Assembly: GCF_943737005.1 (NCBI RefSeq)
Contig: NZ_CALSFU010000009.1
Coordinates: 124,001 to 188,000 of the forward strand
Direction: 5' to 3'
DNA length: 64,000 bases
Source of the DNA: Achromobacter sp. Marseille-Q4962
GTDB taxonomy: Bacteria; Pseudomonadota; Gammaproteobacteria; Burkholderiales; Burkholderiaceae_B
Positions within the stretch are counted from its first letter, which is position 1. Each line of letters begins with the position of its first letter. This document shows, piece after piece, positions 1-64,000 of the stretch. A model generated the notes under the pieces. The model did no database searches. It worked only from the letters and a program-made list of their open reading frames with translations, and had not been told where the DNA came from. A program made the position numbers and the translations under genes.

Positions 1-36
1 TGCGCCGTGGCCGCGCCGGTGCTGGCCGCGCTCTAG
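1..36 (+). CDS. 3' end of an unidentified gene (partial)
   Basis: The first 36 bases read as an open frame ending in a TAG stop, with the short hydrophobic tail CAVAAPVLAAL. The 5' part lies outside the window, so the product cannot be named. A small hydrophobic C-terminus could belong to a membrane protein, but this is only a guess. The frame could also be fortuitous in such GC-rich DNA. The 75 bases between this stop and trpS show no convincing promoter. Confidence 0.3.
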   Translation, partial: CAVAAPVLAAL

Positions 37-111
37 CCGCAGGCTCCGGGCCGGCGTTGCGGGCGGGGCGCGTTAAACTCGGCTTTTCCCAGCGCTACTG
101 TCTGACGGTTT

Positions 112-1452
112 ATGAACACCCGCGTCCTCACTGGCATCACCACCACCGGAACCCCCCATCTCGGCAATTACGCCGGCGCCATCCGCCCCGCCGTCCGCGC
201 CAGCACCCAGCCCGGCGCGGACGCGTTCTTCTTCATGGCCGATTACCACGCGCTCATCAAGTGCGACGACCCGGCCCGCGTGGCGCGCTCGCGCCTCGAA
301 ATCGCCGCGACCTGGCTGGCCGCCGGCCTCGACCCCGACCGCGTCACCTTCTATCGGCAATCCGACATTCCCGAGATTCCCGAACTGTGCTGGATGCTCA
401 GCTGCGTGACGGCCAAGGGCCTGATGAACCGCGCCCACGCCTACAAGGCCTCGGTGGACCAGAACGTGGCCAAGGGCGTGGACCCGGACGACGGCGTCAC
501 CATGGGGCTGTTCTCCTATCCGGTGCTGATGGCGGCCGACATCCTCTTGTTCAATGCGAACAAGGTGCCGGTGGGGCGCGACCAGATCCAGCACCTGGAA
601 ATGGCGCGCGACATCGCCCAGCGCTTCAACCATCTGTACGGGCGCGACTTCTTCACCCTGCCCGACGTCTCCATCGAGGACGACGTGGCGACGCTGCCGG
701 GGCTGGACGGGCGCAAGATGTCCAAGAGCTACAACAACACCATTCCCCTCTTCGAGGGCGGCTCCAAGGCGATGCGCGCCGCCATCATGCGCATCGTGAC
801 CGACTCGCGCGAGCCCGGCGAGCCCAAGGATGCCGAGAACTCCCATCTGTACACCATCTATCGCGCCTTCGCCAGCGCCGAGCAGGCGGCGGCATTCCGC
901 CGGCAGCTCGAAGAGGGCATGGGCTGGGGCGACGCGAAAAACGCGCTGTACGAGCATCTCGAAGCCCTGGTCGCGCCCATGCGCGATCGCTACGTCGAAC
1001 TGATGGCCGATCCGGCGCGCATCGAAGACATTCTCCAGGCGGGCGCGGCCAAGGCGCGCAAGCTGGCCACGCCCCTGATGCGGGAACTGCGCGAGGCCGT
1101 GGGCCTGCGCAACATCTCGGCGGCGCCCGCCGCCGCCCCGCGCGCGGGCAAGAAAGAAAAGGCCAAGGGCGCGCGCTTCGTCAGCTTCCGCGAAACCGAC
1201 GGCAGCTTCCGCTTCCGCCTGCTGGCGGCCGACGGCGAAGAGCTGCTGCTTTCCGGGCGACATGCCGATCCCAAGGCCGCGGGCGCGGCATTGCGCCGCC
1301 TGCAGACCGAGGCGGCCGACCTGCGCGCGGGCGAAGACGGCACGGTTGCGGCCTACCTCGACGGTTCGGCCGCCGCGTCGATGGCCGTGGCGGACGCCGA
1401 GGCGCATCTGGAGAAAATCCGCGCCGCCCTGGCATCCCTGGCCGAGGAATAA
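112..1452 (+). CDS. trpS: tryptophanyl-tRNA synthetase with C-terminal extension
   Basis: This class I aminoacyl-tRNA synthetase charges tRNA-Trp with tryptophan in the cytoplasm. The HIGH-type signature PHLGN is at residues 15-19 and the KMSKS loop is at residues 202-206, both well spaced. The Rossmann catalytic core and anticodon-binding helices fill about the first 340 residues, the usual length of a bacterial TrpS. The protein then continues for about 100 residues: an Ala/Lys-rich linker (about 345-360) leads into a segment with a [16 protein letters not shown]-type pattern, which resembles the small YegP/DUF1508 fold. The ATG at 112 precedes the first conserved strand directly, so the start is secure. 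The gene stands alone and converges on tex. The enzyme call is very secure; the nature of the extension is inference. Confidence 0.96.
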
Positions 1453-1540
1453 GGCGGGGCGGGCCCGGCGAGGCGAACCGCGCCCGCCGGGCCGGGCGCC
1501 GTCGAGGCCGGCGACGGTTCCCGTCCTGCCGGCGCGCATG

Positions 1541-1567
1541 AAAAAGCCCGCTGCGGGGCAGCGGGCT
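1541..1567 (-). terminator. Rho-independent terminator of tex
   Basis: Read on the minus strand, a 10-bp perfect GC stem (AGCCCGCTGC paired across a 3-base loop) is followed by a run of five T. It lies 23 bases beyond the tex stop and between the convergent trpS and tex genes. The T-run is only on the tex side. Confidence 0.85.
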
Positions 1568-1589
1568 GCGGGACGGCGATGCGGGACGA

Positions 1590-3974
<2,385 letters not shown>

Positions 3975-4195
3975 CTCGGTACGACGGCAAAAAGGGAAAA
4001 CAAGGGGCGGATTGTGCCATAAGCGGGTGTTACAAAAAGTGCGCACCGGGACGGATATGTCCCTGAAGCGCCGCGCACGCGGCCGGCGCGGCGGCGCGGC
4101 AGGGGGTATCATTGGGGCCTTCGCCTCCGAGCCTGTGCCCGAACCGCGGTCCAGCCCGGTTCTCCCGCCTGCCCGAAACACGCCTGCACTCCCCC

Positions 4196-6280
4196 ATGCT
4201 GGACCTGGAAATTTCCGAATTCTTCGCCGAAGATGGCCCGCTCGCGTCGGCCTTGCCCGGCTATGCGCCGCGCCCCTCGCAAGTGGCGCTGGCGCAGGCC
4301 ATCGGGCAAGCCATCCGCGACCGCGCCACGCTCGTGGCCGAAGCCGGCACCGGCATCGGAAAAACCTGGGCCTATCTTGTACCCGCCTTCATCCAGGGCG
4401 GCAAGGTGCTCATCTCCACAGGCACCCGCACCCTGCAGGACCAGCTTTTCATGCGCGACCTGCCACGCGTGCGCGCGGCGCTGGCCGCGCCCGTCACCGC
4501 GGCCCTGCTCAAGGGCCGCGGCAACTACGTGTGCCATTACCATCTCGACCGCCTGCAGGGCGACGAGCGGGCGCTGAAATCGCGCACCGAGATCAGCCAG
4601 TTGCGCCAGATCCAGGTGTTCGCCGGTATTTCCAAGACCGGCGACCGCAGCGACCTGGCCCAGGTGCCTGAAGACGCCGACATCTGGCAGCGCGTGACAT
4701 CCACCCGCGAGAACTGCCTGGGGCAGGAGTGCCCGCGCATCCGCGACTGCTTCGTGCTCAAGGCCCGGCGCCAGGCCCAGGAGGCCGACGTGGTGGTGGT
4801 GAACCACGCGCTGTTCATGGCCGACCTGGTGCTGCGCGAGGAGGGCGTGACCGATCTGCTGCCCGAAGCCGACACGGTCATCTTCGACGAGGCGCACCAG
4901 CTGCCCGATACGGCCACGCGCTTTCTGGGCAGCAGCGTGTCCACGCACCAGTTGCTGGATTTCTGCCGCACCCTGGAGGCCGCCGGCCTGGCCTATGCAC
5001 GCGAGGCCGCGAAATGGAGCGACGTGGCCCGCCATCTCGAAACCGCCGCGCGCGAGCTGCGGCTGGCCTGTGCGCCGCTGGACAGGCTGCCCGGCCGCAA
5101 GGCCACTTTCGAGGCCATGCCCGACCCGGATACCTTCGACGCGGCCCTGGCGGACCTGCGCGCCGCCGTGGACGCCGCCGCGCAGGCGCTGGGCGCCGTG
5201 GCCGAGAAGCATCCGGACCTGATGGCAGCGGCGCGCAGCGGCGCGGAGATCTCGCTGCGCCTGAAGCGCTGGGCCACGCCGGCCCGCGCGGGCGCGGCGG
5301 CCGAGGACGAGGGCTGGGGGCGCGACGACCAGTCGCCTGGCGGGGCTGCCGTGGAACCGCTCGCGGGCTCGCTCGCGCCCGCGCTGATGCAGGCCGCGGC
5401 CGACGCGACGCCCTGGACCGGCCCGGCGGTGCGCTGGGTGGAGCACGGGCAGCACCATGTGCGGCTGCACTCGGCGCCGCTCTCGGTGGCGCAGGCTTTT
5501 TCCAAGTACCGCAAGCCCGGCCAGGCCTGGATCATGACTTCGGCCACGCTGTCGGTGAACGGCGAGTTCCATCACTTCACCAGCCAGCTCGGGCTGGAGC
5601 AGGCGCGCACCGGCAAATGGGAATCGCCCTTCGACTACCCCGAGCAGGGGCTGTTGTTCGTGCCGCGCGGGCTGCCCGAGCCGCAGTCGCCGGCTTTCCT
5701 GGAGCGCTTCGTCGAAACGCTGCTGCCCTTGCTGCAGGCCAGCCCCGGCGGCGCGCTCGTGCTGTGCACCACGCTGCGCGCGGTGGACAAGGTGGCGGCC
5801 CTGCTGGCCGACGCCTTTGAAGACGAGGGGCACGACTGGCCGCTGCTCAAGCAGGGCGACGGCACGCGGCGCGACCTGCTCGAGCGCTTCTGCAAGCTGA
5901 AGCATCCGGTGCTGGTCGGCAGCGCGAGCTTCTGGGAAGGAATAGACCTGCCCGGCGACGTGCTTACGCTGGTGGCCATCGACAAGCTGCCGTTCGCGCC
6001 GCCGGACGACCCGGTCATCGAGGCGCGGCTGCGGGCCTGCCGCGCCCAGGGCGGCAACCCCTTTGCCGAATACCAGTTGCCCGAAGCCGCCATTTCGCTC
6101 AAGCAGGGCGCGGGGCGGCTGATCCGCACCGAATCCGACTGGGGAGTGCTCATGGTGGGCGATACCCGGCTGGTCGAAAAGCCCTACGGCAAACGGCTGT
6201 GGCGGGGCCTGCCGCCTTTCGCGCGCACGCGCGAACTGGAAGAGGCGCTGGCCTTCTACCGGCGCAAGGGCGGCGACTGA
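4196..6280 (+). CDS. yoaA: DinG/YoaA-type ATP-dependent DNA helicase
   Basis: This is a 694-residue superfamily 2 helicase of the XPD/DinG group, which unwinds damaged or structured DNA 5' to 3'. Walker A is visible in [13 protein letters not shown] and the DEAH box follows as [10 protein letters not shown]. Four cysteines between these motifs (VCHYH, NCLGQEC and DCF contexts) match the iron-sulfur cluster that DinG and YoaA helicases need. The C-terminal motif VI region reads [16 protein letters not shown]. Size and layout fit the YoaA subgroup, which lacks the N-terminal exonuclease of long Gram-positive DinG. The ATG at 4196 gives [10 protein letters not shown]; a longer frame has no typical start signal. 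A dinG naming would be equally acceptable. Confidence 0.9.
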
Positions 6281-6294
6281 CCCGGGTCCAAAAG

Positions 6295-6322
6295 CGACAA
6301 GCCCCGGAGACGGGGCTTGTCG
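6295..6322. terminator. Hairpin between convergent helicase and bamD genes
   Basis: A 12-bp perfect stem (CGACAAGCCCCG and its complement) with a 4-base GAGA loop sits between the convergent stops. Read on the minus strand it is followed by CTTTT, so it fits best as the bamD terminator. It may also slow transcription from the helicase side, where only TTC follows. Confidence 0.7.
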
Positions 6323-6373
6323 TTCGGGGCTTGCCGCTTCAAGGCAGCCTGGGACGGCCGGGGGCCGGGCGGC

Positions 6374-7216
6374 TCAGTTGAACGGATTCCACCAGCTCTT
6401 GTCGGCGTCCAGTCCTTTTTCGCGGAAGGCGCTGTTGGGGAAGTTCGTGTCGTACACGCGCTTCGCGTCGTCGCGCAGCTTCGTCATGCCCAGCTTGTCG
6501 TAGGAGTTGACGAGCAGGTACAGCGCCTCTTCGGCGGCCGGCGCGCCTTCGAAATCGGTAATGACGGTCTGGGCACGATTGGCCGCGGCCACGTAAGCGC
6601 CGCGCTCGTAGTAGTAGCGCGCCACGTGGACTTCGTTCATCGCGATGGCGTTCACCAGCCACGCCACGCGCTTTTCCGCGTCGGCCGAGTACTTGCTGTC
6701 GGGGTAGCGCTTGATGAGCTCGTTGAACGCGTCATACGAGGCGCGCAGGCCCTTGGGGTCTCGCTCGGACGGATCCTGGCCCGTGATGTTGCTCATGAAC
6801 GCGCTGGCCGGCGTGAAGTTGATGAGGCCCTTCAGGTAGAGGGCGTAGTCGGTGCCGGGGTGGTTCGGGTAGAGCTGCTGGAAGCGGTCGATGGCGGCCA
6901 GGGCCTGCTCGTTTTCGCCGTCTTTCCAGTTGACGTAGGCGAGATCGAGCAGCGCCTGCTGGGCGTAGACGCCGAAGGGATACCGGCTTTCGATGGAGGT
7001 CAGGCGTTCGCGCGCTTCTTTCCAGCCGCCCGAGGCCATTTCGGCCTTGGCGTCCGCGTAGAGCTGCTCGGCGCTCCAGTTGGCGGTCTTGTCGTATTTG
7101 CCGTCGGTGGAGCTGCACCCGGCGATGGACAGCGCGATGAGAAGCGCGACAACCACGCGCAAGACCGGCCCGCTGCGGGAGGCGGGATTCGAGGAAGCTG
7201 CGAAGTGGTGAATCAC
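6374..7216 (-). CDS. bamD: outer membrane assembly lipoprotein BamD
   Basis: BamD is an essential lipoprotein of the BAM complex, which folds beta-barrel proteins into the outer membrane. The 280-residue product has a hydrophobic signal segment (about 18-33) that ends in the lipobox LSIAGC, placing the lipidated cysteine at residue 34. The mature part is built of tetratricopeptide-like helices, with family features such as a KARERL-like first repeat, PFGVYAQQALLDLAYV and the LYPNHPGTDYALYLKG stretch. The cytoplasmic part of the signal peptide (about 17 residues) is longer than usual, but there is no internal Met before the hydrophobic core, so the start at 7216 stands. It is transcribed divergently from rluD. 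This bamD/rluD/pgeF neighbourhood is common in proteobacteria. Confidence 0.95.
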   Translation of the reverse strand: MIHHFAASSNPASRSGPVLRVVVALLIALSIAGCSSTDGKYDKTANWSAEQLYADAKAEMASGGWKEARERLTSIESRYPFGVYAQQALLDLAYVNWKDGENEQALAAIDRFQQLYPNHPGTDYALYLKGLINFTPASAFMSNITGQDPSERDPKGLRASYDAFNELIKRYPDSKYSADAEKRVAWLVNAIAMNEVHVARYYYERGAYVAAANRAQTVITDFEGAPAAEEALYLLVNSYDKLGMTKLRDDAKRVYDTNFPNSAFREKGLDADKSWWNPFN

Positions 7217-7251
7217 GAGAATCGTATCCTTGGTGTTAGCATGGCAGGCTG

Positions 7252-7280
7252 ATTATATGATTTGTCTCCATGTCTGATAC
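7252..7280 (-). promoter_or_regulatory. candidate sigma-70 promoter for bamD
   Basis: On the minus strand a perfect TATAAT hexamer (7252-7257) lies 36 bases before the bamD start. Seventeen bases upstream of it is GTATCA, a weak -35 (3 of 6 matches to TTGACA). The -35 lies just inside the divergent rluD coding region. Confidence 0.45.
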
Positions 7281-8310
7281 AGCCGTCGGTTCCGACCCCC
7301 CCTGCGAAGGCGAGGCGCGCCGCCGCGCAGGCGAAAACACCGGCCCTGACCGCGCCGGCGAGGCCATCCTGGCCGACGATGACGCCGCCGAGCCGCTTCT
7401 GCTCACCGTGCCCCGCGACGCGCGCGCCGACCGCCTCGACAAAGTGCTGGCCGGCCTGCTTCCCGAGCATTCCCGCAGCCGGCTGCGGGCCTGGATCGAA
7501 GCCGCGGGCGTGCTGGTCAACGGCAAGCCCGCCAAGGTGCGCCAGACGGTGGGGCCCGGCGACGAGCTCGCGGTCTGGGTGCAGCCGGCCCCCGAGGCGA
7601 AGGCCTTCGCGCCCGAACCCGTGGATTTCGGCGTGGTGGACGAAAGCCCCGACTGGATCGTGGTGAACAAGCCGGCCGGCCTGGTCACGCATCCGGGCGC
7701 GGGCAACTGGAGCGGCACCCTGCTCAACGGGCTGCTCCACCGTTATCCCGAGCTGGTCCAGGTGGCGCGCGCGGGCATCGTGCACCGGCTCGACAAGGAC
7801 ACCTCCGGCCTCATGGTCGTGGCGCGCAACGAAATCGCCCAGACCCACCTGGTGCGCCAGCTGCAGGCGCGCAGCATGGGCCGCGAGTACGTCGCGCTGG
7901 TCCATGGCTGGATCGAGCGGCCCGGCAGGGTCGACCGCCCCATCGGCCGCGACCCCCGGGTGCCGGTGCGCATGAGCGTGGAGCGGCCCGTGGCGCCCAA
8001 GCCCGCCGTCACCCACTATGCGCCGTCGCGCCTCGGCGCCGCCGGTCCCGGCGTGCGCGTTTCCGAAGTCGTGTGCCGCCTGGAAACGGGACGCACGCAC
8101 CAGATCCGCGTGCATCTGGCCAGCCTGGGGCATCCGCTGCTGGCCGACGCTCTCTATGGCGGCAAGAACGCGGCGGGCGCCTTGCGGCAGATGCTGCACG
8201 CCCGCGCCCTGCATTTCGACGATCCGGCCGGGCGCGGCGCAGTCAGCTTCCACGCCGACCCCCCGCCGGACATGCTTCAGGTACAGGAGGCCATCGAATG
8301 GAACGCATGA
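7270..8310 (+). CDS. rluD: 23S rRNA pseudouridine synthase RluD
   Basis: RluD converts uridines 1911, 1915 and 1917 in helix 69 of 23S rRNA (E. coli numbering) to pseudouridine. The 346-residue protein has an acidic N-terminal leader, then an S4 RNA-binding domain (about 55-115, RLDKVLAGLLPEHSRSRLRAW). The RluA-type catalytic domain follows with the signature HRLDKDTSGLMV, whose catalytic Asp is residue 175. The C-terminal motif GRTHQIRVHLA is also present. The leader of about 50 residues before the S4 domain is longer than in E. coli RluD. The gene overlaps pgeF by 13 bases, as the pair often does, which suggests translational coupling. Confidence 0.93.
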   Translation: MSDTAVGSDPPCEGEARRRAGENTGPDRAGEAILADDDAAEPLLLTVPRDARADRLDKVLAGLLPEHSRSRLRAWIEAAGVLVNGKPAKVRQTVGPGDELAVWVQPAPEAKAFAPEPVDFGVVDESPDWIVVNKPAGLVTHPGAGNWSGTLLNGLLHRYPELVQVARAGIVHRLDKDTSGLMVVARNEIAQTHLVRQLQARSMGREYVALVHGWIERPGRVDRPIGRDPRVPVRMSVERPVAPKPAVTHYAPSRLGAAGPGVRVSEVVCRLETGRTHQIRVHLASLGHPLLADALYGGKNAAGALRQMLHARALHFDDPAGRGAVSFHADPPPDMLQVQEAIEWNA

Positions 8311-9065
8311 TCGCGGGGCTGCCCGTGGTGACGGGGCCCGACTGGAAAGGCGTCAGCTATTTCTGCACCACCCGGGCAGGCGGCGTGGGCGCGGCGCCTC
8401 ACGACACCCTCAACCTGGGCTTGCGGGCCGGAGACGATCCGGCGGTCGTGGCTGAGAACCGCCGCCGCTTGCGGGCGGCCGTGCCGTCCGAGCCGCTGTG
8501 GCTGCGGCAGGTCCATGGCGCGGGCGTGGTGGACGCGGACGCCCCGCAAGCGGAGACGGAGCCGGCGGCCGACGCCAGCGTCACCTCGCGCCCCGGCCGG
8601 GTGTTGGCCATCTTGGTGGCCGATTGCCTGCCCGTGCTCATCGCCGACGCCGAAGGGCGGGCAGTAGGCGCGGCGCACGCGGGCTGGCGCGGCCTGGCGG
8701 GCGGCGTGCTGGAGAACACGTTCGCGGCGCTGCGGGCCAAGGCGCCCGGCGCGAGCCAATGGCGCGCCTGGGTCGGCCCGGGCATCGGGCCGCAGGCCTT
8801 CGAGGTGGGAGACGACGTGCGCGACGCCTTTATTTCGGACGATTCCTCCGTCGCGGCGTATTTCCGGCCGCGCCCCGGCGTGCAGGGCAAGTGGCTGGCC
8901 GATCTCCCCGGATTGGCCGATTTCCGTTTGCGCCGGGCCGGGGTAAAAGAGGTGAGCCTGAGCGGGCTGTGCACCGCGAGCGATGCGAAGCGGTTCTTTT
9001 CGTATCGCCGTGACGGACAGACCGGACGCATGGCGATGCTGGCCTGGATGCCGCCGGCGGACTGA
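8298..9065 (+). CDS. pgeF: PgeF/YfiH-type purine nucleoside phosphorylase (laccase-domain protein)
   Basis: This is a 255-residue member of the YfiH/CNF1-like family, once called polyphenol oxidase or laccase. Family members have been shown to act on purine nucleosides and to edit peptidoglycan precursors (PgeF). The zinc-binding residues fall in the expected contexts: a His in QVHGAG, a Cys in VADCLPVLIAD and a His in AAHAGWRGLAGG. The C-terminal GPGIGPQAFEVG block is also conserved. The ATG at 8298 (MERMIAGLP) lies inside the end of rluD, in another frame, and is preceded by AGGAGG at 8286-8291. The two genes are clearly co-transcribed. The exact substrate cannot be read from sequence. Confidence 0.9.
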   Translation: MERMIAGLPVVTGPDWKGVSYFCTTRAGGVGAAPHDTLNLGLRAGDDPAVVAENRRRLRAAVPSEPLWLRQVHGAGVVDADAPQAETEPAADASVTSRPGRVLAILVADCLPVLIADAEGRAVGAAHAGWRGLAGGVLENTFAALRAKAPGASQWRAWVGPGIGPQAFEVGDDVRDAFISDDSSVAAYFRPRPGVQGKWLADLPGLADFRLRRAGVKEVSLSGLCTASDAKRFFSYRRDGQTGRMAMLAWMPPAD

Positions 9066-9185
9066 CGCGCCGCGAGGCGCGCGGGCTAAGGGCTGGCGCG
9101 GCATTGCAGGCTGGTATACCCGCATTGACAGCCCTGGACCCCACATGCAACATCAATCGCGCAGTCTCGATAATAAGGTGTCGAA

Positions 9186-10814
9186 GTGAATGCCAATCTC
9201 TCCGCAGCAGGGCCCGATCCGGTGAGCGTGGCGCCGGAAATCTTGGCTGAAATCCAGGCCGAGTTCTCGCGCGAATGGCAGCGTCTTTGCGATGATGCCC
9301 GACGCGGAGCGCTTGCGCCGCCGTCCGACCGCCGCTTCGCGGGCAACGCGTGGGCCGCCAACGGCGCGCACCTGCTGCTGGCGCATACCTACCTGCTGTC
9401 CGCCCGCGCCCTGTCGCGCATGGTGGAAGCGGCCCAGGTCAGCGAGCCGCTGCGCGACCGGCTGCGCTTCTCGGTCATGCAATGGGTCGACGCCCTGTCT
9501 CCCGCGAATTTCCTCGCCCTCAACCCCGATGCCCAGCAGTCCGTCGTGGAAAGCGCCGGCCGCGCCCTCACCGAGGGGCTGGCCAACCTGCTGGGCGACG
9601 TGCAGAAGGGCCGCATTACCCAGACCGACGAATCGCAGTTCGAGATCGGCCGCAACGTGGCCGTGACGCCCGGCGAGGTGGTGTACGAAAACCGGCTGTT
9701 CCAGCTCATCCAGTACGCGCCGTCGACCGCCCAGGTCCACGAGCTGCCGCTGGTGATCGTGCCGCCCAACATCAACAAGTTCTACATCCTCGACCTGCAG
9801 CCCGAGAACTCCTTCGTGCGCCATGCGGTGGAGCAGGGCTTCACCGTGTTCATGATCTCGTGGCGCAATCCGATGCCGGGCGACACCGACGGCGTGGACA
9901 GGGCCTCCTGGTCCGACTATCTGGAAGAAGCCGTGCTGCGCGCGCTGGCGGTGGCAAGCGAGATCACGCGGCAGCCGCAGGTCAACGCGCTGGGCTTCTG
10001 CGTGGGCGGCACCATGCTGGCGTCGGCGCTGGCGCTGGCCGAGGCGCGCGGCGAACACCCCGTGGCCTCGCTCACGCTGCTGACGTCGATGCTGGACTTC
10101 CACGACACGGGCATCCTCAAGGTGTTCGTCGACGAAGCGCACGCGCTGCTGCGCGATCACCAGCTCGGTCGCGGCGGCCTGATGCCCGGACGCGACCTGG
10201 CCACCACCTTCTCGTTCCTGCGGCCCAACGAGCTGGTCTGGAACTACGTGGTGGGCAACTACCTCAAGGGCCAGAAGCCGCCGCCCTTCGATCTGCTGTT
10301 CTGGAACGGCGACAGCACCAACCTGCCCGGGCCCTTCTTTTCCTGGTACTTCCGCAATACCTATCTTGAGAACAATCTCAAGGTGCCGGGCCGCGCCCAG
10401 GCCGGAGGCGTGCCGCTGGACCTCACCCGCCTGAAGATGCCCGCGTATCTGTTCGGCTCGCGCGAAGACCACATCGTGCCCTGGATCACGGCCTATGCTT
10501 CCACGCAACTGCTGCGCGGGCCCCAGCGCTTCGTGCTGGGCGCTTCCGGGCACATCGCGGGCGTGATCAATCCGCCCGCCAAAAAGCGCCGCAGCTACTG
10601 GGCGGCAGATGAACTGGAATCGCCCCTGCCGGGCGATCCGAATGCCTGGCTGGCCCGGGCTTCCGAGCATGCCGGAAGCTGGTGGCCCGACTGGGCGCAA
10701 TGGCTGGCCGGCCATTCCGGCAAGAAAGTAAAGGCAAGGTCGAAGTTGGGCAGCGCCCGGTACAGGCCCATCGAGCCTGCCCCCGGGCGATATGTGAAGG
10801 TTCGCGCGGCCTGA
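9186..10814 (+). CDS. phaC: class I poly(3-hydroxyalkanoate) synthase PhaC
   Basis: PhaC polymerises 3-hydroxyacyl-CoA, mainly 3-hydroxybutyryl-CoA, into polyester granules. The 542-residue protein has the N-terminal PhaC domain and an alpha/beta-hydrolase core with the lipase-like box GFCVGG, where Cys272 is the nucleophile. The general-base Asp is seen in SREDHIVPW and the His in GASGHIAGVINPP. The length is slightly below the 560-590 residues usual for class I. The start codon is GTG at 9186 (MNANLSAAG), with AAGGTG just upstream; the nearby ATG is out of frame. The gene is followed by phaB after 73 bases and then by phaR. No thiolase gene phaA is in the window. Confidence 0.95.
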   Translation: MNANLSAAGPDPVSVAPEILAEIQAEFSREWQRLCDDARRGALAPPSDRRFAGNAWAANGAHLLLAHTYLLSARALSRMVEAAQVSEPLRDRLRFSVMQWVDALSPANFLALNPDAQQSVVESAGRALTEGLANLLGDVQKGRITQTDESQFEIGRNVAVTPGEVVYENRLFQLIQYAPSTAQVHELPLVIVPPNINKFYILDLQPENSFVRHAVEQGFTVFMISWRNPMPGDTDGVDRASWSDYLEEAVLRALAVASEITRQPQVNALGFCVGGTMLASALALAEARGEHPVASLTLLTSMLDFHDTGILKVFVDEAHALLRDHQLGRGGLMPGRDLATTFSFLRPNELVWNYVVGNYLKGQKPPPFDLLFWNGDSTNLPGPFFSWYFRNTYLENNLKVPGRAQAGGVPLDLTRLKMPAYLFGSREDHIVPWITAYASTQLLRGPQRFVLGASGHIAGVINPPAKKRRSYWAADELESPLPGDPNAWLARASEHAGSWWPDWAQWLAGHSGKKVKARSKLGSARYRPIEPAPGRYVKVRAA

Positions 10815-10887
10815 GGCCGCGGCCCTCGCGGGCATCGGACCAGAGCGGTTTCAATCAACGAGGCGTCCGTCGCACACAGGAGGAAGT

Positions 10888-11625
10888 ATGAGCGGGAAAC
10901 TGGCTTACGTTACAGGCGGGATGGGCGGTATCGGCACCTCTATTTGCCAGCGCCTGGCCAAGGACGGCTTTCGCGTCGTGGCAGGCTGCGGCCCCAGCCG
11001 CAACTACCAGCAATGGCTGGACGAGCAGGCCGCGCAGGGCTATACGTTCTACGCGTCGGTGGGCAACGTGTCGGACTGGGATTCCACGGTGGCGGCCTTC
11101 GAGAAGGTCACCGCGGAGCACGGTCCGGTGGACGTGCTGGTCAACAACGCGGGCATCACCCGCGATGGCCTGTTCCGGAAAATGAGCGCCGACGATTGGC
11201 GCGCCGTGATCGACACCAACCTCAACAGCCTCTTCAATGTCACCAAGCAGGTCATCGACAGCATGATCGAGCGGCAGTGGGGGCGCATCATCAACATCAG
11301 TTCGGTCAACGGCCAGAAGGGCCAGTTCGGCCAGACCAACTACTCGACGGCCAAGGCCGGCATCCACGGCTTCACCATGGCGCTGGCCCAGGAGGTGGCC
11401 AGCAAGGGCATCACGGTGAACACGGTGTCGCCGGGCTACATCGGCACGGACATGGTCCGGGCCATCCGGCCCGACGTGCTGGAAAAGATCGTGGCCACCA
11501 TCCCCGTGCGCCGCCTGGGCACGCCCGAAGAAATCGCGTCCATTACATCCTGGCTGGCTTCCGACGAATCCGGCTTCGCGACGGGCGCGGATTTTTCGCT
11601 CAACGGCGGCCTGCACATGGGCTGA
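10888..11625 (+). CDS. phaB: acetoacetyl-CoA reductase PhaB
   Basis: This NADPH-dependent enzyme reduces acetoacetyl-CoA to (R)-3-hydroxybutyryl-CoA, the monomer used by PhaC. It is a 245-residue short-chain dehydrogenase with the cofactor motif TGGMGGIGTSICQRL at the N-terminus, NNAG at the end of strand four, the catalytic Ser in NISSVNG and the YxxxK pair in YSTAKAG. The Gly-rich start and the QFGQTNYSTAKAG block are typical of PhaB rather than FabG. A very strong ribosome-binding site (AGGAGGAAGT) precedes the ATG. It lies between phaC and phaR, and probably shares the phaC transcript. Confidence 0.95.
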   Translation: MSGKLAYVTGGMGGIGTSICQRLAKDGFRVVAGCGPSRNYQQWLDEQAAQGYTFYASVGNVSDWDSTVAAFEKVTAEHGPVDVLVNNAGITRDGLFRKMSADDWRAVIDTNLNSLFNVTKQVIDSMIERQWGRIINISSVNGQKGQFGQTNYSTAKAGIHGFTMALAQEVASKGITVNTVSPGYIGTDMVRAIRPDVLEKIVATIPVRRLGTPEEIASITSWLASDESGFATGADFSLNGGLHMG

Positions 11626-11746
11626 ACGCGGCGCGCCGCCCCAGGGCGGCCTCCGCCAGGGTCCGCGCGGTTTCGGGGAGAGGGCCGCGCGGGATTACAC
11701 TTCACCTTATTCCAAGTCAGAGAGATCGCCCGATCCGGGGACAACC

Positions 11747-12322
11747 ATGACGCAAGCACAAACCGGCGCCAGTTTGCGCCTGATTAAAAAGTACCCCAAC
11801 CGCCGCCTGTACGACACCCGGACCAGCACTTACATCACGCTGGCCGACGTAAAGCAATTGGTTCTGGCCAACGAGGAATTCCAGGTCGTCGACGCCAAGA
11901 GCGCCGAAGACCTGACCCGCAGCATCCTGCTCCAGATCATTCTCGAGGAAGAAAGCGGCGGCATGCCCATGTTCTCGTCCAACATGCTGGCGCAGATCAT
12001 CCGTTTCTACGGCCACGCGATGCAGGGCATCATGGGCTCGTACCTGGAGAAGAACATCCAGGCGTTCATGGAGATCCAGCAGCGCATGGCCGAGCAGTCC
12101 AAGGGGCTGTACGGCAGCCAGTTCGGCCCCGAGGCCTGGGCGCAGTTCATGAACGTGCAGACCCCCATGCTGCAGAACATGATGAACAACTACATCGACC
12201 AGAGCAAAAACCTGTTCGTGCAGATGCAGGACCAGATGCAGGACCAGACCCGCGCCATGTTCTCCACGTTCCCGTTCGTGCAGGGCGGGCCGCAGCAGGG
12301 CGGGGGGAGCGGACGCAAGTAA
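11747..12322 (+). CDS. phaR: polyhydroxyalkanoate synthesis repressor PhaR
   Basis: PhaR binds DNA upstream of phasin genes and its own gene, and also binds polymer granules, so it senses how much PHB is present. The 191-residue protein has the N-terminal PHB/PHA accumulation regulator DNA-binding domain (IKKYPNRRLYDTRTSTYITL, about residues 10-30, running to about 70). A helical middle region and a Gln/Met-rich tail (QMQDQMQDQTRAMF) follow. The start at 11747 gives MTQAQTGASLRL. It has 121 bases of its own leader after phaB, so it may carry an autoregulated promoter, and it is closed by a good terminator. Confidence 0.93.
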   Translation: MTQAQTGASLRLIKKYPNRRLYDTRTSTYITLADVKQLVLANEEFQVVDAKSAEDLTRSILLQIILEEESGGMPMFSSNMLAQIIRFYGHAMQGIMGSYLEKNIQAFMEIQQRMAEQSKGLYGSQFGPEAWAQFMNVQTPMLQNMMNNYIDQSKNLFVQMQDQMQDQTRAMFSTFPFVQGGPQQGGGSGRK

Positions 12323-12347
12323 ACGGGGGATAACCGATCTTACCGTG

Positions 12348-12370
12348 GCGCGGCGCGAGCCGCGCTTTTT
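12348..12370 (+). terminator. Rho-independent terminator of phaR
   Basis: A 7-bp GC stem (GCGCGGC with GCCGCGC) and GCGA loop are followed by five T. It begins 26 bases after the phaR stop and separates the pha locus from the ftr operon. Confidence 0.8.
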
Positions 12371-12501
12371 CATGGTCGCGTTGCGTCACCAGAATGGCTT
12401 CGATTCAGGGATCTGTCAGTTGTTTGCTTTAAATTAATGAAAACGGTTCTTGTTTATATTCTACTGGCCGTTATCTCCCCTGAATTCTGAGGATGTTCCA
12501 G

Positions 12502-13038
12502 ATGATCAAAAAAGCCTTGGCATTGGCGTTCGTCGGTTTGAGCGTGTCGGCGGCGCAAGCGGCCGAATACCCTATCGGCAAGCCCGTGGAAAAGGGCGGC
12601 ATGGAAATCGGCGCGGTGTATCTGCAGCCCATTGAAATGGACCCCCCCGGCATGATGCGCGACGCCAAGGATTCCGACGTACACCTGGAAGCCGACATCC
12701 ACGCTACCGCCGGCAACAAGACGGGCTTTCCCGAAGGCGAATGGGTGCCGTACCTTGTGGTCGACTACGAAATCCAGAAGGTGGGCAGCCAGAACGTGCA
12801 GAAGGGCACCTTCATGCCCATGGTCGCCAACGACGGGCCGCACTACGGCGACAACGTCAAGCTCGAAGGCCCGGGCAAGTACAAGCTGAAGTATTCCATC
12901 AAGCCGCCCACCGCGGCCAAGATGAATCACTTCGGGCGCCACATCGACAAGGAAACCGGCGTGGGTCCGTGGTTCGAGCCGTTCGAACTGAACTACGAGT
13001 TCGTCTACGCCGGCACCGGCAAGAAGGGCGGATACTGA
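12502..13038 (+). CDS. ftrA: periplasmic ferrous-iron binding protein FtrA (P19/Tp34 family)
   Basis: This is the first gene of an ftrABCD-type operon, described in Bordetella as a ferrous iron uptake system. FtrA is a P19/Tp34-like periplasmic protein that binds iron or copper through Met and His residues. The product has a signal peptide that ends at AQAAEY and the family pattern EKGGMEIGAVYLQPIEMDPPG. Metal-site His residues fall in DVHLEADIHA and DGPHYGDN. Two ATGs are possible, 12493 and 12502. The Shine-Dalgarno GAGG at 12489-12492 abuts the first but lies 9 bases before the second, so 12502 (178 residues, MIKKALALAF) was chosen. The 170 bases upstream are AT-rich, with TATATT near 12455. 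No convincing Fur palindrome was seen there. Confidence 0.9.
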   Translation: MIKKALALAFVGLSVSAAQAAEYPIGKPVEKGGMEIGAVYLQPIEMDPPGMMRDAKDSDVHLEADIHATAGNKTGFPEGEWVPYLVVDYEIQKVGSQNVQKGTFMPMVANDGPHYGDNVKLEGPGKYKLKYSIKPPTAAKMNHFGRHIDKETGVGPWFEPFELNYEFVYAGTGKKGGY

Positions 13039-13040
13039 TC

Positions 13041-13382
13041 GTGCGCCGTCTGCTCAGCGTCCTGACCGCCCTGTGGATCGGCCTGGCCTGCGCGCCGGCG
13101 CAGGCGGCCGATCTTCCCACGTTCACCCTGCGCTTCAAGGCCGACGGCACCTTCGAGCCGGCCACGCTGGAGGTTCCGGCCGGCCGCTTCAAGATCGAAC
13201 TCATCAACGAAAGCAACGAGCCGGTGGAATTCGAGAGCATTCCGCTGCGCAAGGAAAAGGTGCTGGGGCCGGGCGTGAAGTCCTTTGTCGTCATCACCAT
13301 TTCGCGCCCCGGCGAGTATCCGTTTTTCGACGACTTTCACCAGAACGTGAAAGGCACGCTCGTCGTGAAGCCCAAAGACTGA
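13041..13382 (+). CDS. ftrB: cupredoxin-like periplasmic protein FtrB
   Basis: FtrB is proposed to oxidise or hand over iron between FtrA and the permease FtrC. The 113-residue product starts with GTG at 13041, two bases after the ftrA stop. A signal peptide is cleaved after AQAAD. The mature part is a small cupredoxin-type beta-sandwich (FTLRFKADGTFEPATLEVPAG at the front and GEYPFFDDFHQN near the end). A single His in DDFHQN and no obvious Cys-His-Met set means that type 1 copper binding is uncertain. The tight spacing with ftrA and ftrC makes it part of the same transcript. Confidence 0.88.
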   Translation: MRRLLSVLTALWIGLACAPAQAADLPTFTLRFKADGTFEPATLEVPAGRFKIELINESNEPVEFESIPLRKEKVLGPGVKSFVVITISRPGEYPFFDDFHQNVKGTLVVKPKD

Positions 13383-13398
13383 CAGGCTGCCTCATCGC

Positions 13399-14250
13399 AT
13401 GGAACAGGTACTTTTCATCGTCTGGCGCGAAAGCGTCGAAGCCCTGCTGGTAGTGGGCATTCTCTATACCTGGCTGCGCGCCACGCCCGAGGGGCGCCGC
13501 GGCCTGCCTTATCTCTGGGGCGGCATCGTGGCCGGCCTGGCCCTGGCCGTGGCCCTGGCGCTGGTGCTGCTGGGCGTGTCCTCCTGGCTCAGCGACGAGG
13601 GGCAGGAGTGGTTCCAGGCCATCATGTCGCTGGCGGCCTGCGCCCTGGTGGTGCAGATGGTGGTGTGGATGAAAAAGCACGGCCGCACGCTCAAGAGCGA
13701 ACTCGAAAGCGGGGCCCGCGCCTCGGTGGCCAGCGACAACTGGTGGGGCCTGCTGGTGCTGGTGGCCATCGCCGTGGCGCGCGAAGGCAGCGAAACCGTG
13801 GTGTTCCTGTACGGCACCGTGGCCGCCTCCGAAGGCGGCGGCGACATGATGAAACTGGCGCTGGCCGGCGTGGCGGGCTTTGCCGTGGCGCTGCTGACGT
13901 TCTGGCTGCTGCAGCTGGGCGGCAAGCTCATTACATGGCGGCGGTTCTTCCGCGTCACGGAAATCCTGTTGCTGCTGCTCGCGGGCGCCCTGCTGGTGGG
14001 CGGGCTGGATCACCTGATTTCGCTGGGCGTGCTTCCCACTCTGGTGGACCCGGTCTGGGACAGCTCCTGGCTGCTCGACGACAGCAGCGGCCTGGGCAAG
14101 GTACTGGCGGATTTCGCGGGCTATCGCGCCTATCCCGCGCTGATTACGGTCATCCTGTGGCTGGCTTATTGGGTCGTGGTGTGGGCCTTGCTGCGCGCCT
14201 TCGGCGGCGGCAGGCCGGCGCCGGCCGCCGCGCACGGCGCGTCTTCCTGA
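13399..14250 (+). CDS. ftrC: FTR1-family high-affinity iron permease FtrC
   Basis: This inner-membrane permease carries iron into the cytoplasm. The 283-residue protein has about seven hydrophobic segments. The two REXXE iron-binding motifs of the family are both present: RESVE at residues 10-14 in the first membrane helix and REGSE at 128-132. It resembles yeast Ftr1 and bacterial EfeU. The context with FtrA and FtrB upstream and FtrD downstream gives the four-part FtrABCD arrangement. The stop is followed after 37 bases by ftrD. Confidence 0.93.
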   Translation: MEQVLFIVWRESVEALLVVGILYTWLRATPEGRRGLPYLWGGIVAGLALAVALALVLLGVSSWLSDEGQEWFQAIMSLAACALVVQMVVWMKKHGRTLKSELESGARASVASDNWWGLLVLVAIAVAREGSETVVFLYGTVAASEGGGDMMKLALAGVAGFAVALLTFWLLQLGGKLITWRRFFRVTEILLLLLAGALLVGGLDHLISLGVLPTLVDPVWDSSWLLDDSSGLGKVLADFAGYRAYPALITVILWLAYWVVVWALLRAFGGGRPAPAAAHGASS

Positions 14251-14287
14251 GGCCGGCACGCGGGATCGCATTGATGAAGGTCTGAAC

Positions 14288-15685
14288 ATGGCAGCAGCAC
14301 TCGGGAGGGCAACCTCCCGTATCGCCGATTTCCTCCGCGACCATGCCCCCCTGTTGCGCAAGCTGCAGTGGGGCATTGTCGCGATATACGCATTTCTTCT
14401 GATCGTGCCGGCGATGATGCCGCTGCCCGGCAACGCGGCATCGGTTTTCAACAACCTCACCATCGTGGCCCAGTTCGCCTTCTGGGGCATCTGGTGGCCC
14501 TTCGTGCTGGTGTCCATGCCGATACTCGGCCGGGCATGGTGCGGCTGGCTCTGTCCCGAGGGCATGCTGACCGAGTGGGCCAGCGAGCACGGCCAGGGCC
14601 ACGCGATTCCGAAATGGATGCGCTGGGGCGGCTGGCCGTTCGTCGCGTTCGCGCTGACCACCATCTATGGCCAGCTCGTCAGCGTCTACCAGTATCCCCT
14701 GGCCGTGCTGGCCGTGCTGGGCGGCTCCACCGTGGCGGCCATGATCGTGGGTTGGCGCTACGGCCGCAGCAAGCGGGTGTGGTGCAAATACCTGTGTCCC
14801 GTGAACGGCGTGTTCAACCTGCTGGCCAAGCTCGCGCCCTGGCATTTCAAGGTGAACGAAGAGGCGTGGCGCCATCCTGTCATCCGCATCCAGCCCGTGA
14901 ACTGCGCGCCGCTCGTGCCGCTGCGGCACATGAAGGGCGCCGGCGAATGCCACGTCTGCGGCCGCTGCAGCGGCTACCGCGGCGCCATCGCCTTGACGCC
15001 GCGCTCGCCCGAAGAGGAAATCGTACACGTGGCCGACGGCGAGCCCTGGCAGACGGCGCTGCTGTGCTTCGGCCTCATGGGCATCGCCATCGGCGCGTTC
15101 CTCTGGAGCGCCAGCCCCTGGTTCGTCGCGCTCAAGCAATGGGCGGCGACCTGGCTGGTGGAGCACGACATCATGTGGCCGCTGCAGGACAACGCGCCCT
15201 GGTTCATCCTGACGCATTATCCCGAGGTGAACGACAGCTTTTCCTGGCTGGACGGCGCGGGCATCCTGGCTTTCGTGTTCGGCGCCATGGCCTGTGTGGG
15301 CGGCATGACCTATCTGTCGCTGTGGGTGGCCGACCGCATCGCCCCGGCCGCCCCGCCGGCCAATGGCCACGTCACCCGCATGGGCCGGCCCGGCCTGCAC
15401 AAGCTGGCCCAGGCGCTTATTCCCAGCGCGGGCATCGGCGTGTTCCTGGGCCTGTCGGCCACGACCGTGAACCTGCTCAAGCACGAAGGCGTGCAGGCCG
15501 CCTGGGCCGGTCCGGTGCGTTTCACCCTGCTGACGCTGGCCGTGCTCTGGACGCTCAGGCTCTACGCCCGCCTGCTCGCGCCGCGGCCCGTCGGCAAGGC
15601 GCGCAAGGCGGCGGCCTGGCTGGTGCTCGCGGCGGGGCTGGCGCCGTTCTGCCTGTCGTGGGTGCTGTTCTTCGCGGTGTGGTGA
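14288..15685 (+). CDS. ftrD: membrane polyferredoxin FtrD (NapH/RdxA-like)
   Basis: FtrD is thought to accept or supply electrons for the iron permease at the inner membrane. The 465-residue protein has several membrane segments and the CxxxCP motifs of the NapH/CcoG group (CGWLCPEGM and CKYLCPVNG). It also has a cysteine cluster in AGECHVCGRCSGYRGA that fits a 4Fe-4S site. The C-terminal half adds further membrane helices. It is the last gene of ftrABCD and no terminator is obvious before the next gene, which begins 70 bases later. The electron-transfer role comes from work on homologous systems and is not visible in the sequence alone. Confidence 0.88.
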   Translation: MAAALGRATSRIADFLRDHAPLLRKLQWGIVAIYAFLLIVPAMMPLPGNAASVFNNLTIVAQFAFWGIWWPFVLVSMPILGRAWCGWLCPEGMLTEWASEHGQGHAIPKWMRWGGWPFVAFALTTIYGQLVSVYQYPLAVLAVLGGSTVAAMIVGWRYGRSKRVWCKYLCPVNGVFNLLAKLAPWHFKVNEEAWRHPVIRIQPVNCAPLVPLRHMKGAGECHVCGRCSGYRGAIALTPRSPEEEIVHVADGEPWQTALLCFGLMGIAIGAFLWSASPWFVALKQWAATWLVEHDIMWPLQDNAPWFILTHYPEVNDSFSWLDGAGILAFVFGAMACVGGMTYLSLWVADRIAPAAPPANGHVTRMGRPGLHKLAQALIPSAGIGVFLGLSATTVNLLKHEGVQAAWAGPVRFTLLTLAVLWTLRLYARLLAPRPVGKARKAAAWLVLAAGLAPFCLSWVLFFAVW

Positions 15686-15755
15686 GGCGCGCCGGCCGGG
15701 CGCGGTAAAGTAGGCGTTCCTCTTCGAGCAGGCGTTCCTTCACGTCTTTCGCGCC

Positions 15756-16628
15756 ATGGCCTCTTACGCATTCCGCCTTCTCAACGTCTTCGCCCCGTCC
15801 ACCTTCGGCGGCAACGCGCTTTGCGTATTCGAAGATGCGCGCGGCATGGACGACGCCACCATGCTCAACCTCGCCGCGCAGTTCAATCTGTCGGAAACCA
15901 CCTTCATCCTGCCCTCGTCCCGGGCCCAGGCCCGCGTGCGCATTTTCACGCCCGGCCACGAGATGCGCTTCGCCGGCCATCCCGCCATCGGCACCGCGCA
16001 GGTGCTGAGCGAGCTGCTTGGGGCCGGCGCCCGGTTGGACGTGGAGTTCCAGGCGGGCATCGTGCCGCTCGTGGCCGAAGACGGAGGCTGGACTTTCACC
16101 GCGCCTTGCCCGGACGGCGTGCGCACCGCGCCGCCGCAGCACAGCGCCGGGGAGATCGCCGCGCTGCTGGGATTGCGGGAATCCGATCTGCTCGATGCGC
16201 CCCTTTGGGTGGACACCGGCGCGGATCAGTTGCTGGTGCCGGTCCAGGACGCCGATGCCGTGCGCCGCGCCCGCCCCGACGCGGCGCGGCTGGAACAGTG
16301 GCAGCCGAACAGCCTGGGCCGCCGCATCGCGTATGTGTTCGCGCTGGAACCCGGGACGGGCCCGGACGGCCGGCGCCTGGCGACGGCGCGCTATTTCTAT
16401 GGCAAGCCGGGCGGCGGGCTGGAGGAAGACGCCGGCACGGGCTCGGCATGCGCCAACCTGGGTGGATGGCTGCTGCACACGGGCCGCCCGACGCCCGCCA
16501 GCGTGCTGGTGCGGCAAGGCGACCAGAAAGGCCGGCCGTGCCGGTTGCGGCTGGACGTGGGGGCGGACGGCCGCATCCGCGTCGGCGGCGCGGCGCTGCA
16601 GATCGGGCGCGGCACGGTGACGTTGTAG
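15756..16628 (+). CDS. PhzF-family isomerase-like protein
   Basis: This is a 290-residue protein of the PhzF/DAP-epimerase-like fold, named after the phenazine enzyme but present in many bacteria that make no phenazine. The N-terminus (ASYAFRLLNVFAPSTFGGNALCVFEDARGMD) has the usual GGNAL block. The catalytic Glu is seen in NLSETTFI, and GHEMRFAGHPAIGTA and the second-half GTGSACANLGGWL are also in place. The substrate is unknown. A role tied to ftrD is not supported beyond closeness. The ATG at 15756 follows a weak leader. Confidence 0.85.
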   Translation: MASYAFRLLNVFAPSTFGGNALCVFEDARGMDDATMLNLAAQFNLSETTFILPSSRAQARVRIFTPGHEMRFAGHPAIGTAQVLSELLGAGARLDVEFQAGIVPLVAEDGGWTFTAPCPDGVRTAPPQHSAGEIAALLGLRESDLLDAPLWVDTGADQLLVPVQDADAVRRARPDAARLEQWQPNSLGRRIAYVFALEPGTGPDGRRLATARYFYGKPGGGLEEDAGTGSACANLGGWLLHTGRPTPASVLVRQGDQKGRPCRLRLDVGADGRIRVGGAALQIGRGTVTL

Positions 16629-16655
16629 CGCCGGCGATAACAAGAGAAGAGAACA

Positions 16656-16714
16656 AGAGCCCCCACGCCGCGCCCGCTGCGCGGGCTTGCTGCCCCCCGG
16701 GGGGGGCGTTTTTG
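16656..16714 (+). repeat. GC-palindromic intergenic element, probably also the PhzF-gene terminator
   Basis: The stretch opens with GAGCCCCCACGCC, contains an inner hairpin (GCCCGC, TGC, GCGGGC at 16672-16686) and then C6G8 at 16693-16706 followed by CGTTTTTG. It looks like the nested GC-rich hairpins dispersed between genes in many Burkholderiales genomes. The run of five T after the last stem suggests that it ends transcription. A partly similar C/G tract lies at 58055-58072. Confidence 0.55.
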
Positions 16715-16734
16715 TCTTGGGACGGCCCGGCGAC

Positions 16735-16760
16735 AAAAAAAGCCCGCGCGCAGCGCGGGC
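16735..16760 (-). terminator. terminator for the BON-domain gene
   Basis: Read on the minus strand, an 8-bp stem (GCCCGCGC with its complement, 3-base loop) is followed by seven T. It lies 38 bases beyond the stop of the BON-domain gene. Confidence 0.85.
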
Positions 16761-16798
16761 CAAGCATGGGCAACCCGGCAATGGGCCGGGCGGGGCCA

Positions 16799-17140
16799 CT
16801 ACGACTTCTTGGCCTTCGCGGGGTCGACCTTGATGTCGTTCTTGACCTGCTTGACGCCTTCGATCGCGCGCGTCACTTGGGCCGCATGGTCGGCCTCGGC
16901 GGCGGTGCCGACGGTGCCGGTCAGGGTGGTGACGCCATTGTTGGTTTCCACCGCGATGTCCAGCGCGCTCAGCTGCTTGTCCGCCACGAACGCGGCCTTG
17001 ACCTTGGTGGTGATGGCGGCATCGGACGCATACTCGCCCACGGACTGCTTGGGCTTGCCGTCGTCGGCGGCAAGCGCGATGCAGGAGAAGGCCGCGCCCG
17101 TGCCGAGAGCGGCGGCGGCGATCAGCTTGCGAAGTTCCAT
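16799..17140 (-). CDS. BON-domain periplasmic protein (OsmY-like)
   Basis: The 113-residue product starts with MELRKLIAAAALG and has a signal peptide that ends near IALAAD. One BON domain follows (about 45-110), with the typical pattern DAAITTKVKAAFVADKQLSALDIAVET and a Gly-containing turn GVTTLTGTVG. BON domains bind membranes or sugars, and OsmY is an osmotic stress chaperone of the periplasm. The start at 17140 has GGAG 10 bases upstream; a longer frame reaching 17341 was rejected because it has no start signal and would bury the signal peptide. It is the last of three small minus-strand genes. Confidence 0.88.
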   Translation of the reverse strand: MELRKLIAAAALGTGAAFSCIALAADDGKPKQSVGEYASDAAITTKVKAAFVADKQLSALDIAVETNNGVTTLTGTVGTAAEADHAAQVTRAIEGVKQVKNDIKVDPAKAKKS

Positions 17141-17207
17141 AGTCGTGCTCCTTCTTGACAGGGGGCGGCGCGCGCAGGCGCCATGAGTCGGGGACTGGCC
17201 GTGGGAT

Positions 17208-17372
17208 CTATTTCTTCCTGAAGGCGCCGCCCAGGATGGACAGCAGCGCCAGGACCAGGAAGATGAAGAACAGGATCTTCGCGATGCCCGCAGCGCCGGC
17301 GGCGATGCCGCCGAAGCCCAGCACCGCGGCGATGATCGCAATCACGAAGAAAACTACGGCGTAGTGCAACAT
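17208..17372 (-). CDS. DUF1328 small membrane protein (YtjA-like)
   Basis: This is a 54-residue hydrophobic protein, too short for most ORF cut-offs. It begins [20 protein letters not shown], continues with Gly/Ala-rich [16 protein letters not shown] and ends with a second membrane helix and GGAFRKK. This is the classic DUF1328/YtjA pattern of two short transmembrane helices. GGGAGG lies a few bases before the ATG. The family is often found beside CsbD and BON genes and is linked to envelope or general stress by context only. The function is unknown. Confidence 0.85.
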
Positions 17373-17417
17373 GTCGGTCCTCCCGGTATTGAACGAGAAT
17401 CGGAAGCCTGCGCCGGA

Positions 17418-17618
17418 TCAGGGATTGCGGTCGAAGAAATCGCGGACTTCCTTTTCCGCCTCTTCGCGGGTCTTGCCGTAGCGTTCCTGGATGAGTCCCG
17501 CGAGGCGCTCGGCATTGCCTTCGGTGCGGGTCAGTTCGTCGTCGGTCAGTTCGCCCCAGGCCGCCTTCGCCTTGCCGGCCAACTGTTTCCACTTCCCAGC
17601 GATGATGTCGTTGTTCAT
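17418..17618 (-). CDS. CsbD-family stress protein
   Basis: This is a 66-residue CsbD-like protein (MNNDIIAGKWKQLAGKAKAA, then WGELTDDELTRTEGN). The family pattern of a Trp-containing first half and an acidic EEAEKEVRDFF tail is clear. CsbD genes are strongly induced by general stress in many bacteria, but the molecular role is not known. An AGAGG element precedes the ATG at 17618. A frame reaching 17906 was rejected as non-coding extension. It is probably the first gene of a small stress operon with the DUF1328 and BON genes. Confidence 0.9.
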   Translation of the reverse strand: MNNDIIAGKWKQLAGKAKAAWGELTDDELTRTEGNAERLAGLIQERYGKTREEAEKEVRDFFDRNP

Positions 17619-17710
17619 AGTGACCTCTCTGTTGTCGTGGCGGCGCGTCCTTTCGTGGCCGACGATCGGCGCGCCGCTCGGGGTGAATCTGCGCTGATCA
17701 GCTTGATTCC

Positions 17711-17740
17711 AAGGTACGAGCGGGCTTCGAGGGGTGTCAA
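17711..17740 (-). promoter_or_regulatory. candidate promoter for the csbD-DUF1328-BON group
   Basis: On the minus strand a perfect TTGACA (17735-17740) is followed after 18 bases by TACCTT (17711-17716), a weak -10. The leader to the CsbD start is about 90 bases. A stress sigma factor may read this region instead. The remaining bases between 17741 and 17917 show nothing clear. Confidence 0.4.
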
Positions 17741-17917
17741 ACGGGGCTGTGGAAAAATGTAACGGGGCTGGCGGCCCGTTGCCCGGGGTTTTGCCACGGG
17801 CGCAGCGCACCGGGGCGGCTCCATGGGGAGTTACATTTAGGCAATCTCTTGTCCCGCTTTGAACGGGGCAGGTAACCGGATATGGGCCCGCGCGCCTATC
17901 CATCACAAGGAGAAAAC

Positions 17918-18040
17918 ATGAAGCGGCTGTTGTGTGCGATGGTTCTCGCGGGGGCGGCGACGCTGGCAGCCGGATGCGCCCACGTCACCGACAGGTATCA
18001 GGCCGGGGTGCGCGACGTGGGCCTGGGGCCGTGCAGCTGA
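17918..18040 (+). CDS. 40-residue lipoprotein, hypothetical
   Basis: This is a short gene with a good ribosome-binding site (AAGGAG, 7 bases before ATG). The product starts MKRLLCAMVLAGAATLAAGC, a complete lipoprotein signal with lipobox LAAGC. Lipidation would be at Cys20, leaving a mature peptide of only 21 residues ending in LGPCS. It resembles entericidin-sized envelope lipoproteins in length only; no family is recognised. It sits head-on to cphA and next to the stress group. Confidence 0.65.
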   Translation: MKRLLCAMVLAGAATLAAGCAHVTDRYQAGVRDVGLGPCS

Positions 18041-18080
18041 GGCCGGGGCAGGGCCCGGCCTGACCGATCCGGCTGCGGCC

Positions 18081-20651
18081 TCAGCCTTCCTGGATGCGGC
18101 GCGCGATGTGCGCCAGCGCCTCTTCCACCTGGTCCACCAGCACCAGGCACAGGTCGCCCGGGGCGAGCCGTTCCAGGGCGGTGTCGATGGCGAGGAATTC
18201 GCCGTGGATCTCATCGATGCGCCGCGTGCGGCTGGCGTGCGCCAGGCCCTGGCGCAGCAGGGCCAGCACCTCGCCGTCGGCGCGGCCGCGCTGGCACTGG
18301 TCCTGGTACAGCACCACGTCGTCGAACGCCTCGCCCAGGATTTCCGTCTGCATGCGGATGTCTTCGTCGCGGCGGTCGCCCGCTCCGCTGATCACCACGG
18401 AACGCCGTTGCGCCGGCATGGCGTCCACGGCGCGCACCAGCGCCAGGATGGCGTCGGGGTTGTGGCCGTAGTCGGCGATGACGGTGGCTCCGCGGTAGTC
18501 GAACACGTTGAACCTTCCCGGCGCCGTCTGCGCGTCGTTCACGAAGGTGGCGAGCCCCTGGCGGATCACTGTCCAGTCCAGGCCCAGCGCCCAGGCGGCA
18601 GCCACGGAAGCCATGGCGTTCTCCACCTGGAACGCGATGCTGCCGTTGCGGGTGAGCGGAATGGCCGCCAGCGGGAAGCGCTCTTGCGCGGCGCCCTGCG
18701 CCGCCACAATGGCGTCGCCGTCGCGGTACACCACGCGCTGGCCCTGCGCGTGATGCGTGGTCATGACGGGGTGGTGGCGGTCTTCGGCGAAGTAGATGAC
18801 GGAACCGGGGCAGCTCGCGGCCATGTCGGCCACGATGGGGTCGGCGGCGTTGAGCACCGCCGCGCCCGAAGGCTGCACGTGCTGCACGATGACGCGCTTG
18901 ACCACGGCCAGGTCCTCGACCGTGCTGATGTAGCCCAGGCCCAGGTGGTCGCCCATGCCGATGTTGGTGACGACGGCGACGTTGCAGCGGTCGAAGGCCA
19001 GGCCTTCGCGCAGGATGCCGCCGCGCGCGGTCTCGAACACCGCCGCGTCCACGTCGGGATGCATGAGCACGCTGCGGGCGCTGCGCGGGCCGCTGCAGTC
19101 GCCGGTATCGATGCGCCGTCCCGCGATGTAGACGCCGTCGGAGTTGGTCATGCCCACGCGGTTGCCGGCCGTGGCCAGCAGGTGCGCCGTCAGGCGCACG
19201 GTGGTGGTCTTGCCGTTGGTGCCGGCCACCGCCACGACCGGGATGCGGCCGTCCTCGCCGTCGGCATACATGTTGGCGATGATGGCCTCGCCCACGGCGC
19301 GGCCCTTGCCGAACGAGGGGTTCAGGTGCATGCGCAGGCCGGGCGCGGCGTTCACTTCGACCACGCCGCCATGCTGCTCTTCCAGCGGAAGGTGCACGCT
19401 CTCGGCCACCACGTCCACGCCGCAGATGTCCAGCCCGATCATGCGGGCGGCGGCCACGGCGCGCGCCGCCAGCTCGGGATGCACCTCGTCGGTTACGTCG
19501 GTGGCCGAACCGCCGGTGCTCAGGTTGGCGTTGTTGCGCAGGAACACCAGCGTGCCGGGCGGTGGCACCGAGTCGGCCTCGTAGCCCTGTTTCCTGAGCG
19601 TGGCCAGCGCGATGTCGTCGAAACGGATCTTGGTGAGCGACGTGGCGTGGCCGTCGCCGCGCAGCGGGTCGGCATTGACCTGTTCCACCAGCTCGCGGAT
19701 GGTGTGGCGGCCGTCTCCGGTAACCTGCGGCGGATCGCGGCGCGACGCCGCCACCAGCGTGTCGCCCACCACCAGCAGGCGGAAGTCGTGGCCGGGAATG
19801 TAGCGCTCCACGATGACTTCGGAGCTGATCTCCGCGGCGGCCTCGAAAGCCTGGACCACGCGCTCGCGCGTTTCGATGTTCACGGCTACGCCGCGGCCCT
19901 GGCTGCCGTCGCGCGGCTTGACGACCACGGGGCCGCCCAGCTCCTGGGCGGCTTCCCAGGCTTCTTCGGCCGAGCCTACCGAGCGGCCGCGCGGCACGGG
20001 CACGCCCGCCGCTTCCAGCAGCATTTTGGTGAGTTCCTTATCCTGGGCGATGGACTCGGAAATGGCGCTGGTGAGATCGGTTTCGGCGGCCTGGATGCGG
20101 CGCTGCTTGCTGCCCCAGCCGAACTGCACCATGCTGCCCTGCGTGAGCCGGCGGTAGGGGATGTTGCGGGCCACGGCGGCATGGACGATGGCGCCCGTGC
20201 TGGGCCCCAGGCGCACGTCTTCGTCCAGCTCGCGCAGGCGCTTGAGCGCGCCGGCCAGATCGAAGGGCGTATCGTCCAGGGCGGCCCGCACCAGTTCGCA
20301 GGCCAGGTCCATGGCCAGGCGGCCCACTTCTTCCTCGCTGTATTCGACCACGACCTGGAACACGCCGGGCTCGACCGTAGCCGCGGTGCGGCCGAAGGTG
20401 ACGGGGCAGCCGGCGTAGGCCTGCAGGGTCAGCGCCACGATCTGCAGCACGTGCGCGATGGACACCGCGCCCTGGTGGCCATCGGGCCGCAGCACGCCGG
20501 TCTGCGGCAGGCGCGCGCGCAGCCGGGGCTCGAAATCGGGCAGGTTTTCGATGGAGCATTCGGCGTCGGCGCAGGACACGATGGCCTCGATGGCCGTGTT
20601 CTTGCTCCAGAGATTCGGGCCGCGCAGCGCCCGGATACGAGAAACTTCCAT
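18081..20651 (-). CDS. cphA: cyanophycin synthetase (canonical copy)
   Basis: CphA builds cyanophycin, a storage polymer with a poly-aspartate backbone and arginine side chains, using ATP and no ribosome. The 856-residue product has the family's three parts: an N-terminal domain (about 1-160), an ATP-grasp ligase that adds Asp (motif KPRDGSQGRGV near residue 250) and a Mur-ligase-like half that adds Arg. The P-loop AGTNGKTTT has its Lys at residue 481. Family blocks NANLSTGG, EVNAAPGLRMHL and ETARGGILREGL are intact, so this copy looks complete. The ATP-grasp glycine loop reads GSQGRG where many CphA proteins have an NHGRG form. It lies 55 bases after the paralogue, in the same direction. No cyanophycinase gene is in the window. 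Confidence 0.92.
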   Translation of the reverse strand: MEVSRIRALRGPNLWSKNTAIEAIVSCADAECSIENLPDFEPRLRARLPQTGVLRPDGHQGAVSIAHVLQIVALTLQAYAGCPVTFGRTAATVEPGVFQVVVEYSEEEVGRLAMDLACELVRAALDDTPFDLAGALKRLRELDEDVRLGPSTGAIVHAAVARNIPYRRLTQGSMVQFGWGSKQRRIQAAETDLTSAISESIAQDKELTKMLLEAAGVPVPRGRSVGSAEEAWEAAQELGGPVVVKPRDGSQGRGVAVNIETRERVVQAFEAAAEISSEVIVERYIPGHDFRLLVVGDTLVAASRRDPPQVTGDGRHTIRELVEQVNADPLRGDGHATSLTKIRFDDIALATLRKQGYEADSVPPPGTLVFLRNNANLSTGGSATDVTDEVHPELAARAVAAARMIGLDICGVDVVAESVHLPLEEQHGGVVEVNAAPGLRMHLNPSFGKGRAVGEAIIANMYADGEDGRIPVVAVAGTNGKTTTVRLTAHLLATAGNRVGMTNSDGVYIAGRRIDTGDCSGPRSARSVLMHPDVDAAVFETARGGILREGLAFDRCNVAVVTNIGMGDHLGLGYISTVEDLAVVKRVIVQHVQPSGAAVLNAADPIVADMAASCPGSVIYFAEDRHHPVMTTHHAQGQRVVYRDGDAIVAAQGAAQERFPLAAIPLTRNGSIAFQVENAMASVAAAWALGLDWTVIRQGLATFVNDAQTAPGRFNVFDYRGATVIADYGHNPDAILALVRAVDAMPAQRRSVVISGAGDRRDEDIRMQTEILGEAFDDVVLYQDQCQRGRADGEVLALLRQGLAHASRTRRIDEIHGEFLAIDTALERLAPGDLCLVLVDQVEEALAHIARRIQEG

Positions 20652-20706
20652 GGCAGGATTTCCTGTCTAGCATGCGCCGCCCGGCGGGCCGGCGCGCGGA
20701 AAATGG

Positions 20707-23322
20707 TCAGTGTTGCTGGATCCAGCGGCGGACCAGGTCGATGGTGGGGCCGGAGAATGCCTCGTCCGACTGCAGCAGGACGAAATCGCCCGGCTGCATG
20801 GCGCCCAGCGTGGCCTCGATGGCCCGCGCGTGGTCGGGCTCGTCGACGATGGCGCTGGCGCGGCCGCCTTGCTCCGCGCCCCGGCGCAGCAGGGCGCGGG
20901 CTTCGCCCGCCGGCCTGCGGCTGCGCACCGTGGCGTCGTCGTAGAGCACGACCTGGTCGAACGACTGGCCCAGCAGCCTGCCCTGGGCCAGCAGTTCTTC
21001 GTCGCGGCGGTCCGCGCCGGCGGAATAGACCGCCGTGCGGCGCGCGGCCGGGAACTGCCCGATGGCGTCGATGAGGGCGCGCAGCGCCGAACTGTTGTGC
21101 ACGTCGTCCACCACGACGGTGCCGTTGCCGCGCTCGAACAAGGTGAACTGCCAGGGTGCGTCCGCCTGGTCGATGTCGAAAGTCTCGATGCCCGCGCGGA
21201 TCAGCGGAACCGGGATGTCGAGCGCCCAGGCCGCGCCCACGGCGGCCAGCACGTTCTCCACCTGGAACGCCACGCGCCCGCCATGGGTGAGGGGGATGGA
21301 AGCCACGTCGGCCAGCCGTTCCTCGGCGCCGCCCTGGGCGAGCACGATGCCGCCGTCGCGCACGAAGACGGCGCGGCCGCCCTGGCCGCGGTGCCCGTCG
21401 ATGGCAGGCAGGTCGGGCGAAATGCCGAAGAAGATGACGCTGCCATCGCAGAGTTCGGCCATTTCCACCACGCGCGGGTCGCGCGCATTGAGCACGGCCG
21501 CGCCCGTGGGCAGCACCACATCGACCTGCGTGCGGAATACGTTGAACATGCGCTCGGCGTCGTTGACGTCGAAATCGCCCAGGTGGTCCGCGTCGTCGAT
21601 GTTGGTTACCACACCGACGTGGCAGCGGTCGTAGGCCAGGCCCTGGCCCAGGATGACGCCGCTGTCGTTCTCGATGACGGCCGCGTCCACGTTGCGGTTC
21701 ACGAGCAGGCGCGTGGCCGAGTCGAAGTCGGCCCGGTCGCCTTTCTGCACCAGGCGGCGGTCGAGATAGAGTCCTTCGCTGCAGGCCAGCCCCGTGCGCT
21801 TGCCCGACAGGTGCAGCAGCCGCGCCACCAGGCGCGCGACCACGGTCTTGCCGTTGGTGCCGGTGACGCCCACGATAGGTATGCGGCCGTCTTCGCCCGC
21901 GGGAAAAAGATGGTCCACGATGGCGCGGCCCACGGGGCGCGGCTTGCCGTCGGCGGGCTTGAGGTGCATGAGCAGGCCCGGCCCGGCGTTGACCTCCACG
22001 ATGGCGCCGCGCTGTTCCTCGAGCGGGCGCGAGATGTCCTCGGCCACCAGGTCCACGCCCGCGATGTCCAGGCCCACCACGCGGGCGGCCAGGGTCACGG
22101 CAGCGGCCACGTCGGGATGCACGCGGTCGGTCACGTCGAAGGCCACATTGCCCGAGCGCTGCACCAGCACGCGCTGCCCCTGCGCGGGCACGCTGTCCGC
22201 GGCGAGGCCCTGGCGCGCGATCTCGAGGGTGGCGGCCGAATCCAGGCGGACCGGGTTGAGCGGATGGTTTTCCGTGCGGCCGCGGCGCGGGTCGGTGTTG
22301 AGCTGCAGGTCGATCAGCTCTTCCACGGTGGATACGCCGTCGCCGGTGACCCAGGCGGGCTCGCCGGCCGCGGCGGCCACCATGCGGTCGCCCACGACCA
22401 GCAGCCGGTGCTCGTTGCCGGGCACGAAGCGTTCGACGATGACGCCGCTGCCTTCTTCCACGGCGACCCGGTAGGCCGAGACGATTTCCTCGCGCGTGAG
22501 CAGGTTGGTGAATACGCCCCGGCCGTGGTTGCCGTCGTAAGGTTTGATCACCACCGGCAGGCCGATGTCCTGCGCGGCTTCCCAGGCGTCGTCCTCGTTT
22601 TCGACCAGACGGCCTTCCGGCACCGGCACGCCGCAGGTCGCCAGCAGTTCCTTGGTGAGATCCTTGTCGCGCGAAATACCTTCGGCGATGGCGCTGGTGC
22701 GATCGGTTTCCGCGGTCCAGATGCGGCGCTGGCGCGACCCGTAGCCGAACTGCACCAGGTTGCCCTCGAACAGCCGGATATAGGGAATGTCGCGGTCGTC
22801 GGCGGCGTCGACGATGCAGGCCGTGCTGGGGCCCAGGCAGTGCCGGTCCACGAGCCCGCGCAGCCGCGCCACGGCGGCCTCGACGTCGAAGGGCCGGTCT
22901 TCGATGGCGGCCATGACCAGGTTCCGCGCTTCCTGCAGGGCGGTGCGGGTGACCTGTTCCTGCCAGGCGCGCACCACCACCTTGTAGACGCCGCGCGTAG
23001 AGGTTTCGCGCGCCTTGCCGAAGCCGCCGGGAAGGCCGGCCAGGTTCTGCAGCTCCAGCGTGACGTGTTCCAGGATATGGCCCGGCCAGGTGCCTTCTTT
23101 CAGGCGCTGCAGGAATCCGCCGCGCACGCCCGGGCTGCAGCGGTGCTCGATCAGGGTCGGCAGCCAGGCGGTGAGCCGTTCGTAGAAGCCGGGAATGGTG
23201 TTGGAAGGGTAGTCTTCCAGCTCTCCGATATCCACCCAGGCTTCGAGCACGGGGCGATAGGTCCAAATGTTCGGGCCGCGCAAAGCCACGACATCGAGAA
23301 ATTCAATGTCTTTCTTTTTCAT
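20707..23322 (-). CDS. cphA': cyanophycin synthetase paralogue (CphA', diverged Mur-ligase half)
   Basis: This is an 871-residue second cyanophycin synthetase encoded just upstream of cphA. The ATP-grasp loop KPYDGNHGRGV (near residue 260) and the EVNAGPGLLMHL block are well kept, as is the Mur P-loop GTNGKT (Lys492). However, the block that reads ETARGGILREGL in the partner is ENDSGVILGQGL here, and NLSTGG is replaced by SGNVAFD. The arginine-adding half may therefore be altered or specialised. Twin genes of this kind are known in several betaproteobacteria. The name cphA' is used for the second copy; which copy does most of the synthesis is inference. It is transcribed first, and divergently from the ABC exporter gene. 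A frame antisense to it is a GC shadow. Confidence 0.88.
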   Translation of the reverse strand: MKKKDIEFLDVVALRGPNIWTYRPVLEAWVDIGELEDYPSNTIPGFYERLTAWLPTLIEHRCSPGVRGGFLQRLKEGTWPGHILEHVTLELQNLAGLPGGFGKARETSTRGVYKVVVRAWQEQVTRTALQEARNLVMAAIEDRPFDVEAAVARLRGLVDRHCLGPSTACIVDAADDRDIPYIRLFEGNLVQFGYGSRQRRIWTAETDRTSAIAEGISRDKDLTKELLATCGVPVPEGRLVENEDDAWEAAQDIGLPVVIKPYDGNHGRGVFTNLLTREEIVSAYRVAVEEGSGVIVERFVPGNEHRLLVVGDRMVAAAAGEPAWVTGDGVSTVEELIDLQLNTDPRRGRTENHPLNPVRLDSAATLEIARQGLAADSVPAQGQRVLVQRSGNVAFDVTDRVHPDVAAAVTLAARVVGLDIAGVDLVAEDISRPLEEQRGAIVEVNAGPGLLMHLKPADGKPRPVGRAIVDHLFPAGEDGRIPIVGVTGTNGKTVVARLVARLLHLSGKRTGLACSEGLYLDRRLVQKGDRADFDSATRLLVNRNVDAAVIENDSGVILGQGLAYDRCHVGVVTNIDDADHLGDFDVNDAERMFNVFRTQVDVVLPTGAAVLNARDPRVVEMAELCDGSVIFFGISPDLPAIDGHRGQGGRAVFVRDGGIVLAQGGAEERLADVASIPLTHGGRVAFQVENVLAAVGAAWALDIPVPLIRAGIETFDIDQADAPWQFTLFERGNGTVVVDDVHNSSALRALIDAIGQFPAARRTAVYSAGADRRDEELLAQGRLLGQSFDQVVLYDDATVRSRRPAGEARALLRRGAEQGGRASAIVDEPDHARAIEATLGAMQPGDFVLLQSDEAFSGPTIDLVRRWIQQH

Positions 23323-23603
23323 GTTTTAATTTACGTGAAAAGCACGTTGGCACGCGCGGACGCCCCTGTTGCCTGATCGCGGATCGCGTGGAGCTGCGCC
23401 TTGGAAAAAGGATGCCAACGAGTGGGGGATCCCGGATATTCCTAATAAGAAAAATCGGCTGATACTATACGCCGCCTTGCGAGGCGAGAATCGCTGTGTT
23501 GTAAGGAAATCACAGCTTTTCGGCCGCGGGGTTTCCCGGGCGTCCGGGGCGGCGAAAATCGTTGCCGTCCCGAGGATCCAGGCGCGGTTCACCCAGCGTT
23601 CCA

Positions 23604-25895
23604 ATGAAAAAAACACACCAGTTTTCCGGCTCTGCCGATGCGGTACCCGCGCCGTGGGGCGGCGAGCTCAGCGCCCAGTTGGAGCCGGGCGAAATTCTGC
23701 TGGCCTGGCTTGAGACAGACCTCGACGGCAGGCTAAAGTTCCGCGCGGGTTTCGTGGCGGCGACCGATCGCCGGCTGCTGGCGCGCAGCCCCGACGGCAC
23801 GGGCTGGCAATGCTGGCCCTATGGCGCCCAGCTCGCCCTGTCCCTGACCGACCACGCGGGCGCGGCGCAGCTCGAACTGCACGACGACCAGGAGCGCCTG
23901 GCCGCCTGGCGCTTCACGCTGGCGCGCAATCCGGCCGCGCTGCGGCTGCTGGGCCGGTTCGAGGCGCAGCAGGCGCTGCACCTGTCCGGCCAGCGCCTTG
24001 AGGCGGCGCCGCGTCTGTGTCCCACCTGCGGCGGCGCCATTCCGGAAGGGCGGGACGACTGCCCCAACTGCTCCCGGGAATCCGCCGCGCCGCCCTCGAC
24101 CTGGGCGCTGCTGCGGCTGTGGCGCTTCGCCCGGCCGTACCGCATGCCGCTGCTGGCCGGTTTCCTGCTGACCCTGCTGGGCACGGCCGCGACCCTGGTG
24201 CCGCCCTACCTGACCATGCCGCTCATGGACGACGTGCTCATCCCGTTCCAGAACGGCGCGCCCATCGAATACGGCAAAGTGCGGCTCTACCTGGGCGGGC
24301 TGCTGGCCTCGGCGTTCCTGGCGTGGGGACTGGGCTGGGCGCGCACCTACATCCTGGCCTGGGTCAGCGAACGCATCGGCGCCGACCTGCGCACCACCAC
24401 CTACGAGCACCTGCAGCAGCTATCGCTGGAGTATTTCGGCGGCAAGCGCACGGGCGACCTGATATCCCGCATCGGCAGCGAAACCGACCGGATCTGCGTG
24501 TTCCTGTCGTTGCACTTGCTGGATTTCGCCACCGATGTGCTCATGATCGCCATGACCGCGGTGATCCTGGTGTCCATCAATCCGTGGCTGGCGCTGGTCA
24601 CGCTGGTGCCGCTGCCTTTCATCATCTGGATGATCCATTCGGTGCGCGACCGCTTGCGCCATGGATTCGAGAAGGTCGACCGCATCTGGTCGGAAATCAC
24701 CAATGTGCTGGCCGACACCATCCCGGGCATCCGCGTGGTCAAGGCCTTCGCCCAGGAAAAGCGCGAAGTGCAGCGCTTTCGCGAGGCCAACAACCGCAAC
24801 CTGGAAGTGAACGACCGCGTCAATACGGTGTGGTCGCTGTTCTCGCCCACGGTGACGCTGCTGACCGAGATCGGCCTGCTGGTGGTGTGGATCTTCGGCA
24901 TCTGGCAGGTGTCGCAGCACCAGATCACGGTGGGCGTGCTGGCGGCCTTCCTGGCCTACATCGGGCGCTTCTACACGCGCCTGGATTCCATGAGCCGCAT
25001 CGTGTCGGTCACGCAGAAAGCGGCGGCGGGCGCCAAGCGCATCTTCGACATCCTGGACCACGTGTCCAGCGTGCCCGAACCCCAGCGTCCGGCCAGCCTG
25101 TCGCACCTGCACGGGCGCATCGAGCTGCGCGACGTGGGATTCCGCTACGGCAACCGGCAGGTCATCCGCGGGCTGAACCTGGACATCGCGCCCGGCGAAA
25201 TGATCGGCCTGGTGGGGCACAGCGGATCGGGCAAGAGCACCCTCATCAACCTGATCTGCCGCTTCTACGACGTGTCGGAAGGCGCGGTGCTGGTCGACGG
25301 AGCGGACATCCGCAGCCTGCGGGTGGCGGAGTACCGCCGCCACATCGGACTGGTGCTGCAGGAGCCGTTCCTGTTCTTCGGCACCATCGCCGAGAACATC
25401 GCCTACGGCCGGCCCGAGGCCACGCGCGAGGAGATCATCGCCGCGGCGCGCGCGGCCCATGCGCACGAATTCATCCTGCGCCTGCCGCACGGCTACGATT
25501 CGCTGGTCGGCGAGCGCGGACAGGCCCTGTCCGGCGGCGAGCGGCAGCGCATTTCCATCGCGCGGGCGCTGCTCATCGACCCCCGCATCCTTATCCTGGA
25601 CGAGGCCACCTCCTCGGTGGACACCACCACCGAGAAAGAGATCCAGAAAGCCCTGGACAATCTCGTGCGCGGCCGCACCACGATCGCCATCGCCCACCGC
25701 CTGAGCACGCTGCGCAAGGCCGACCGGCTGGTCGTGCTTGACCGCGGGCAGGTGGTGGAAGAGGGGCCGCACGAGGAACTCATGGCGCGCGAAGGCGCCT
25801 ACTACCGGCTCTACCAGGCGCAGGCGCGGCAGGCGGAGGCCGACGCCGAGGCCGCTGCCTCCGCGGGCGGCGAAGACGTGGCCGCCGTGGCCTGA
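23604..25895 (+). CDS. ABC exporter with N-terminal PH-like and zinc-ribbon extension, cyanophycin-locus type
   Basis: This 763-residue half-transporter has an unusual front end. Residues 25-125 read like a small PH-like module (GEILLAWLETD, then GFVAATDRRLLARSPDG and a WP turn). A zinc-ribbon signature follows (CPTC at 139-142, CPNC at 153-156). The exporter part has six membrane helices from about 180 to 455 and one ATPase domain: Walker A GHSGSGKST 538-546, LSGGERQ 642-648, Walker B ILILDEAT 662-669 and switch His698. All catalytic motifs are intact, so it should work as a homodimer. The ATG at 23604 was preferred to one 42 bases upstream; neither has a strong ribosome-binding site. It is divergent from the cphA pair and followed by DUF1854. 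Its cargo is unknown, and a role in cyanophycin metabolism is inferred from position. Confidence 0.85.
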   Translation: MKKTHQFSGSADAVPAPWGGELSAQLEPGEILLAWLETDLDGRLKFRAGFVAATDRRLLARSPDGTGWQCWPYGAQLALSLTDHAGAAQLELHDDQERLAAWRFTLARNPAALRLLGRFEAQQALHLSGQRLEAAPRLCPTCGGAIPEGRDDCPNCSRESAAPPSTWALLRLWRFARPYRMPLLAGFLLTLLGTAATLVPPYLTMPLMDDVLIPFQNGAPIEYGKVRLYLGGLLASAFLAWGLGWARTYILAWVSERIGADLRTTTYEHLQQLSLEYFGGKRTGDLISRIGSETDRICVFLSLHLLDFATDVLMIAMTAVILVSINPWLALVTLVPLPFIIWMIHSVRDRLRHGFEKVDRIWSEITNVLADTIPGIRVVKAFAQEKREVQRFREANNRNLEVNDRVNTVWSLFSPTVTLLTEIGLLVVWIFGIWQVSQHQITVGVLAAFLAYIGRFYTRLDSMSRIVSVTQKAAAGAKRIFDILDHVSSVPEPQRPASLSHLHGRIELRDVGFRYGNRQVIRGLNLDIAPGEMIGLVGHSGSGKSTLINLICRFYDVSEGAVLVDGADIRSLRVAEYRRHIGLVLQEPFLFFGTIAENIAYGRPEATREEIIAAARAAHAHEFILRLPHGYDSLVGERGQALSGGERQRISIARALLIDPRILILDEATSSVDTTTEKEIQKALDNLVRGRTTIAIAHRLSTLRKADRLVVLDRGQVVEEGPHEELMAREGAYYRLYQAQARQAEADAEAAASAGGEDVAAVA

Positions 25896-25941
25896 CGCCC
25901 CGCCGACCTGACCGCCCCAGGACGCAACAACGGAAACCGCC

Positions 25942-26412
25942 ATGACGCTTCCCGCATTCCAACTGCGCCGCAACGCCTTCGGGCGGCTCGTGTTCGAGTC
26001 CGCCGACGGACAGACGTACGACGGCGTGGTCCCGGTGCGCGCATTTCCCATCAGCGACGCCGATCACGGCCTGTCCCTGGTGTCGTCCGAAGGGCGCGAA
26101 CTGCTCTGGATCGACCGCCTGGCCGACCTGCCCGCCCCGGCGCGCGACCTCATCGAGGAAGAGCTTGCCGCCCGCGAGTTCATGCCGGTGATCCAGCGGC
26201 TGGTCAGCGTGTCCACCTACGCCACGCCCAGCGTCTGGGACGTGGAAACCGACAGGGGCTCCACGTCTTTCACGCTGCGCGGCGAGGAAGACATCCGGCG
26301 CCTGCACGGGCAGACGCTGCTCATCGCCGACAGCCACGGCATTTTCTACCTGATCCGCGACGCGCTTTCGCTGGACCGCCACAGCCGCAAGCTGCTGGAC
26401 CGCTTTCTTTGA
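25942..26412 (+). CDS. DUF1854 protein of the cyanophycin locus
   Basis: This is a 156-residue soluble protein with no signal peptide. The sequence has the DUF1854 layout: an N-terminal strand pair (FQLRRNAFGRLVFESADG), the block VPVRAFPISDADHGLSLVS, GRELLWIDRLADLP, and a central EFMPVIQRLVSVSTYATPSVWDV-like region cut by a loop. The end is GEEDIRRLHGQTLLIADSHGIFYL. The family has no established biochemical role. It starts 46 bases after the ABC exporter gene, on the same strand, and its stop lies only 4 bases from the stop of the convergent next gene. The ABC exporter plus DUF1854 pair beside cphA genes suggests that the two act together. Confidence 0.82.
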   Translation: MTLPAFQLRRNAFGRLVFESADGQTYDGVVPVRAFPISDADHGLSLVSSEGRELLWIDRLADLPAPARDLIEEELAAREFMPVIQRLVSVSTYATPSVWDVETDRGSTSFTLRGEEDIRRLHGQTLLIADSHGIFYLIRDALSLDRHSRKLLDRFL

Positions 26413-26416
26413 AGCT

Positions 26417-27553
26417 TCAGCCTGCGCGCCGCTTGAAGGGCGTGTGCGCTTCCAGCTCGCCCAGGTAGCCGGCCACGGCAGCGGTTTCCCGTTCCAGGAA
26501 GTCTTCGATCGCGGCGGCGAAGCGCCGGTCGGCGATCCAGTGCGCCGACCAGGTAGGCGTGGGCAGCAGGCCGCGCGCCATCTTGTGCTCGCCTTGCGCG
26601 CCGCCCTCGAAGCGCGCCAGGCCGTGCGCGATGCAATAGGCGATGGACTGCAGGTAGCAGGTTTCGAAGTGCAGGCCGGGCACGTACTCGGCGGCGCCCC
26701 AGTAGCGTCCATACAGCGCGTCGCCGCCGGCGAGGTTCAGGGCTGCCGCCACGGGCTGCTCGCCCCGGCAGGCCAGGATCAGCACGAAGGCGTCGGGGTC
26801 CGCGCGGAAGGCGCGGGCGAAGAATTCGCGGCTGAGGTAGGGCGGGTTGCCGTGGTTGAAATAGGTGCCCTGGTAGCAGGCATAGAAAAAGTCCAGCTCG
26901 GCCGGTCCGATCTGCGCGCCGCGCAGCCAGCGGAACGCGAGGCCGGCGGCCGCCACTTTCTTGCGGTCCTGCCGGATCTTCTTGCGCTTGTCGTGGCTCA
27001 TGGCGGCCAGGAAGGCGTCCAGGTCGGCGTAGCCCGCGTTGCGCCAATGGAACTGCACGCTTTCGCGCAGCAGGAACCCGGCGCTTTCCAGCGCGAGCCG
27101 GTCGGCCTCGGCGGGAAACAGCACGTGCAGCGAGGACACGCCCGTCTCTTCGGCGAAGGCGGCCATGGCATGCGCCAGGCGCAGGCGGTCGGCGTCCGAG
27201 GCGGCCAGCAGGCGGGGCCCCGTCACCGGCGTGAAGGGCACCGCGCACAGCAGCTTGGGGTAATAGCGCAACCCGTGGCGCTCGAAGGCGTCCGCCCAGG
27301 CGTAGTCGAACACGTACTCGCCGCGCGAATGCGATTTCAGGTAGAGGGGGCAGGCGGCCGCCAGGGTGTCGCCGCGCCACAGCGCCAGGTAGTGCGGCGA
27401 CCAGCCGCTGCGCGGCGAGGCGCAGCCCGTGTCGTGCAGCGCGCACAGGAACGCATGCTTGAGAAAGGGCTGGTCGCCCGCCAGCGCGTCCCAGGCGCGG
27501 GCGTCGATGCGGCGCAGGTCGGTTTCCAGGGTCAGGCGCGGGGAGGAGTCCAT
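26417..27553 (-). CDS. COG3146 acyltransferase-like protein (FemAB/GNAT fold)
   Basis: This is a 378-residue protein of the DUF482/COG3146 group, often annotated as peptidoglycan biosynthesis or GNAT-related. The family blocks are clear: FLKHAFLCALHDTGCASPRSGW near the start, HSRGEYVFDYAWADAFERHG, PVTGPRLL, then DKRKKIRQDRKKV, GNPPYLSREFF and GLARFEGGAQGEHKMARG with PTPTWSAHWI near the end. It is presumed to transfer an aminoacyl or acyl group, but no substrate is established. The start at 27553 (MDSSPRLTLE) was chosen over a longer frame without signal. It converges tightly on DUF1854 and is divergent from the DUF455 gene. Confidence 0.82.
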   Translation of the reverse strand: MDSSPRLTLETDLRRIDARAWDALAGDQPFLKHAFLCALHDTGCASPRSGWSPHYLALWRGDTLAAACPLYLKSHSRGEYVFDYAWADAFERHGLRYYPKLLCAVPFTPVTGPRLLAASDADRLRLAHAMAAFAEETGVSSLHVLFPAEADRLALESAGFLLRESVQFHWRNAGYADLDAFLAAMSHDKRKKIRQDRKKVAAAGLAFRWLRGAQIGPAELDFFYACYQGTYFNHGNPPYLSREFFARAFRADPDAFVLILACRGEQPVAAALNLAGGDALYGRYWGAAEYVPGLHFETCYLQSIAYCIAHGLARFEGGAQGEHKMARGLLPTPTWSAHWIADRRFAAAIEDFLERETAAVAGYLGELEAHTPFKRRAG

Positions 27554-27653
27554 GCGTGAATGATAAAGTCTGTGCTGGCGACGCAGCCCGAGGGCGCGCG
27601 CCGCGGGCGGCCCGCGAGGTGTACCGGGCCCCTCTGTTTCTGGAAACCTCATC

Positions 27654-28484
27654 ATGCATAGCCGTTTTTCCGTGCCGGCCGGGGCCGGCGGCCAGGCGAC
27701 GTGCCTGCGCGAACGGGCGCTGGCCGCGCTCGCGGCCGGGCCATGGCCGGACAAGCTGGCCGCGGTGCGCGCCATCGCCGACGACGCCAGGGTGGACGCC
27801 GCGCGAGAACTCGCCGCCGCCGCGCCGCTGCCGGGACGCCCGGCGCGTCCCGAGCTGGTGTCGCCGGCCCAGGTGAAACAGCGGTCCATGGCCACGGTGG
27901 AAGGGCGGGCGGCCCTGCTGCACGCGCTGGCCCACATCGAGTTCAATGCCGTGAACCTGGCGTTGGACATCGTCTGGCGCTTTTCCGGCATGCCCGAGGC
28001 GTTCTACCGGGACTGGCTGCGCGTGGCGCGCGAGGAAGCCCACCATTTCGACCTGCTCAACCGGCGCCTGGCCGCGCTGGGATACGCCTACGGCGACTTT
28101 CCCGCGCATAACGGGCTCTGGGAAATGGCCGAGAAAACCCGCGGCGACCTGCTGGCGCGGCTGGCGCTGGTGCCGCGCACCCTGGAAGCGCGCGGACTGG
28201 ATGCCTCGCCGCTCATCCGCGACAAGCTGGCGGGGGCGGGCGACGCCGAAAGCGCGGCCATCCTGGACATCATCCTGCGCGACGAGATCGGTCACGTCGC
28301 CATCGGCAACCGCTGGTACCGGCACCTGTGCGCGCAGGCCGGCGCCGACCCGGTGGCCTGCTATGCCGAGCTTGCGCAGCGCTATGGCGCGCCGCGCCTG
28401 CGCGGCCCCTTCAACCTGGAGGCGCGCCGCGCGGCGGGCTTCGACGAGGCCGAGCTGGCTGCGCTGACCGCCCCGGCCGCCTGA
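27654..28484 (+). CDS. DUF455 ferritin-like protein
   Basis: This is a 276-residue protein of the DUF455/COG2833 family, which has a ferritin-like four-helix fold. Likely metal ligands appear as ALAHIEFNAVNLALD, REEAHHFDLLNRRL and RDEIGHVAIGNRWY, giving the Glu and His pairs expected for a di-iron site. The true function of the family is unknown; some members sit near tRNA-modifying or sulfur genes. The start at 27654 gives MHSRFSVPAG. The stop is followed by the MOSC gene after 5 bases, so the two are co-transcribed. Confidence 0.82.
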   Translation: MHSRFSVPAGAGGQATCLRERALAALAAGPWPDKLAAVRAIADDARVDAARELAAAAPLPGRPARPELVSPAQVKQRSMATVEGRAALLHALAHIEFNAVNLALDIVWRFSGMPEAFYRDWLRVAREEAHHFDLLNRRLAALGYAYGDFPAHNGLWEMAEKTRGDLLARLALVPRTLEARGLDASPLIRDKLAGAGDAESAAILDIILRDEIGHVAIGNRWYRHLCAQAGADPVACYAELAQRYGAPRLRGPFNLEARRAAGFDEAELAALTAPAA

Positions 28485-28489
28485 CCCCC

Positions 28490-29197
28490 ATGCCCATGGA
28501 ACCCATCGTCATCGACGCGCTGCTGACCGGCCCGGTGCGCCCGCTGGGCGATTCCGGCAAGACCAGCGCCATCGGCAAGCAGCCCGCGCCCGGCCGCCTC
28601 CGGCTCGGGCTGGAAGGGTTGGACGGCGACGAGCAGGCCGACCGGCGCCACCACGGCGGCCCGGAAAAGGCCCTGCACCATTACGCCCGCGAGCACTACG
28701 CGCGCTGGCGCGGCGAGCTGGGCGAGCTGCCCGTGCTGGCGGCGCCCGGCGCGTTCGGCGAAAACCTGTCCACCGTCGGCATGACGGAAGCGGACGTCTG
28801 CGTGGGCGACATATTCCGCGCCGGCGGCGCGCTCATCCAGGTGTCGCAGGCGCGCCAGCCGTGCTGGAAGCTCAACCACCGCTTCGGCGCGCCCGGCATG
28901 TCGGCGCGGGTGCAGGCCAGCGGCATGACGGGCTGGTACTACCGGGTGCTGGAGCCGGGCTGGCTGTCGCCCGGCGACACGCTGGCGCTGCAGGCGCGCC
29001 CGCACCCGCAATGGACGCTGGCGCGCGTGCAGGACATTCTCAACCGGCGGGTGCTCGATGCCGGCATCCTGCGGACGCTGGCGGCCCTGCCGGAACTGTC
29101 CCCCAACTGGCGGGCGCTGTTCGAGAAGCGCGCGCGCCTGGGCGAGGTCGAAGACTGGAAGCCGAGGCTGGAAGGCGAGGCCGGGGCAAATCGCTAA
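28490..29197 (+). CDS. MOSC-domain protein (YiiM-like)
   Basis: This is a 235-residue MOSC protein, a fold related to the C-terminal domain of molybdenum cofactor sulfurase. The family reads clearly: DGDEQADRRHHGGPEKALHH, GAFGENLSTVGM, then the conserved Cys in ARQPCWKLNHRFG. The C-terminal three-helix region seen in YiiM (ILNRRVLDAGILRTLAALPELS) is also present. YiiM of E. coli takes part in reduction of N-hydroxylated compounds with a molybdenum enzyme, so a similar detoxifying role is possible. A second in-frame ATG at 28496 is also usable. Confidence 0.83.
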   Translation: MPMEPIVIDALLTGPVRPLGDSGKTSAIGKQPAPGRLRLGLEGLDGDEQADRRHHGGPEKALHHYAREHYARWRGELGELPVLAAPGAFGENLSTVGMTEADVCVGDIFRAGGALIQVSQARQPCWKLNHRFGAPGMSARVQASGMTGWYYRVLEPGWLSPGDTLALQARPHPQWTLARVQDILNRRVLDAGILRTLAALPELSPNWRALFEKRARLGEVEDWKPRLEGEAGANR

Positions 29198-29284
29198 GGT
29201 TTGTAAGGCCGGGGCCCGGCGCGCGGCCATGCGGGCCGCGCTGACCTATACTGGTTTTCCGATTTTTTTCCCGGGAGTACGGCG

Positions 29285-29725
29285 ATGAGTCTATTGGATG
29301 ATCTGGCTTCGATGGCTGGCGGCGGCCAGCGCCAGGGCGGAGCCGCGGGCGGGCTGGCCGCCGCCGCGCTGCTGCCCGCCCTGATCGAACTGCTGAACAA
29401 ATACCCGGGCGGCCTGTCCGGCCTGATCGCCAGCTTCCAGAAGGGCGGCCTGGGCGAAATCGTGGCTTCCTGGGTCGGCACCGGGCAGAACCAGCCGGTC
29501 AGCCCCGGCCAGCTCGGCCAGGTGCTGGAGCCTGGCATGGTGGACGAGCTGGCCGCCAAGACCGGGCAGGACCAGGATTCGGTGCTGGCTACGCTGTCGC
29601 AATTGCTGCCGCAACTGGTGGACCAGGCCACGCCCTCGGGGCAGGTCCAGGAAGGCCAGCAGGGTTTCAACCCCGCGGAACTGCTGGGCTCGCTGTCCAG
29701 CCTGTTCGGCAATCGCCAGGCCTAG
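29285..29725 (+). CDS. YidB-family (DUF937-like) protein
   Basis: This is a 146-residue protein with no signal peptide. It has an N-terminal MSLLDDLASMAGGGQ followed by Gly/Ala-rich helices, then KYPGGLSGLIASFQKGGLGE, VASWVGTGQNQPVSPGQL and the end block LGSLSSLFGNRQ. This is the standard YidB layout. The family is widespread in proteobacteria, often next to stress or osmotic genes, and has no proven role. A strong terminator closes the unit 113 bases after the stop. Confidence 0.85.
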   Translation: MSLLDDLASMAGGGQRQGGAAGGLAAAALLPALIELLNKYPGGLSGLIASFQKGGLGEIVASWVGTGQNQPVSPGQLGQVLEPGMVDELAAKTGQDQDSVLATLSQLLPQLVDQATPSGQVQEGQQGFNPAELLGSLSSLFGNRQA

Positions 29726-29838
29726 GCGCCTGTCCGAAGCGCGTCCCGCTGCGGCCGAGCCATAGCGGGACGCCGGCGCGCCATGGCGGGGAACGGATCC
29801 CCATGCGCTGTTCGCGCGTTTTCGTCCATGCACCATTC

Positions 29839-29868
29839 AAACAGGCCCCGCGGGGCCTGTTTGTTTTT
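29839..29868 (+). terminator. Rho-independent terminator after the yidB-like gene
   Basis: A perfect 24-base palindrome (AAACAGGCCCCG and its complement, no extra loop bases) is followed by G and five T. It separates the yidB-like gene from the hpa operon promoter. Confidence 0.82.
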
Positions 29869-29905
29869 GCCCTGCCGTTGCGGGAAAACCCTGCGGGCCG
29901 TTCGA

Positions 29906-29934
29906 TTGACGGGGGTGGTCGGCCGGATAATAAT
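29906..29934 (+). promoter_or_regulatory. candidate sigma-70 promoter of the hpa operon
   Basis: TTGACG (29906-29911) and AATAAT (29929-29934) are 17 bases apart; reading TAATAA one base earlier gives 16. The predicted start site lies some 15 bases before the hpaG1 ATG at 29959. The -10 region is covered by the palindrome listed next. Confidence 0.6.
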
Positions 29935-29939
29935 TATCA
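29925..29939. promoter_or_regulatory. Fur-like palindromic operator over the hpa -10 element
   Basis: GATAAT, A, ATTATC is a perfect 6-1-6 inverted repeat at 29926-29938. With one flanking base on each side, GGATAATAATTATCA matches the 7-1-7 Fur consensus TGATAATNATTATCA at all but the first position. It overlaps the predicted -10, so a bound protein would block transcription. Fur is the first candidate by sequence; a local repressor such as HpaR (MarR family) cannot be excluded. Confidence 0.55.
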
Positions 29940-29958
29940 TGTTAACTAAATATCCATC

Positions 29959-30657
29959 ATGAAACCGCAACCCTTTCTTCTCGACGACGGGCAGCCCCTG
30001 GGCACGGTGTACGGCGTGCTGCTTAACGACGCCGCCACCGTGCGGCGGCTGGCGCCGCAGTTTGACGCGCCTCCCTACAAGGCCGCGCCCAGGGCGCCGG
30101 TGCTGTACATCAAGCCGCGCAACACCTATGCGCGCGACGGCGCCGCCGTGGCGATTCCCGCCGAACCCGGGGCGGTCCGGCTCGATGCCACCATCGGCCT
30201 GCTCATCGGCGCGCCCGCCACGCGCGTGGAGGTACGCGACGCCATGGCCCACGTGGCGGGTTTCGTGCTGGCCAGCGACATCACCTTGCCGCACGACAAT
30301 TATTTCCGCCCCGCGATCCGCCAGCGTTGCCGCGACGGCTTCTGCCCCATGAGCGGGCCATACGCGCCGGGCGACGGCTACGACATCGCGTCCGCCACGC
30401 TGCAGGTTTCGATCAACGGCCGGCCCGCCTGGCGGCGCGGTTTTGCCGGACTGGTGAGGCCGGCCGCGCAACTGATTGCCGACGTAACGGCGTTCATGAC
30501 GCTCTCGCGCGGCGACGTGCTGCTGCTGGGGCCGGGCGAGGGCTCGCCGCTGGCGCGTCCGGGCGACCTGGTGGAGATCGAGGCGCCGGGCCTGGGCCGG
30601 CTGGCGCATCGCATCGTGGCCGAGGCGGCCGCGGCGCAGGAAGGAGCGCAGGCATGA
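29959..30657 (+). CDS. hpaG1: OPET decarboxylase subunit HpaG1 (FAH family)
   Basis: This 232-residue fumarylacetoacetate hydrolase-fold protein corresponds to the N-terminal half of E. coli HpaG. It acts in homoprotocatechuate breakdown by decarboxylating 5-oxo-pent-3-ene-1,2,5-tricarboxylate (OPET). The sequence has the pattern VLYIKPRNTYARDGA, VGFVLASDITLPHDNYFRP-like blocks and the CPMSGPYAPGDGYD segment typical of this half. The acidic metal ligands of the FAH fold are less complete than in HpaG2, as expected. Its stop overlaps the hpaG2 start (ATGA), so the two subunits are translationally coupled. Confidence 0.88.
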   Translation: MKPQPFLLDDGQPLGTVYGVLLNDAATVRRLAPQFDAPPYKAAPRAPVLYIKPRNTYARDGAAVAIPAEPGAVRLDATIGLLIGAPATRVEVRDAMAHVAGFVLASDITLPHDNYFRPAIRQRCRDGFCPMSGPYAPGDGYDIASATLQVSINGRPAWRRGFAGLVRPAAQLIADVTAFMTLSRGDVLLLGPGEGSPLARPGDLVEIEAPGLGRLAHRIVAEAAAAQEGAQA

Positions 30658-31421
30658 AACACGGACGCATACGCTACGAGGGCCGGGTCGTCGAGGTGAC
30701 GGAGGGCGCGGACGGACGGGTGAGGCTGCCCGACGGCCGCCTGCTGGACGAGGCCGAGGCGCAGTGGCTGCCTCCGCTGGAATTCGGCACCGTCTTCGTG
30801 CTGGGGCTGAACTACGCCGACCATGCCAAGGAAATCGCCTTCAACAAGGCGCCCGAGGAACCGCTCGTCTTCCTCAAGGGGCCGAACGCGCTGCAAGGGC
30901 ACCGCGGCAAGACCTGGCGTCCTGCCGACGTGGACTACATGCACTTCGAATGCGAGCTGGGCGTGGTGATCGGCAAGACGTGCCGCAACGTGCCGCGCCA
31001 ACGGGCCTACGACGTGGTGGCGGGCTACTGCGCGGCCAACGACTACGCCATCCGCGACTATCTCGAGAATTTCTACCGGCCGAACCTGCGCGTGAAGAAC
31101 CGCGACGGCGCCACGCCAGTGGGGCCGTGGTTCGTGGACGCGGCCGACATTCCCGATCCCATGAACCTGCGCCTGCGCAGTTGGGTCAACGGCGAGCTGA
31201 AGCAGGACGGCAACACGCGCGACATGGTGCACGACATTCCTGCGCTGATCGCGCACCTGTCGGGTTTCATGACGCTCAACCCCGGCGACCTGATCCTGAC
31301 CGGCACGCCCGTCGGCGTGGCGGATTCCAAGGCGGGCGACGAGATCGTCACGGAAGTCGAGGGCGTGGGCCGGCTGGTCAATACCATTGCCGGCGAACCG
31401 CCCGCGCCGCCGTCGCACTGA
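30654..31421 (+). CDS. hpaG2: HHDD isomerase subunit HpaG2 (FAH family)
   Basis: This 255-residue FAH-fold protein matches the C-terminal half of HpaG and isomerises 2-hydroxyhepta-2,4-diene-1,7-dioate in homoprotocatechuate degradation. The metal-binding layout is clear: VLGLNYADHAKE with a His, then DYMHFECELGVVIGKT with the Glu pair, NDYAIRDYLENFYRPN and the end block NPGDLILTGTPVGV. ATG at 30654 overlaps the hpaG1 stop. The next gene, hpaE, follows after 36 bases. Some members of this family hydrolyse acylpyruvates, but the surrounding genes point to the HPC pathway. Confidence 0.9.
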   Translation: MKHGRIRYEGRVVEVTEGADGRVRLPDGRLLDEAEAQWLPPLEFGTVFVLGLNYADHAKEIAFNKAPEEPLVFLKGPNALQGHRGKTWRPADVDYMHFECELGVVIGKTCRNVPRQRAYDVVAGYCAANDYAIRDYLENFYRPNLRVKNRDGATPVGPWFVDAADIPDPMNLRLRSWVNGELKQDGNTRDMVHDIPALIAHLSGFMTLNPGDLILTGTPVGVADSKAGDEIVTEVEGVGRLVNTIAGEPPAPPSH

Positions 31422-31457
31422 CTCGGCGCGGCATCTCTCTTTATCCGGAATTCCTTC

Positions 31458-32915
31458 ATGCGCATCGACCATCTCATCGACGGCAAGGCCGTCGCCGGCC
31501 AGGACTATTTCGAAACCGTCAATCCCGCCACGCAGGAAGTGCTGGCCGAGGTCGCGGCGGGCGGAGCGGCCGAAGTGGACGCCGCCGTGGCCGCGGCGCG
31601 CGCGGCCTTTCCCAAATGGGCCGGCACGCCCGCGCCGGAGCGCGCCAGGCTCATACGCAAGCTGGGCGACCTGATCGCCCGCCATGCGCCCGACATCGCG
31701 CAGACCGAGACCGACGACTGCGGACAGGTCATCGCCCAGACCGGCAGGCAACTCGTGCCGCGCGCGGCCGACAACTTCTACTACTTCGCCGAGATGTGCA
31801 CCCGGGTGGACGGCCACACCTATCCCACCGCCACCCACCTGAACTACACGCTGTTCCATCCGGTGGGCGTGTGTGCGCTGATCTCGCCCTGGAATGTGCC
31901 GTTCATGACGGCCACCTGGAAGGTCGCGCCCTGCCTGGCCTTCGGCAACACGGCGGTGCTCAAGATGAGCGAGCTTTCGCCGCTGTCGGCCGCGCGCCTG
32001 GGCGAGCTGGCGCTGGAGGCCGGCATTCCGGCCGGCGTGCTCAACCTGGTGCATGGCTACGGCAAGGATGCGGGCGAGCCGCTGGTCGCGCACCGCGACG
32101 TGCGCGCCGTGTCGTTCACCGGCTCGACGGCCACCGGCAACCGCATCGTGCAGGCGGCCGGCCTGAAGAAGTTCAGCATGGAGCTGGGCGGCAAGAGTCC
32201 GTTCGTGATCTTCGACGACGCCGACTTCGAGCGCGCGCTGGACGCCGCCGTCTTCATGATCTTTTCCAACAATGGCGAGCGCTGCACGGCCGGCAGCCGC
32301 ATCCTGGTGCAGAAGGGCATCTATCCCCGCTTCGTCGAGCGCTTCGTGGAGCGCGCCCGCAAGATCGCCGTGGGCGACCCGCTGGACGAGCAGACCATCG
32401 TCGGCCCCATGATCAGCGCCAATCACCTGGCCAAGGTGCGCCGCTACATCGAGCTGGGCCGGAAAGAGGGCGCCAGCATGCTGTGCGGCGGCCTGGAAAC
32501 GCCCCCGCTGCCGGCCCGCGTGCGCAAGGGCAACTACGTGTTGCCCACCGTGTTCGCCGACGTGGACAACCGCATGCGGATCGCCCAGGACGAGATCTTC
32601 GGCCCCGTGGCGTGCATTATCCCGTTCGGCGACGAAGAAGAAGCCGTGCGCCTGGCCAACGACACCGTCTACGGCCTGTCGAGCTACGTCTGGACGGAGA
32701 ACCTCGGCCGCGGCCACCGGGTGGCCGCGGCCATCGAGGCCGGCATGTGCTTCGTCAACAGCCAGAACGTGCGCGACCTGCGCCAGCCCTTCGGCGGCAC
32801 CAAGGCATCGGGCACGGGCCGCGAAGGCGGCACCTGGAGCTATGAAGTTTTCTGCGAGCCCAAGAACGTCGCCGTGTCGCTGGGCTCTCATCACATTCCC
32901 CGCTGGGGCGCCTGA
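31458..32915 (+). CDS. hpaE: 5-carboxymethyl-2-hydroxymuconate semialdehyde dehydrogenase HpaE
   Basis: This NAD-dependent enzyme oxidises the semialdehyde made by ring cleavage of 3,4-dihydroxyphenylacetate. It is a 485-residue aldehyde dehydrogenase with the cofactor loop FTGSTATGN, the catalytic Glu242 in ELGGKSPFVIF and the nucleophile Cys276 in NNGERCTAGSR. The Glu-Cys spacing of 34 is that of the superfamily. It begins MRIDHLIDGKAVAG. In most hpa operons the dioxygenase gene hpaD follows at once, but here the next gene, 40 bases on, is a Bug binding protein. Confidence 0.92.
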   Translation: MRIDHLIDGKAVAGQDYFETVNPATQEVLAEVAAGGAAEVDAAVAAARAAFPKWAGTPAPERARLIRKLGDLIARHAPDIAQTETDDCGQVIAQTGRQLVPRAADNFYYFAEMCTRVDGHTYPTATHLNYTLFHPVGVCALISPWNVPFMTATWKVAPCLAFGNTAVLKMSELSPLSAARLGELALEAGIPAGVLNLVHGYGKDAGEPLVAHRDVRAVSFTGSTATGNRIVQAAGLKKFSMELGGKSPFVIFDDADFERALDAAVFMIFSNNGERCTAGSRILVQKGIYPRFVERFVERARKIAVGDPLDEQTIVGPMISANHLAKVRRYIELGRKEGASMLCGGLETPPLPARVRKGNYVLPTVFADVDNRMRIAQDEIFGPVACIIPFGDEEEAVRLANDTVYGLSSYVWTENLGRGHRVAAAIEAGMCFVNSQNVRDLRQPFGGTKASGTGREGGTWSYEVFCEPKNVAVSLGSHHIPRWGA

Positions 32916-32955
32916 GACGGCGGCCCAAGGCAAAGAGAACAACCAGGAGACATCC

Positions 32956-33930
32956 ATGCAACGTCGTCAATTCCTGCAGGCTTCGGCCGCCGCCGCGCTG
33001 GCCTGCTCATGCGGCCTGGCGCGGGCCGCTCAGGGCGCCTGGCCCGCCAGGCCCGTGCGCATCGTGGTGCCGTTCCCGCCCGGCGGCACCACTGACATGG
33101 TGACGCGCCTCATCGGCAGCGAGCTGTCCAGGCAGCTGAGCGTGTCCGTCATCGTGGAGAACAAGCCCGGCGCGGGCACCGTGATCGGCGTGGACTACGT
33201 CGCCAAGCAGCCCGCGGACGGCTACACGCTGGTGTGCGTGGCCAACAGCTTCACGGCCAACAAGACCCTGGTGAAGAACCTGCCCTACGACACCGCGCGC
33301 GACCTGCGCCCCGTGGCGCTCATGGGCCTGTCGGAGCACGTGCTGGCGACCCACCCGGACAGCGGGCTCAAGACCCTGGCCGACCTGAAGAAGGCGGCCT
33401 CGGACAAGCCGGGCACGCTGACCTACGCCTCGTTCGGCAACGGCACCTCGGCCCACCTGTCGGCGGCCGCGCTGTGCCAGAAGCTCGGCATCGACATGGT
33501 GCACGTGCCGTACAAGGGCCAGGGCCCGGCGCTGACCGACCTGCTGGGCGGGCAGGTGTCCGTGATGTTCGGCAACTGGTCCGAGTTCCGCGCGCACGTC
33601 GAGCGCGGCAAGCTGGTCGCGCTGGGCATGGCCACGCTGCAGCGTTCGCGCTTCGCGCCCGGCATTCCCACGCTGGCGGAGCAGGGCGCGCCCATCGAGT
33701 CGAACTCCTGGCAGGGCCTGCTCGCACCCGCCGGCACGCCGGACGCCATCGTCCGGCGCATCAATGCCGAGGTTAACCAGGCCCTGGCCGCGCCCAACGT
33801 GCGGGAAGTGTTCGCCAGGGGCGGCATCGTGGAGCAATCGGGCAGCGTGGAGCAGTTCGCCGCCTTCGTGTCCAGCGAAACCGCCAAGTACGCCGACATC
33901 ATCCAGCGGGCCCACATCACCCTCGGATAA
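32956..33930 (+). CDS. Bug-family periplasmic substrate-binding protein
   Basis: This is a 324-residue TctC/Bug protein, a family greatly expanded in Bordetella. It should capture a carboxylate in the periplasm for uptake. A Tat-like or Sec signal peptide (MQRRQFLQASAAAALACSCG, cleavage near ARAAQG) precedes the family start WPARPVRIVVPFPPGGTTD. YVAKQPADGYTL, the DMVHVPYKGQGPALTDLLGGQ-type region and WQGLLAPAGTPDAI are also in place. AGGAGA precedes the ATG at 32956. No TctAB membrane genes are nearby, so it must use a distant permease or act in sensing. Its place between hpaE and hpaF suggests that it binds an aromatic acid or pathway intermediate. Confidence 0.92.
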   Translation: MQRRQFLQASAAAALACSCGLARAAQGAWPARPVRIVVPFPPGGTTDMVTRLIGSELSRQLSVSVIVENKPGAGTVIGVDYVAKQPADGYTLVCVANSFTANKTLVKNLPYDTARDLRPVALMGLSEHVLATHPDSGLKTLADLKKAASDKPGTLTYASFGNGTSAHLSAAALCQKLGIDMVHVPYKGQGPALTDLLGGQVSVMFGNWSEFRAHVERGKLVALGMATLQRSRFAPGIPTLAEQGAPIESNSWQGLLAPAGTPDAIVRRINAEVNQALAAPNVREVFARGGIVEQSGSVEQFAAFVSSETAKYADIIQRAHITLG

Positions 33931-33949
33931 ACGCTGCGCAAGGACTGCC

Positions 33950-34381
33950 ATGCCCCACGTCGTCATCCTCTACACCGGCAACCTGGACGCCCGCGCCGAC
34001 ATGGGCGGCTTGTGCCGCAAGCTGGCCGACGCCATGCTCGCGGTGCGCGCCGAAGACGGCAGCCAGGTCTTTCCCACGGGCGGCACGCGCGTCTACGCCT
34101 ATCCCGCCCCCCACTACGCCGTGGCCGACGGCGGCGCGGCCGGCAAGGCCGCGGGCGGCGACGGCGATTACGGTTTCGTCTACGTCAACCTGCGCATGGG
34201 GCGGGGCCGCTCCGATGCGGTCAGGCAGGCCGCGGGCGATGCGCTGCTGGCCTGCGCGCGCGAGCACCTGGCGCCGGTTTTCGCCGCCGGGCACCTGGGC
34301 CTCACCGTGCAGGTGGATGAAAGCCCCGGCCAGGTTTACGACGGCAAGCACAGCACCCTGCATCCGCTTTTTTCCCGCTAG
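33950..34381 (+). CDS. hpaF: 5-carboxymethyl-2-hydroxymuconate isomerase HpaF
   Basis: This 143-residue tautomerase-fold enzyme (CHMI family) converts 5-carboxymethyl-2-hydroxymuconate to its oxo isomer, the substrate of HpaG1. After removal of Met the chain starts with Pro ([13 protein letters not shown]), the catalytic base of the tautomerase superfamily. The family blocks [22 protein letters not shown], split by a loop, [13 protein letters not shown] and the end KHSTLHPLF are visible. A Gly/Ala-rich stretch ([13 protein letters not shown]) looks slightly longer than usual. The ATG is 19 bases after the Bug gene. Confidence 0.88.
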
Positions 34382-34426
34382 CGACGCCCGCGTCCGGCCT
34401 TGCCGGCGCCTTGGAGCATCCAGACC

Positions 34427-35254
34427 ATGTTTTCCGACGAACTTCTGATCCAGCTCGCGCAGGAACTCGACGCCAGCGAGAAATCGCGCATGCAGGTGGA
34501 GCATTTTTCCAAGCGCTACCCCGGCATGACCATCGAAGACGGCTATCGCGTTTCGCGGACCTGGGTGCGCATGCAGGTCGCCGCCGGCCGCAAGATCATC
34601 GGCCACAAGATCGGCCTGACCTCGCGCGCCATGCAGCAGGCCAGCCAGATCGACGAGCCCGATTTCGGCACGCTGCTCGATTCCATGCTTTTTACCTGCG
34701 TGGAAGGCCAGGAACTGGCCATTCCCGCTTCCCGCTTCATCGCGCCGCGCGTGGAGGTGGAGCTCGCTTTCGTGCTGAAGTCGCCGCTGGGCGGTTCCGG
34801 CCGGGCCGGGGAGGTCACGCTGCAGGACGTGCTGGACGCCACCGACTACGTGACACCGGCCATCGAGATCATCGACGCCCGTATCGAACAGTTCGACCGC
34901 CACACGCGCGCCATGCGCAAGGTCTACGATACGATCAGCGACAATGCGGCCAACGCCGGGGTGGTCGTCGGCGGCAGGCGGGCGGACCCCGCCGGCCTCG
35001 ATCTGCCCTGGTGCGGCGCGGTGCTGCGCCAGAACGGCGTGGTCGAGGAAACCGGCCTGGCCGCGGGCGTGCAGGGCCATCCCGCCATCGGCGTGGCCTG
35101 GCTCGCCAACAAGCTGGCGCCGTGGGGCGAAACCCTGCAGCCCGGCCAGCTCATCCTGGCCGGGTCGTTCACTCGCCCCGTGGCGGCGCGCCAGGGCGAT
35201 GGCTTCGAAGCCGACTACGGCCCGCTGGGCGTGCTGCGTTTCCGCTTTTCCTGA
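34427..35254 (+). CDS. hpaH: 2-oxo-hept-4-ene-1,7-dioate hydratase HpaH
   Basis: This 275-residue FAH-fold hydratase adds water to 2-oxo-hept-4-ene-1,7-dioate. It is related to MhpD and to 4-oxalocrotonate decarboxylase. Characteristic blocks are [32 protein letters not shown], the acidic site [12 protein letters not shown], and AIEIIDARI. The C-terminal [13 protein letters not shown] is also present. The ATG at 34427 is preferred over a TTG 27 bases earlier. It sits between hpaF and hpaI in the usual order. Confidence 0.9.
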
Positions 35255-35277
35255 ACATCTTTCCACGCGAGGTATCG

Positions 35278-36096
35278 ATGCAGACCCCCGTCAACCGCTT
35301 CAAGGCCGCCCTGCGCGCCGGCCAGCCGCAGATCGGCCTGTGGCTCGGGCTGGGCAGCCCGTACACCGCCGAGATCTGCGCCGGCGCCGGCTTCGACTGG
35401 CTGCTCATCGATGGCGAACACGGCCCCAACGACACCCTGACCCTGCTGTCGCAGTTGCAGTCGATCGCCGCGTATCCGGCCAGCCATCCCATCGCGCGCG
35501 TGCCCATGGGACACGGCGAAGTCGGCGAAATGCTCATCAAGCAGTACCTGGACCTCGGGGCGCAGACGCTGCTCGTTCCCATGGTCGACACGGCGGAACA
35601 GGCCGGCCGCATCGTGCGCGCCGCCCGCTATCCGCAGAACGACGGCAAGGGCGGCATCCGCGGCATGGCGGGCGCGCGCGCCTCGCTGTGGGGCCGCCGC
35701 CCCGGGTACTTCCTGGAAGCCAACGAACAGGTCTGCGTGCTGGTGCAGGTGGAAACCCGCGCGGGGCTGGACAATCTCGACGCCATCGCCGCCACCGAAG
35801 GCGTGGACGGCGTGTTCATCGGGCCGGCCGACCTGTCCGCCTCGCTGGGCCACGTGGGCGACCCGGGCCATGCCGACGTGCAGGCCGCCATTGCCGACGC
35901 CATCGCGCGCGTGCGCAAGGCGGGCAAGGCGGCGGGCATCCTGACGCCCAACGAGGCCATGGCGCGCAAGTACCTGGAAATGGGCTGCGCCTTCGTGGCC
36001 GTGGGGCTGGACACCAGCCTGCTGGTGCAGGCCACCAGCGCCCTGGCCGCGCGGTTCAAGGACGTGCAGGCCGTGGCGCCGGGCAGTACCTATTGA
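35278..36096 (+). CDS. hpaI: 4-hydroxy-2-oxo-heptane-1,7-dioate aldolase HpaI
   Basis: This class II metal-dependent aldolase splits 4-hydroxy-2-oxoheptanedioate to pyruvate and succinate semialdehyde, the last step of the pathway. The 272-residue TIM-barrel protein has the HpcH/HpaI signatures [14 protein letters not shown], the active-site Arg in [21 protein letters not shown], the metal ligand Glu in [11 protein letters not shown] and the Asp in [12 protein letters not shown]. An ACGCGAGG leader precedes the ATG at 35278. It is the last recognisable gene of the operon; a GC hairpin without a T-run follows at 36103-36120. Confidence 0.93.
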
Positions 36097-36258
36097 GCGG
36101 CGGGCGGCCGTCCGGCCGCCGCCAAGGCGGCCCGCGCGGCAAGCCGGCGCAGCGGCCGGGCCTTCCGGAGAAGACGACAGCGGCGCCCGGCCGGAGGTAT
36201 AACGGCATTGTCGGCCTGCCCGCGCGGGCCGCGATTCATGACGACGGGAGCGCGTGCC

Positions 36259-36687
36259 ATGAGCGCAGACCCCTACAACCTCCAGCGCTTTGCCGATGCC
36301 CAGGACCGGGTCTACGACGACGTCCTGGCCGAACTGGCCCAAGGCCGCAAGACCAGCCACTGGATGTGGTTCGTCTTTCCGCAGCTCCAGGGCCTGGGGC
36401 ACAGCGCCACGGCCCGCTACTACGGCATCGCCTCGCGCGAGGAGGCGGCCGCCTACCTCGGGCATCCCGTGCTCGGCCCCCGGCTGCGCGAATGCGTGGA
36501 CCGGCTGCTGGCTCTGGACGGCGCCGACCCCCACGCCATATTCGGCTCCCCCGACGACCTGAAACTGCGCTCGTGCCTGACGCTGTTCAGCGCCGTCGCC
36601 CCGGACGAGGCCCGGTTCGGCGAGGCGCTGCGGCGCTATTATCCCGAGGGCCCCGACGAGGCCACGCTGCGCCTGCTGCGGGCGTAG
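36259..36687 (+). CDS. DUF1810 family protein
   Basis: This is a 142-residue protein with the DUF1810 pattern: YNLQRFADAQDRVYDDVLAE, then SHWMWFVFPQLQGLG with SATARYYGI, LGPRLRECVDRLLAL and the end KLRSCLTLFSAVAPDE. The fold is known to be alpha-helical; the function is unknown. GGGAG 8 bases before the ATG at 36259 decides the start against two upstream in-frame candidates. It is unrelated in type to the hpa genes and probably a separate unit. Confidence 0.85.
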   Translation: MSADPYNLQRFADAQDRVYDDVLAELAQGRKTSHWMWFVFPQLQGLGHSATARYYGIASREEAAAYLGHPVLGPRLRECVDRLLALDGADPHAIFGSPDDLKLRSCLTLFSAVAPDEARFGEALRRYYPEGPDEATLRLLRA

Positions 36688-36714
36688 GCGGAAACGGAAT
36701 CCGGGAATCGACCC

Positions 36715-37560
36715 ATGGCGCGCACCGACACGAAAAACCTGTCGCGGTACTGGTGGGACAGGCACACCCCCGGCCTCAGCCTCATGTGCGCGGATTTCAC
36801 CACGCAGGAGTATCCGCCGCACACGCACGACGGTTTCGTCATCGCCGTCACGGAAACGGGGGGCTCGGTCATCAAGAGCCGAGGCGTGGTGGAAGAGGCG
36901 CGTTCGTCGACCTTGTTCGTCTTCAATCCGGTCGAGGCGCACGCGGGATGGATGGGTTCCAGCGAGCGCTGGCGCTACCGTTCGTTCTATCTCACGCAGT
37001 CGGCGATCGACGCCGTGGCCCGGGGGCTGGGAATCGAGGACGTGCCGTATTTCACCCGCAACATGTTCGGCGACCGGGATCTGATCGACAGCTTCCTGAC
37101 GCTGCACCGGGCGCTGGAAGACGGGCACGATCTTTTCCGCGAACGGGAGCTGCTGTTCTCCACGTTCGGGCAGCTTTACCGGCGCCACGGCAGCGGCGGC
37201 GGACGCATCGATCCGCCGCCGCGCGACCGGGCCCTGCTGCGCATCGTGACCGATTTCGTCAACGACCGTCACGCCCAGGATCTGCGCCTGGAAGACTTGA
37301 GCGCGGCCGCCGGGCTCACGCCGTTCCAGCTCATCGGACTGTTCAAGCGCTGCCTGGGCCTGACGCCCCATGCCTACCTGACCCAAGTCCGCCTGGGGCG
37401 GGCCTGCCGCTACCTGCGGCTCGGCATGCCGATCGCGCAGGTGGCGGCGGCCACCGGCTTCTATGACCAGAGCGCCCTGACGAAGCATTTCAAGCGGTGC
37501 TATGCGATCACGCCGCTGCAGTTCGCCCGGGCGGCGGCCGCGCGGGGTGCGGCGCATTGA
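36715..37560 (+). CDS. AraC-family transcriptional regulator
   Basis: This 281-residue regulator has an N-terminal cupin-type sensor domain (about 15-150, with PPHTHDGFVIAVTETG and NPVEAHAG) and a C-terminal AraC DNA-binding domain with two helix-turn-helix units. The first HTH is in LRLEDLSAAAGLTPFQLIGLF, split by a turn, and the second covers MPIAQVAAATGFYDQSALTKH-type sequence ending in HFKRCYAITPLQF. The ligand is unknown. Candidates for control are the adjacent alaX-permease pair or the hpa operon upstream; the sensor-domain type is common in amino acid exporter regulators. It starts 27 bases after the DUF1810 gene. Confidence 0.88.
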   Translation: MARTDTKNLSRYWWDRHTPGLSLMCADFTTQEYPPHTHDGFVIAVTETGGSVIKSRGVVEEARSSTLFVFNPVEAHAGWMGSSERWRYRSFYLTQSAIDAVARGLGIEDVPYFTRNMFGDRDLIDSFLTLHRALEDGHDLFRERELLFSTFGQLYRRHGSGGGRIDPPPRDRALLRIVTDFVNDRHAQDLRLEDLSAAAGLTPFQLIGLFKRCLGLTPHAYLTQVRLGRACRYLRLGMPIAQVAAATGFYDQSALTKHFKRCYAITPLQFARAAAARGAAH

Positions 37561-37681
37561 GATAGCGTCACCTTTTCCGGCGTCTTTCGCGGCGCCCCTC
37601 TCGGCGCAATTTTTGCCAATACGCGGCGCCGGCCTTTGCCGATACTTCCCGGACACCGTATCGACATTCCAGGAAGCTCGC

Positions 37682-38407
37682 ATGGCTCCACCGGCGTTCT
37701 ATCACGCACATCCCGACATCCTCGTTCTCGAAACCCAGGTGGCGCACGCCAGGCCCGGCCGCGTCCTGCTGGCCGAATCGCCTTTCTACCCCGGCGGCGG
37801 CGGACAATTGCCCGACCGCGGCATGTTGCGGCACCGGGGCGGAGAGGTCGCCGTTGCCGGCTTCGAAGCCGACGGCGGGCGGATCTGGGCGTTGCTGGCG
37901 GACCCCGCGCTCGAACTGGCCGGCGCGGTGCGGGCGGAGGTCGATCCCGGCTTCCGGCAGATGATGCGCGAGCTGCACACCGGCACGCACATCCTCAACG
38001 CGTTCGTGTTCCAGGCCTTCGATGGCGCGCTGGTGACCGGCGTGCAGATGAACGAGGACGGCACGGCGCGCATGGACTTCGACGTGCCGCAGGCCGACAA
38101 CGACCGCCTGCGGGCCCTGGAAGGCCCCATCAACGACGCCATCCGGCAGAACCTGCCTGTGCGGGACGTTTACGTGCCGCTGGAGACGGCGCGCGGCGAA
38201 CACGGCCTGATCCGCTCCAAGTCGGCGGCCCCGCCGCCCACGGAAGACGGCGGCATACGCATCGTGGAAATCGCGGGCCTGGACCGCCAGGCCTGCGGCG
38301 GCACCCATCTGTCGGAAACCGGCGCGTCGCGCCCCGTTCGCATCCTCAAGATCGACAACAAAGGACGCCACAACCGCCGGGTGCGCATCGGGCTGGTGAA
38401 CGGGTGA
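37682..38407 (+). CDS. AlaX-type alanyl-tRNA editing protein
   Basis: This free-standing trans-editing enzyme removes mis-attached Ser or Gly from tRNA-Ala, matching the editing domain of AlaRS. The 241-residue product has the entry block ESPFYPGGGGQLPDRG. The zinc-site His residues are in HTGTHILNAFVF and the Cys/His pair in QACGGTHLSETG. The ATG at 37682 (MAPPAFYHA) precedes the domain directly. It overlaps or nearly abuts the amino acid permease gene, and the AraC-type gene lies upstream, so the three may form an amino acid response unit. Confidence 0.88.
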   Translation: MAPPAFYHAHPDILVLETQVAHARPGRVLLAESPFYPGGGGQLPDRGMLRHRGGEVAVAGFEADGGRIWALLADPALELAGAVRAEVDPGFRQMMRELHTGTHILNAFVFQAFDGALVTGVQMNEDGTARMDFDVPQADNDRLRALEGPINDAIRQNLPVRDVYVPLETARGEHGLIRSKSAAPPPTEDGGIRIVEIAGLDRQACGGTHLSETGASRPVRILKIDNKGRHNRRVRIGLVNG

Positions 38408-38415
38408 GCGCCGCG

Positions 38416-39714
38416 ATGAACAGGAAAGAAACCGGAGCTGGCCGCGCCCGGCTGCATCGGGCCCTGGGGCTGCGCGCCGCCGTCGCGCTGGGTGTCGGCG
38501 GCACCATCGGCGGAGGCATATTCGTTCTGGTGGGGCACACGGCCGCGCTGGCCGGCCCGGCGGCCCTGCTGGCCTTCGCGCTGGCATTCCTCGCGTCGCT
38601 GCTGATCGCGCTGCCCTATGCGGAACTCGCCTGCCGCTATCCCGAATCCGGGGGCGGCTATGCCTTCGCCCGCGAAGTGCTGGGGCGGCGATGGGGGTTC
38701 CTGATGGGCTGGGTGTTCTGGGGCGCCTATCTGTTCATCAGCGGCTACGTCACGCTGGGCTTCGGCGGCTACCTGGGATCGCTCACCGGGCTGCCGCCGG
38801 CATGGGGCGCCATCGCGCTGGTGGCGGCCTGCGTTGCCGTCAACGCGGCCGGAGTCAGGCTTTCGGGGCAGATGCAGGTGCTGGTGATCGGCGTGGCCCT
38901 GGCCGGGCTGCTGGGCTTCGCACTGGCCGGCCTGCCGTCCGTGCAGACGCATCGGTTCACGCCCTGGATGCCCAATGGGGCGTCCGGCATGCTCTCCGCC
39001 GCCCTCATCGCCTTCCTGGCCTTCGGCGGCTTCGACATGGTGGCGGCCGCGGGCGAAGAGATCGAGCGGCCGGAGAGAAACCTGCCGCTGGCCATTCTGC
39101 TCACGCTCGCCATCGTGCTGGTGGTGTACCTGCTGGTGGCGTTCGCGGCGCTGGGCACGCTGGATTGGCGCCTGCTCGGCGCGTCCGCCGCGCCCCTGGC
39201 CGATGCGGCCCAGGCGTTCATGGGAAGCATCGGCGGCCGCCTGGTGGCCGGCGTGGCCGTGCTGACGACCGCCGCCACCGCGAACGCGGTGCTGGTGGTG
39301 ACGTCGCGCATCAGCTTTGCCATGGCGCGCGACGGGCTGCTGCCGGCGGGCCTGGCGCGGGTAAGCCCCCAGACCCAAGCGCCCTGGGCCGCCGTGCTGC
39401 TCAGCGGCGCCCTGCTGGCGCTGGTGGCCTTGACGGCCACGCTGCGCATTTCCACCGCCATAGGCGGCTTCCTGTACGTCGTGCATTTCATTCCGCCGCT
39501 GCTGGTCCTGGCCAAGCTGCGCAAGAGCGCCGGGCCCGCGCCCGCCTTCCGGATGCCCGCTCCCGCCATCCTGCTGCCGCTGGCTTTTCTCATGGCGCTG
39601 GTCCTGCTCGTTTCCAGCGGCCCGGTCGGCCTGGCGGGCGGCGCGGCATGGATGGCGCTCGGACTGCTCGTGGCCGGCGCCAGGCAGGGCAGCGAGCGCG
39701 GGGGCGCGGCATGA
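38416..39714 (+). CDS. APC-superfamily amino acid permease
   Basis: This 432-residue integral membrane protein has about twelve hydrophobic segments. The first helix holds the unwound substrate site GVGGTIGGGIFVLVGHTA, typical of amino acid/polyamine/organocation carriers, and helix two ends PYAELACRYPESGG. ALIAFLAFGGFDMVAAAGEE fits helix six. The substrate cannot be told from sequence. An in-frame GTG at 38404 overlaps the alaX stop, but ATG at 38416 is preferred. Co-transcription with alaX is very likely. Confidence 0.88.
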   Translation: MNRKETGAGRARLHRALGLRAAVALGVGGTIGGGIFVLVGHTAALAGPAALLAFALAFLASLLIALPYAELACRYPESGGGYAFAREVLGRRWGFLMGWVFWGAYLFISGYVTLGFGGYLGSLTGLPPAWGAIALVAACVAVNAAGVRLSGQMQVLVIGVALAGLLGFALAGLPSVQTHRFTPWMPNGASGMLSAALIAFLAFGGFDMVAAAGEEIERPERNLPLAILLTLAIVLVVYLLVAFAALGTLDWRLLGASAAPLADAAQAFMGSIGGRLVAGVAVLTTAATANAVLVVTSRISFAMARDGLLPAGLARVSPQTQAPWAAVLLSGALLALVALTATLRISTAIGGFLYVVHFIPPLLVLAKLRKSAGPAPAFRMPAPAILLPLAFLMALVLLVSSGPVGLAGGAAWMALGLLVAGARQGSERGGAA

Positions 39715-39910
39715 GGGGCGACGGGCGTTTCAGCCCGGATTCAGCGGCGCACGGCCGTCATATCCGTTTACGCCGCCACAAAGCGTTTCAGGACGACAGC
39801 GGCGGCGCGGCGCGCCGTAACAAACATAGCGACCTGTATACGCTTGGATTCAGGCCCCGGCCCCGGCAATGGGAAATAATGGACGCTCGTCATTGCCAGG
39901 GGCGCGCCCC

Positions 39911-40753
39911 ATGCGTTTCACGCCTATCCGATTTCTCACCTCCCGGCATGCGCTGCCCGTGGCGCGCGCCGGCCTGCTCGGCGCCGTCGCGCTGCTGGCG
40001 GCCTGCACGGCCACGCCGACCATAGACGAGCGCGATTCCTTCACCCAGGGGAACACCTATTCCCGCAATTTCCCCGGCTCCAGCCAGGCGGCCTGCGAAG
40101 CCGGGCGGCGTTCGCTGCTGGGGCAGGGGTACATCATCGACAAGGCCGAGCCCAACCGGGTCAGCGGACACAAGAACTACCAGGACAAGGAAAACGGCAA
40201 TCAGCATGCGCAGATCCTGTTCAACGTGGACTGTGCGCCCAGCGGCAACGGCGACTCGGTCGTCTACGCCAGTGCGCTGCGCGAGCTGTACACGATAAAG
40301 AAGTCCAGCAATTCGGCCAGCGTGGGCCTGAGCGTGCTGGGCGCGGTATCCATGCCAGTGGGCGCCAGCGACGATTCGCTGGTCAAGACCTCCAGCGAAA
40401 CCATCTCGCGCGGCGCGTTCTACGACGGGTTCTTCGAGCAGGTGGCGCAGAACCTGGCGTCCGCGCAGGCCGCGATCGAGTCGGGCACCACGCCCGCGCA
40501 GAATCCGCAGCCGGCCGGCGCGGCGGCCAAGCCGGGGCAGGGCGCGCAGCCCGCGCCCGCCAAGGCGCCGGGCGCGCCTTCGGCCCAGTCCTCGCCGGCC
40601 GCCGCGTCGCCGGCGGACGGCGGCGCGGGCAAGCCCGGCCAGGCCGCCCCGGACAGCGAGGCCGCGCGGCCGCCGTCCACGCAGACGCCGGCTGCGCCGT
40701 CTGCCGGCAGCTCGGCGCAGCCGGCCCCCGCCGCGTCCTCCGCCCAGCCCTGA
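39911..40753 (+). CDS. DUF2242 lipoprotein with Ala/Pro-rich tail
   Basis: This is a 280-residue lipoprotein. The signal peptide ends in the lipobox LLAAC (VALLAACTATPTIDERD). The DUF2242 core follows, about residues 35-195, with SRNFPGSSQAACEAGRRSLL, YIIDKAEPNRVSGHKNYQD, HAQILFNVDCAP and GAFYDGFFEQVAQNL. The last 85 residues are a low-complexity Ala/Pro/Gly/Ser tail, probably disordered and able to cross the periplasm or bind peptidoglycan. Family function is unknown. The ATG at 39911 was chosen, since an upstream in-frame Met at 39869 would spoil the signal peptide. The 196 bases before it show no clear promoter. Confidence 0.82.
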   Translation: MRFTPIRFLTSRHALPVARAGLLGAVALLAACTATPTIDERDSFTQGNTYSRNFPGSSQAACEAGRRSLLGQGYIIDKAEPNRVSGHKNYQDKENGNQHAQILFNVDCAPSGNGDSVVYASALRELYTIKKSSNSASVGLSVLGAVSMPVGASDDSLVKTSSETISRGAFYDGFFEQVAQNLASAQAAIESGTTPAQNPQPAGAAAKPGQGAQPAPAKAPGAPSAQSSPAAASPADGGAGKPGQAAPDSEAARPPSTQTPAAPSAGSSAQPAPAASSAQP

Positions 40754-40764
40754 CCCTCGGCGCG

Positions 40765-41049
40765 GCGGGCGCCGCGGTCCGCAAGGCCCGCACCACGAGC
40801 GAAAAGGCGGGAGAAGGCTGCCGCCGGCTCGGATAGAGGTGATAGCCCGTGAATTTCGGGCACCAGTCCGTCAGCGCGCGCACGAGCCGGACCGACTCGA
40901 GGCGCTCCGCCAGTTCGTCTTCCGGCAGCAGCGTGATGCCCAGGCCCGCCAGGGCCGCGTCCACCTGCGGCGGTGCAGTGTTGAAGATGCGCTGTCCGTC
41001 GACCTGCACGTTCACCTGCCGGCCGCGGCGCGCGAAACTCCACACGGAC
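40765..41049 (-). pseudogene. LysR-type regulator remnant (C-terminal third only)
   Basis: The minus strand encodes about 95 residues that match the end of a LysR effector domain: RRGRQVNVQVDGQRIFN, then AALAGLGITLLPEDELAERL, LVRALTDWCPKFTGYHLYPSRRQPSPAF and VRALR. The HTH domain and the first two thirds of the effector domain are absent, and no start or proper stop is present. One Tyr of the usual YYPSRRQ block is lost. It faces away from the alcohol dehydrogenase remnant, as an intact LysR regulator would beside its target gene. This is clearly a decayed gene. Confidence 0.75.
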
Positions 41050-41149
41050 AGTCCTCTCGGCCTCGGCATTCTCTGGTTGATGCCGTTGTGCGCGGTGAGG
41101 TTCTTGGGGGCCTTGGGAACGGGATGCCGGGGCCGCCGGGAATGGGCAG

Positions 41150-41785
41150 GCACCCTGTATCCCTGTGTACGCGGGCGGCTACTCGCAGGATCGTGGTGCG
41201 CGAGCGCTACGTGCCGCGTATCCGCCATTCCGAGGCGCAGCTCGCCGCCGCCGCGCCCCTGCTGTGCGCTGGCATCACGACCTATTCGCCCTTGCGCCAC
41301 TGGAACGTCGGCCCTGGCCACAAAGTGGGCGTGGTGGGGACCGGCGGCCTGGGACACATGGGCATCAAGCTGGCCCGCGCCATGGGCGCGCACGAAGTCG
41401 CCATCTCCCGTCATGCGGACGAGATGGCGGCCCGTGTCCGGAGCCTGGATTGCATCCTCAACATCGTCGCCGCGCCGCACGATCTCGATCCCTATTTCGC
41501 GCTGCTCAAGCGCGATGGCGCCATGGCCGCTGGCAGGCGCGCCCGCCACGCCGCATCCGTCGCCCCAGGTGTTCAGCCCATCATGAAACGCCGCAGCCTT
41601 GCTGGTTGCATGATCGGCGGCATCCCCGAAACCCAGGAAATGCTCGACTTATGCGCCGAACGCGGCATCGTGGCCGGCATCGAGATGACCCACGCCGACG
41701 AGGTCAACCAGGCCTACGAGCGCATGCTCAAAGGCGGCGTGAAGTACCATTTCGTGATCGACATCGCCAGCCGCGGAGCGCGCCG
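41150..41785 (+). pseudogene. zinc-type alcohol dehydrogenase remnant (frameshifted, 5' truncated)
   Basis: The pieces match an NADP-dependent zinc alcohol dehydrogenase of the YahK type. GGYSQ is in one frame, then a 2-base loss near 41186-41190 shifts into IVVRERYVPRIRH, LLCAGITTYSPLRHW and GVVGTGGLGHMGIKLARAMGAH. About 20 residues of the cofactor domain are missing in frame at 41389-41400. An extra base near 41531 and a missing base near 41580 put GAPATPHPSPQVFS out of frame before MKRRSLAGCMIGGIPETQEM and ERMLKGGVKYHFVID return. The N-terminal catalytic domain with the zinc ligands is gone. It cannot make a working enzyme. Confidence 0.82.
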
Positions 41786-42007
41786 GGCACAGGCTTGCGG
41801 CCAGTTGCCGCGATCGAGCAATGTGCAAGCGGTGGCGAGGTTCTTCGATCTGGGGTGGCTCACGGTCCAGACCCTGGACAAGGCCAGCCAGCCAGCCTTG
41901 GTGCGTGAGTCGGACTCGTCCGGGTCGAGTGCTTGGCCTATGGATACGTCCGCGAATACTGCTTCCTGGAAATCCGTGCCGCATTCCCCGGTAATGCTCG
42001 ATGAGCC
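41786..42007. other. non-coding decay zone between remnant and ssrA
   Basis: No recognisable gene is present. Short open frames on both strands have no family match that can be seen. The stretch joins the dehydrogenase remnant to the ssrA terminator, and is the part where an integrated element next to the tmRNA 3' end would have lain. No second copy of the ssrA 3' end was seen in it. Confidence 0.5.
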
Positions 42008-42041
42008 AAAAAAAATCCCAACCGATGAGGGTTGGGATTTT
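42008..42041 (-). terminator. Rho-independent terminator of ssrA
   Basis: On the minus strand, AAAATCCCAACC pairs with GGTTGGGATTTT over a 6-base loop and runs into eight T. It begins 7 bases after the CCA end of tmRNA, ideal for its termination. Confidence 0.9.
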
Positions 42042-42047
42042 GGGTAT

Positions 42048-42436
42048 TGGTGGAGCCGGGGGGAATTGAACCCCCGTCCGCAAGCCCTCCGCAACCAGTT
42101 CTACATGCGTAGTCGGCCTATTTGGATTTAACCCTGGACTTAGCCAACCGACAGGCCGGACCAGGGCGATTCACGTAATTTAAGCCTGAACCGTGTGACC
42201 CCAGCGCAGACCGATTCCTTGTAAATGTCGCTGCTGCGGTTCGAGGGTTGCCCCCCTGGGAAGTTGCCTTCCCCCGCCTGACCCAAGGACAGATCAGTGC
42301 AGCGGCTCACCGATTAAGCGGCGAGAGCGAAACGCTCGTCGTTGGCGTTTGTAGTGTTCCAGTGGATTTACGAGCTTACTGGTGCTCGGCATGCCCTGAG
42401 TTGTTTCGCGACCCACGTCGAATCCGGATCGGCCCC
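42048..42436 (-). ncRNA. ssrA: transfer-messenger RNA (tmRNA)
   Basis: tmRNA rescues stalled ribosomes and adds a degradation tag. The 389-base gene lies on the minus strand. The 5' end GGGGCCGATCCGGATTCGAC and the 3' end (TTCAATTCCCCCCGGCTCCA, then CCA) form the tRNA-Ala-like domain with an encoded CCA. The tag reading frame lies at 42314-42346, decoding as ANDERFALAA followed by TAA, the tag type of Bordetella. Pseudoknot-forming GC blocks fill the rest. A TACAAT promoter element is placed just upstream and a strong terminator just downstream. Confidence 0.96.
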
Positions 42437-42446
42437 AAGTAAGGCT

Positions 42447-42452
42447 ATTGTA
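42447..42452 (-). promoter_or_regulatory. -10 element of ssrA
   Basis: On the minus strand TACAAT ends 10 bases before the mature 5' end of tmRNA. No good -35 hexamer lies 16-18 bases upstream, so other contacts or a precursor start may apply. Confidence 0.55.
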
Positions 42453-42487
42453 CGCTCAAACGCGATAGATTGCGCGAATTTTCGGAC

Positions 42488-43663
42488 TCATGCCGTATCG
42501 GCGCAGGCGGTCTTGGCGCGGGCGGGCCGCGTGACGCTCATCATAAACAGGGACAGCACGACGGCCGCGCCGACGATGGCGGCGGCGGCCCAGCCCAGGG
42601 CGTCCAGGCCCACCCGCTCGATCACGGCGCCGCCGGCCACGGCGCCCAGGCCGATGCCGATGTTAGCGCCCGAGATATTGAGCGAGGCGGCGAAGGCGGG
42701 CGCTTCCGGGGCGGCTTTCATGAGGCGCACGTGGCAGACGATGAACAGCGCGGCCTGGGCGATGCCCCAGGCGCCCAGCACCGCAGCCAGCAGGCCGTGC
42801 GAGCCCATGACGGCGCCGAGAGTCGTCAGGCTGGCCGCCATGACCGCGGCGAAGAGAGCGGTGGCGCCCAGCGGGCTGCGGTCCACGAGCCGGCCGCCCA
42901 GGGTGTTGCCGGCCAGTCCGACGGCGCCGAAAGCCATCATGGTCCAGCCCACGGTGCGGCCATCGAAGCCGGCCAGCCGCTCCAGCATGTCGGCCAGGTA
43001 GGTGTAGGCGGTGAACATGCCGGTGAAGACGAGCAGGGAGAGCGCCACGTTGCCCAGCACCACGGGCTTGCGCAGGATGCGCAGTTGGCGGGAGAAGCGC
43101 ACGCCTTCGGCGTGGACGCGAGTGCTGGGAAAGGCGGCCAGCAGCAGCAGCGCCTTGGCGAAGGCCACGGCCGACAGCGCGCCGAAGGCGGCGCGCCATC
43201 CATAGGCGTCGGAAATGAGTACGCCGATGGGTATGCCGAATACGGTGGCCGCGACGATGCCGAACGCCACCAGGGAGATGGCGCGTCCGGCCCGGGCCGG
43301 GCCGACCAGTTCCACGGCGGTGGCGCTGGCCAGCGACCAGAAAACGGGCAGGGCCAGGGCCGGCAGGAAACGCGCCAGCGCCATGATCCAGATGTCGGGC
43401 GCGGCGGCGGCCAGCGCGTTGGACAGGCCGAAAAGCGCCAGCACGCCCACGAACAGGCGCTTGCGCTCGAGGTTGGCCATGAGGGCCGTGAGAAACGGAC
43501 CCGTGGCCGCGACGGTGAGCGCGAACAGCGTGACGAGCAGGCCAGCCTGCGCGATGCTCACGTGCAGGTCCCGGGCCAGGCCGGGCAGCAGGCCGACGAT
43601 CAGGAATTCCGTGGTCAGGACGGTGAAGCCGGCCGCGGACAACAGCAAGATGGGCAATAGCAT
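42488..43663 (-). CDS. MFS transporter, AraJ/Bcr-like drug or sugar exporter
   Basis: This is a 391-residue twelve-helix major facilitator protein. The first helix and loop read AGFTVLTTEFLIVGLLPGLA, then the A-motif-like loop LMANLERKRLFVGV. The drug-exporter motif C region is suggested by GIPIGVLISDAYGWRAAFG. These features fit the 12-TM DHA1 group (AraJ/YdhP). The substrate is unknown. The start at 43663 (MLLPILLL) was chosen because longer frames only add Arg/Pro-rich non-membrane sequence. A candidate promoter is at 43828-43856. No regulator gene is adjacent. Confidence 0.85.
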   Translation of the reverse strand: MLLPILLLSAAGFTVLTTEFLIVGLLPGLARDLHVSIAQAGLLVTLFALTVAATGPFLTALMANLERKRLFVGVLALFGLSNALAAAAPDIWIMALARFLPALALPVFWSLASATAVELVGPARAGRAISLVAFGIVAATVFGIPIGVLISDAYGWRAAFGALSAVAFAKALLLLAAFPSTRVHAEGVRFSRQLRILRKPVVLGNVALSLLVFTGMFTAYTYLADMLERLAGFDGRTVGWTMMAFGAVGLAGNTLGGRLVDRSPLGATALFAAVMAASLTTLGAVMGSHGLLAAVLGAWGIAQAALFIVCHVRLMKAAPEAPAFAASLNISGANIGIGLGAVAGGAVIERVGLDALGWAAAAIVGAAVVLSLFMMSVTRPARAKTACADTA

Positions 43664-43827
43664 GAGTATTCCTCTGACGCGCCGCGATGCGGCGCGAGGA
43701 TGATCGAAAGAGATGGAGGTGTGGCGCAAGCGCGCCGGGCGGCCGCAGGGGCGGCGGCGGAAGTGCGGCGGGGAGGGGAAAGCGCGCCCGCCGGGGGGCG
43801 ATGTGCCCCGGTGCCCCCAAGGCGCCC

Positions 43828-43856
43828 AGTCTAGGGGAGCGCGGTGACGGGATAAA
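43828..43856 (-). promoter_or_regulatory. possible promoter of the MFS exporter gene
   Basis: On the minus strand TTTATC (43851-43856) and TAGACT (43828-43833) are 17 bases apart. The leader to the start codon would be about 165 bases. Both hexamers are only partial matches. The rest of 43664-43934 shows no gene. Confidence 0.35.
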
Positions 43857-43934
43857 GACGGCGCATCCAACAACTGTGTTTGGCGGGCGCCGCCAATGGC
43901 GCGCGGGCGGCCGGGCCGCTCGCGCGTTTCGGCG

Positions 43935-44609
43935 TTAGCGCAGGCCGACGGGCAGCAGCGGCTCGATGGCCGGCCACAGTTCGCCGGGAGATTGCGCGCA
44001 GCGTTCGGCCTGCCAGCAGGCGATGTCGTCTTCTTCGCCGACATAGCCGTAGGCTGCCGCCACGGCCGGCATGCCGGCGGCATGCGCGGCCTGGATGTCG
44101 CGCAGGTCGTCGCCCACGTAGACGCAGCGCTCGGTAGCGAAGCCCGCTTCGCGGGCCGCGTGCTGCAGGGGCAGCGGGTGCGGCTTGGCGTGGGCGGTGG
44201 TGTCGCCGCAGACCAGCACCGCGCTGTCGCGGACGAGATTCAGGTGCTCGACGATGGGCAGGGTCAGGTAGGTGACCTTGTTCGTGACGATGCCCCACGA
44301 CAGGCCGCGCCCACGGATGTCGGCCAGCAGCTCGCGAATGCCGGGAAAGAGCCGGCTGTGCACGGTGGAGGCGGCGTGGTAGTCCTCCAGGAACTGCAGC
44401 CGCGCGGGTTCGTAGGCGGGGTCGTCGGGGCGCAGGCCCAGCGCCACGCGCAGCAGGCCGCGCGCGCCCTGCGAGGCTACCGGACGCAGCGCTTCGTAAG
44501 GCAGGGGCTCCAGCCCGCGCCGTTCGCGCTGGCGGTTGGCCGCGGCGGCCAGGTCGGGGGCGGTGTCGGCCAGCGTGCCGTCGAAGTCGAAGAGGATCAG
44601 GGCGCTCAT
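43935..44609 (-). CDS. gph: phosphoglycolate phosphatase
   Basis: This HAD-superfamily hydrolase dephosphorylates 2-phosphoglycolate, a by-product of DNA repair. The 224-residue protein begins [16 protein letters not shown], with nucleophile Asp8 and acid/base Asp10. The threonine motif is in WGIVTNK and the Lys motif in [10 protein letters not shown], where the second His/Pro pair is typical of Gph. The acidic motif is [13 protein letters not shown]. Its ATG overlaps the ubiG stop by 4 bases, a coupling found widely in proteobacteria. A role as a UbiG partner is not implied beyond co-expression. Confidence 0.9.
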
Positions 44610-45334
44610 TTGCGGGTAGCCATCAGGTAGTTCACCGAGGTGTCCGAAGACAGGCTGTAGATCTGGGTGATGGGGTTGTACTGCATGCCGCGCATGCCCA
44701 CAGCCTGCAGGCCGGCGTCGCGCACCGCGGCCGCCAGCTCGCTGGGTTTGATGAACTGGTCGTAGGTGTGCGTGCCGCGGGGCAGCAGCTTGAGCACATA
44801 TTCGGCGCCGATGATGGCGTAGAGGAACGACTTGGGGTTGCGGTTCAGGGTGGAGAAGAACACCCAGCCGCCCGGCTTGGCGAGCGCGGCGCAGGCGCGC
44901 ACGATGGAGGAGGGGTCGGGCACGTGTTCCAGCATTTCCATGCAGGTGACCACGTCGTACTGCCCCGGCTGCTCGGCGGCCAGCTCTTCCACGGGCACCT
45001 TGCGGTATTCCACTTTCACGCCGGATTCCAGGCCGTGCAGGCGCGCCACCTTGAGCGACTTGTCGGCCAGGTCGATGCCGGTGACGTCGGCGCCGGCCCG
45101 CGCCATGGCTTCGGAGAGGATGCCGCCGCCGCAGCCTACGTCCAGCACCTTCTTGCCTGCCAGGCCGCCGGCGCATTCCTGTATCCATTCGAGCCGCAGC
45201 GGGTTGATGGCGTGCAGCGGCTTGAATTCGCTTTCGGGATCCCACCAGCGGCTGGCCAGGGCGCTGAACTTGTCCAGTTCGGCCTGGTCGGCATTGACGG
45301 GGGCGCGGGCGGAATCGGGAGTCTGGGTGGTCAT
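44606..45334 (-). CDS. ubiG: bifunctional ubiquinone O-methyltransferase UbiG
   Basis: UbiG carries out both O-methylation steps of ubiquinone synthesis with SAM. The 242-residue protein has the family start [20 protein letters not shown] and [11 protein letters not shown]. The SAM-binding motif I is [19 protein letters not shown] and motif II is [16 protein letters not shown]. The end [15 protein letters not shown] is also typical. The ATG at 45334 gives [10 protein letters not shown]. It is co-transcribed with gph and lies downstream of the ompA terminator. Confidence 0.94.
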
Positions 45335-45441
45335 GGGCGGTCAGGCTGGGGGAAGGCATCGGCGCGCGGCGGGCCGGCCTCGCTGCGCCGCGTCTTGCGC
45401 GGGAGCCGGCCGGCCATGCACCGGCATGGTGCGCGCGGGGC

Positions 45442-45471
45442 GAAAAAAAGGCCTCGCAGTGCGAGGCCTTT
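45442..45471 (-). terminator. Rho-independent terminator of ompA
   Basis: On the minus strand an 11-bp stem (AAAGGCCTCGC with GCGAGGCCTTT, 3-base loop) runs into seven T. It is 20 bases beyond the ompA stop and fits the need of a highly expressed gene for a firm end. Confidence 0.9.
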
Positions 45472-45490
45472 ATTGTAGCGAGTCCGCCGA

Positions 45491-46084
45491 TTACTTGCGG
45501 GTGCCCACGATTTCGATTTCCACGCGACGGTTCTGGGCGCGGCCCTGAGCGGTCTTGTTGGAAGCGATCGGGTTCAGCTCGCCCTTGCCTTCCGTGTAGA
45601 TACGGTTGGGATCGATGCCCTTGCTGACCAGGTAGGCCTTGACCGAAGCGGCGCGGCGCTCGGACAGCTTCTGGTTGTAGGCTTCGGTACCGATCGAGTC
45701 GGTGTGGCCGACGGCGATGATGGTTTCCAGATCGATGCCTTGGGCTTGCTGGGCGACTTGATCCAGCAGTTGACGGCCTTCGGGCTTCAGGGTCGATTTG
45801 TCGAAGTCGAAGAACGTGTCGGCGTTGAAGACGACCTTCGCAGCCATCGGAGCGGGCTTCGGCTTTTGTTGCGCAACCGGAACGCCGTCGCAGCCGGGGA
45901 TGCCGGTAGCCGGGGTCCAGAAGGCATCGCGCCAGCAGAGTTCGTTCGTGCCGTTCTTCCAGACGTCACCGAACGGGTTGCGCCAGTTGTCCACCGTCTG
46001 GGGATACGACTGGGCCGAGGCTACACCAGAGGCCGTGACGGCGGCGAAGGCGAGCGCCAGAGCGAATTTGGAGGGTTTGTTCAT
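45491..46084 (-). CDS. ompA: OmpA-family outer membrane protein
   Basis: This is a 197-residue protein of the short OmpA type found in Bordetella. The signal peptide is cleaved after ASAQS. A short spacer with two Cys (NELCWRD and IPGCDG, likely a disulfide) follows instead of a full eight-strand barrel. A Lys/Pro hinge (QQKPKPAPM) leads to the OmpA C-terminal domain. That domain has FFDFDKSTLKPEG, VGHTDSIGTEAYNQKLSERR with the peptidoglycan-binding Asp and Arg, and NRRVEIEIVG. It ties the outer membrane to the cell wall. Codon use is less GC-extreme than in its neighbours, which suggests high expression. A strong promoter and a strong terminator flank it. Confidence 0.93.
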   Translation of the reverse strand: MNKPSKFALALAFAAVTASGVASAQSYPQTVDNWRNPFGDVWKNGTNELCWRDAFWTPATGIPGCDGVPVAQQKPKPAPMAAKVVFNADTFFDFDKSTLKPEGRQLLDQVAQQAQGIDLETIIAVGHTDSIGTEAYNQKLSERRAASVKAYLVSKGIDPNRIYTEGKGELNPIASNKTAQGRAQNRRVEIEIVGTRK

Positions 46085-46159
46085 GTTTCTCCTCGTTGAG
46101 CTTGAAGCTGGATAAGTGACTCGCAGCGAACCCCCGCCGCATATCAGGAAAACGGGGCC

Positions 46160-46187
46160 AGTATAGCAACGCCAAGAGCTGGTTCAA
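46160..46187 (-). promoter_or_regulatory. sigma-70 promoter of ompA
   Basis: On the minus strand TTGAAC (46182-46187) and TATACT (46160-46165) are 16 bases apart, a near-consensus promoter. The leader is about 70 bases and ends with the ribosome-binding site GAGGAG before the ATG. Confidence 0.7.
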
Positions 46188-46497
46188 AGGAATAGCTACT
46201 GGGTTTCCTGCGTGCTGGAAACAATCTTAAGGCATTTGGGGGCCTTTGGCTTCCCTGCACAGCCGCATTAATGCTGGATATGACGATTTGGGCGCTCCAC
46301 CCGGCGGAGCGTGTTGGTTTTTGACAACAGGGGTGGCGGGACGGGTCTGGCCGACGCCCGGCCCCCCGATCCGGCCGGCGGCTTGCCGGCCGGCCCGCGC
46401 CCTCTGGCGGCGCGCGGAGTCCGCCGCGGAATCGAATGATAGAATTTCCTGTTTGCCCGGCCCGGGTTCCTTCTTACACGATTCTGTCGTTAACTAT
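46188..46497. other. 310-base gap upstream of gyrA
   Basis: No gene is supported here, though the gyrA frame stays open to 46246. A TAGAAT hexamer at 46440-46445, about 50 bases before the gyrA start, is a possible -10, but no good -35 lies 17 bases upstream of it. A small AAGGC/GCCTT hairpin is near 46231. Confidence 0.4.
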
Positions 46498-49145
<2,648 letters not shown>

Positions 49146-49146
<1 letters not shown>

Positions 49147-50276
49147 TGGCCCGCCCCTGGAATTTCTCGGCCGGCCCCTCGGCGCTGCCCGAGGTGGTGC
49201 TGCAGCAAGCCGCTGCGGAAATGCTGGACTGGCACGGCAGCGGCATGTCCGTGATGGAAATGAGCCATCGCGGCAAGCATTTCGTGCAGATCTGCGACGA
49301 GGCGGAAGCCGACCTGCGCGACCTGCTCGATCTTCCGGCCGACTACGCCGTCATGTTCATGCAGGGCGGCGGTTCCGGGGAAAACGCCATCGTTCCCATG
49401 AACCTCATGGGGCGGCGCGGCACGCCGGCGGCCGATTTCGTCGTGACCGGCCACTGGTCCAAGCGTTCGCACGCCGAGGCCCGCCGCTACGGCGACGCCC
49501 AGGTCGCGGCGTCCAGCGCCGAGGCCGTCACGCTCGACGGCCGCCAGCAGGCGCCGTTTTCCTGGGTGCCCGAGCCCGGCGCCTGGCGCGTGCGCAAGGA
49601 ATCCGCCTACCTGCACCTGTGCAGCAACGAAACCATCGGCGGCGTGGAGTTCATGGACTGGCCCGACATGGCCGCGCTGGGCGCGCCCGATGTGCCGCTG
49701 GTGGTGGACGCCTCCTCGCATTTCCTGTCGCGTCCCATGGACGTCACCCGCTGCGGCCTGCTGTTCGCCGGTGCGCAGAAGAACGCCGGCCCGGCCGGCG
49801 TCACCGTGGTGATCGCCCGGCGCGACCTCATCGGCCATGCGCTGCCCATCTGCCCTTCGGCCTTCGACTACGCCAACGTGGCCGCCGAGCACTCGCGCTA
49901 CAACACGCCGCCCACGTTCGCCATCTACGTGGCGGGCCTGGTGTTCAAGTGGGTGAAGGCCAACGGCGGGGTGGCGGGCATGGAAGCGGCCAACAAGGCC
50001 AAGGCCGAACTGCTCTACGGCTATCTGGACGGCACCGATTTCTACCGCAATCCGGTGCACGTGCCGGTGCGCTCGCGGATGAACGTGCCCTTCGTGCTGC
50101 GCGACGAATCGCTCAATGACGCCTTCCTGCAGGGCGCCGAGGCGGCCGGCCTGACGCAGCTCAAGGGCCACAAGAGCGTCGGCGGCATGCGCGCCTCCAT
50201 CTACAATGCCGTTCCGCTGGCCGGGGTGCAGGCCCTGGTCGAGTACCTGAAGGAATTCGAGCGTCGCTATGGATGA
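49146..50276 (+). CDS. serC: phosphoserine aminotransferase
   Basis: This PLP enzyme makes phosphoserine from 3-phosphohydroxypyruvate, and also serves pyridoxal synthesis. The 376-residue protein begins with the family signature [33 protein letters not shown] and the PLP Lys212 in [13 protein letters not shown] are in place, as are the end blocks [16 protein letters not shown] and [14 protein letters not shown]. The ATG shares one base with the gyrA stop. The stop overlaps pheA by 8 bases. The order serC-pheA-hisC-tyrA-aroA is a classic mixed operon. Confidence 0.96.
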
Positions 50277-51354
50277 GTCACTGCAGCGCAAGCTGCTTCC
50301 CCTGCGCGAGCGCATCGACGCGCTCGACGCGCAGATCCTCGACCTGCTGTGCCAGCGCGCCCGCGCCGCGCAGGAAGTGGGCGAGGCCAAGCATGCGGCC
50401 CAGGCCGACGGGCCCGTGCTGCGTCCCGAGCGCGAGGCCGAGGTCATCCGCCGGCTGCAGCAGCTCAATGCCGGACCGTTTCCCAATGCCGGCGTGGCCG
50501 CCGTCTGGACCGAGATCATTTCCGCCTGCCGCGGCCTGGAGCGGGGCATGACCGTCGCGTATCTGGGGCCGCAGGGGTCGTTCTCCGAACAGGCAGCCAT
50601 GGAGCATTTCGGCCACGCGGTGCAGTCGCTGCCATGCCCCTCGTTCGATGAGGTCTTCCGCGCCGTCGAGGCGGGGCAGGCCGACGTGGGCATGGTGCCG
50701 GTGGAAAACTCCACCGAAGGCGCGGTCAACCGCAGCCTGGACCTGCTGCTCAATACGCCGCTCAAGATCCTGGGCGAGCGCTCGCTGGTGATCCGCCACT
50801 GCCTGATGACGCAATCGGGCACCATGGACGGCATCAAGACCATTTCCGCGCATCCGCAGGCGCTGGCGCAGTGCCAGGGCTGGCTCACGCGCCACTATCC
50901 CGACCTCAACCGGGTGGCCGCCGCCAGCAATTCCGAGGCCGCGCGCGTGGCCGCGGAGAACGCTTCCGTGGCGGCCATCGCGGGCGAGGTCGCGGCGCCG
51001 GCCTGGAACCTGCGCATCGTCGAGGCCGGCATCCAGGACGATCCCCAGAACCGCACCCGCTTTCTCGCCATCGGCGACATCGAGCCCCTGCCCAGCGGCA
51101 AGGACAAGACCAGCCTCATCCTGGCGGTGCCCAACCGCGCCGGCGCGGTCTACGAAATGCTCGCGCCCCTGGCCGCCAACGGCGTGTCCATGACGCGTTT
51201 CGAGTCCCGTCCGGCGCGCACCGGCCAGTGGGAGTACTACTTCTACGTCGACGTGCTGGGCCACCGCAACGATCCCAATGTCGCGAGCGCCCTGGCCGCC
51301 CTGCAGGCGCAGGTCGCCTTTTTCAAGGTGCTGGGTTCGTACCCGGCGCAATAA
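50269..51354 (+). CDS. pheA: bifunctional chorismate mutase / prephenate dehydratase
   Basis: This enzyme leads chorismate to phenylpyruvate for phenylalanine synthesis. The 361-residue protein has an N-terminal AroQ-type chorismate mutase (about 1-90, [19 protein letters not shown]). The prephenate dehydratase domain (about 95-270) starts [20 protein letters not shown] and has the key Thr in [16 protein letters not shown]-type sequence. The C-terminal ACT domain (about 280-360) contains [18 protein letters not shown], the site for feedback by phenylalanine. The start overlaps the end of serC. Confidence 0.96.
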
Positions 51355-51363
51355 GCCACCACC

Positions 51364-52485
51364 ATGACCACCGCATCCAAGCCCCTCGTCGCTCCCCGGC
51401 ACGTCAGCGCTATCGCGCCGTACCAGGCCGGCAAGCCCATCGAAGAACTGGCCCGCGAGTTCGGGCTGGATCCCGCCGGCATCGTCAAGCTCGCGTCCAA
51501 CGAAAATCCGCTGGGCATGCCCGAGTCGGCCCGCAAGGCCATGCTGGCCGCGGCCGAGTCGCTCGCGCGCTATCCCGATCCCAATGGCTTCGACCTGAAG
51601 GCGGCGCTGTCCCAGCGCTACGGCGTGCCGGCAAGCTGGATCACCCTGGGCAACGGCTCGAACGACATCCTCGAGATCGCGGCCCTGGCGCTGCTGGAGC
51701 CGGGCGCCTCGGCCGTCTACGCGCAGCATTCCTTCGCCGTCTACCGCCTGGCGACGCAGGCCCGGGGCGCGCGCCACATCGTGGTGCCCGCGCGCGATTA
51801 CGGGCACGATCTGGACGCCATGTTCGAGGCCATTGCCGACGACACGCGCCTGGTGTTCATCGCCAACCCCAACAATCCCACCGGCACCTTCGTGCCGGGC
51901 GACCGCGTCGCCGCCTTCCTGGAGCGCGTGCACGAGACGCACGGCGACCGCGTCACCGTGGTGCTGGACGAGGCCTACAACGAATACCTCGACCCCGAGC
52001 TGCGCTTCGACAGCACGGACCTGGTGCGCCGCTACGCCAACCTGATCGTCTCGCGCACCTTTTCCAAGGCCTATGGGCTGGCCGGCCTGCGCGTGGGCTT
52101 CGCCGTGGCGCAGCCCGCGCTGACCGATCTGCTCAACCGCGTGCGCCAGCCGTTCAACGTGAACACGCTGGCCCAGGCCGCGGCCATCGCCGCCCTGGCC
52201 GACGCCGACTATCTCCAGCGCGCCTACGAATCCAACAAGGCCGGCAAGGCCCAGCTCTGCGCCGCTTTCGAGCGGCTCGGACTGCGCTACGTGCCCAGCT
52301 ACGGCAACTTCGTCCTGGTGCGCGTCGGCGACGCCCCGCGCATCAACCTCGAACTGCTCAAGCGCGGCGTCATCGTGCGTCCCGTCGCCGGCGACGGCTT
52401 GCCCGAGTGGCTGCGCGTCACCATCGGCCTGCCGCAGGAAAACGCGCGCTTCATCGAGGCGCTCGAGGCGGTTCTGGAGGAATGA
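51364..52485 (+). CDS. hisC: histidinol-phosphate / aromatic aminotransferase HisC
   Basis: This is a 373-residue class I PLP aminotransferase. Signatures are KLASNENPLGMPESARKA, the aromatic box around PNNPTGTFV and the PLP Lys235 in SRTFSKAYGLAGLRVGF. The N-terminal YQAGKPIEELAREFGLDP is typical of the HisC2 type that lies in aromatic operons. It may therefore transaminate both imidazole acetol phosphate and phenylpyruvate or hydroxyphenylpyruvate. Context between pheA and tyrA supports the aromatic role, and no other his genes are near. It overlaps tyrA by four bases (ATGA). Confidence 0.93.
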   Translation: MTTASKPLVAPRHVSAIAPYQAGKPIEELAREFGLDPAGIVKLASNENPLGMPESARKAMLAAAESLARYPDPNGFDLKAALSQRYGVPASWITLGNGSNDILEIAALALLEPGASAVYAQHSFAVYRLATQARGARHIVVPARDYGHDLDAMFEAIADDTRLVFIANPNNPTGTFVPGDRVAAFLERVHETHGDRVTVVLDEAYNEYLDPELRFDSTDLVRRYANLIVSRTFSKAYGLAGLRVGFAVAQPALTDLLNRVRQPFNVNTLAQAAAIAALADADYLQRAYESNKAGKAQLCAAFERLGLRYVPSYGNFVLVRVGDAPRINLELLKRGVIVRPVAGDGLPEWLRVTIGLPQENARFIEALEAVLEE

Positions 52486-53390
52486 GCACCGCACGGCCGC
52501 CCGAAGGCGCTGACGGCGGGGCCGCCGCTCCCCTGATTCCCGTGCTGGCCGTGGCCGGCGTGGGCCTCATCGGCGGATCGTTCGCCGCCGCGCTGCGCCA
52601 GGCGGGGCAGGTAGGCCGGGTGCTGGGCGTGGGGCGCAATCCCGCGTCGCTGGAGCGCGCCGTCGCGCTGGGGCTCATCGACGAGGCCGTCAGCGCCGAA
52701 AACGCGGCGGCCCGGGCCGACCTGGTCATGCTGGCCACGCCCGTCGGCGCCCTCGGGGACACGCTGCGGCGCATGTTGCCGCACTTGCGGCCCGGCGCGC
52801 TGCTCACCGACGCCGGCAGCACGAAAAGCGAAGTCATCGCCGCGGCCCGCCAGGCGCTGGGGGGGCAGATCGGATGCTTCGTGCCCGGCCACCCCATCGC
52901 GGGCGCGGAGCGCACGGGCCCGGAAGCCGCCGATCCCGGCCTGTACCGCGGGCGGCGCGTCATCCTCACCCCGCTGCCCGAAAACAGCGCTGGCGACGTT
53001 GCGCGGGTGGCCCGGGCCTGGGAGGCCTGCGGCGCGCGGGTTTCGGACATGGACGCCGACGCGCACGACCGCGTCCTCGCGTCCGTCAGCCATTTGCCGC
53101 ACTTGCTTTCCGCCGTCTACATGGAGCAGGTCGCCCGCGCCGGCGACGCGCGGCTGCGGCTCGACACCGCGGGCAGCGGTTTCCGCGATTTCACCCGCAT
53201 CGCGGCGGGCTCGCCGGAAATGTGGCGCGACATCTTCCTGTCGAACCGGGAGGCCATGCTGCAAGAGCTGGCCGGCCTGCGCGCCGGGCTCGACCGCGCC
53301 GAGCGGGCCATCGCCGAGGGCGACGGCGAAGCGCTGCTGGCGCAACTGGATACGGCGGCGCAGGCGCGCCGCTCGTGGCGCAAGGAGTAA
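52482..53390 (+). CDS. tyrA: prephenate dehydrogenase
   Basis: This NAD-dependent enzyme converts prephenate to 4-hydroxyphenylpyruvate for tyrosine. The 302-residue protein has a Rossmann start [19 protein letters not shown], then [22 protein letters not shown], the catalytic region [12 protein letters not shown], and [12 protein letters not shown] with a substrate His. The end contains [19 protein letters not shown]. There is no fused mutase or ACT domain. A short, polar N-terminal stretch of about 18 residues precedes the fold. It is coupled with hisC and followed two bases later by aroA. Confidence 0.94.
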
Positions 53391-53392
53391 TC

Positions 53393-54715
53393 ATGGGCGC
53401 ATTGCCTTATCTCGACCTGCCCCGCGCGCGCCGCGCGCAGGGCACGATGGCCCTGCCGGGCTCCAAGAGCATTTCCAACCGCGTGCTGCTGCTGGCGGCG
53501 CTGGCGCAAGGACGCTGCGACATCACCGGCCTGCTCGACTCCGACGACACCCGGGTCATGCTGGGCGCGCTGCGCCAGCTCGGCGTGACGGTGTCCGAGC
53601 CGCAGCAGGGGCGGGTCACCGTGGAAGGCGTGCGGCGGTTTCCCGTCGAAAGCGCGGACCTGTTCATGGGCAACGCCGGCACCGCGATCCGGCCGCTGAC
53701 GGCCGCGCTGGCGGTAATGGGCGGCGACTACCGACTGTCCGGCGTGCCGCGCATGCACGAGCGGCCCATCGGCGATCTGGTCGACGCGCTCGCGGCCCTG
53801 GGGGCCGAAGTGGAGTACCTGGGACAGGCCGGCTATCCGCCGCTGCGCATCGGCCGCGGCGCGCTGAAGGCCGGCGCCGTCGCGCGCGTGCAGGGTTCGG
53901 TGTCCAGCCAGTTCCTCACCGCCTTGCTGCTGGCCGCGCCCGTGCTGGTGGGCCGGACGGGCCAGGCCGTCGGCATCGAAGTCGCCGGCGAGCTCATCTC
54001 CAAGCCCTATATCGAAATCACCCTCAACCTGATGGCGCGCTTCGGCGTGCAGGTCCGGCGCGAGGGCTGGAGCCGCTTCACCGTGGAGGCGGACGCGGTC
54101 TACCGCAGCCCGGGCCGCATCGCGGTGGAAGGCGATGCGTCCACCGCGTCGTATTTCCTGGCGCTGGGCGCGATCGGCGGCGGTCCGGTGCGCGTGACCG
54201 GCGTGGGCGCAGACAGCATCCAGGGCGACGTGGCGTTCGCCGACACCCTGGCTGCCATGGGCGCCAGGGTGGAATACGGCCCCGGCTGGATCGAGGTGAC
54301 GGGCGTGCGCGTGGCCGAGGGCGGCAAGCTCAAGGCGTTCGACACCGATTTCAACCTCATTCCCGACGCTGCCATGACCGCGGCGGCGCTGGCCCTCTAC
54401 GCCGACGGCCCGTGCCGCCTGCGCAACATCGGCAGCTGGCGGGTCAAGGAAACCGACCGCATCCACGCCATGCAGACCGAGCTGGAGAAGCTGGGCGCGG
54501 TCGTGGAATCGGGGCCGGATTGGCTGCGCGTGACGCCGCCCGCCGAAGGCGGCTGGCGCGACGCGCACATCGGCACCTGGGACGACCACCGCATGGCCAT
54601 GTGTTTTTCGCTCGCGGCCTTCGGCCCGGCGGCGGTGCGCATCCTGGATCCGGGTTGCGTGAGCAAGACCTTCCCGGGTTACTTTGACGTCTACGCCGGC
54701 CTGGTGTCGGCCTAA
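53393..54715 (+). CDS. aroA: 3-phosphoshikimate 1-carboxyvinyltransferase (EPSP synthase)
   Basis: AroA joins phosphoenolpyruvate to shikimate 3-phosphate in the shikimate pathway. The 440-residue protein has the signatures [35 protein letters not shown] and [13 protein letters not shown]. Later blocks are [34 protein letters not shown] and [18 protein letters not shown]. The sequence fits the class I, glyphosate-sensitive type. The ATG at 53393 has AAGGAG just before it. It is part of the aromatic operon and is followed by cmk after 88 bases. Confidence 0.97.
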
Positions 54716-54803
54716 TAAGGGCGCGCCGGCGCACCCTGGGGCCGGCGGCCTTGATTGCAAACAGACTTTCGGGTGCGCGGCAAGGCGCGCCCTTGCGAGA
54801 ACC

Positions 54804-55490
54804 ATGACAGCGATTCTTCCGGAGCATGTTCCGGTCATAACCATCGACGGCCCCACCGCCTCGGGCAAGGGCACCGTGGCGCACCGCGTCGCCAAGGCGC
54901 TGGGCTGGTCCGTGCTGGACAGCGGCGCGCTCTACCGGCTGACCGCGCTGGCCGCGCTGCGTCGCGGTGTGCCGGCCGACGACGAGCCCGCGGTGGCGCG
55001 GGTGGCCCAGGCCCTCGACGTCCGGTTCGACGGCCCCCACGTCTACTTGGACGGCGCGGAGGCCAGCCACGACATCCGCCGCGAGGAAGTCGGCAATTTC
55101 GCCTCGCGCGTGGCCGCGTTTCCCGGCGTGCGGCAGGCGCTGCTCGAGCGCCAGCGGGTTTTCCGCCAGCCGCCGGGCCTGGTGGCGGACGGCCGCGACA
55201 TGGGCACCGTGGTGTTCCCGGACGCGGTCCTGAAGGTCTTCCTGGTGGCCGACGTGGTGGCGCGGGCCGAAAGGCGCCGTAAGCAGTTGATCGAAAAGGG
55301 AATTTCTGCTAACCTGGATGACCTTTTGCGGGATATGCGCGAGCGGGACGCCCGCGATACCCAGCGCGCCGCGGCGCCGCTGGCTCCCGCGCCGGATGCG
55401 CGAATCCTGGATTCGTCGAATCTGACGATCGCCGAAACCGTGCAGGCCATTCTCGATTTCTGGCGCGAGGCCGGAGCGGGGGCAGCGTAA
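54804..55490 (+). CDS. cmk: cytidylate kinase
   Basis: This enzyme phosphorylates CMP and dCMP to the diphosphates with ATP. The 228-residue protein has the P-loop [36 protein letters not shown], the CMP-binding insert and [15 protein letters not shown]. The lid region is [15 protein letters not shown] and the end shows [15 protein letters not shown]. The ATG at 54804 fits the family start; a longer frame into the aroA spacer was rejected. The order aroA-cmk-rpsA-ihfB is well conserved in proteobacteria. Confidence 0.96.
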
Positions 55491-55861
55491 AAGCGTCAAC
55501 GGCGAAATAAGGGTGAAGGGCAAGAGCAAAAGGTAAGGGGTAAGGGCGCACCGGGCACGACAGCCTGTTGCTGCGCCGGCCCGGCGCCTGGTGCCACGAT
55601 TTTCCGCCTTCGGGCGGGCGCGGATGCGCCGAAAAGGCGGTCCGCATCATGCAGTGCCCCGCGGTGTCCCGCAGCTTCCGGCAAGCGCCGGTTTCATGCG
55701 GAGCGTTCCGCGGGTGGTTTTTCCGGCCCTGTTTCCGCCAGGGCGCCGTTGCCGGCTCTTCTTGCCGGGGCGTTCGCGGGCAGGTGTTTTCACTCCACTG
55801 TGGCGGGCAATCCGCTGCGGTGTGTTTTTAACGGCCATCCGGCCCAATGGATTTCAATCCC
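55491..55861 (+). promoter_or_regulatory. rpsA leader region with purine-rich block
   Basis: These 371 bases hold no supported gene. At 55505-55548 a purine-rich run carries four AAGGG units (starting at 55509, 55516, 55535 and 55542), like repeated ribosome-binding sites. A likely rpsA promoter and the site of S1 autoregulation should lie in this leader, but no clear -35/-10 pair was found. The AT-rich GTGTTTTTAACG near 55820 is a possible promoter remnant. Confidence 0.4.
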
Positions 55862-57574
55862 ATGTCTTCCGTTTCCACTACCGCTACCGGCGGCGAAAGC
55901 TTTGCCGATCTGTTTGCCGAGAGCCTCAAGAGCCAGGACATGAAGTCCGGCGAGGTCATCAGCGCCGAAGTCGTTCGCGTCGACCACAATTTCGTCGTCG
56001 TCAACGCCGGCCTGAAGTCCGAAGCCCTGATTCCCCTGGACGAGTTCCTGAACGACCAGGGCGAACTCGAAGTGCAACCCGGCGATTTCGTCTCGGTGGC
56101 CATCGATTCCCTGGAAAACGGCTATGGCGACACCATCCTGTCGCGTGACCGCGCCAAGCGCCTGTCGGCCTGGCTGCAACTGGAAAAGGCCCTCGAGAAC
56201 GGCGAGCTGGTCACCGGCACCATCACCGGCAAGGTGAAGGGCGGCCTGACCGTCATGACCAACGGCATCCGCGCGTTCCTGCCGGGTTCGCTGGTGGACC
56301 TGCGTCCGGTCAAGGACACCACCCCGTACGAAGGCAAGACCCTCGAATTCAAGGTCATCAAGCTCGACCGCAAGCGCAACAACGTCGTCCTGTCGCGTCG
56401 CCAGGTGCTGGAAGCCAGCATGGGCGAAGAGCGCCAGAAGCTGCTCGAAACCCTGCACGAAGGCGCAGTGGTCAAGGGCGTGGTCAAGAACATCACCGAC
56501 TACGGCGCGTTCGTTGACCTGGGCGGCATCGACGGCCTGCTGCACATCACCGACATGGCCTGGCGCCGTGTCCGCCACCCCTCCGAAGTCCTGCAAGTGG
56601 GCCAGGAAGTCGAAGCCAAGGTGCTCAAGTTCGACCAGGAAAAGAGCCGCGTCTCGCTGGGCGTCAAGCAACTGGGCGAAGACCCGTGGGTGGGTCTGGC
56701 CCGCCGCTATCCGCAAGGCACCCGCCTGTTCGGCAAGGTCACCAACCTGACCGACTACGGCGCGTTCGTCGAAGTGGAAGCCGGCATCGAAGGCCTGGTG
56801 CACGTGTCCGAAATGGACTGGACCAACAAGAACGTCGATCCGCGCAAGGTCGTGACCCTGGGCGAAGAAGTCGAAGTCATGGTCCTCGAGATCGACGAAG
56901 ACCGTCGCCGCATCTCGCTGGGCATGAAGCAGTGCCGCCAGAACCCGTGGGAAGAGTTCGCCACGAACTTCAAGCGCGGCGACAAGGTCCGCGGCGCCAT
57001 CAAGTCGATCACCGACTTCGGCGTGTTCGTCGGCCTGCCCGGCGGCATCGACGGCCTGGTCCACCTGTCCGACCTGTCGTGGACGGAATCGGGCGAAGAA
57101 GCCGTGCGCAACTTCAAGAAGGGCGACGAGATCGAAGCCGTGGTCCTGGGCATCGACACCGACAAGGAGCGCATCTCGCTGGGCATCAAGCAGCTCGAAG
57201 GCGATCCGTTCAACAACTTCGTGGCCACCTACGACAAGGGCGCCGTGGTTCCGGGCACCATCAAGTCGGTCGAGCCCAAGGGCGCCGTCGTGACGCTGTC
57301 CGTGGACGTGGAAGGCTACCTGCGCGCCTCCGAGATCTCCTCGGGCCGCGTGGAAGACGCCACCACCGTGCTGAAGGCCGGCGAGAACATCGAAGCCATG
57401 ATCGTCAACATCGACCGCAAGACGCGCTCGATCCAGCTGTCGATCAAGGCCCGCGACAACGCCGAGACCGCCGAAACCATCCAGCGCATGTCTGAAGCCA
57501 GCGCCTCCTCGGGCACGACCAACCTCGGCGCGCTGCTGAAGGCCAAGCTGGACCAACAGCGCAACGACGGTTAA
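55862..57574 (+). CDS. rpsA: 30S ribosomal protein S1
   Basis: S1 brings mRNA to the small subunit. The 570-residue protein has six S1 domains, each with the repeated pattern around [18 protein letters not shown] or [10 protein letters not shown]. The first ([20 protein letters not shown]) and second bind the ribosome; domains three to six bind mRNA. The codon bias is notably uniform (CTG, GGC, AAG, ATC), as expected for a very highly expressed gene. Two in-frame ATGs exist. That at 55862 ([11 protein letters not shown]) matches the usual betaproteobacterial N-terminus; the other, at 55847, would add MDFNP. Neither has a good Shine-Dalgarno, which is typical of rpsA. Confidence 0.95.
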
Positions 57575-57576
57575 TA

Positions 57577-57936
57577 GTGACCAAGTCGGAGCTGATCGCC
57601 GCCCTGGCGGCCCGCTATCCTCAGCTGGCCGCCCGCGACACCGATATCGCCGTCAAGACCGTTCTCGATGCCATGACCCAGGCCCTGGCCTCGGGCCAGC
57701 GCATCGAGATCCGGGGTTTCGGCAGTTTTTCGTTGTCGCGGCGATCCCCCCGCATCGGCCGCAATCCCAAGTCCGGCGAACAGGTGCTGGTGCCTGGCAA
57801 GCAGGTGCCGCACTTCAAGGCGGGCAAGGAATTGCGCGAGCGGGTGGATGTGGCTGGCGGCAACGAAGAGGACGCCTCATCCTCCGGATCGGGCGAGCCG
57901 ATGCCGTCCATGGTCAGTCTGCACGCCATGCATTGA
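57577..57936 (+). CDS. ihfB: integration host factor subunit beta
   Basis: This DNA-bending protein acts as a dimer with IhfA in replication, recombination and transcription. The start codon is GTG at 57577, only two bases after the rpsA stop, with no strong Shine-Dalgarno of its own; translational coupling is likely. The 119-residue product has the family core [30 protein letters not shown] and the DNA-binding arm [18 protein letters not shown], with the intercalating Pro of the arm. It ends with [12 protein letters not shown]. About 25 extra residues follow (acidic and Ser-rich, then Met/His), longer than E. coli IhfB (94). Confidence 0.93.
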
Positions 57937-57981
57937 CGGCGCGGCAGTCGCGGCTGCCCCCGGGCAGATCCGACCGCGTGC

Positions 57982-58016
57982 AAAGCCCCTCGAATTTCCG
58001 AGGGGCTTTGTTTTTT
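57982..58016 (+). terminator. Rho-independent terminator of rpsA-ihfB
   Basis: An 11-bp stem (AAAGCCCCTCG with CGAGGGGCTTT, 6-base AATTTC loop) is followed by G and six T. It lies 46 bases after the ihfB stop. Confidence 0.9.
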
Positions 58017-58054
58017 CCGGCCGACCATGTTCCGGCGATCGTCTTGCCGGCGCT

Positions 58055-58072
58055 CCCCCCCCCCGGGGGGGG
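58055..58072. repeat. C10G8 mononucleotide tract upstream of lapA
   Basis: Ten C are followed at once by eight G. The tract is self-complementary and lies 33 bases before a TACAAT hexamer (58105-58110) that may be the lapA -10. It may form a stem or change length by slippage. It partly resembles the end of the GC element at 16656-16714. Confidence 0.6.
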
Positions 58073-58141
58073 CAAAAGCCGGGTGCGGCGGCCGGCTTGT
58101 CGCTTACAATTGACAGTCTTGAATTCATAGGAGCATGCGTC

Positions 58142-58456
58142 ATGCGCTACCTCGTCTGGGCCCTGCGATTGCTCGTCTTCATTGCCGTTCTGATGTTCGC
58201 CCTGAAAAACACCGATCCGGTGGCCGTCAGGTTCTACGCGGATTACGTGGTGCAGGACGTTCCCCTCATCGTGGTCATGCTGGCTGCCTTCGTCGTGGGC
58301 GCGCTCTTCGGCCTGCTGCTGACCGTGCCGGCCGCCATGCGACGCCGCCGCGAAGCCATGCGCCTGCGCCGCGAGCTGGACCGCGTCCAGGCCGCCGTCG
58401 CGGGCACCACGCCGTCGGTGCCGCCGGAGGCCGTGGCTCCCATGTCGCCGCTCTGA
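58142..58456 (+). CDS. lapA: LapA-domain membrane protein
   Basis: This is a 104-residue inner-membrane protein of the LapA/DUF1049 family, a partner of LapB in LPS assembly and control of LpxC turnover. It has two membrane helices (about 5-25 and 43-63), joined by the conserved LKNTDPVAVRFYADYVVQDVPL-like loop (here broken as ALKNTDPVAVRFYADY and VQDVPLIVVMLAAF). A basic helix RRRREAMRLRRELDRVQ follows. AGGAG lies 8 bases before the ATG at 58142. lapB follows after 54 bases. The tail of about 20 residues is Pro/Ala-rich. Confidence 0.9.
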   Translation: MRYLVWALRLLVFIAVLMFALKNTDPVAVRFYADYVVQDVPLIVVMLAAFVVGALFGLLLTVPAAMRRRREAMRLRRELDRVQAAVAGTTPSVPPEAVAPMSPL

Positions 58457-58510
58457 TCCGGATCAGGCGTCCCGATTTTTTCGTCTGAATAAGAAAACAG
58501 AGCTCCGATA

Positions 58511-59728
58511 GTGGATTTCGAACCCTGGCTGCTGATATTCGTGCCGGTATTGTTCGCGCTGGGCTGGCTGGCCGCGCGTTTCGATTTCCGGCAAATGCTG
58601 CGCGAGACGCGCAGCCTGCCCGACTCCTATTTCCGCGGGCTGAACTTCCTGCTCAACGAAGAGCCGGACCAGGCCATCGACGCCTTCGTCGAGGTGGCCA
58701 AGCTCGACCCGGAAACCACCGAACTGCACTTCGCCCTGGGCAGCCTGTTCCGGCGGCGCGGCGAAATGGAGCGCGCCATCCGCGTGCACCAGAGCCTGCT
58801 CAATCGCGCGGACCTTCCCGCGGCCGAGCGCGAGCATGCGCAGCACGAGCTGGCCCAGGATTTCCTCAAGGCGGGCATGCTGGACCGCGCCGAAGCGGGA
58901 TTCAAGCAGCTCAAGGACACGCGCTACGCGCTGCCCGCGCTGCGCTCGCTGATCCGCATCTACGAATCCGAGCACGATTGGCCGCGCGCCATCGAGGCCG
59001 TCAAGACCCTGCACGGGCTGGTGGACGAGCCCGTGCCGCAGATCGTGCACTACTACTGCGAGCAGGCGCAGTCTGCGCTGTCGGCCAAGCCCGCCGACAC
59101 CGATGCCGCGCATGCCGCGCTGGATGCCGCCGACCATGCCCTGCACGCGGCCGATGCGGCCGGCGGCAAGGGCGCCATGGTGCGCACCGCAATGCTGCGC
59201 GCGCGCCTGGCGCTGCTCGAGAACGACCCGAAGCGCGAGCGTCTCTACCTGGAGTCCATCCTTACCGACGCGCCCGAATTCGCCGGCCTGGTGGCCGAGC
59301 AGCTGCTGGCCAACTACCGGAACGCCGGCCAGCAGGAAGCCGGCCTCGACCTGCTGCAAAAGCAGTATGCCCGGCATGCGTCGCTCGACCTTTTCAACGT
59401 GGTGTTCCGCGAGCTGCGGGCGCAGCAGGGCGCCGCGCCGGCCTGGGCGTTCGCGCGCTCGGCGCTGCGCCACCACCCCTCGCTGCTGGGCCTGGACCGC
59501 CTGCTCGAGGCCGAACTGGCCACGGCCGATGGCGAGTCCGGCGTGGAGGGCCCCGTGCCCGGCGCCGACCTCACCCTGCTGCGCAGCCTGATCCACAAAC
59601 ATACGCAACGCCTGGACCGCTACGCCTGCCGCAGCTGCGGCTTCCAGGCCCGTCGCTTTTATTGGCAGTGCCCTGGCTGCAACGCATGGGAAACCTACGC
59701 GCCGCGCCGTCTGGAAGAAACCGAATGA
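58511..59728 (+). CDS. lapB: LPS assembly protein LapB (YciM)
   Basis: LapB links LPS synthesis to transport and steers FtsH to degrade LpxC. The 405-residue protein has one N-terminal membrane helix ([17 protein letters not shown]). A cytoplasmic row of TPR repeats follows (about 45-340, with [19 protein letters not shown] at the front). The C-terminal rubredoxin-like metal site has Cys373, Cys376, Cys387 and Cys390 (CRSCGF and CPGCNAWET). The start is GTG at 58511. Its TGA overlaps the rfaE1 ATG, so LPS control and heptose synthesis are coupled here. Confidence 0.94.
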
Positions 59729-60666
59729 ACGCATTTCCCGCAGAAGCCGTTTCGCACAGCCGCGTCCTGGTGGTGGGCGATCTCATGCTGGATCGGTATT
59801 GGTTCGGCGAAGTCGAGCGCATCTCGCCCGAGGCGCCGGTGCCCGTGGTGCGCGTGGCGCGCCGCGAAGACCGCCTGGGCGGGGCGGCCAACGTCGCCCG
59901 CAACGTGGCGGCGCTGGGCGGCCACGTGACGCTGGTGGGCGTGCTGGGCGAGGACGAGGCGGGCCACAGCGTGCGGCGCCTGGCCGCCGAAGCCGGCATC
60001 AACGCCGATCTCATCGTCGACGCCAGTCTGCACACCACGCTGAAGATGCGCGTCCTGGGGCGCCAGCAGCAGCTGCTGCGCGTGGATTTCGAACAGCACC
60101 CCGAGACGCGGGCGCTCGACGAGATCGACGCCGCGGTGGCGCGGCACCTGGCCAGCCACGATGTCATCGTGCTGTCGGACTATGCCAAGGGCGTGCTGGC
60201 CCGCGTGCAGCCCATGATCGCCCAGGCGCGCGCCGCGGGCATTCCCGTGCTGGTCGATCCGAAGGGCGACGATTATGTCCGCTACCACGGCGCCACCCTG
60301 GTCACGCCCAACCGCGCCGAGATGCAGCAGGCCGTGGGGCGCTGGAACAGCGAATCCGAGCTCACCGAGCGGGCGCAGCGGCTGCGCTCGGAGCTGGAGC
60401 TGGAAGCCCTGCTCGTCACCCGGTCCGAGCAGGGCATGACTTTGTTTACCGACGCAGGGCGCGCGCATACCGATGCGCAGGCCCACGAGGTGTTCGACGT
60501 GTCCGGCGCGGGCGACACCGTGCTGGCCACGCTGGCCGTCATGCGCGCCATCGGCCTGCCCTGGACCGAAGCCATGGACTGGGCCAACCGGGCCGGCGGC
60601 ATCGCCGTGGGCAAGCTGGGCACCTCCGTCGTCACCGCCGCCGAACTGGCAGGAGTATCCCCATGA
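59725..60666 (+). CDS. rfaE1: D-glycero-beta-D-manno-heptose-7-phosphate kinase (RfaE domain I)
   Basis: This enzyme phosphorylates heptose 7-phosphate at C1 on the way to LPS inner-core heptose. The 313-residue product is a PfkB/ribokinase-fold kinase with the signatures [46 protein letters not shown] and the C-terminal [16 protein letters not shown] with the catalytic Asp. It equals only the N-terminal half of E. coli HldE. The separate adenylyltransferase (rfaE2) is not in the window. ATGA overlaps join it to lapB and hldD. Confidence 0.94.
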
Positions 60667-61649
60667 TCATCGTTACAGGAGCCGCGGGCTTCATCGGCAG
60701 CAACCTGGTGCGGGGCCTGAACCGCCGCGGCATCGAGGACATCATCGCGGTCGACGATCTCACCGAGGGCGACAAGTTCCTCAACCTCGTCGATTGCCGC
60801 ATCGCCGACTACCTGCACAAAGACGAATTCCGCCAGCGCGTGGCCAGCGGCGAGCTGCCGGAGGTGCGCGCCGTGTTCCACCAGGGCGCGTGCTCCGACA
60901 CCACCGAGCGCAACGGCCGGTACATGATGGACAACAACTATCGCGTCACGCTGGAGCTCTTCGAGTTCTGCCAGGCGCGCCGCGTGCCGTTCATCTATGC
61001 CTCGTCGGCCGCCGTCTACGGCGGGTCTTCCACCTATGCGGAAGATCCGGCCAACGAGCGGCCGCTGAACGTCTACGGCTACTCCAAGCTGCTGTTCGAC
61101 CAGGTGCTGCGCCAGCGCATGGACACGCTCACGGCCCAGGTCGTGGGCCTGCGCTACTTCAACGTCTACGGCCCGCACGAACAGCACAAGGGCCGCATGG
61201 CCTCGGTGGCCTTCCACAACATGAACCAGTTCCTCGAACACGGCCACGTGCGCCTGTTCGCGGGCTGGGACGGCTACGCCGACGGCGGCCAGAGCCGCGA
61301 TTTCATTTCGGTCGAAGACGTGGTCGCGGTGAACCTGCATTTTCTCGACAACCCCGGCCGGTCGGGTATCTTCAACTGCGGCACGGGCCGCGCCCAGCCC
61401 TTCAACGACGTGGCGGCGGCGGTGGTCAATGCCCTGCGCGCCGAACGCGGCGAGGCCACGCTGACCCTGGCCCAGCTCGTGGAGCAGCAGCTCATCCGCT
61501 ATATCCCGTTTCCGGACGATCTCAAGGGCCGCTACCAGAGCTACACCCAGGCCGACGTGCGCAATCTGCGGGCCGCGGGTTTCACGGCGCCCATGCGCGA
61601 CGTGCAGACCGGCGTCTCGGAATACGTGCGCTACTGGCGCGCGCGCTGA
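60663..61649 (+). CDS. hldD: ADP-L-glycero-D-manno-heptose 6-epimerase
   Basis: HldD (RfaD) makes the ADP-L-heptose used for the LPS inner core. The 328-residue extended SDR has the NAD(P) motif [29 protein letters not shown] with [10 protein letters not shown] is a family hallmark. The catalytic region is [12 protein letters not shown] with the YxxxK in [10 protein letters not shown], then [18 protein letters not shown]. The start overlaps the rfaE1 stop. A strong terminator after the stop closes the large supra-operon. Confidence 0.95.
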
Positions 61650-61685
61650 ACGCGGCGGGCGCGGGTCCAGCCAGGCCGCCGACGA

Positions 61686-61713
61686 AGGCCACCGCAAGCG
61701 GTGGCCTTTTTTT
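61686..61713 (+). terminator. Rho-independent terminator of hldD operon
   Basis: A 10-bp stem (AGGCCACCGC with GCGGTGGCCT, 2-base loop) runs into seven T. It follows the hldD stop by 36 bases and likely ends the lapAB-rfaE1-hldD transcript. Confidence 0.9.
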
Positions 61714-61791
61714 CATTCGTGCCTGCCGGGGTGGGCAAATCCGTTCACCGCGGCCGCGGGGCGAGGCGCGGCGCGGGATGATGCGGACAGG

Positions 61792-61817
61792 GCGCGGCAA
61801 TGGCCGCCGCGCTTTTT
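61792..61817 (+). terminator. small hairpin with T-run just before comEA
   Basis: GCGCGGC pairs with GCCGCGC across a 7-base loop and is followed by five T, 18 bases before the comEA start. It might be a back-up terminator, or an attenuator if the comEA promoter lies upstream of it. Confidence 0.45.
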
Positions 61818-61834
61818 CCCCTCTGGAGATCCGT

Positions 61835-62392
61835 ATGTTCCGTCTGAAATCCCGCCTGCGCGGCCAACCCGCTGCCGTCCCTTCGACCCTTTTCTCGTTC
61901 CGCTCCGTCCGCCGGCCCCGCTCGGGCGCGGGGCGCTTGCCGGCGCCGCCTGCGGCGCGGGGCGCGGGCCTCAGGCGGGCGCTCATGCTGGCGCTGGCCG
62001 CCGCGGGCATCGGCCTGGCCGGCGCCGCGCACGCGCTGGACGCCAACCGCGCGTCGGCGCAGGAGCTGGAGCGCATCCGCGGCATCGGCCCGCGCACCGC
62101 CGAGATCATCGTCCAGGAACGCGAGCGGGGCGGCCCGTTCGAATCCATGGACGACCTGGCCGAGCGGGTGCGGGGCATGGGCGAAAAACGCATCCAGGCC
62201 CTGCGCGCGGCGGGGCTGGAGGTGGGCGGCGACGCATCCGGCGCGGCGCGGCCCGCCGGCCAGCGTGACGCCGCCTCCGGCAAGCCGTCGCGGGCGGGTC
62301 CGGCTTCCGGCTCGGCCTCAGGCTCGGTTTCCGGTCCGGCCGCGGGCAAGATGCCGGCGCGCGGCGCGCCTGCGCCGGCGGCGCGGCCCTGA
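61835..62392 (+). CDS. comEA: ComEA-like helix-hairpin-helix DNA-binding protein
   Basis: ComEA proteins bind DNA in the periplasm during natural transformation; in many Burkholderiales such genes occur without proven competence. The 185-residue product has a basic N-terminal stretch of about 50 residues, a hydrophobic segment MLALAAAGIGLAGAAHALD, then the HhH motif (DANRASAQELERIRGIGPRT and IIVQERERGGPF). A Ser/Gly/Ala/Pro-rich tail ends the chain. CTGGAG 8 bases before the ATG at 61835 supports that start. However, a second ATG at 61985 would give a clean signal peptide, and this shorter form (135 residues) is equally possible. Confidence 0.8.
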   Translation: MFRLKSRLRGQPAAVPSTLFSFRSVRRPRSGAGRLPAPPAARGAGLRRALMLALAAAGIGLAGAAHALDANRASAQELERIRGIGPRTAEIIVQERERGGPFESMDDLAERVRGMGEKRIQALRAAGLEVGGDASGAARPAGQRDAASGKPSRAGPASGSASGSVSGPAAGKMPARGAPAPAARP

Positions 62393-62468
62393 TTCCGCCG
62401 GCGGGAGTCCCTGGCGCGAACACGGATTTAGGCGTTGCGGCGCGCCAGGCAAGGTTATGATCGGCGGC

Positions 62469-63377
62469 ATGACTACGAACTATCCCACCATCGAACAAAC
62501 CGTCGGCAACACGCCCCTGGTGCGCCTGCAACGCATTCCGGGCGAGGCCGGCGCGCCGCGCGGCAACGTCATCCTGGCCAAGCTGGAAGGCAACAACCCC
62601 GCCGGGTCGGTCAAGGACCGCCCGGCGCTGTCCATGATCCGGCGCGCCGAGGAGCGCGGCGACATCAAGCCGGGCGACACGCTGATCGAGGCCACCAGCG
62701 GCAACACGGGCATCGCGCTGGCCATGGCCGCCGCCATGCGCGGCTACCGCATGATCCTCATCATGCCGGACAACCTCTCGCTGGAGCGCCGCGCCGCCAT
62801 GACCGCCTACGGCGCCGAGCTCATCCTCACCCCCGCCGACAAGGGCGGCATGGAGTATGCGCGCGACCTGGCCACCGAAATGCAGGCCGAGGGCAAGGGC
62901 GTGGTGCTCGACCAGTTCGCCAATCCCGACAATCCGCGCGCCCACGTCGAAACCACGGGGCCGGAAATCTGGAACCAGACCGAGGGCCGGATCACCCATT
63001 TCGTCAGCGCCATGGGCACCACCGGCACCATCATGGGCGTGTCCACCTACCTGAAGTCGCGCAACCCGGCGGTGCAGGTGGTGGGCGCCCAGCCCGCCGA
63101 GGGCTCGCAGATCCCCGGCATCCGCAAGTGGCCCGAAGCCTACCTGCCCAAGATCTTCGATGCCAGCCGCGTGGACGCCTACGAGTCCATCCAGCAGGCC
63201 GAGGCCGAAACCATGGCGCGCCGCCTGGCGGCCGAGGAAGGCATCTTCGGCGGCATTTCGTCGGCCGGCGCACTCGTGGCGGCCCTGCGCGTCGCCGAAC
63301 GCGTCAATAACGCCACCATCGTCTTCATCGTCTGCGACCGCGGCGACCGCTATCTGTCCACCGGCGTCTTCAACTGA
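62469..63377 (+). CDS. cysM: cysteine synthase B (O-acetylserine sulfhydrylase)
   Basis: CysM is a PLP enzyme that makes cysteine from O-acetylserine with sulfide or thiosulfate. The 302-residue product begins TNYPTIEQTVGNTPLVRLQR. The PLP Lys49 is in NNPAGSVKDRPAL, the substrate loop is EATSGNTGIALA and the phosphate-binding loop is AMGTTGTIMGV. The end shows IFGGISSAGALVA. The short loop GSQIPGIRKWPEAY and the Arg/Lys set suit CysM rather than CysK. An in-frame ATG at 62457 would add four residues. A good terminator follows. Confidence 0.94.
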   Translation: MTTNYPTIEQTVGNTPLVRLQRIPGEAGAPRGNVILAKLEGNNPAGSVKDRPALSMIRRAEERGDIKPGDTLIEATSGNTGIALAMAAAMRGYRMILIMPDNLSLERRAAMTAYGAELILTPADKGGMEYARDLATEMQAEGKGVVLDQFANPDNPRAHVETTGPEIWNQTEGRITHFVSAMGTTGTIMGVSTYLKSRNPAVQVVGAQPAEGSQIPGIRKWPEAYLPKIFDASRVDAYESIQQAEAETMARRLAAEEGIFGGISSAGALVAALRVAERVNNATIVFIVCDRGDRYLSTGVFN

Positions 63378-63418
63378 CGCCGGGGCCGGCGAACCCGGCC
63401 GCCGGAACCACCGCACGC

Positions 63419-63440
63419 AAGGCTCCCGGCGGGGAGCCTT
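63419..63440 (+). terminator. Rho-independent terminator of cysM
   Basis: A 9-bp stem (AAGGCTCCC with GGGAGCCTT, 4-base loop) is followed by TTCTTTT. It lies 42 bases after the cysM stop. Confidence 0.82.
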
Positions 63441-63517
63441 TTCTTTTGCATGCCTCCTTTTGCGCACCCGGGCTGCCCGATCGCGCCTCGGCCCGTTTGG
63501 CCAGGCCGGCCGGCGGA

Positions 63518-64000
63518 TCAGCGGCCGACGCGCATTTCGATCTCCTTGGCGAGATCGGCCACCGCCGTGGCGTAGAAATAGCTGCGGTTGTACTGCGTGA
63601 GGGCGAAGAAATTGGGCGTGCCGACGCGATACTGCGCCGTGCCGCGGGCTTCCTCCACCAGGTCCACCACGCCGAGCGGCTGCTCGCTCCAGCCGGCGGC
63701 GGAGGCGCCGGGCAGGAGCGTGGCGCCGGCGGCGTGCAGCGATTCCCAGGTCTGGCGCGGCACCAGCCCGCCGTCGGCCAGCGGCGCCGGGTCGGGCGGC
63801 AGCGCCACCGGCGCGAAGACCGGCAGGCCCCGCTGCCAGCCATGCTGGGCCAGGAAGCTGCCCACCGACATGATGGCGTCGTAGGTGTTGCCGGAAAGGT
63901 CTATGTGCCCGTTGTCGTCGCCGTCCACGGCGTAGCGCATGATGCTGCCGGGCATGAATTGCGGCATGCCGATGGCGCCCGCGTAGGAGCCCGCCGTGTC
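63518..64000 (-). CDS. mltB: membrane-bound lytic murein transglycosylase B (3' part)
   Basis: The window ends inside this gene; 160 C-terminal residues are present and the 5' end is missing. The frame shows SYAGAIGMPQFMPGSIMRYAVD, cut here after the MltB hallmark GAIGMPQFMPGS. It continues with HIDLSGNTYDAIMSVGSFL, AQHGWQRGLPV and the family end TPNFFALTQYNRSYFYATAVADLA. MltB cleaves the glycan strand between MurNAc and GlcNAc with 1,6-anhydro ring formation. The catalytic Glu lies before the visible part. The gene converges with cysM. Confidence 0.92.
   Translation of the reverse strand, partial: DTAGSYAGAIGMPQFMPGSIMRYAVDGDDNGHIDLSGNTYDAIMSVGSFLAQHGWQRGLPVFAPVALPPDPAPLADGGLVPRQTWESLHAAGATLLPGASAAGWSEQPLGVVDLVEEARGTAQYRVGTPNFFALTQYNRSYFYATAVADLAKEIEMRVGR

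Follow-up and report, generated by a model that had tools for sequence, protein, structure and literature searches.

A candidate cyanophycinase-free cyanophycin locus with a split synthetase, an ABC exporter and a DUF1854 protein in Achromobacter

The window, i.e. the whole stretch of 64,000 nucleotides of Achromobacter DNA that was analysed, carries four genes which, as judged from sequence, are real and form one unit. Their positions were confirmed as originally predicted, and the features of the locus are as follows.

18081..20651, minus strand: cphA (P0001, 856 aa), a synthetase of full length that retains the aspartate pocket and the Arg-ligating M domain and has lost the N-domain zinc site
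20707..23322, minus strand: cphA' (P0002, 871 aa), a paralogue that retains the zinc endo-cyanophycinase site, lacks the aspartate pocket and has an altered M domain
23065..23139, minus strand: C-x19-HxxEH motif of CphA' (C62, H82, E85 and H86 of P0002), function from PMC9262961, in excerpt
23323..23603, between the divergent genes: shared divergent promoter region with two conserved blocks
23604..25895, plus strand: ABC exporter (P0003, 763 aa from the ATG at 23604), NF052233
24018..24071, plus strand: zinc-ribbon-like C-x2-C-x10-C-x2-C in the N-terminal cytosolic domain of the exporter, not in all family members
24150..24971, plus strand: transmembrane domain of the exporter (PF00664 match), including D307, D311, E422 and R455
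25167..25613, plus strand: ATPase domain of the exporter (PF00005) with Walker A, signature and Walker B
25942..26412, plus strand: DUF1854 protein (P0004, 156 aa), NF052234 and PF08909

The exporter likely starts at the ATG at 23604. The divergent starts are then 281 bases apart and not 280 as first given, while the 46 bases between the exporter and the DUF1854 gene stand. Two blocks of the promoter region, at about 23346-23367 and 23412-23471, are kept in Achromobacter relatives. The reading of the plus-strand pair as a complete ABC exporter and a DUF1854 protein was borne out: P0003 matches ABC_membrane and ABC_tran in Pfam, with intact transport ATPase motifs, and scores 1434.5 bits against NF052233 (cut-off 880; model positions 6-755 of 766), and P0004 scores 236 bits against NF052234 (cut-off 150) and 176 bits against PF08909 (cut-off 26.8).

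Both synthetases pass the cut-offs of the synthetase models. P0001 scores 990 bits and P0002 906 bits against TIGR02068 (cut-off 850), and the corresponding scores against NF010623 are 1269 and 1300 bits (cut-off 877). The original description as two tandem cyanophycin synthetases is correct to this extent, but the two are complementary paralogues, not copies. In the alignment the zinc primer-cutting site is found in none of 48 CphA and in 52 of 52 CphA', and the Asp pocket in 48/48 and 0/52, respectively; the ATP core is kept in 48/48 CphA and 51/52 CphA'. Two fragments of a broken CphA (L077) had been removed before counting, reducing the CphA set from 50 to 48. The named loci, four short rows being left out, give the same division for the zinc site (0/70 CphA, 73/73 CphA') and the Asp pocket (70/70 and 0/73), and overlap in part with the order sample, as at least three contigs are shared (L160, L172 and L195 correspond to G219, G263 and G195). 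A split of the synthetase over two complementary paralogues is thus well supported at the level of sequence.

P0001 and the rest of the 48 CphA all carry R323, N394, S396 and R458 of the pocket together with D585 and H586 of the M domain. Position 267, in the P-loop of the G domain, is Gln in 46 of the 48, and His is found there in none of the 70 CphA from named loci. His at this position is reportedly important in two studied enzymes. Gln267 also occurs in one of nine canonical rows and in a single undivided CphA from another class (G503), and is perhaps tolerated. The canonical rows include SuCphA1; candidates whose best stretch reached at most 600 bits had been removed from this set, e.g. 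the other cphA of L127 (577) and L124.

In the G domain of CphA' the residues for ATP and the chain end (K220, K261, R309 and H267) are retained, but neither the two carboxylate-binding arginines (R323G, R458L) nor the Asp loop are, and P0002 lacks the Asp pocket of the CphA1 type. The loop of positions 396-399 is absent from CphA', and this stretch has a CphA1-like length in the chains 8fxh and 7ta5, which we take to be CphA2 (lengths alone were compared). In the M domain of the window P0002 the P-loop GTNGKT, the equivalents of D585/H586 and the full length are retained, so that loss of its activity is not evident. Of the 73 CphA' of the named loci, 52 likewise have this P-loop and D585/H586, and in most of the 52 aligned CphA' the M-domain P-loop is changed or the end is missing.

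Trees were made from random subsets of 22+22 and 18+18 of the 48 and 52 rows, the second without two canonical rows, L127 and L214. In the tree of 22+22 rows CphA and CphA' are sister clades (99/96). Because the undivided CphA of G503, a genome without a cyanophycinase match, adjoins the exporter/DUF1854 pair, the association of the pair with the synthetase may predate the synthetase split.

Co-inheritance was evaluated on three samples of genomes. The exporter was searched genome-wide in the order sample, while the class and phylum samples were scored for the pair by DUF1854. Among the 150 genomes of the order sample DUF1854 was found in 50, the exporter in 51 and CphA over the cut-off in 55, nested without exception. 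The predicted tie to the cyanophycin synthetase is therefore seen as an exporter in 51/55 genomes with CphA and in 0/95 without (Fisher p 8.6e-36), which rejects the pair as chance neighbours and supports the original proposal that the four genes are one functional unit. One genome, G319, was scored as lacking CphA with a partial CphA-like match of 581 bits, below the cut-off, and has no exporter. That the pair might occur mostly in genomes without cphA was also examined and does not hold: CphA is present in 50/50, 3/6 and 16/16 DUF1854-positive genomes of the order, class and phylum samples, respectively. In these two samples the exporter was seen beside DUF1854 in G091 and G503 only. Three of 185 class-sample genomes have a divergent DUF1854 member, one of them a remnant, and no CphA, so the family extends beyond cyanophycin.

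Co-inheritance could also result from hitch-hiking, i.e. descent or a mobile element carrying four genes without a common function. Most members are found in one order, and excerpts of PMC10687191 propose a composite transposon for a related cluster. In this window, however, a Pfam scan of 10 flanking ORFs, 6 of them with a match, shows no transposase, and a composite transposon was rejected here. All 13 families having both states agree between exporter and CphA, and conservation of the neighbourhood beyond the four genes stops at the close relatives of the window: flanking ORFs matching at least 8 loci match 0 of the 61 loci outside 19 Achromobacter/Bordetella loci. The association moreover persists in another class (G503) and in G329, where about 0.77 Mb separates the genes. 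Hitch-hiking is accordingly disfavoured and, in our judgement, very improbable. The pair lies away from cphA in 3 of 50 genomes, and at one named locus (L187) no cphA is seen up to about 10 kb from the pair. The four genes are found on the same strand, in the order exporter-DUF1854-CphA'-CphA, in two of 50 genomes (G246 and G294) and in 4 of 80 named loci. Among the named loci, L166 and L170 are from strains of Cupriavidus necator other than the laboratory strain H16.

The predicted absence of a cyanophycinase extends to the whole genome, which has no match to TIGR02069. The predicted absence of an isoaspartyl dipeptidase holds for the Pfam matches of 40 of the window ORFs outside the four genes (10 scanned at E 1e-6 and 30 at E 1e-20). 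A cyanophycin utilisation (scavenging) locus, consisting of cyanophycinase, isoaspartyl dipeptidase and a transporter and having no CphA, was considered and ruled out by the CphA present and by the lack of a cyanophycinase in the genome.

In excerpts of PMC10206079 (Table 2), beta-Proteobacteria account for 903 of the 1614 complete genomes that carry CphA1, and cyanophycinase is found in 2.8% of these 903, as opposed to 70-100% in every other listed clade. How the polymer is recovered or used in this group is left open in the excerpts of PMC5178258, which cites a 2002 survey. In our three samples, which overlap and were combined with each genome counted once, a strong cyanophycinase is found in 12/12 CphA-positive genomes without the pair and in 1/58 with it (p 1.2e-12), where strong means more than 200 bits to TIGR02069, a line set after a gap between 164 and 214 bits was seen. 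The single exception has a second, separate cphA locus. At the curated cut-off a match is found in 4/4 exporter-minus and 4/51 exporter-plus CphA-positive genomes of the order sample; three of the latter four are weak and unlinked (G205, G251, G285) and the fourth (G239) is strong and at another locus. The strong cyanophycinases of G049 and G269 lie on a different contig from cphA.

This near-perfect alternation would also be expected if the exporter and DUF1854 acted at the membrane in breakdown or control of the polymer, with DUF1854 as a hydrolase or regulator, as a functional replacement of cyanophycinase and not for export. The exporter, however, has intact transport ATPase motifs, and no catalytic pattern is obvious among 18 DUF1854 members, whose invariant residues are P38, E56, P85, W102, T106, G109, L115, G137, D149, S152 and R158 (numbering of the first row). 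We find this explanation distinctly improbable. Searching DUF1854 against solved structures by sequence gave nothing significant (best E 0.09), profile comparison found it unrelated to the N-terminal domain of the exporter (probability 0.1%), and it had no match in the plasmid collection.

Seven ionisable residues of the exporter, D307, D311, E422, R455, R459, D461 and R465, the last three lying just beyond the end of the PF00664 match, recur in at least 92% of the 52 CphA-linked exporters. Both relatives from genomes lacking CphA, the two sequences of this comparison, have uncharged residues at the same positions. The set of 52 was obtained from 55 by leaving out these two rows and L122, which stops at the end of its contig. 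Among members the N-terminal domain varies, most having a zinc ribbon, and its profile gave nothing significant against solved structures (best E 0.43; a VPS36 stretch 0.76). Peptidase-containing or HlyB-type exporters are half-transporters with an extra N-terminal cytosolic domain. The window exporter likewise has such a domain, but no C39 peptidase match in Pfam.

The charged residues of the membrane region would equally suit a small zwitterion. The exporter might thus move small molecules (arginine, aspartate or the beta-Asp-Arg dipeptide) to balance pools, the polymer being an ordinary internal reserve which CphA' cuts slowly in place of cyanophycinase. All 52 CphA' do have a complete site for this, and because IadA or IaaA is found in 70.9% of beta-proteobacterial CphA1 genomes (PMC10206079 Table 2, in excerpt) dipeptide breakdown is often available. 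Against this, the studied N domain is described as slow and as giving mainly tetramers, not dipeptides (PMC9262961, in excerpt), and excerpts of PMC11362209, citing Adames 2013, state that wild-type Ralstonia eutropha showed no cyanophycin despite two synthetase homologues. We regard this explanation as unlikely.

The explanation that we put forward, with about an even chance of being right, is a cyanophycinase-free system where a split synthetase feeds a dedicated exporter with a DUF1854 partner. It starts from the four-gene unit, the co-inheritance, the alternation with cyanophycinase, the complementary loss of active sites and the intact ATPase motifs, all of them evident from sequence. CphA would extend the chain with Asp and Arg, and CphA' would supply primers through the zinc endo-cyanophycinase of its N domain, its G domain presumably keeping the ATP site while no longer holding the Asp substrate in the known way. 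The polymer, or short oligomers cut by CphA', would be passed to the exporter and DUF1854, not to turnover by cyanophycinase, and be moved by them across the inner membrane. On our inference, CphA' acts as the source of primers for CphA inside the cell, the exporter carries a cyanophycin product outwards, and DUF1854 works as the exporter's partner. An N domain supplied in trans is reported to prime a primer-dependent CphA1 (PMC9262961, in excerpt). We also count in favour of this explanation the sister-clade tree, the undivided CphA of G503, the loci with all four genes on the same strand, the ionisable residues of the exporter and the lack of cyanophycin in R. eutropha. Weighing against it are the DUF1854 genomes without CphA, the cyanophycinase matches of four exporter-plus genomes, Gln267 of CphA, the retained M-domain residues of the window CphA' and the loci where the pair lies away from cphA. 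A pump and its putative partner stand in place of the usual degrading enzyme, suggesting a polymer that is transported and not just kept in store.

A more far-reaching version would be a secreted-polymer pathway derived from a storage enzyme. After duplication CphA' might have turned into a processing subunit that cleaves cyanophycin to short oligomers. Since it keeps the ATP and chain-end residues and lacks the carboxylate-binding arginines and the Asp loop, it might also join the chain end to a nucleophile other than Asp, either a cap or another chain. ABC-DUF1854 would then export the capped oligomers, and storage inside the cell would not be the role of most beta-proteobacterial 'cyanophycin synthetases'. 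We consider this version unlikely.

The split synthetase with a dedicated exporter is a concrete and testable candidate for the beta-proteobacterial cyanophycinase gap, standing where cyanophycinase would be. Counts of cphA in sludge and soil bacteria should therefore not be taken as nitrogen storage unless the kind of locus has been checked.

Compared with known systems, the window CphA shares the G and M domain chemistry residues of canonical CphA1. Canonical CphA1, however, holds the sites in one chain (zinc site in 8 of 9, Asp pocket in 9 of 9) and is found in genomes with cyanophycinase. CphA2, a beta-Asp-Arg polymerase, has lost the end of the M domain (PMC9427784, in excerpt), as have many CphA', and it is defined by an M domain without P-loop and lid; P0002 has GTNGKT and the full length, and most of the 52 aligned CphA' have a changed P-loop or a missing end. 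Following excerpts of PMC9262961, CphA2 has no zinc motif in the N domain, while C-x19-HxxEH occurs in 83% of CphA1; P0002 carries it, and CphA' was ruled out as a CphA2. The 'Group 1' cphA cluster of activated-sludge bacteria, described in 2023 together with its missing cyanophycinase, likewise has two cphA, an ABC transporter and no cphB, with flanking insertion sequences, a possible transposon and, in the excerpted description, no DUF1854 (PMC10687191). The window locus differs from it in having no transposase in the tested flanking ORFs and in that the two cphA could be seen to be complementary. NF052233 and NF052234 of NCBIfam ('cyanophycin metabolism-associated') match P0003 and P0004 near end to end (1434 and 236 bits). 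As displayed in the match they name the association, without a mechanism or a link to the absence of cyanophycinase. With both proteins named and the cluster described in PMC10687191, the original label of a poorly described system was too strong; what appears to be added here is that the exporter tracks cphA, that it alternates with cyanophycinase and that the two synthetases are not duplicates.

The four genes were located as in the original prediction, with both synthetases on the minus strand and the exporter and DUF1854 genes on the plus strand:

18081-20651, minus strand: CphA (P0001, 856 aa), in tandem with CphA'
20707-23322, minus strand: CphA' (P0002, 871 aa), in tandem with CphA
23604-25895, plus strand: ABC exporter (NF052233), start ATG 23604
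25942-26412, plus strand: DUF1854 protein (P0004, 156 aa; NF052234)

CphA and CphA' both score above the curated cyanophycin synthetase cut-offs in profile matches. The ATG at 23604 is the best exporter start and agrees with NF052233, whose model position 6 aligns with residue 20 when the longer frame is used; this start leaves 281 bases between the divergent genes. Both NF052233 and NF052234 are labelled 'cyanophycin metabolism-associated' by NCBI, so the association is already known to annotators. No paper was found among the openly licensed papers searched for 'DUF1854' or 'cyanophycin metabolism-associated', which is weak evidence of absence.

The set of named loci consists of the best 80 of at least 562 confirmed stretches (at least 596 candidates), fetched with DUF1854. 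In 65 of the 80, CphA and CphA' share a strand, with exporter and DUF1854 on the opposite one; in four, all genes run the same way, ordered exporter, DUF1854, CphA', CphA. Eleven have variant layouts, nine of which fall on stretches truncated by a contig end; the eleven include a 20 kb stretch without cphA (L187) and a CphA in two frames (L195). Apparently interrupted single genes, either assembly errors or recent loss, were seen in L077 (CphA of genome G195), L128 (CphA' of G091) and L091 (exporter of G234).

The original prediction held that the exporter-DUF1854 pair probably forms one unit with cphA, and their co-occurrence was borne out across overlapping genome samples, CphA being present in 50/50 (order), 3/6 (class) and 16/16 (phylum) of the genomes with DUF1854. 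Of the 150 genomes in the order sample, 50 carry DUF1854 (NF052234), 51 the exporter and 55 a CphA above the cut-off. The sets are nested: all DUF1854 genomes have the exporter and all exporter genomes have CphA. The sole exporter genome without DUF1854 is G305, where the exporter runs into the contig end. CphA was scored by cut-off, and G319, with a partial CphA-like match, is a doubtful case. The CphA-exporter association has a p of 8.6e-36 when descent is ignored; a better measure is given by the 13 of 24 exporter-containing families that also contain genomes lacking it, where the presence or absence of CphA, exporter and DUF1854 matches in every genome of all 13. G319, G324 and G211 encode ATP-grasp and Mur-ligase-like proteins, some clustered, with about 210-580 bits to the CphA model (below cut-off), possibly belonging to other peptide polymer or ligase systems.

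The pair is at most 1.3 kb from a cphA gene in 47 of the 50 genomes, and three keep both apart (G218, 7.7 kb; G298, about 13 kb; G329, about 0.77 Mb). Exporter and CphA' share one stretch in 48 genomes, divergently in 46 and on the same strand in 2. DUF1854 was found in 6 of 185 genomes of the class sample and, using PF08909, in 16 of 299 of the phylum sample. The three CphA-minus class genomes (G001, G043, G184) carry a divergent DUF1854 below the family cut-off. Intact divergent pairs occur here in G184 (L129, L236) and G001 (L130), and G043 (L007, L237) has a DUF1854 remnant only. Among the control genomes, Sulfolobus acidocaldarius also gave a DUF1854 match.

Cyanophycinase was called strong above 200 bits to TIGR02069, a line drawn after seeing a gap between 164 and 214 bits. 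A strong cyanophycinase is present in all four CphA genomes of the order sample that lack the exporter (G225, G269, G296, G310), with scores of 233 to 251 bits; it is located on the cphA contig in three and on a different contig in G269. Four of the 51 exporter genomes reach the curated cyanophycinase cut-off: G205, G251 and G285 with weaker, unlinked matches (136 to 164 bits), and G239 with a strong one, which adjoins another cphA locus at a distance of about 1.9 Mb from the exporter locus. G239 (L092, L127) holds both locus kinds, split CphA/CphA' with exporter and DUF1854 versus two further cphA with strong cyanophycinase, and offers a natural within-cell comparison. Strong cyanophycinase was found in 4/4 CphA genomes lacking DUF1854 in the class sample (on another contig in G049) and in 4/4 in the phylum sample; no cyanophycinase was found in the three class genomes with DUF1854 and CphA, nor in the six pair-containing phylum genomes absent from the other samples. 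For the three samples combined, this gives 12/12 pair-minus versus 1/58 pair-plus CphA genomes. The alternation agrees with a survey reporting cyanophycinase in 2.8% of 903 beta-proteobacterial CphA1 genomes versus 70 to 100% in other clades (PMC10206079), the main text of which does not contain 'DUF' and mentions 'transporter' at least twice, for scavenging loci.

The two synthetases were aligned to SuCphA1 (chain 7lg5/7lgj), with numbering verified at C59, H79, E82, H83, H267, D585 and H586. The zinc site is described as cleaving cyanophycin, giving primers (PMC9262961).

Residues retained by alignment: canonical; CphA; CphA'; then CphA and CphA' of the named loci, a set with many Achromobacter and Cupriavidus, the CphA' of which (the window's too) keep a fuller M domain
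Zinc site: 8/9; 0/48; 52/52; 0/70; 73/73
Asp pocket: 9/9; 48/48; 0/52; 70/70; 0/73
ATP core with R309: 9/9; 48/48; 51/52
M-domain D585/H586: 9/9; 48/48; 7/52; 70/70; 52/73
H267 (named loci): 0/70; 73/73

The 52 CphA' have changed uniformly: 50 have Gly in place of R323, 49 have Leu in place of R458 and all 52 lack residues 396 and 398, with N394 retained in 46. Uniform replacement of this kind, with the neighbouring ATP site conserved, points to an altered task of CphA', not decay. In the tree, CphA and CphA' form sister clades separate from canonical CphA1 (99/96), so a single duplication with complementary loss afterwards seems to have produced them.

An undivided relative, G503, is the sole example in this analysis and comes from another class (genome 93% complete, 8% contamination). 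Here exporter and DUF1854 adjoin one CphA that has an intact zinc site, Asp pocket and set of M-domain residues, and carries Gln at 267 and Val in place of Thr at 496. The genome gave no cyanophycinase match and, at the threshold applied, no further CphA; the contig ends in the CphA gene. Its G domain falls inside the split-enzyme clade (100/99), with a weak position within it (88/72). This arrangement suggests that the exporter-DUF1854 link is older than the synthetase split, and that CphA can function with Gln267.

In the proposed working, CphA would elongate the chain and CphA' would cleave chains to give primers, a step modelled on published assays where an N domain supplied in trans makes primers (PMC9262961). 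Exporter and DUF1854 would remove the product, in place of recycling by cyanophycinase. A split of labour between CphA and CphA' is highly probable and action of the exporter on a cyanophycin product fairly probable; outward movement of an oligomer or polymer is evenly poised. Wild-type R. eutropha has two synthetase homologues, yet cyanophycin was not seen in it (PMC11362209, citing Adames 2013, strain H16), an observation that fits export; silent genes would fit too. Already known are the gene names and co-location of the unit, and beta-proteobacteria without cyanophycinase (PMC5178258, PMC10206079, PMC10687191). Complementary loss in two synthetases, one-to-one alternation of the pair with cyanophycinase and a single CphA beside the pair were not found in the openly licensed papers searched.

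The four unit genes are matched in 58 to 61 of the 61 loci outside Achromobacter and Bordetella. Flanking ORFs matched in at least eight loci have their matches in Achromobacter/Bordetella only (0/61 others), and no transposase was seen among 10 flanking ORFs tested. The window's flanking genes include the following:

One side: PhzF-like, BON and CsbD proteins
Other side: FemAB-like, DUF455 and MOSC proteins

The FemAB-like protein (26417-27991), directly 3' of DUF1854 on the opposite strand, is matched in 18/19 Achromobacter/Bordetella loci and 0/61 others. Carbon-storage genes lie near the cyanophycin genes: about 7 kb from cphA (9186-11625) are a polyhydroxybutyrate polymerase of PhaC type and, after it, a phaB-like short-chain dehydrogenase. 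The sole tRNA or tmRNA gene found by ARAGORN in the window is a tmRNA gene (42048-42436, minus strand, tag ANDERFALAA). In the shared promoter region, two blocks (23346-23367 and 23412-23471) are nearly invariant in 18 aligned Achromobacter/Bordetella relatives and may co-regulate both operons. One block contains a GGCAC element, the spacing of which does not match a sigma-54 promoter.

The membrane and ATPase parts of the exporter are strongly conserved (identity 78% to G091, 68% to G503), and the N-terminal domain far less (35% and 34%). A zinc-ribbon pattern is present in 46 of 55 exporter rows; of the nine without it, L086 has an over-long frame. Seven ionisable residues in or beside membrane helices (D307, D311, E422, R455, R459, D461, R465) are conserved in at least 92% of the 52 CphA-linked exporters, and G503 has all seven. 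Such a charged pathway would suit an Asp/Arg chain, but other charged cargo too. The seven positions are uncharged in both intact exporters from CphA-less genomes (n=2), and in TM288 (3qf4_B) the alignment gives Q, G, N, Q, P, N and N.
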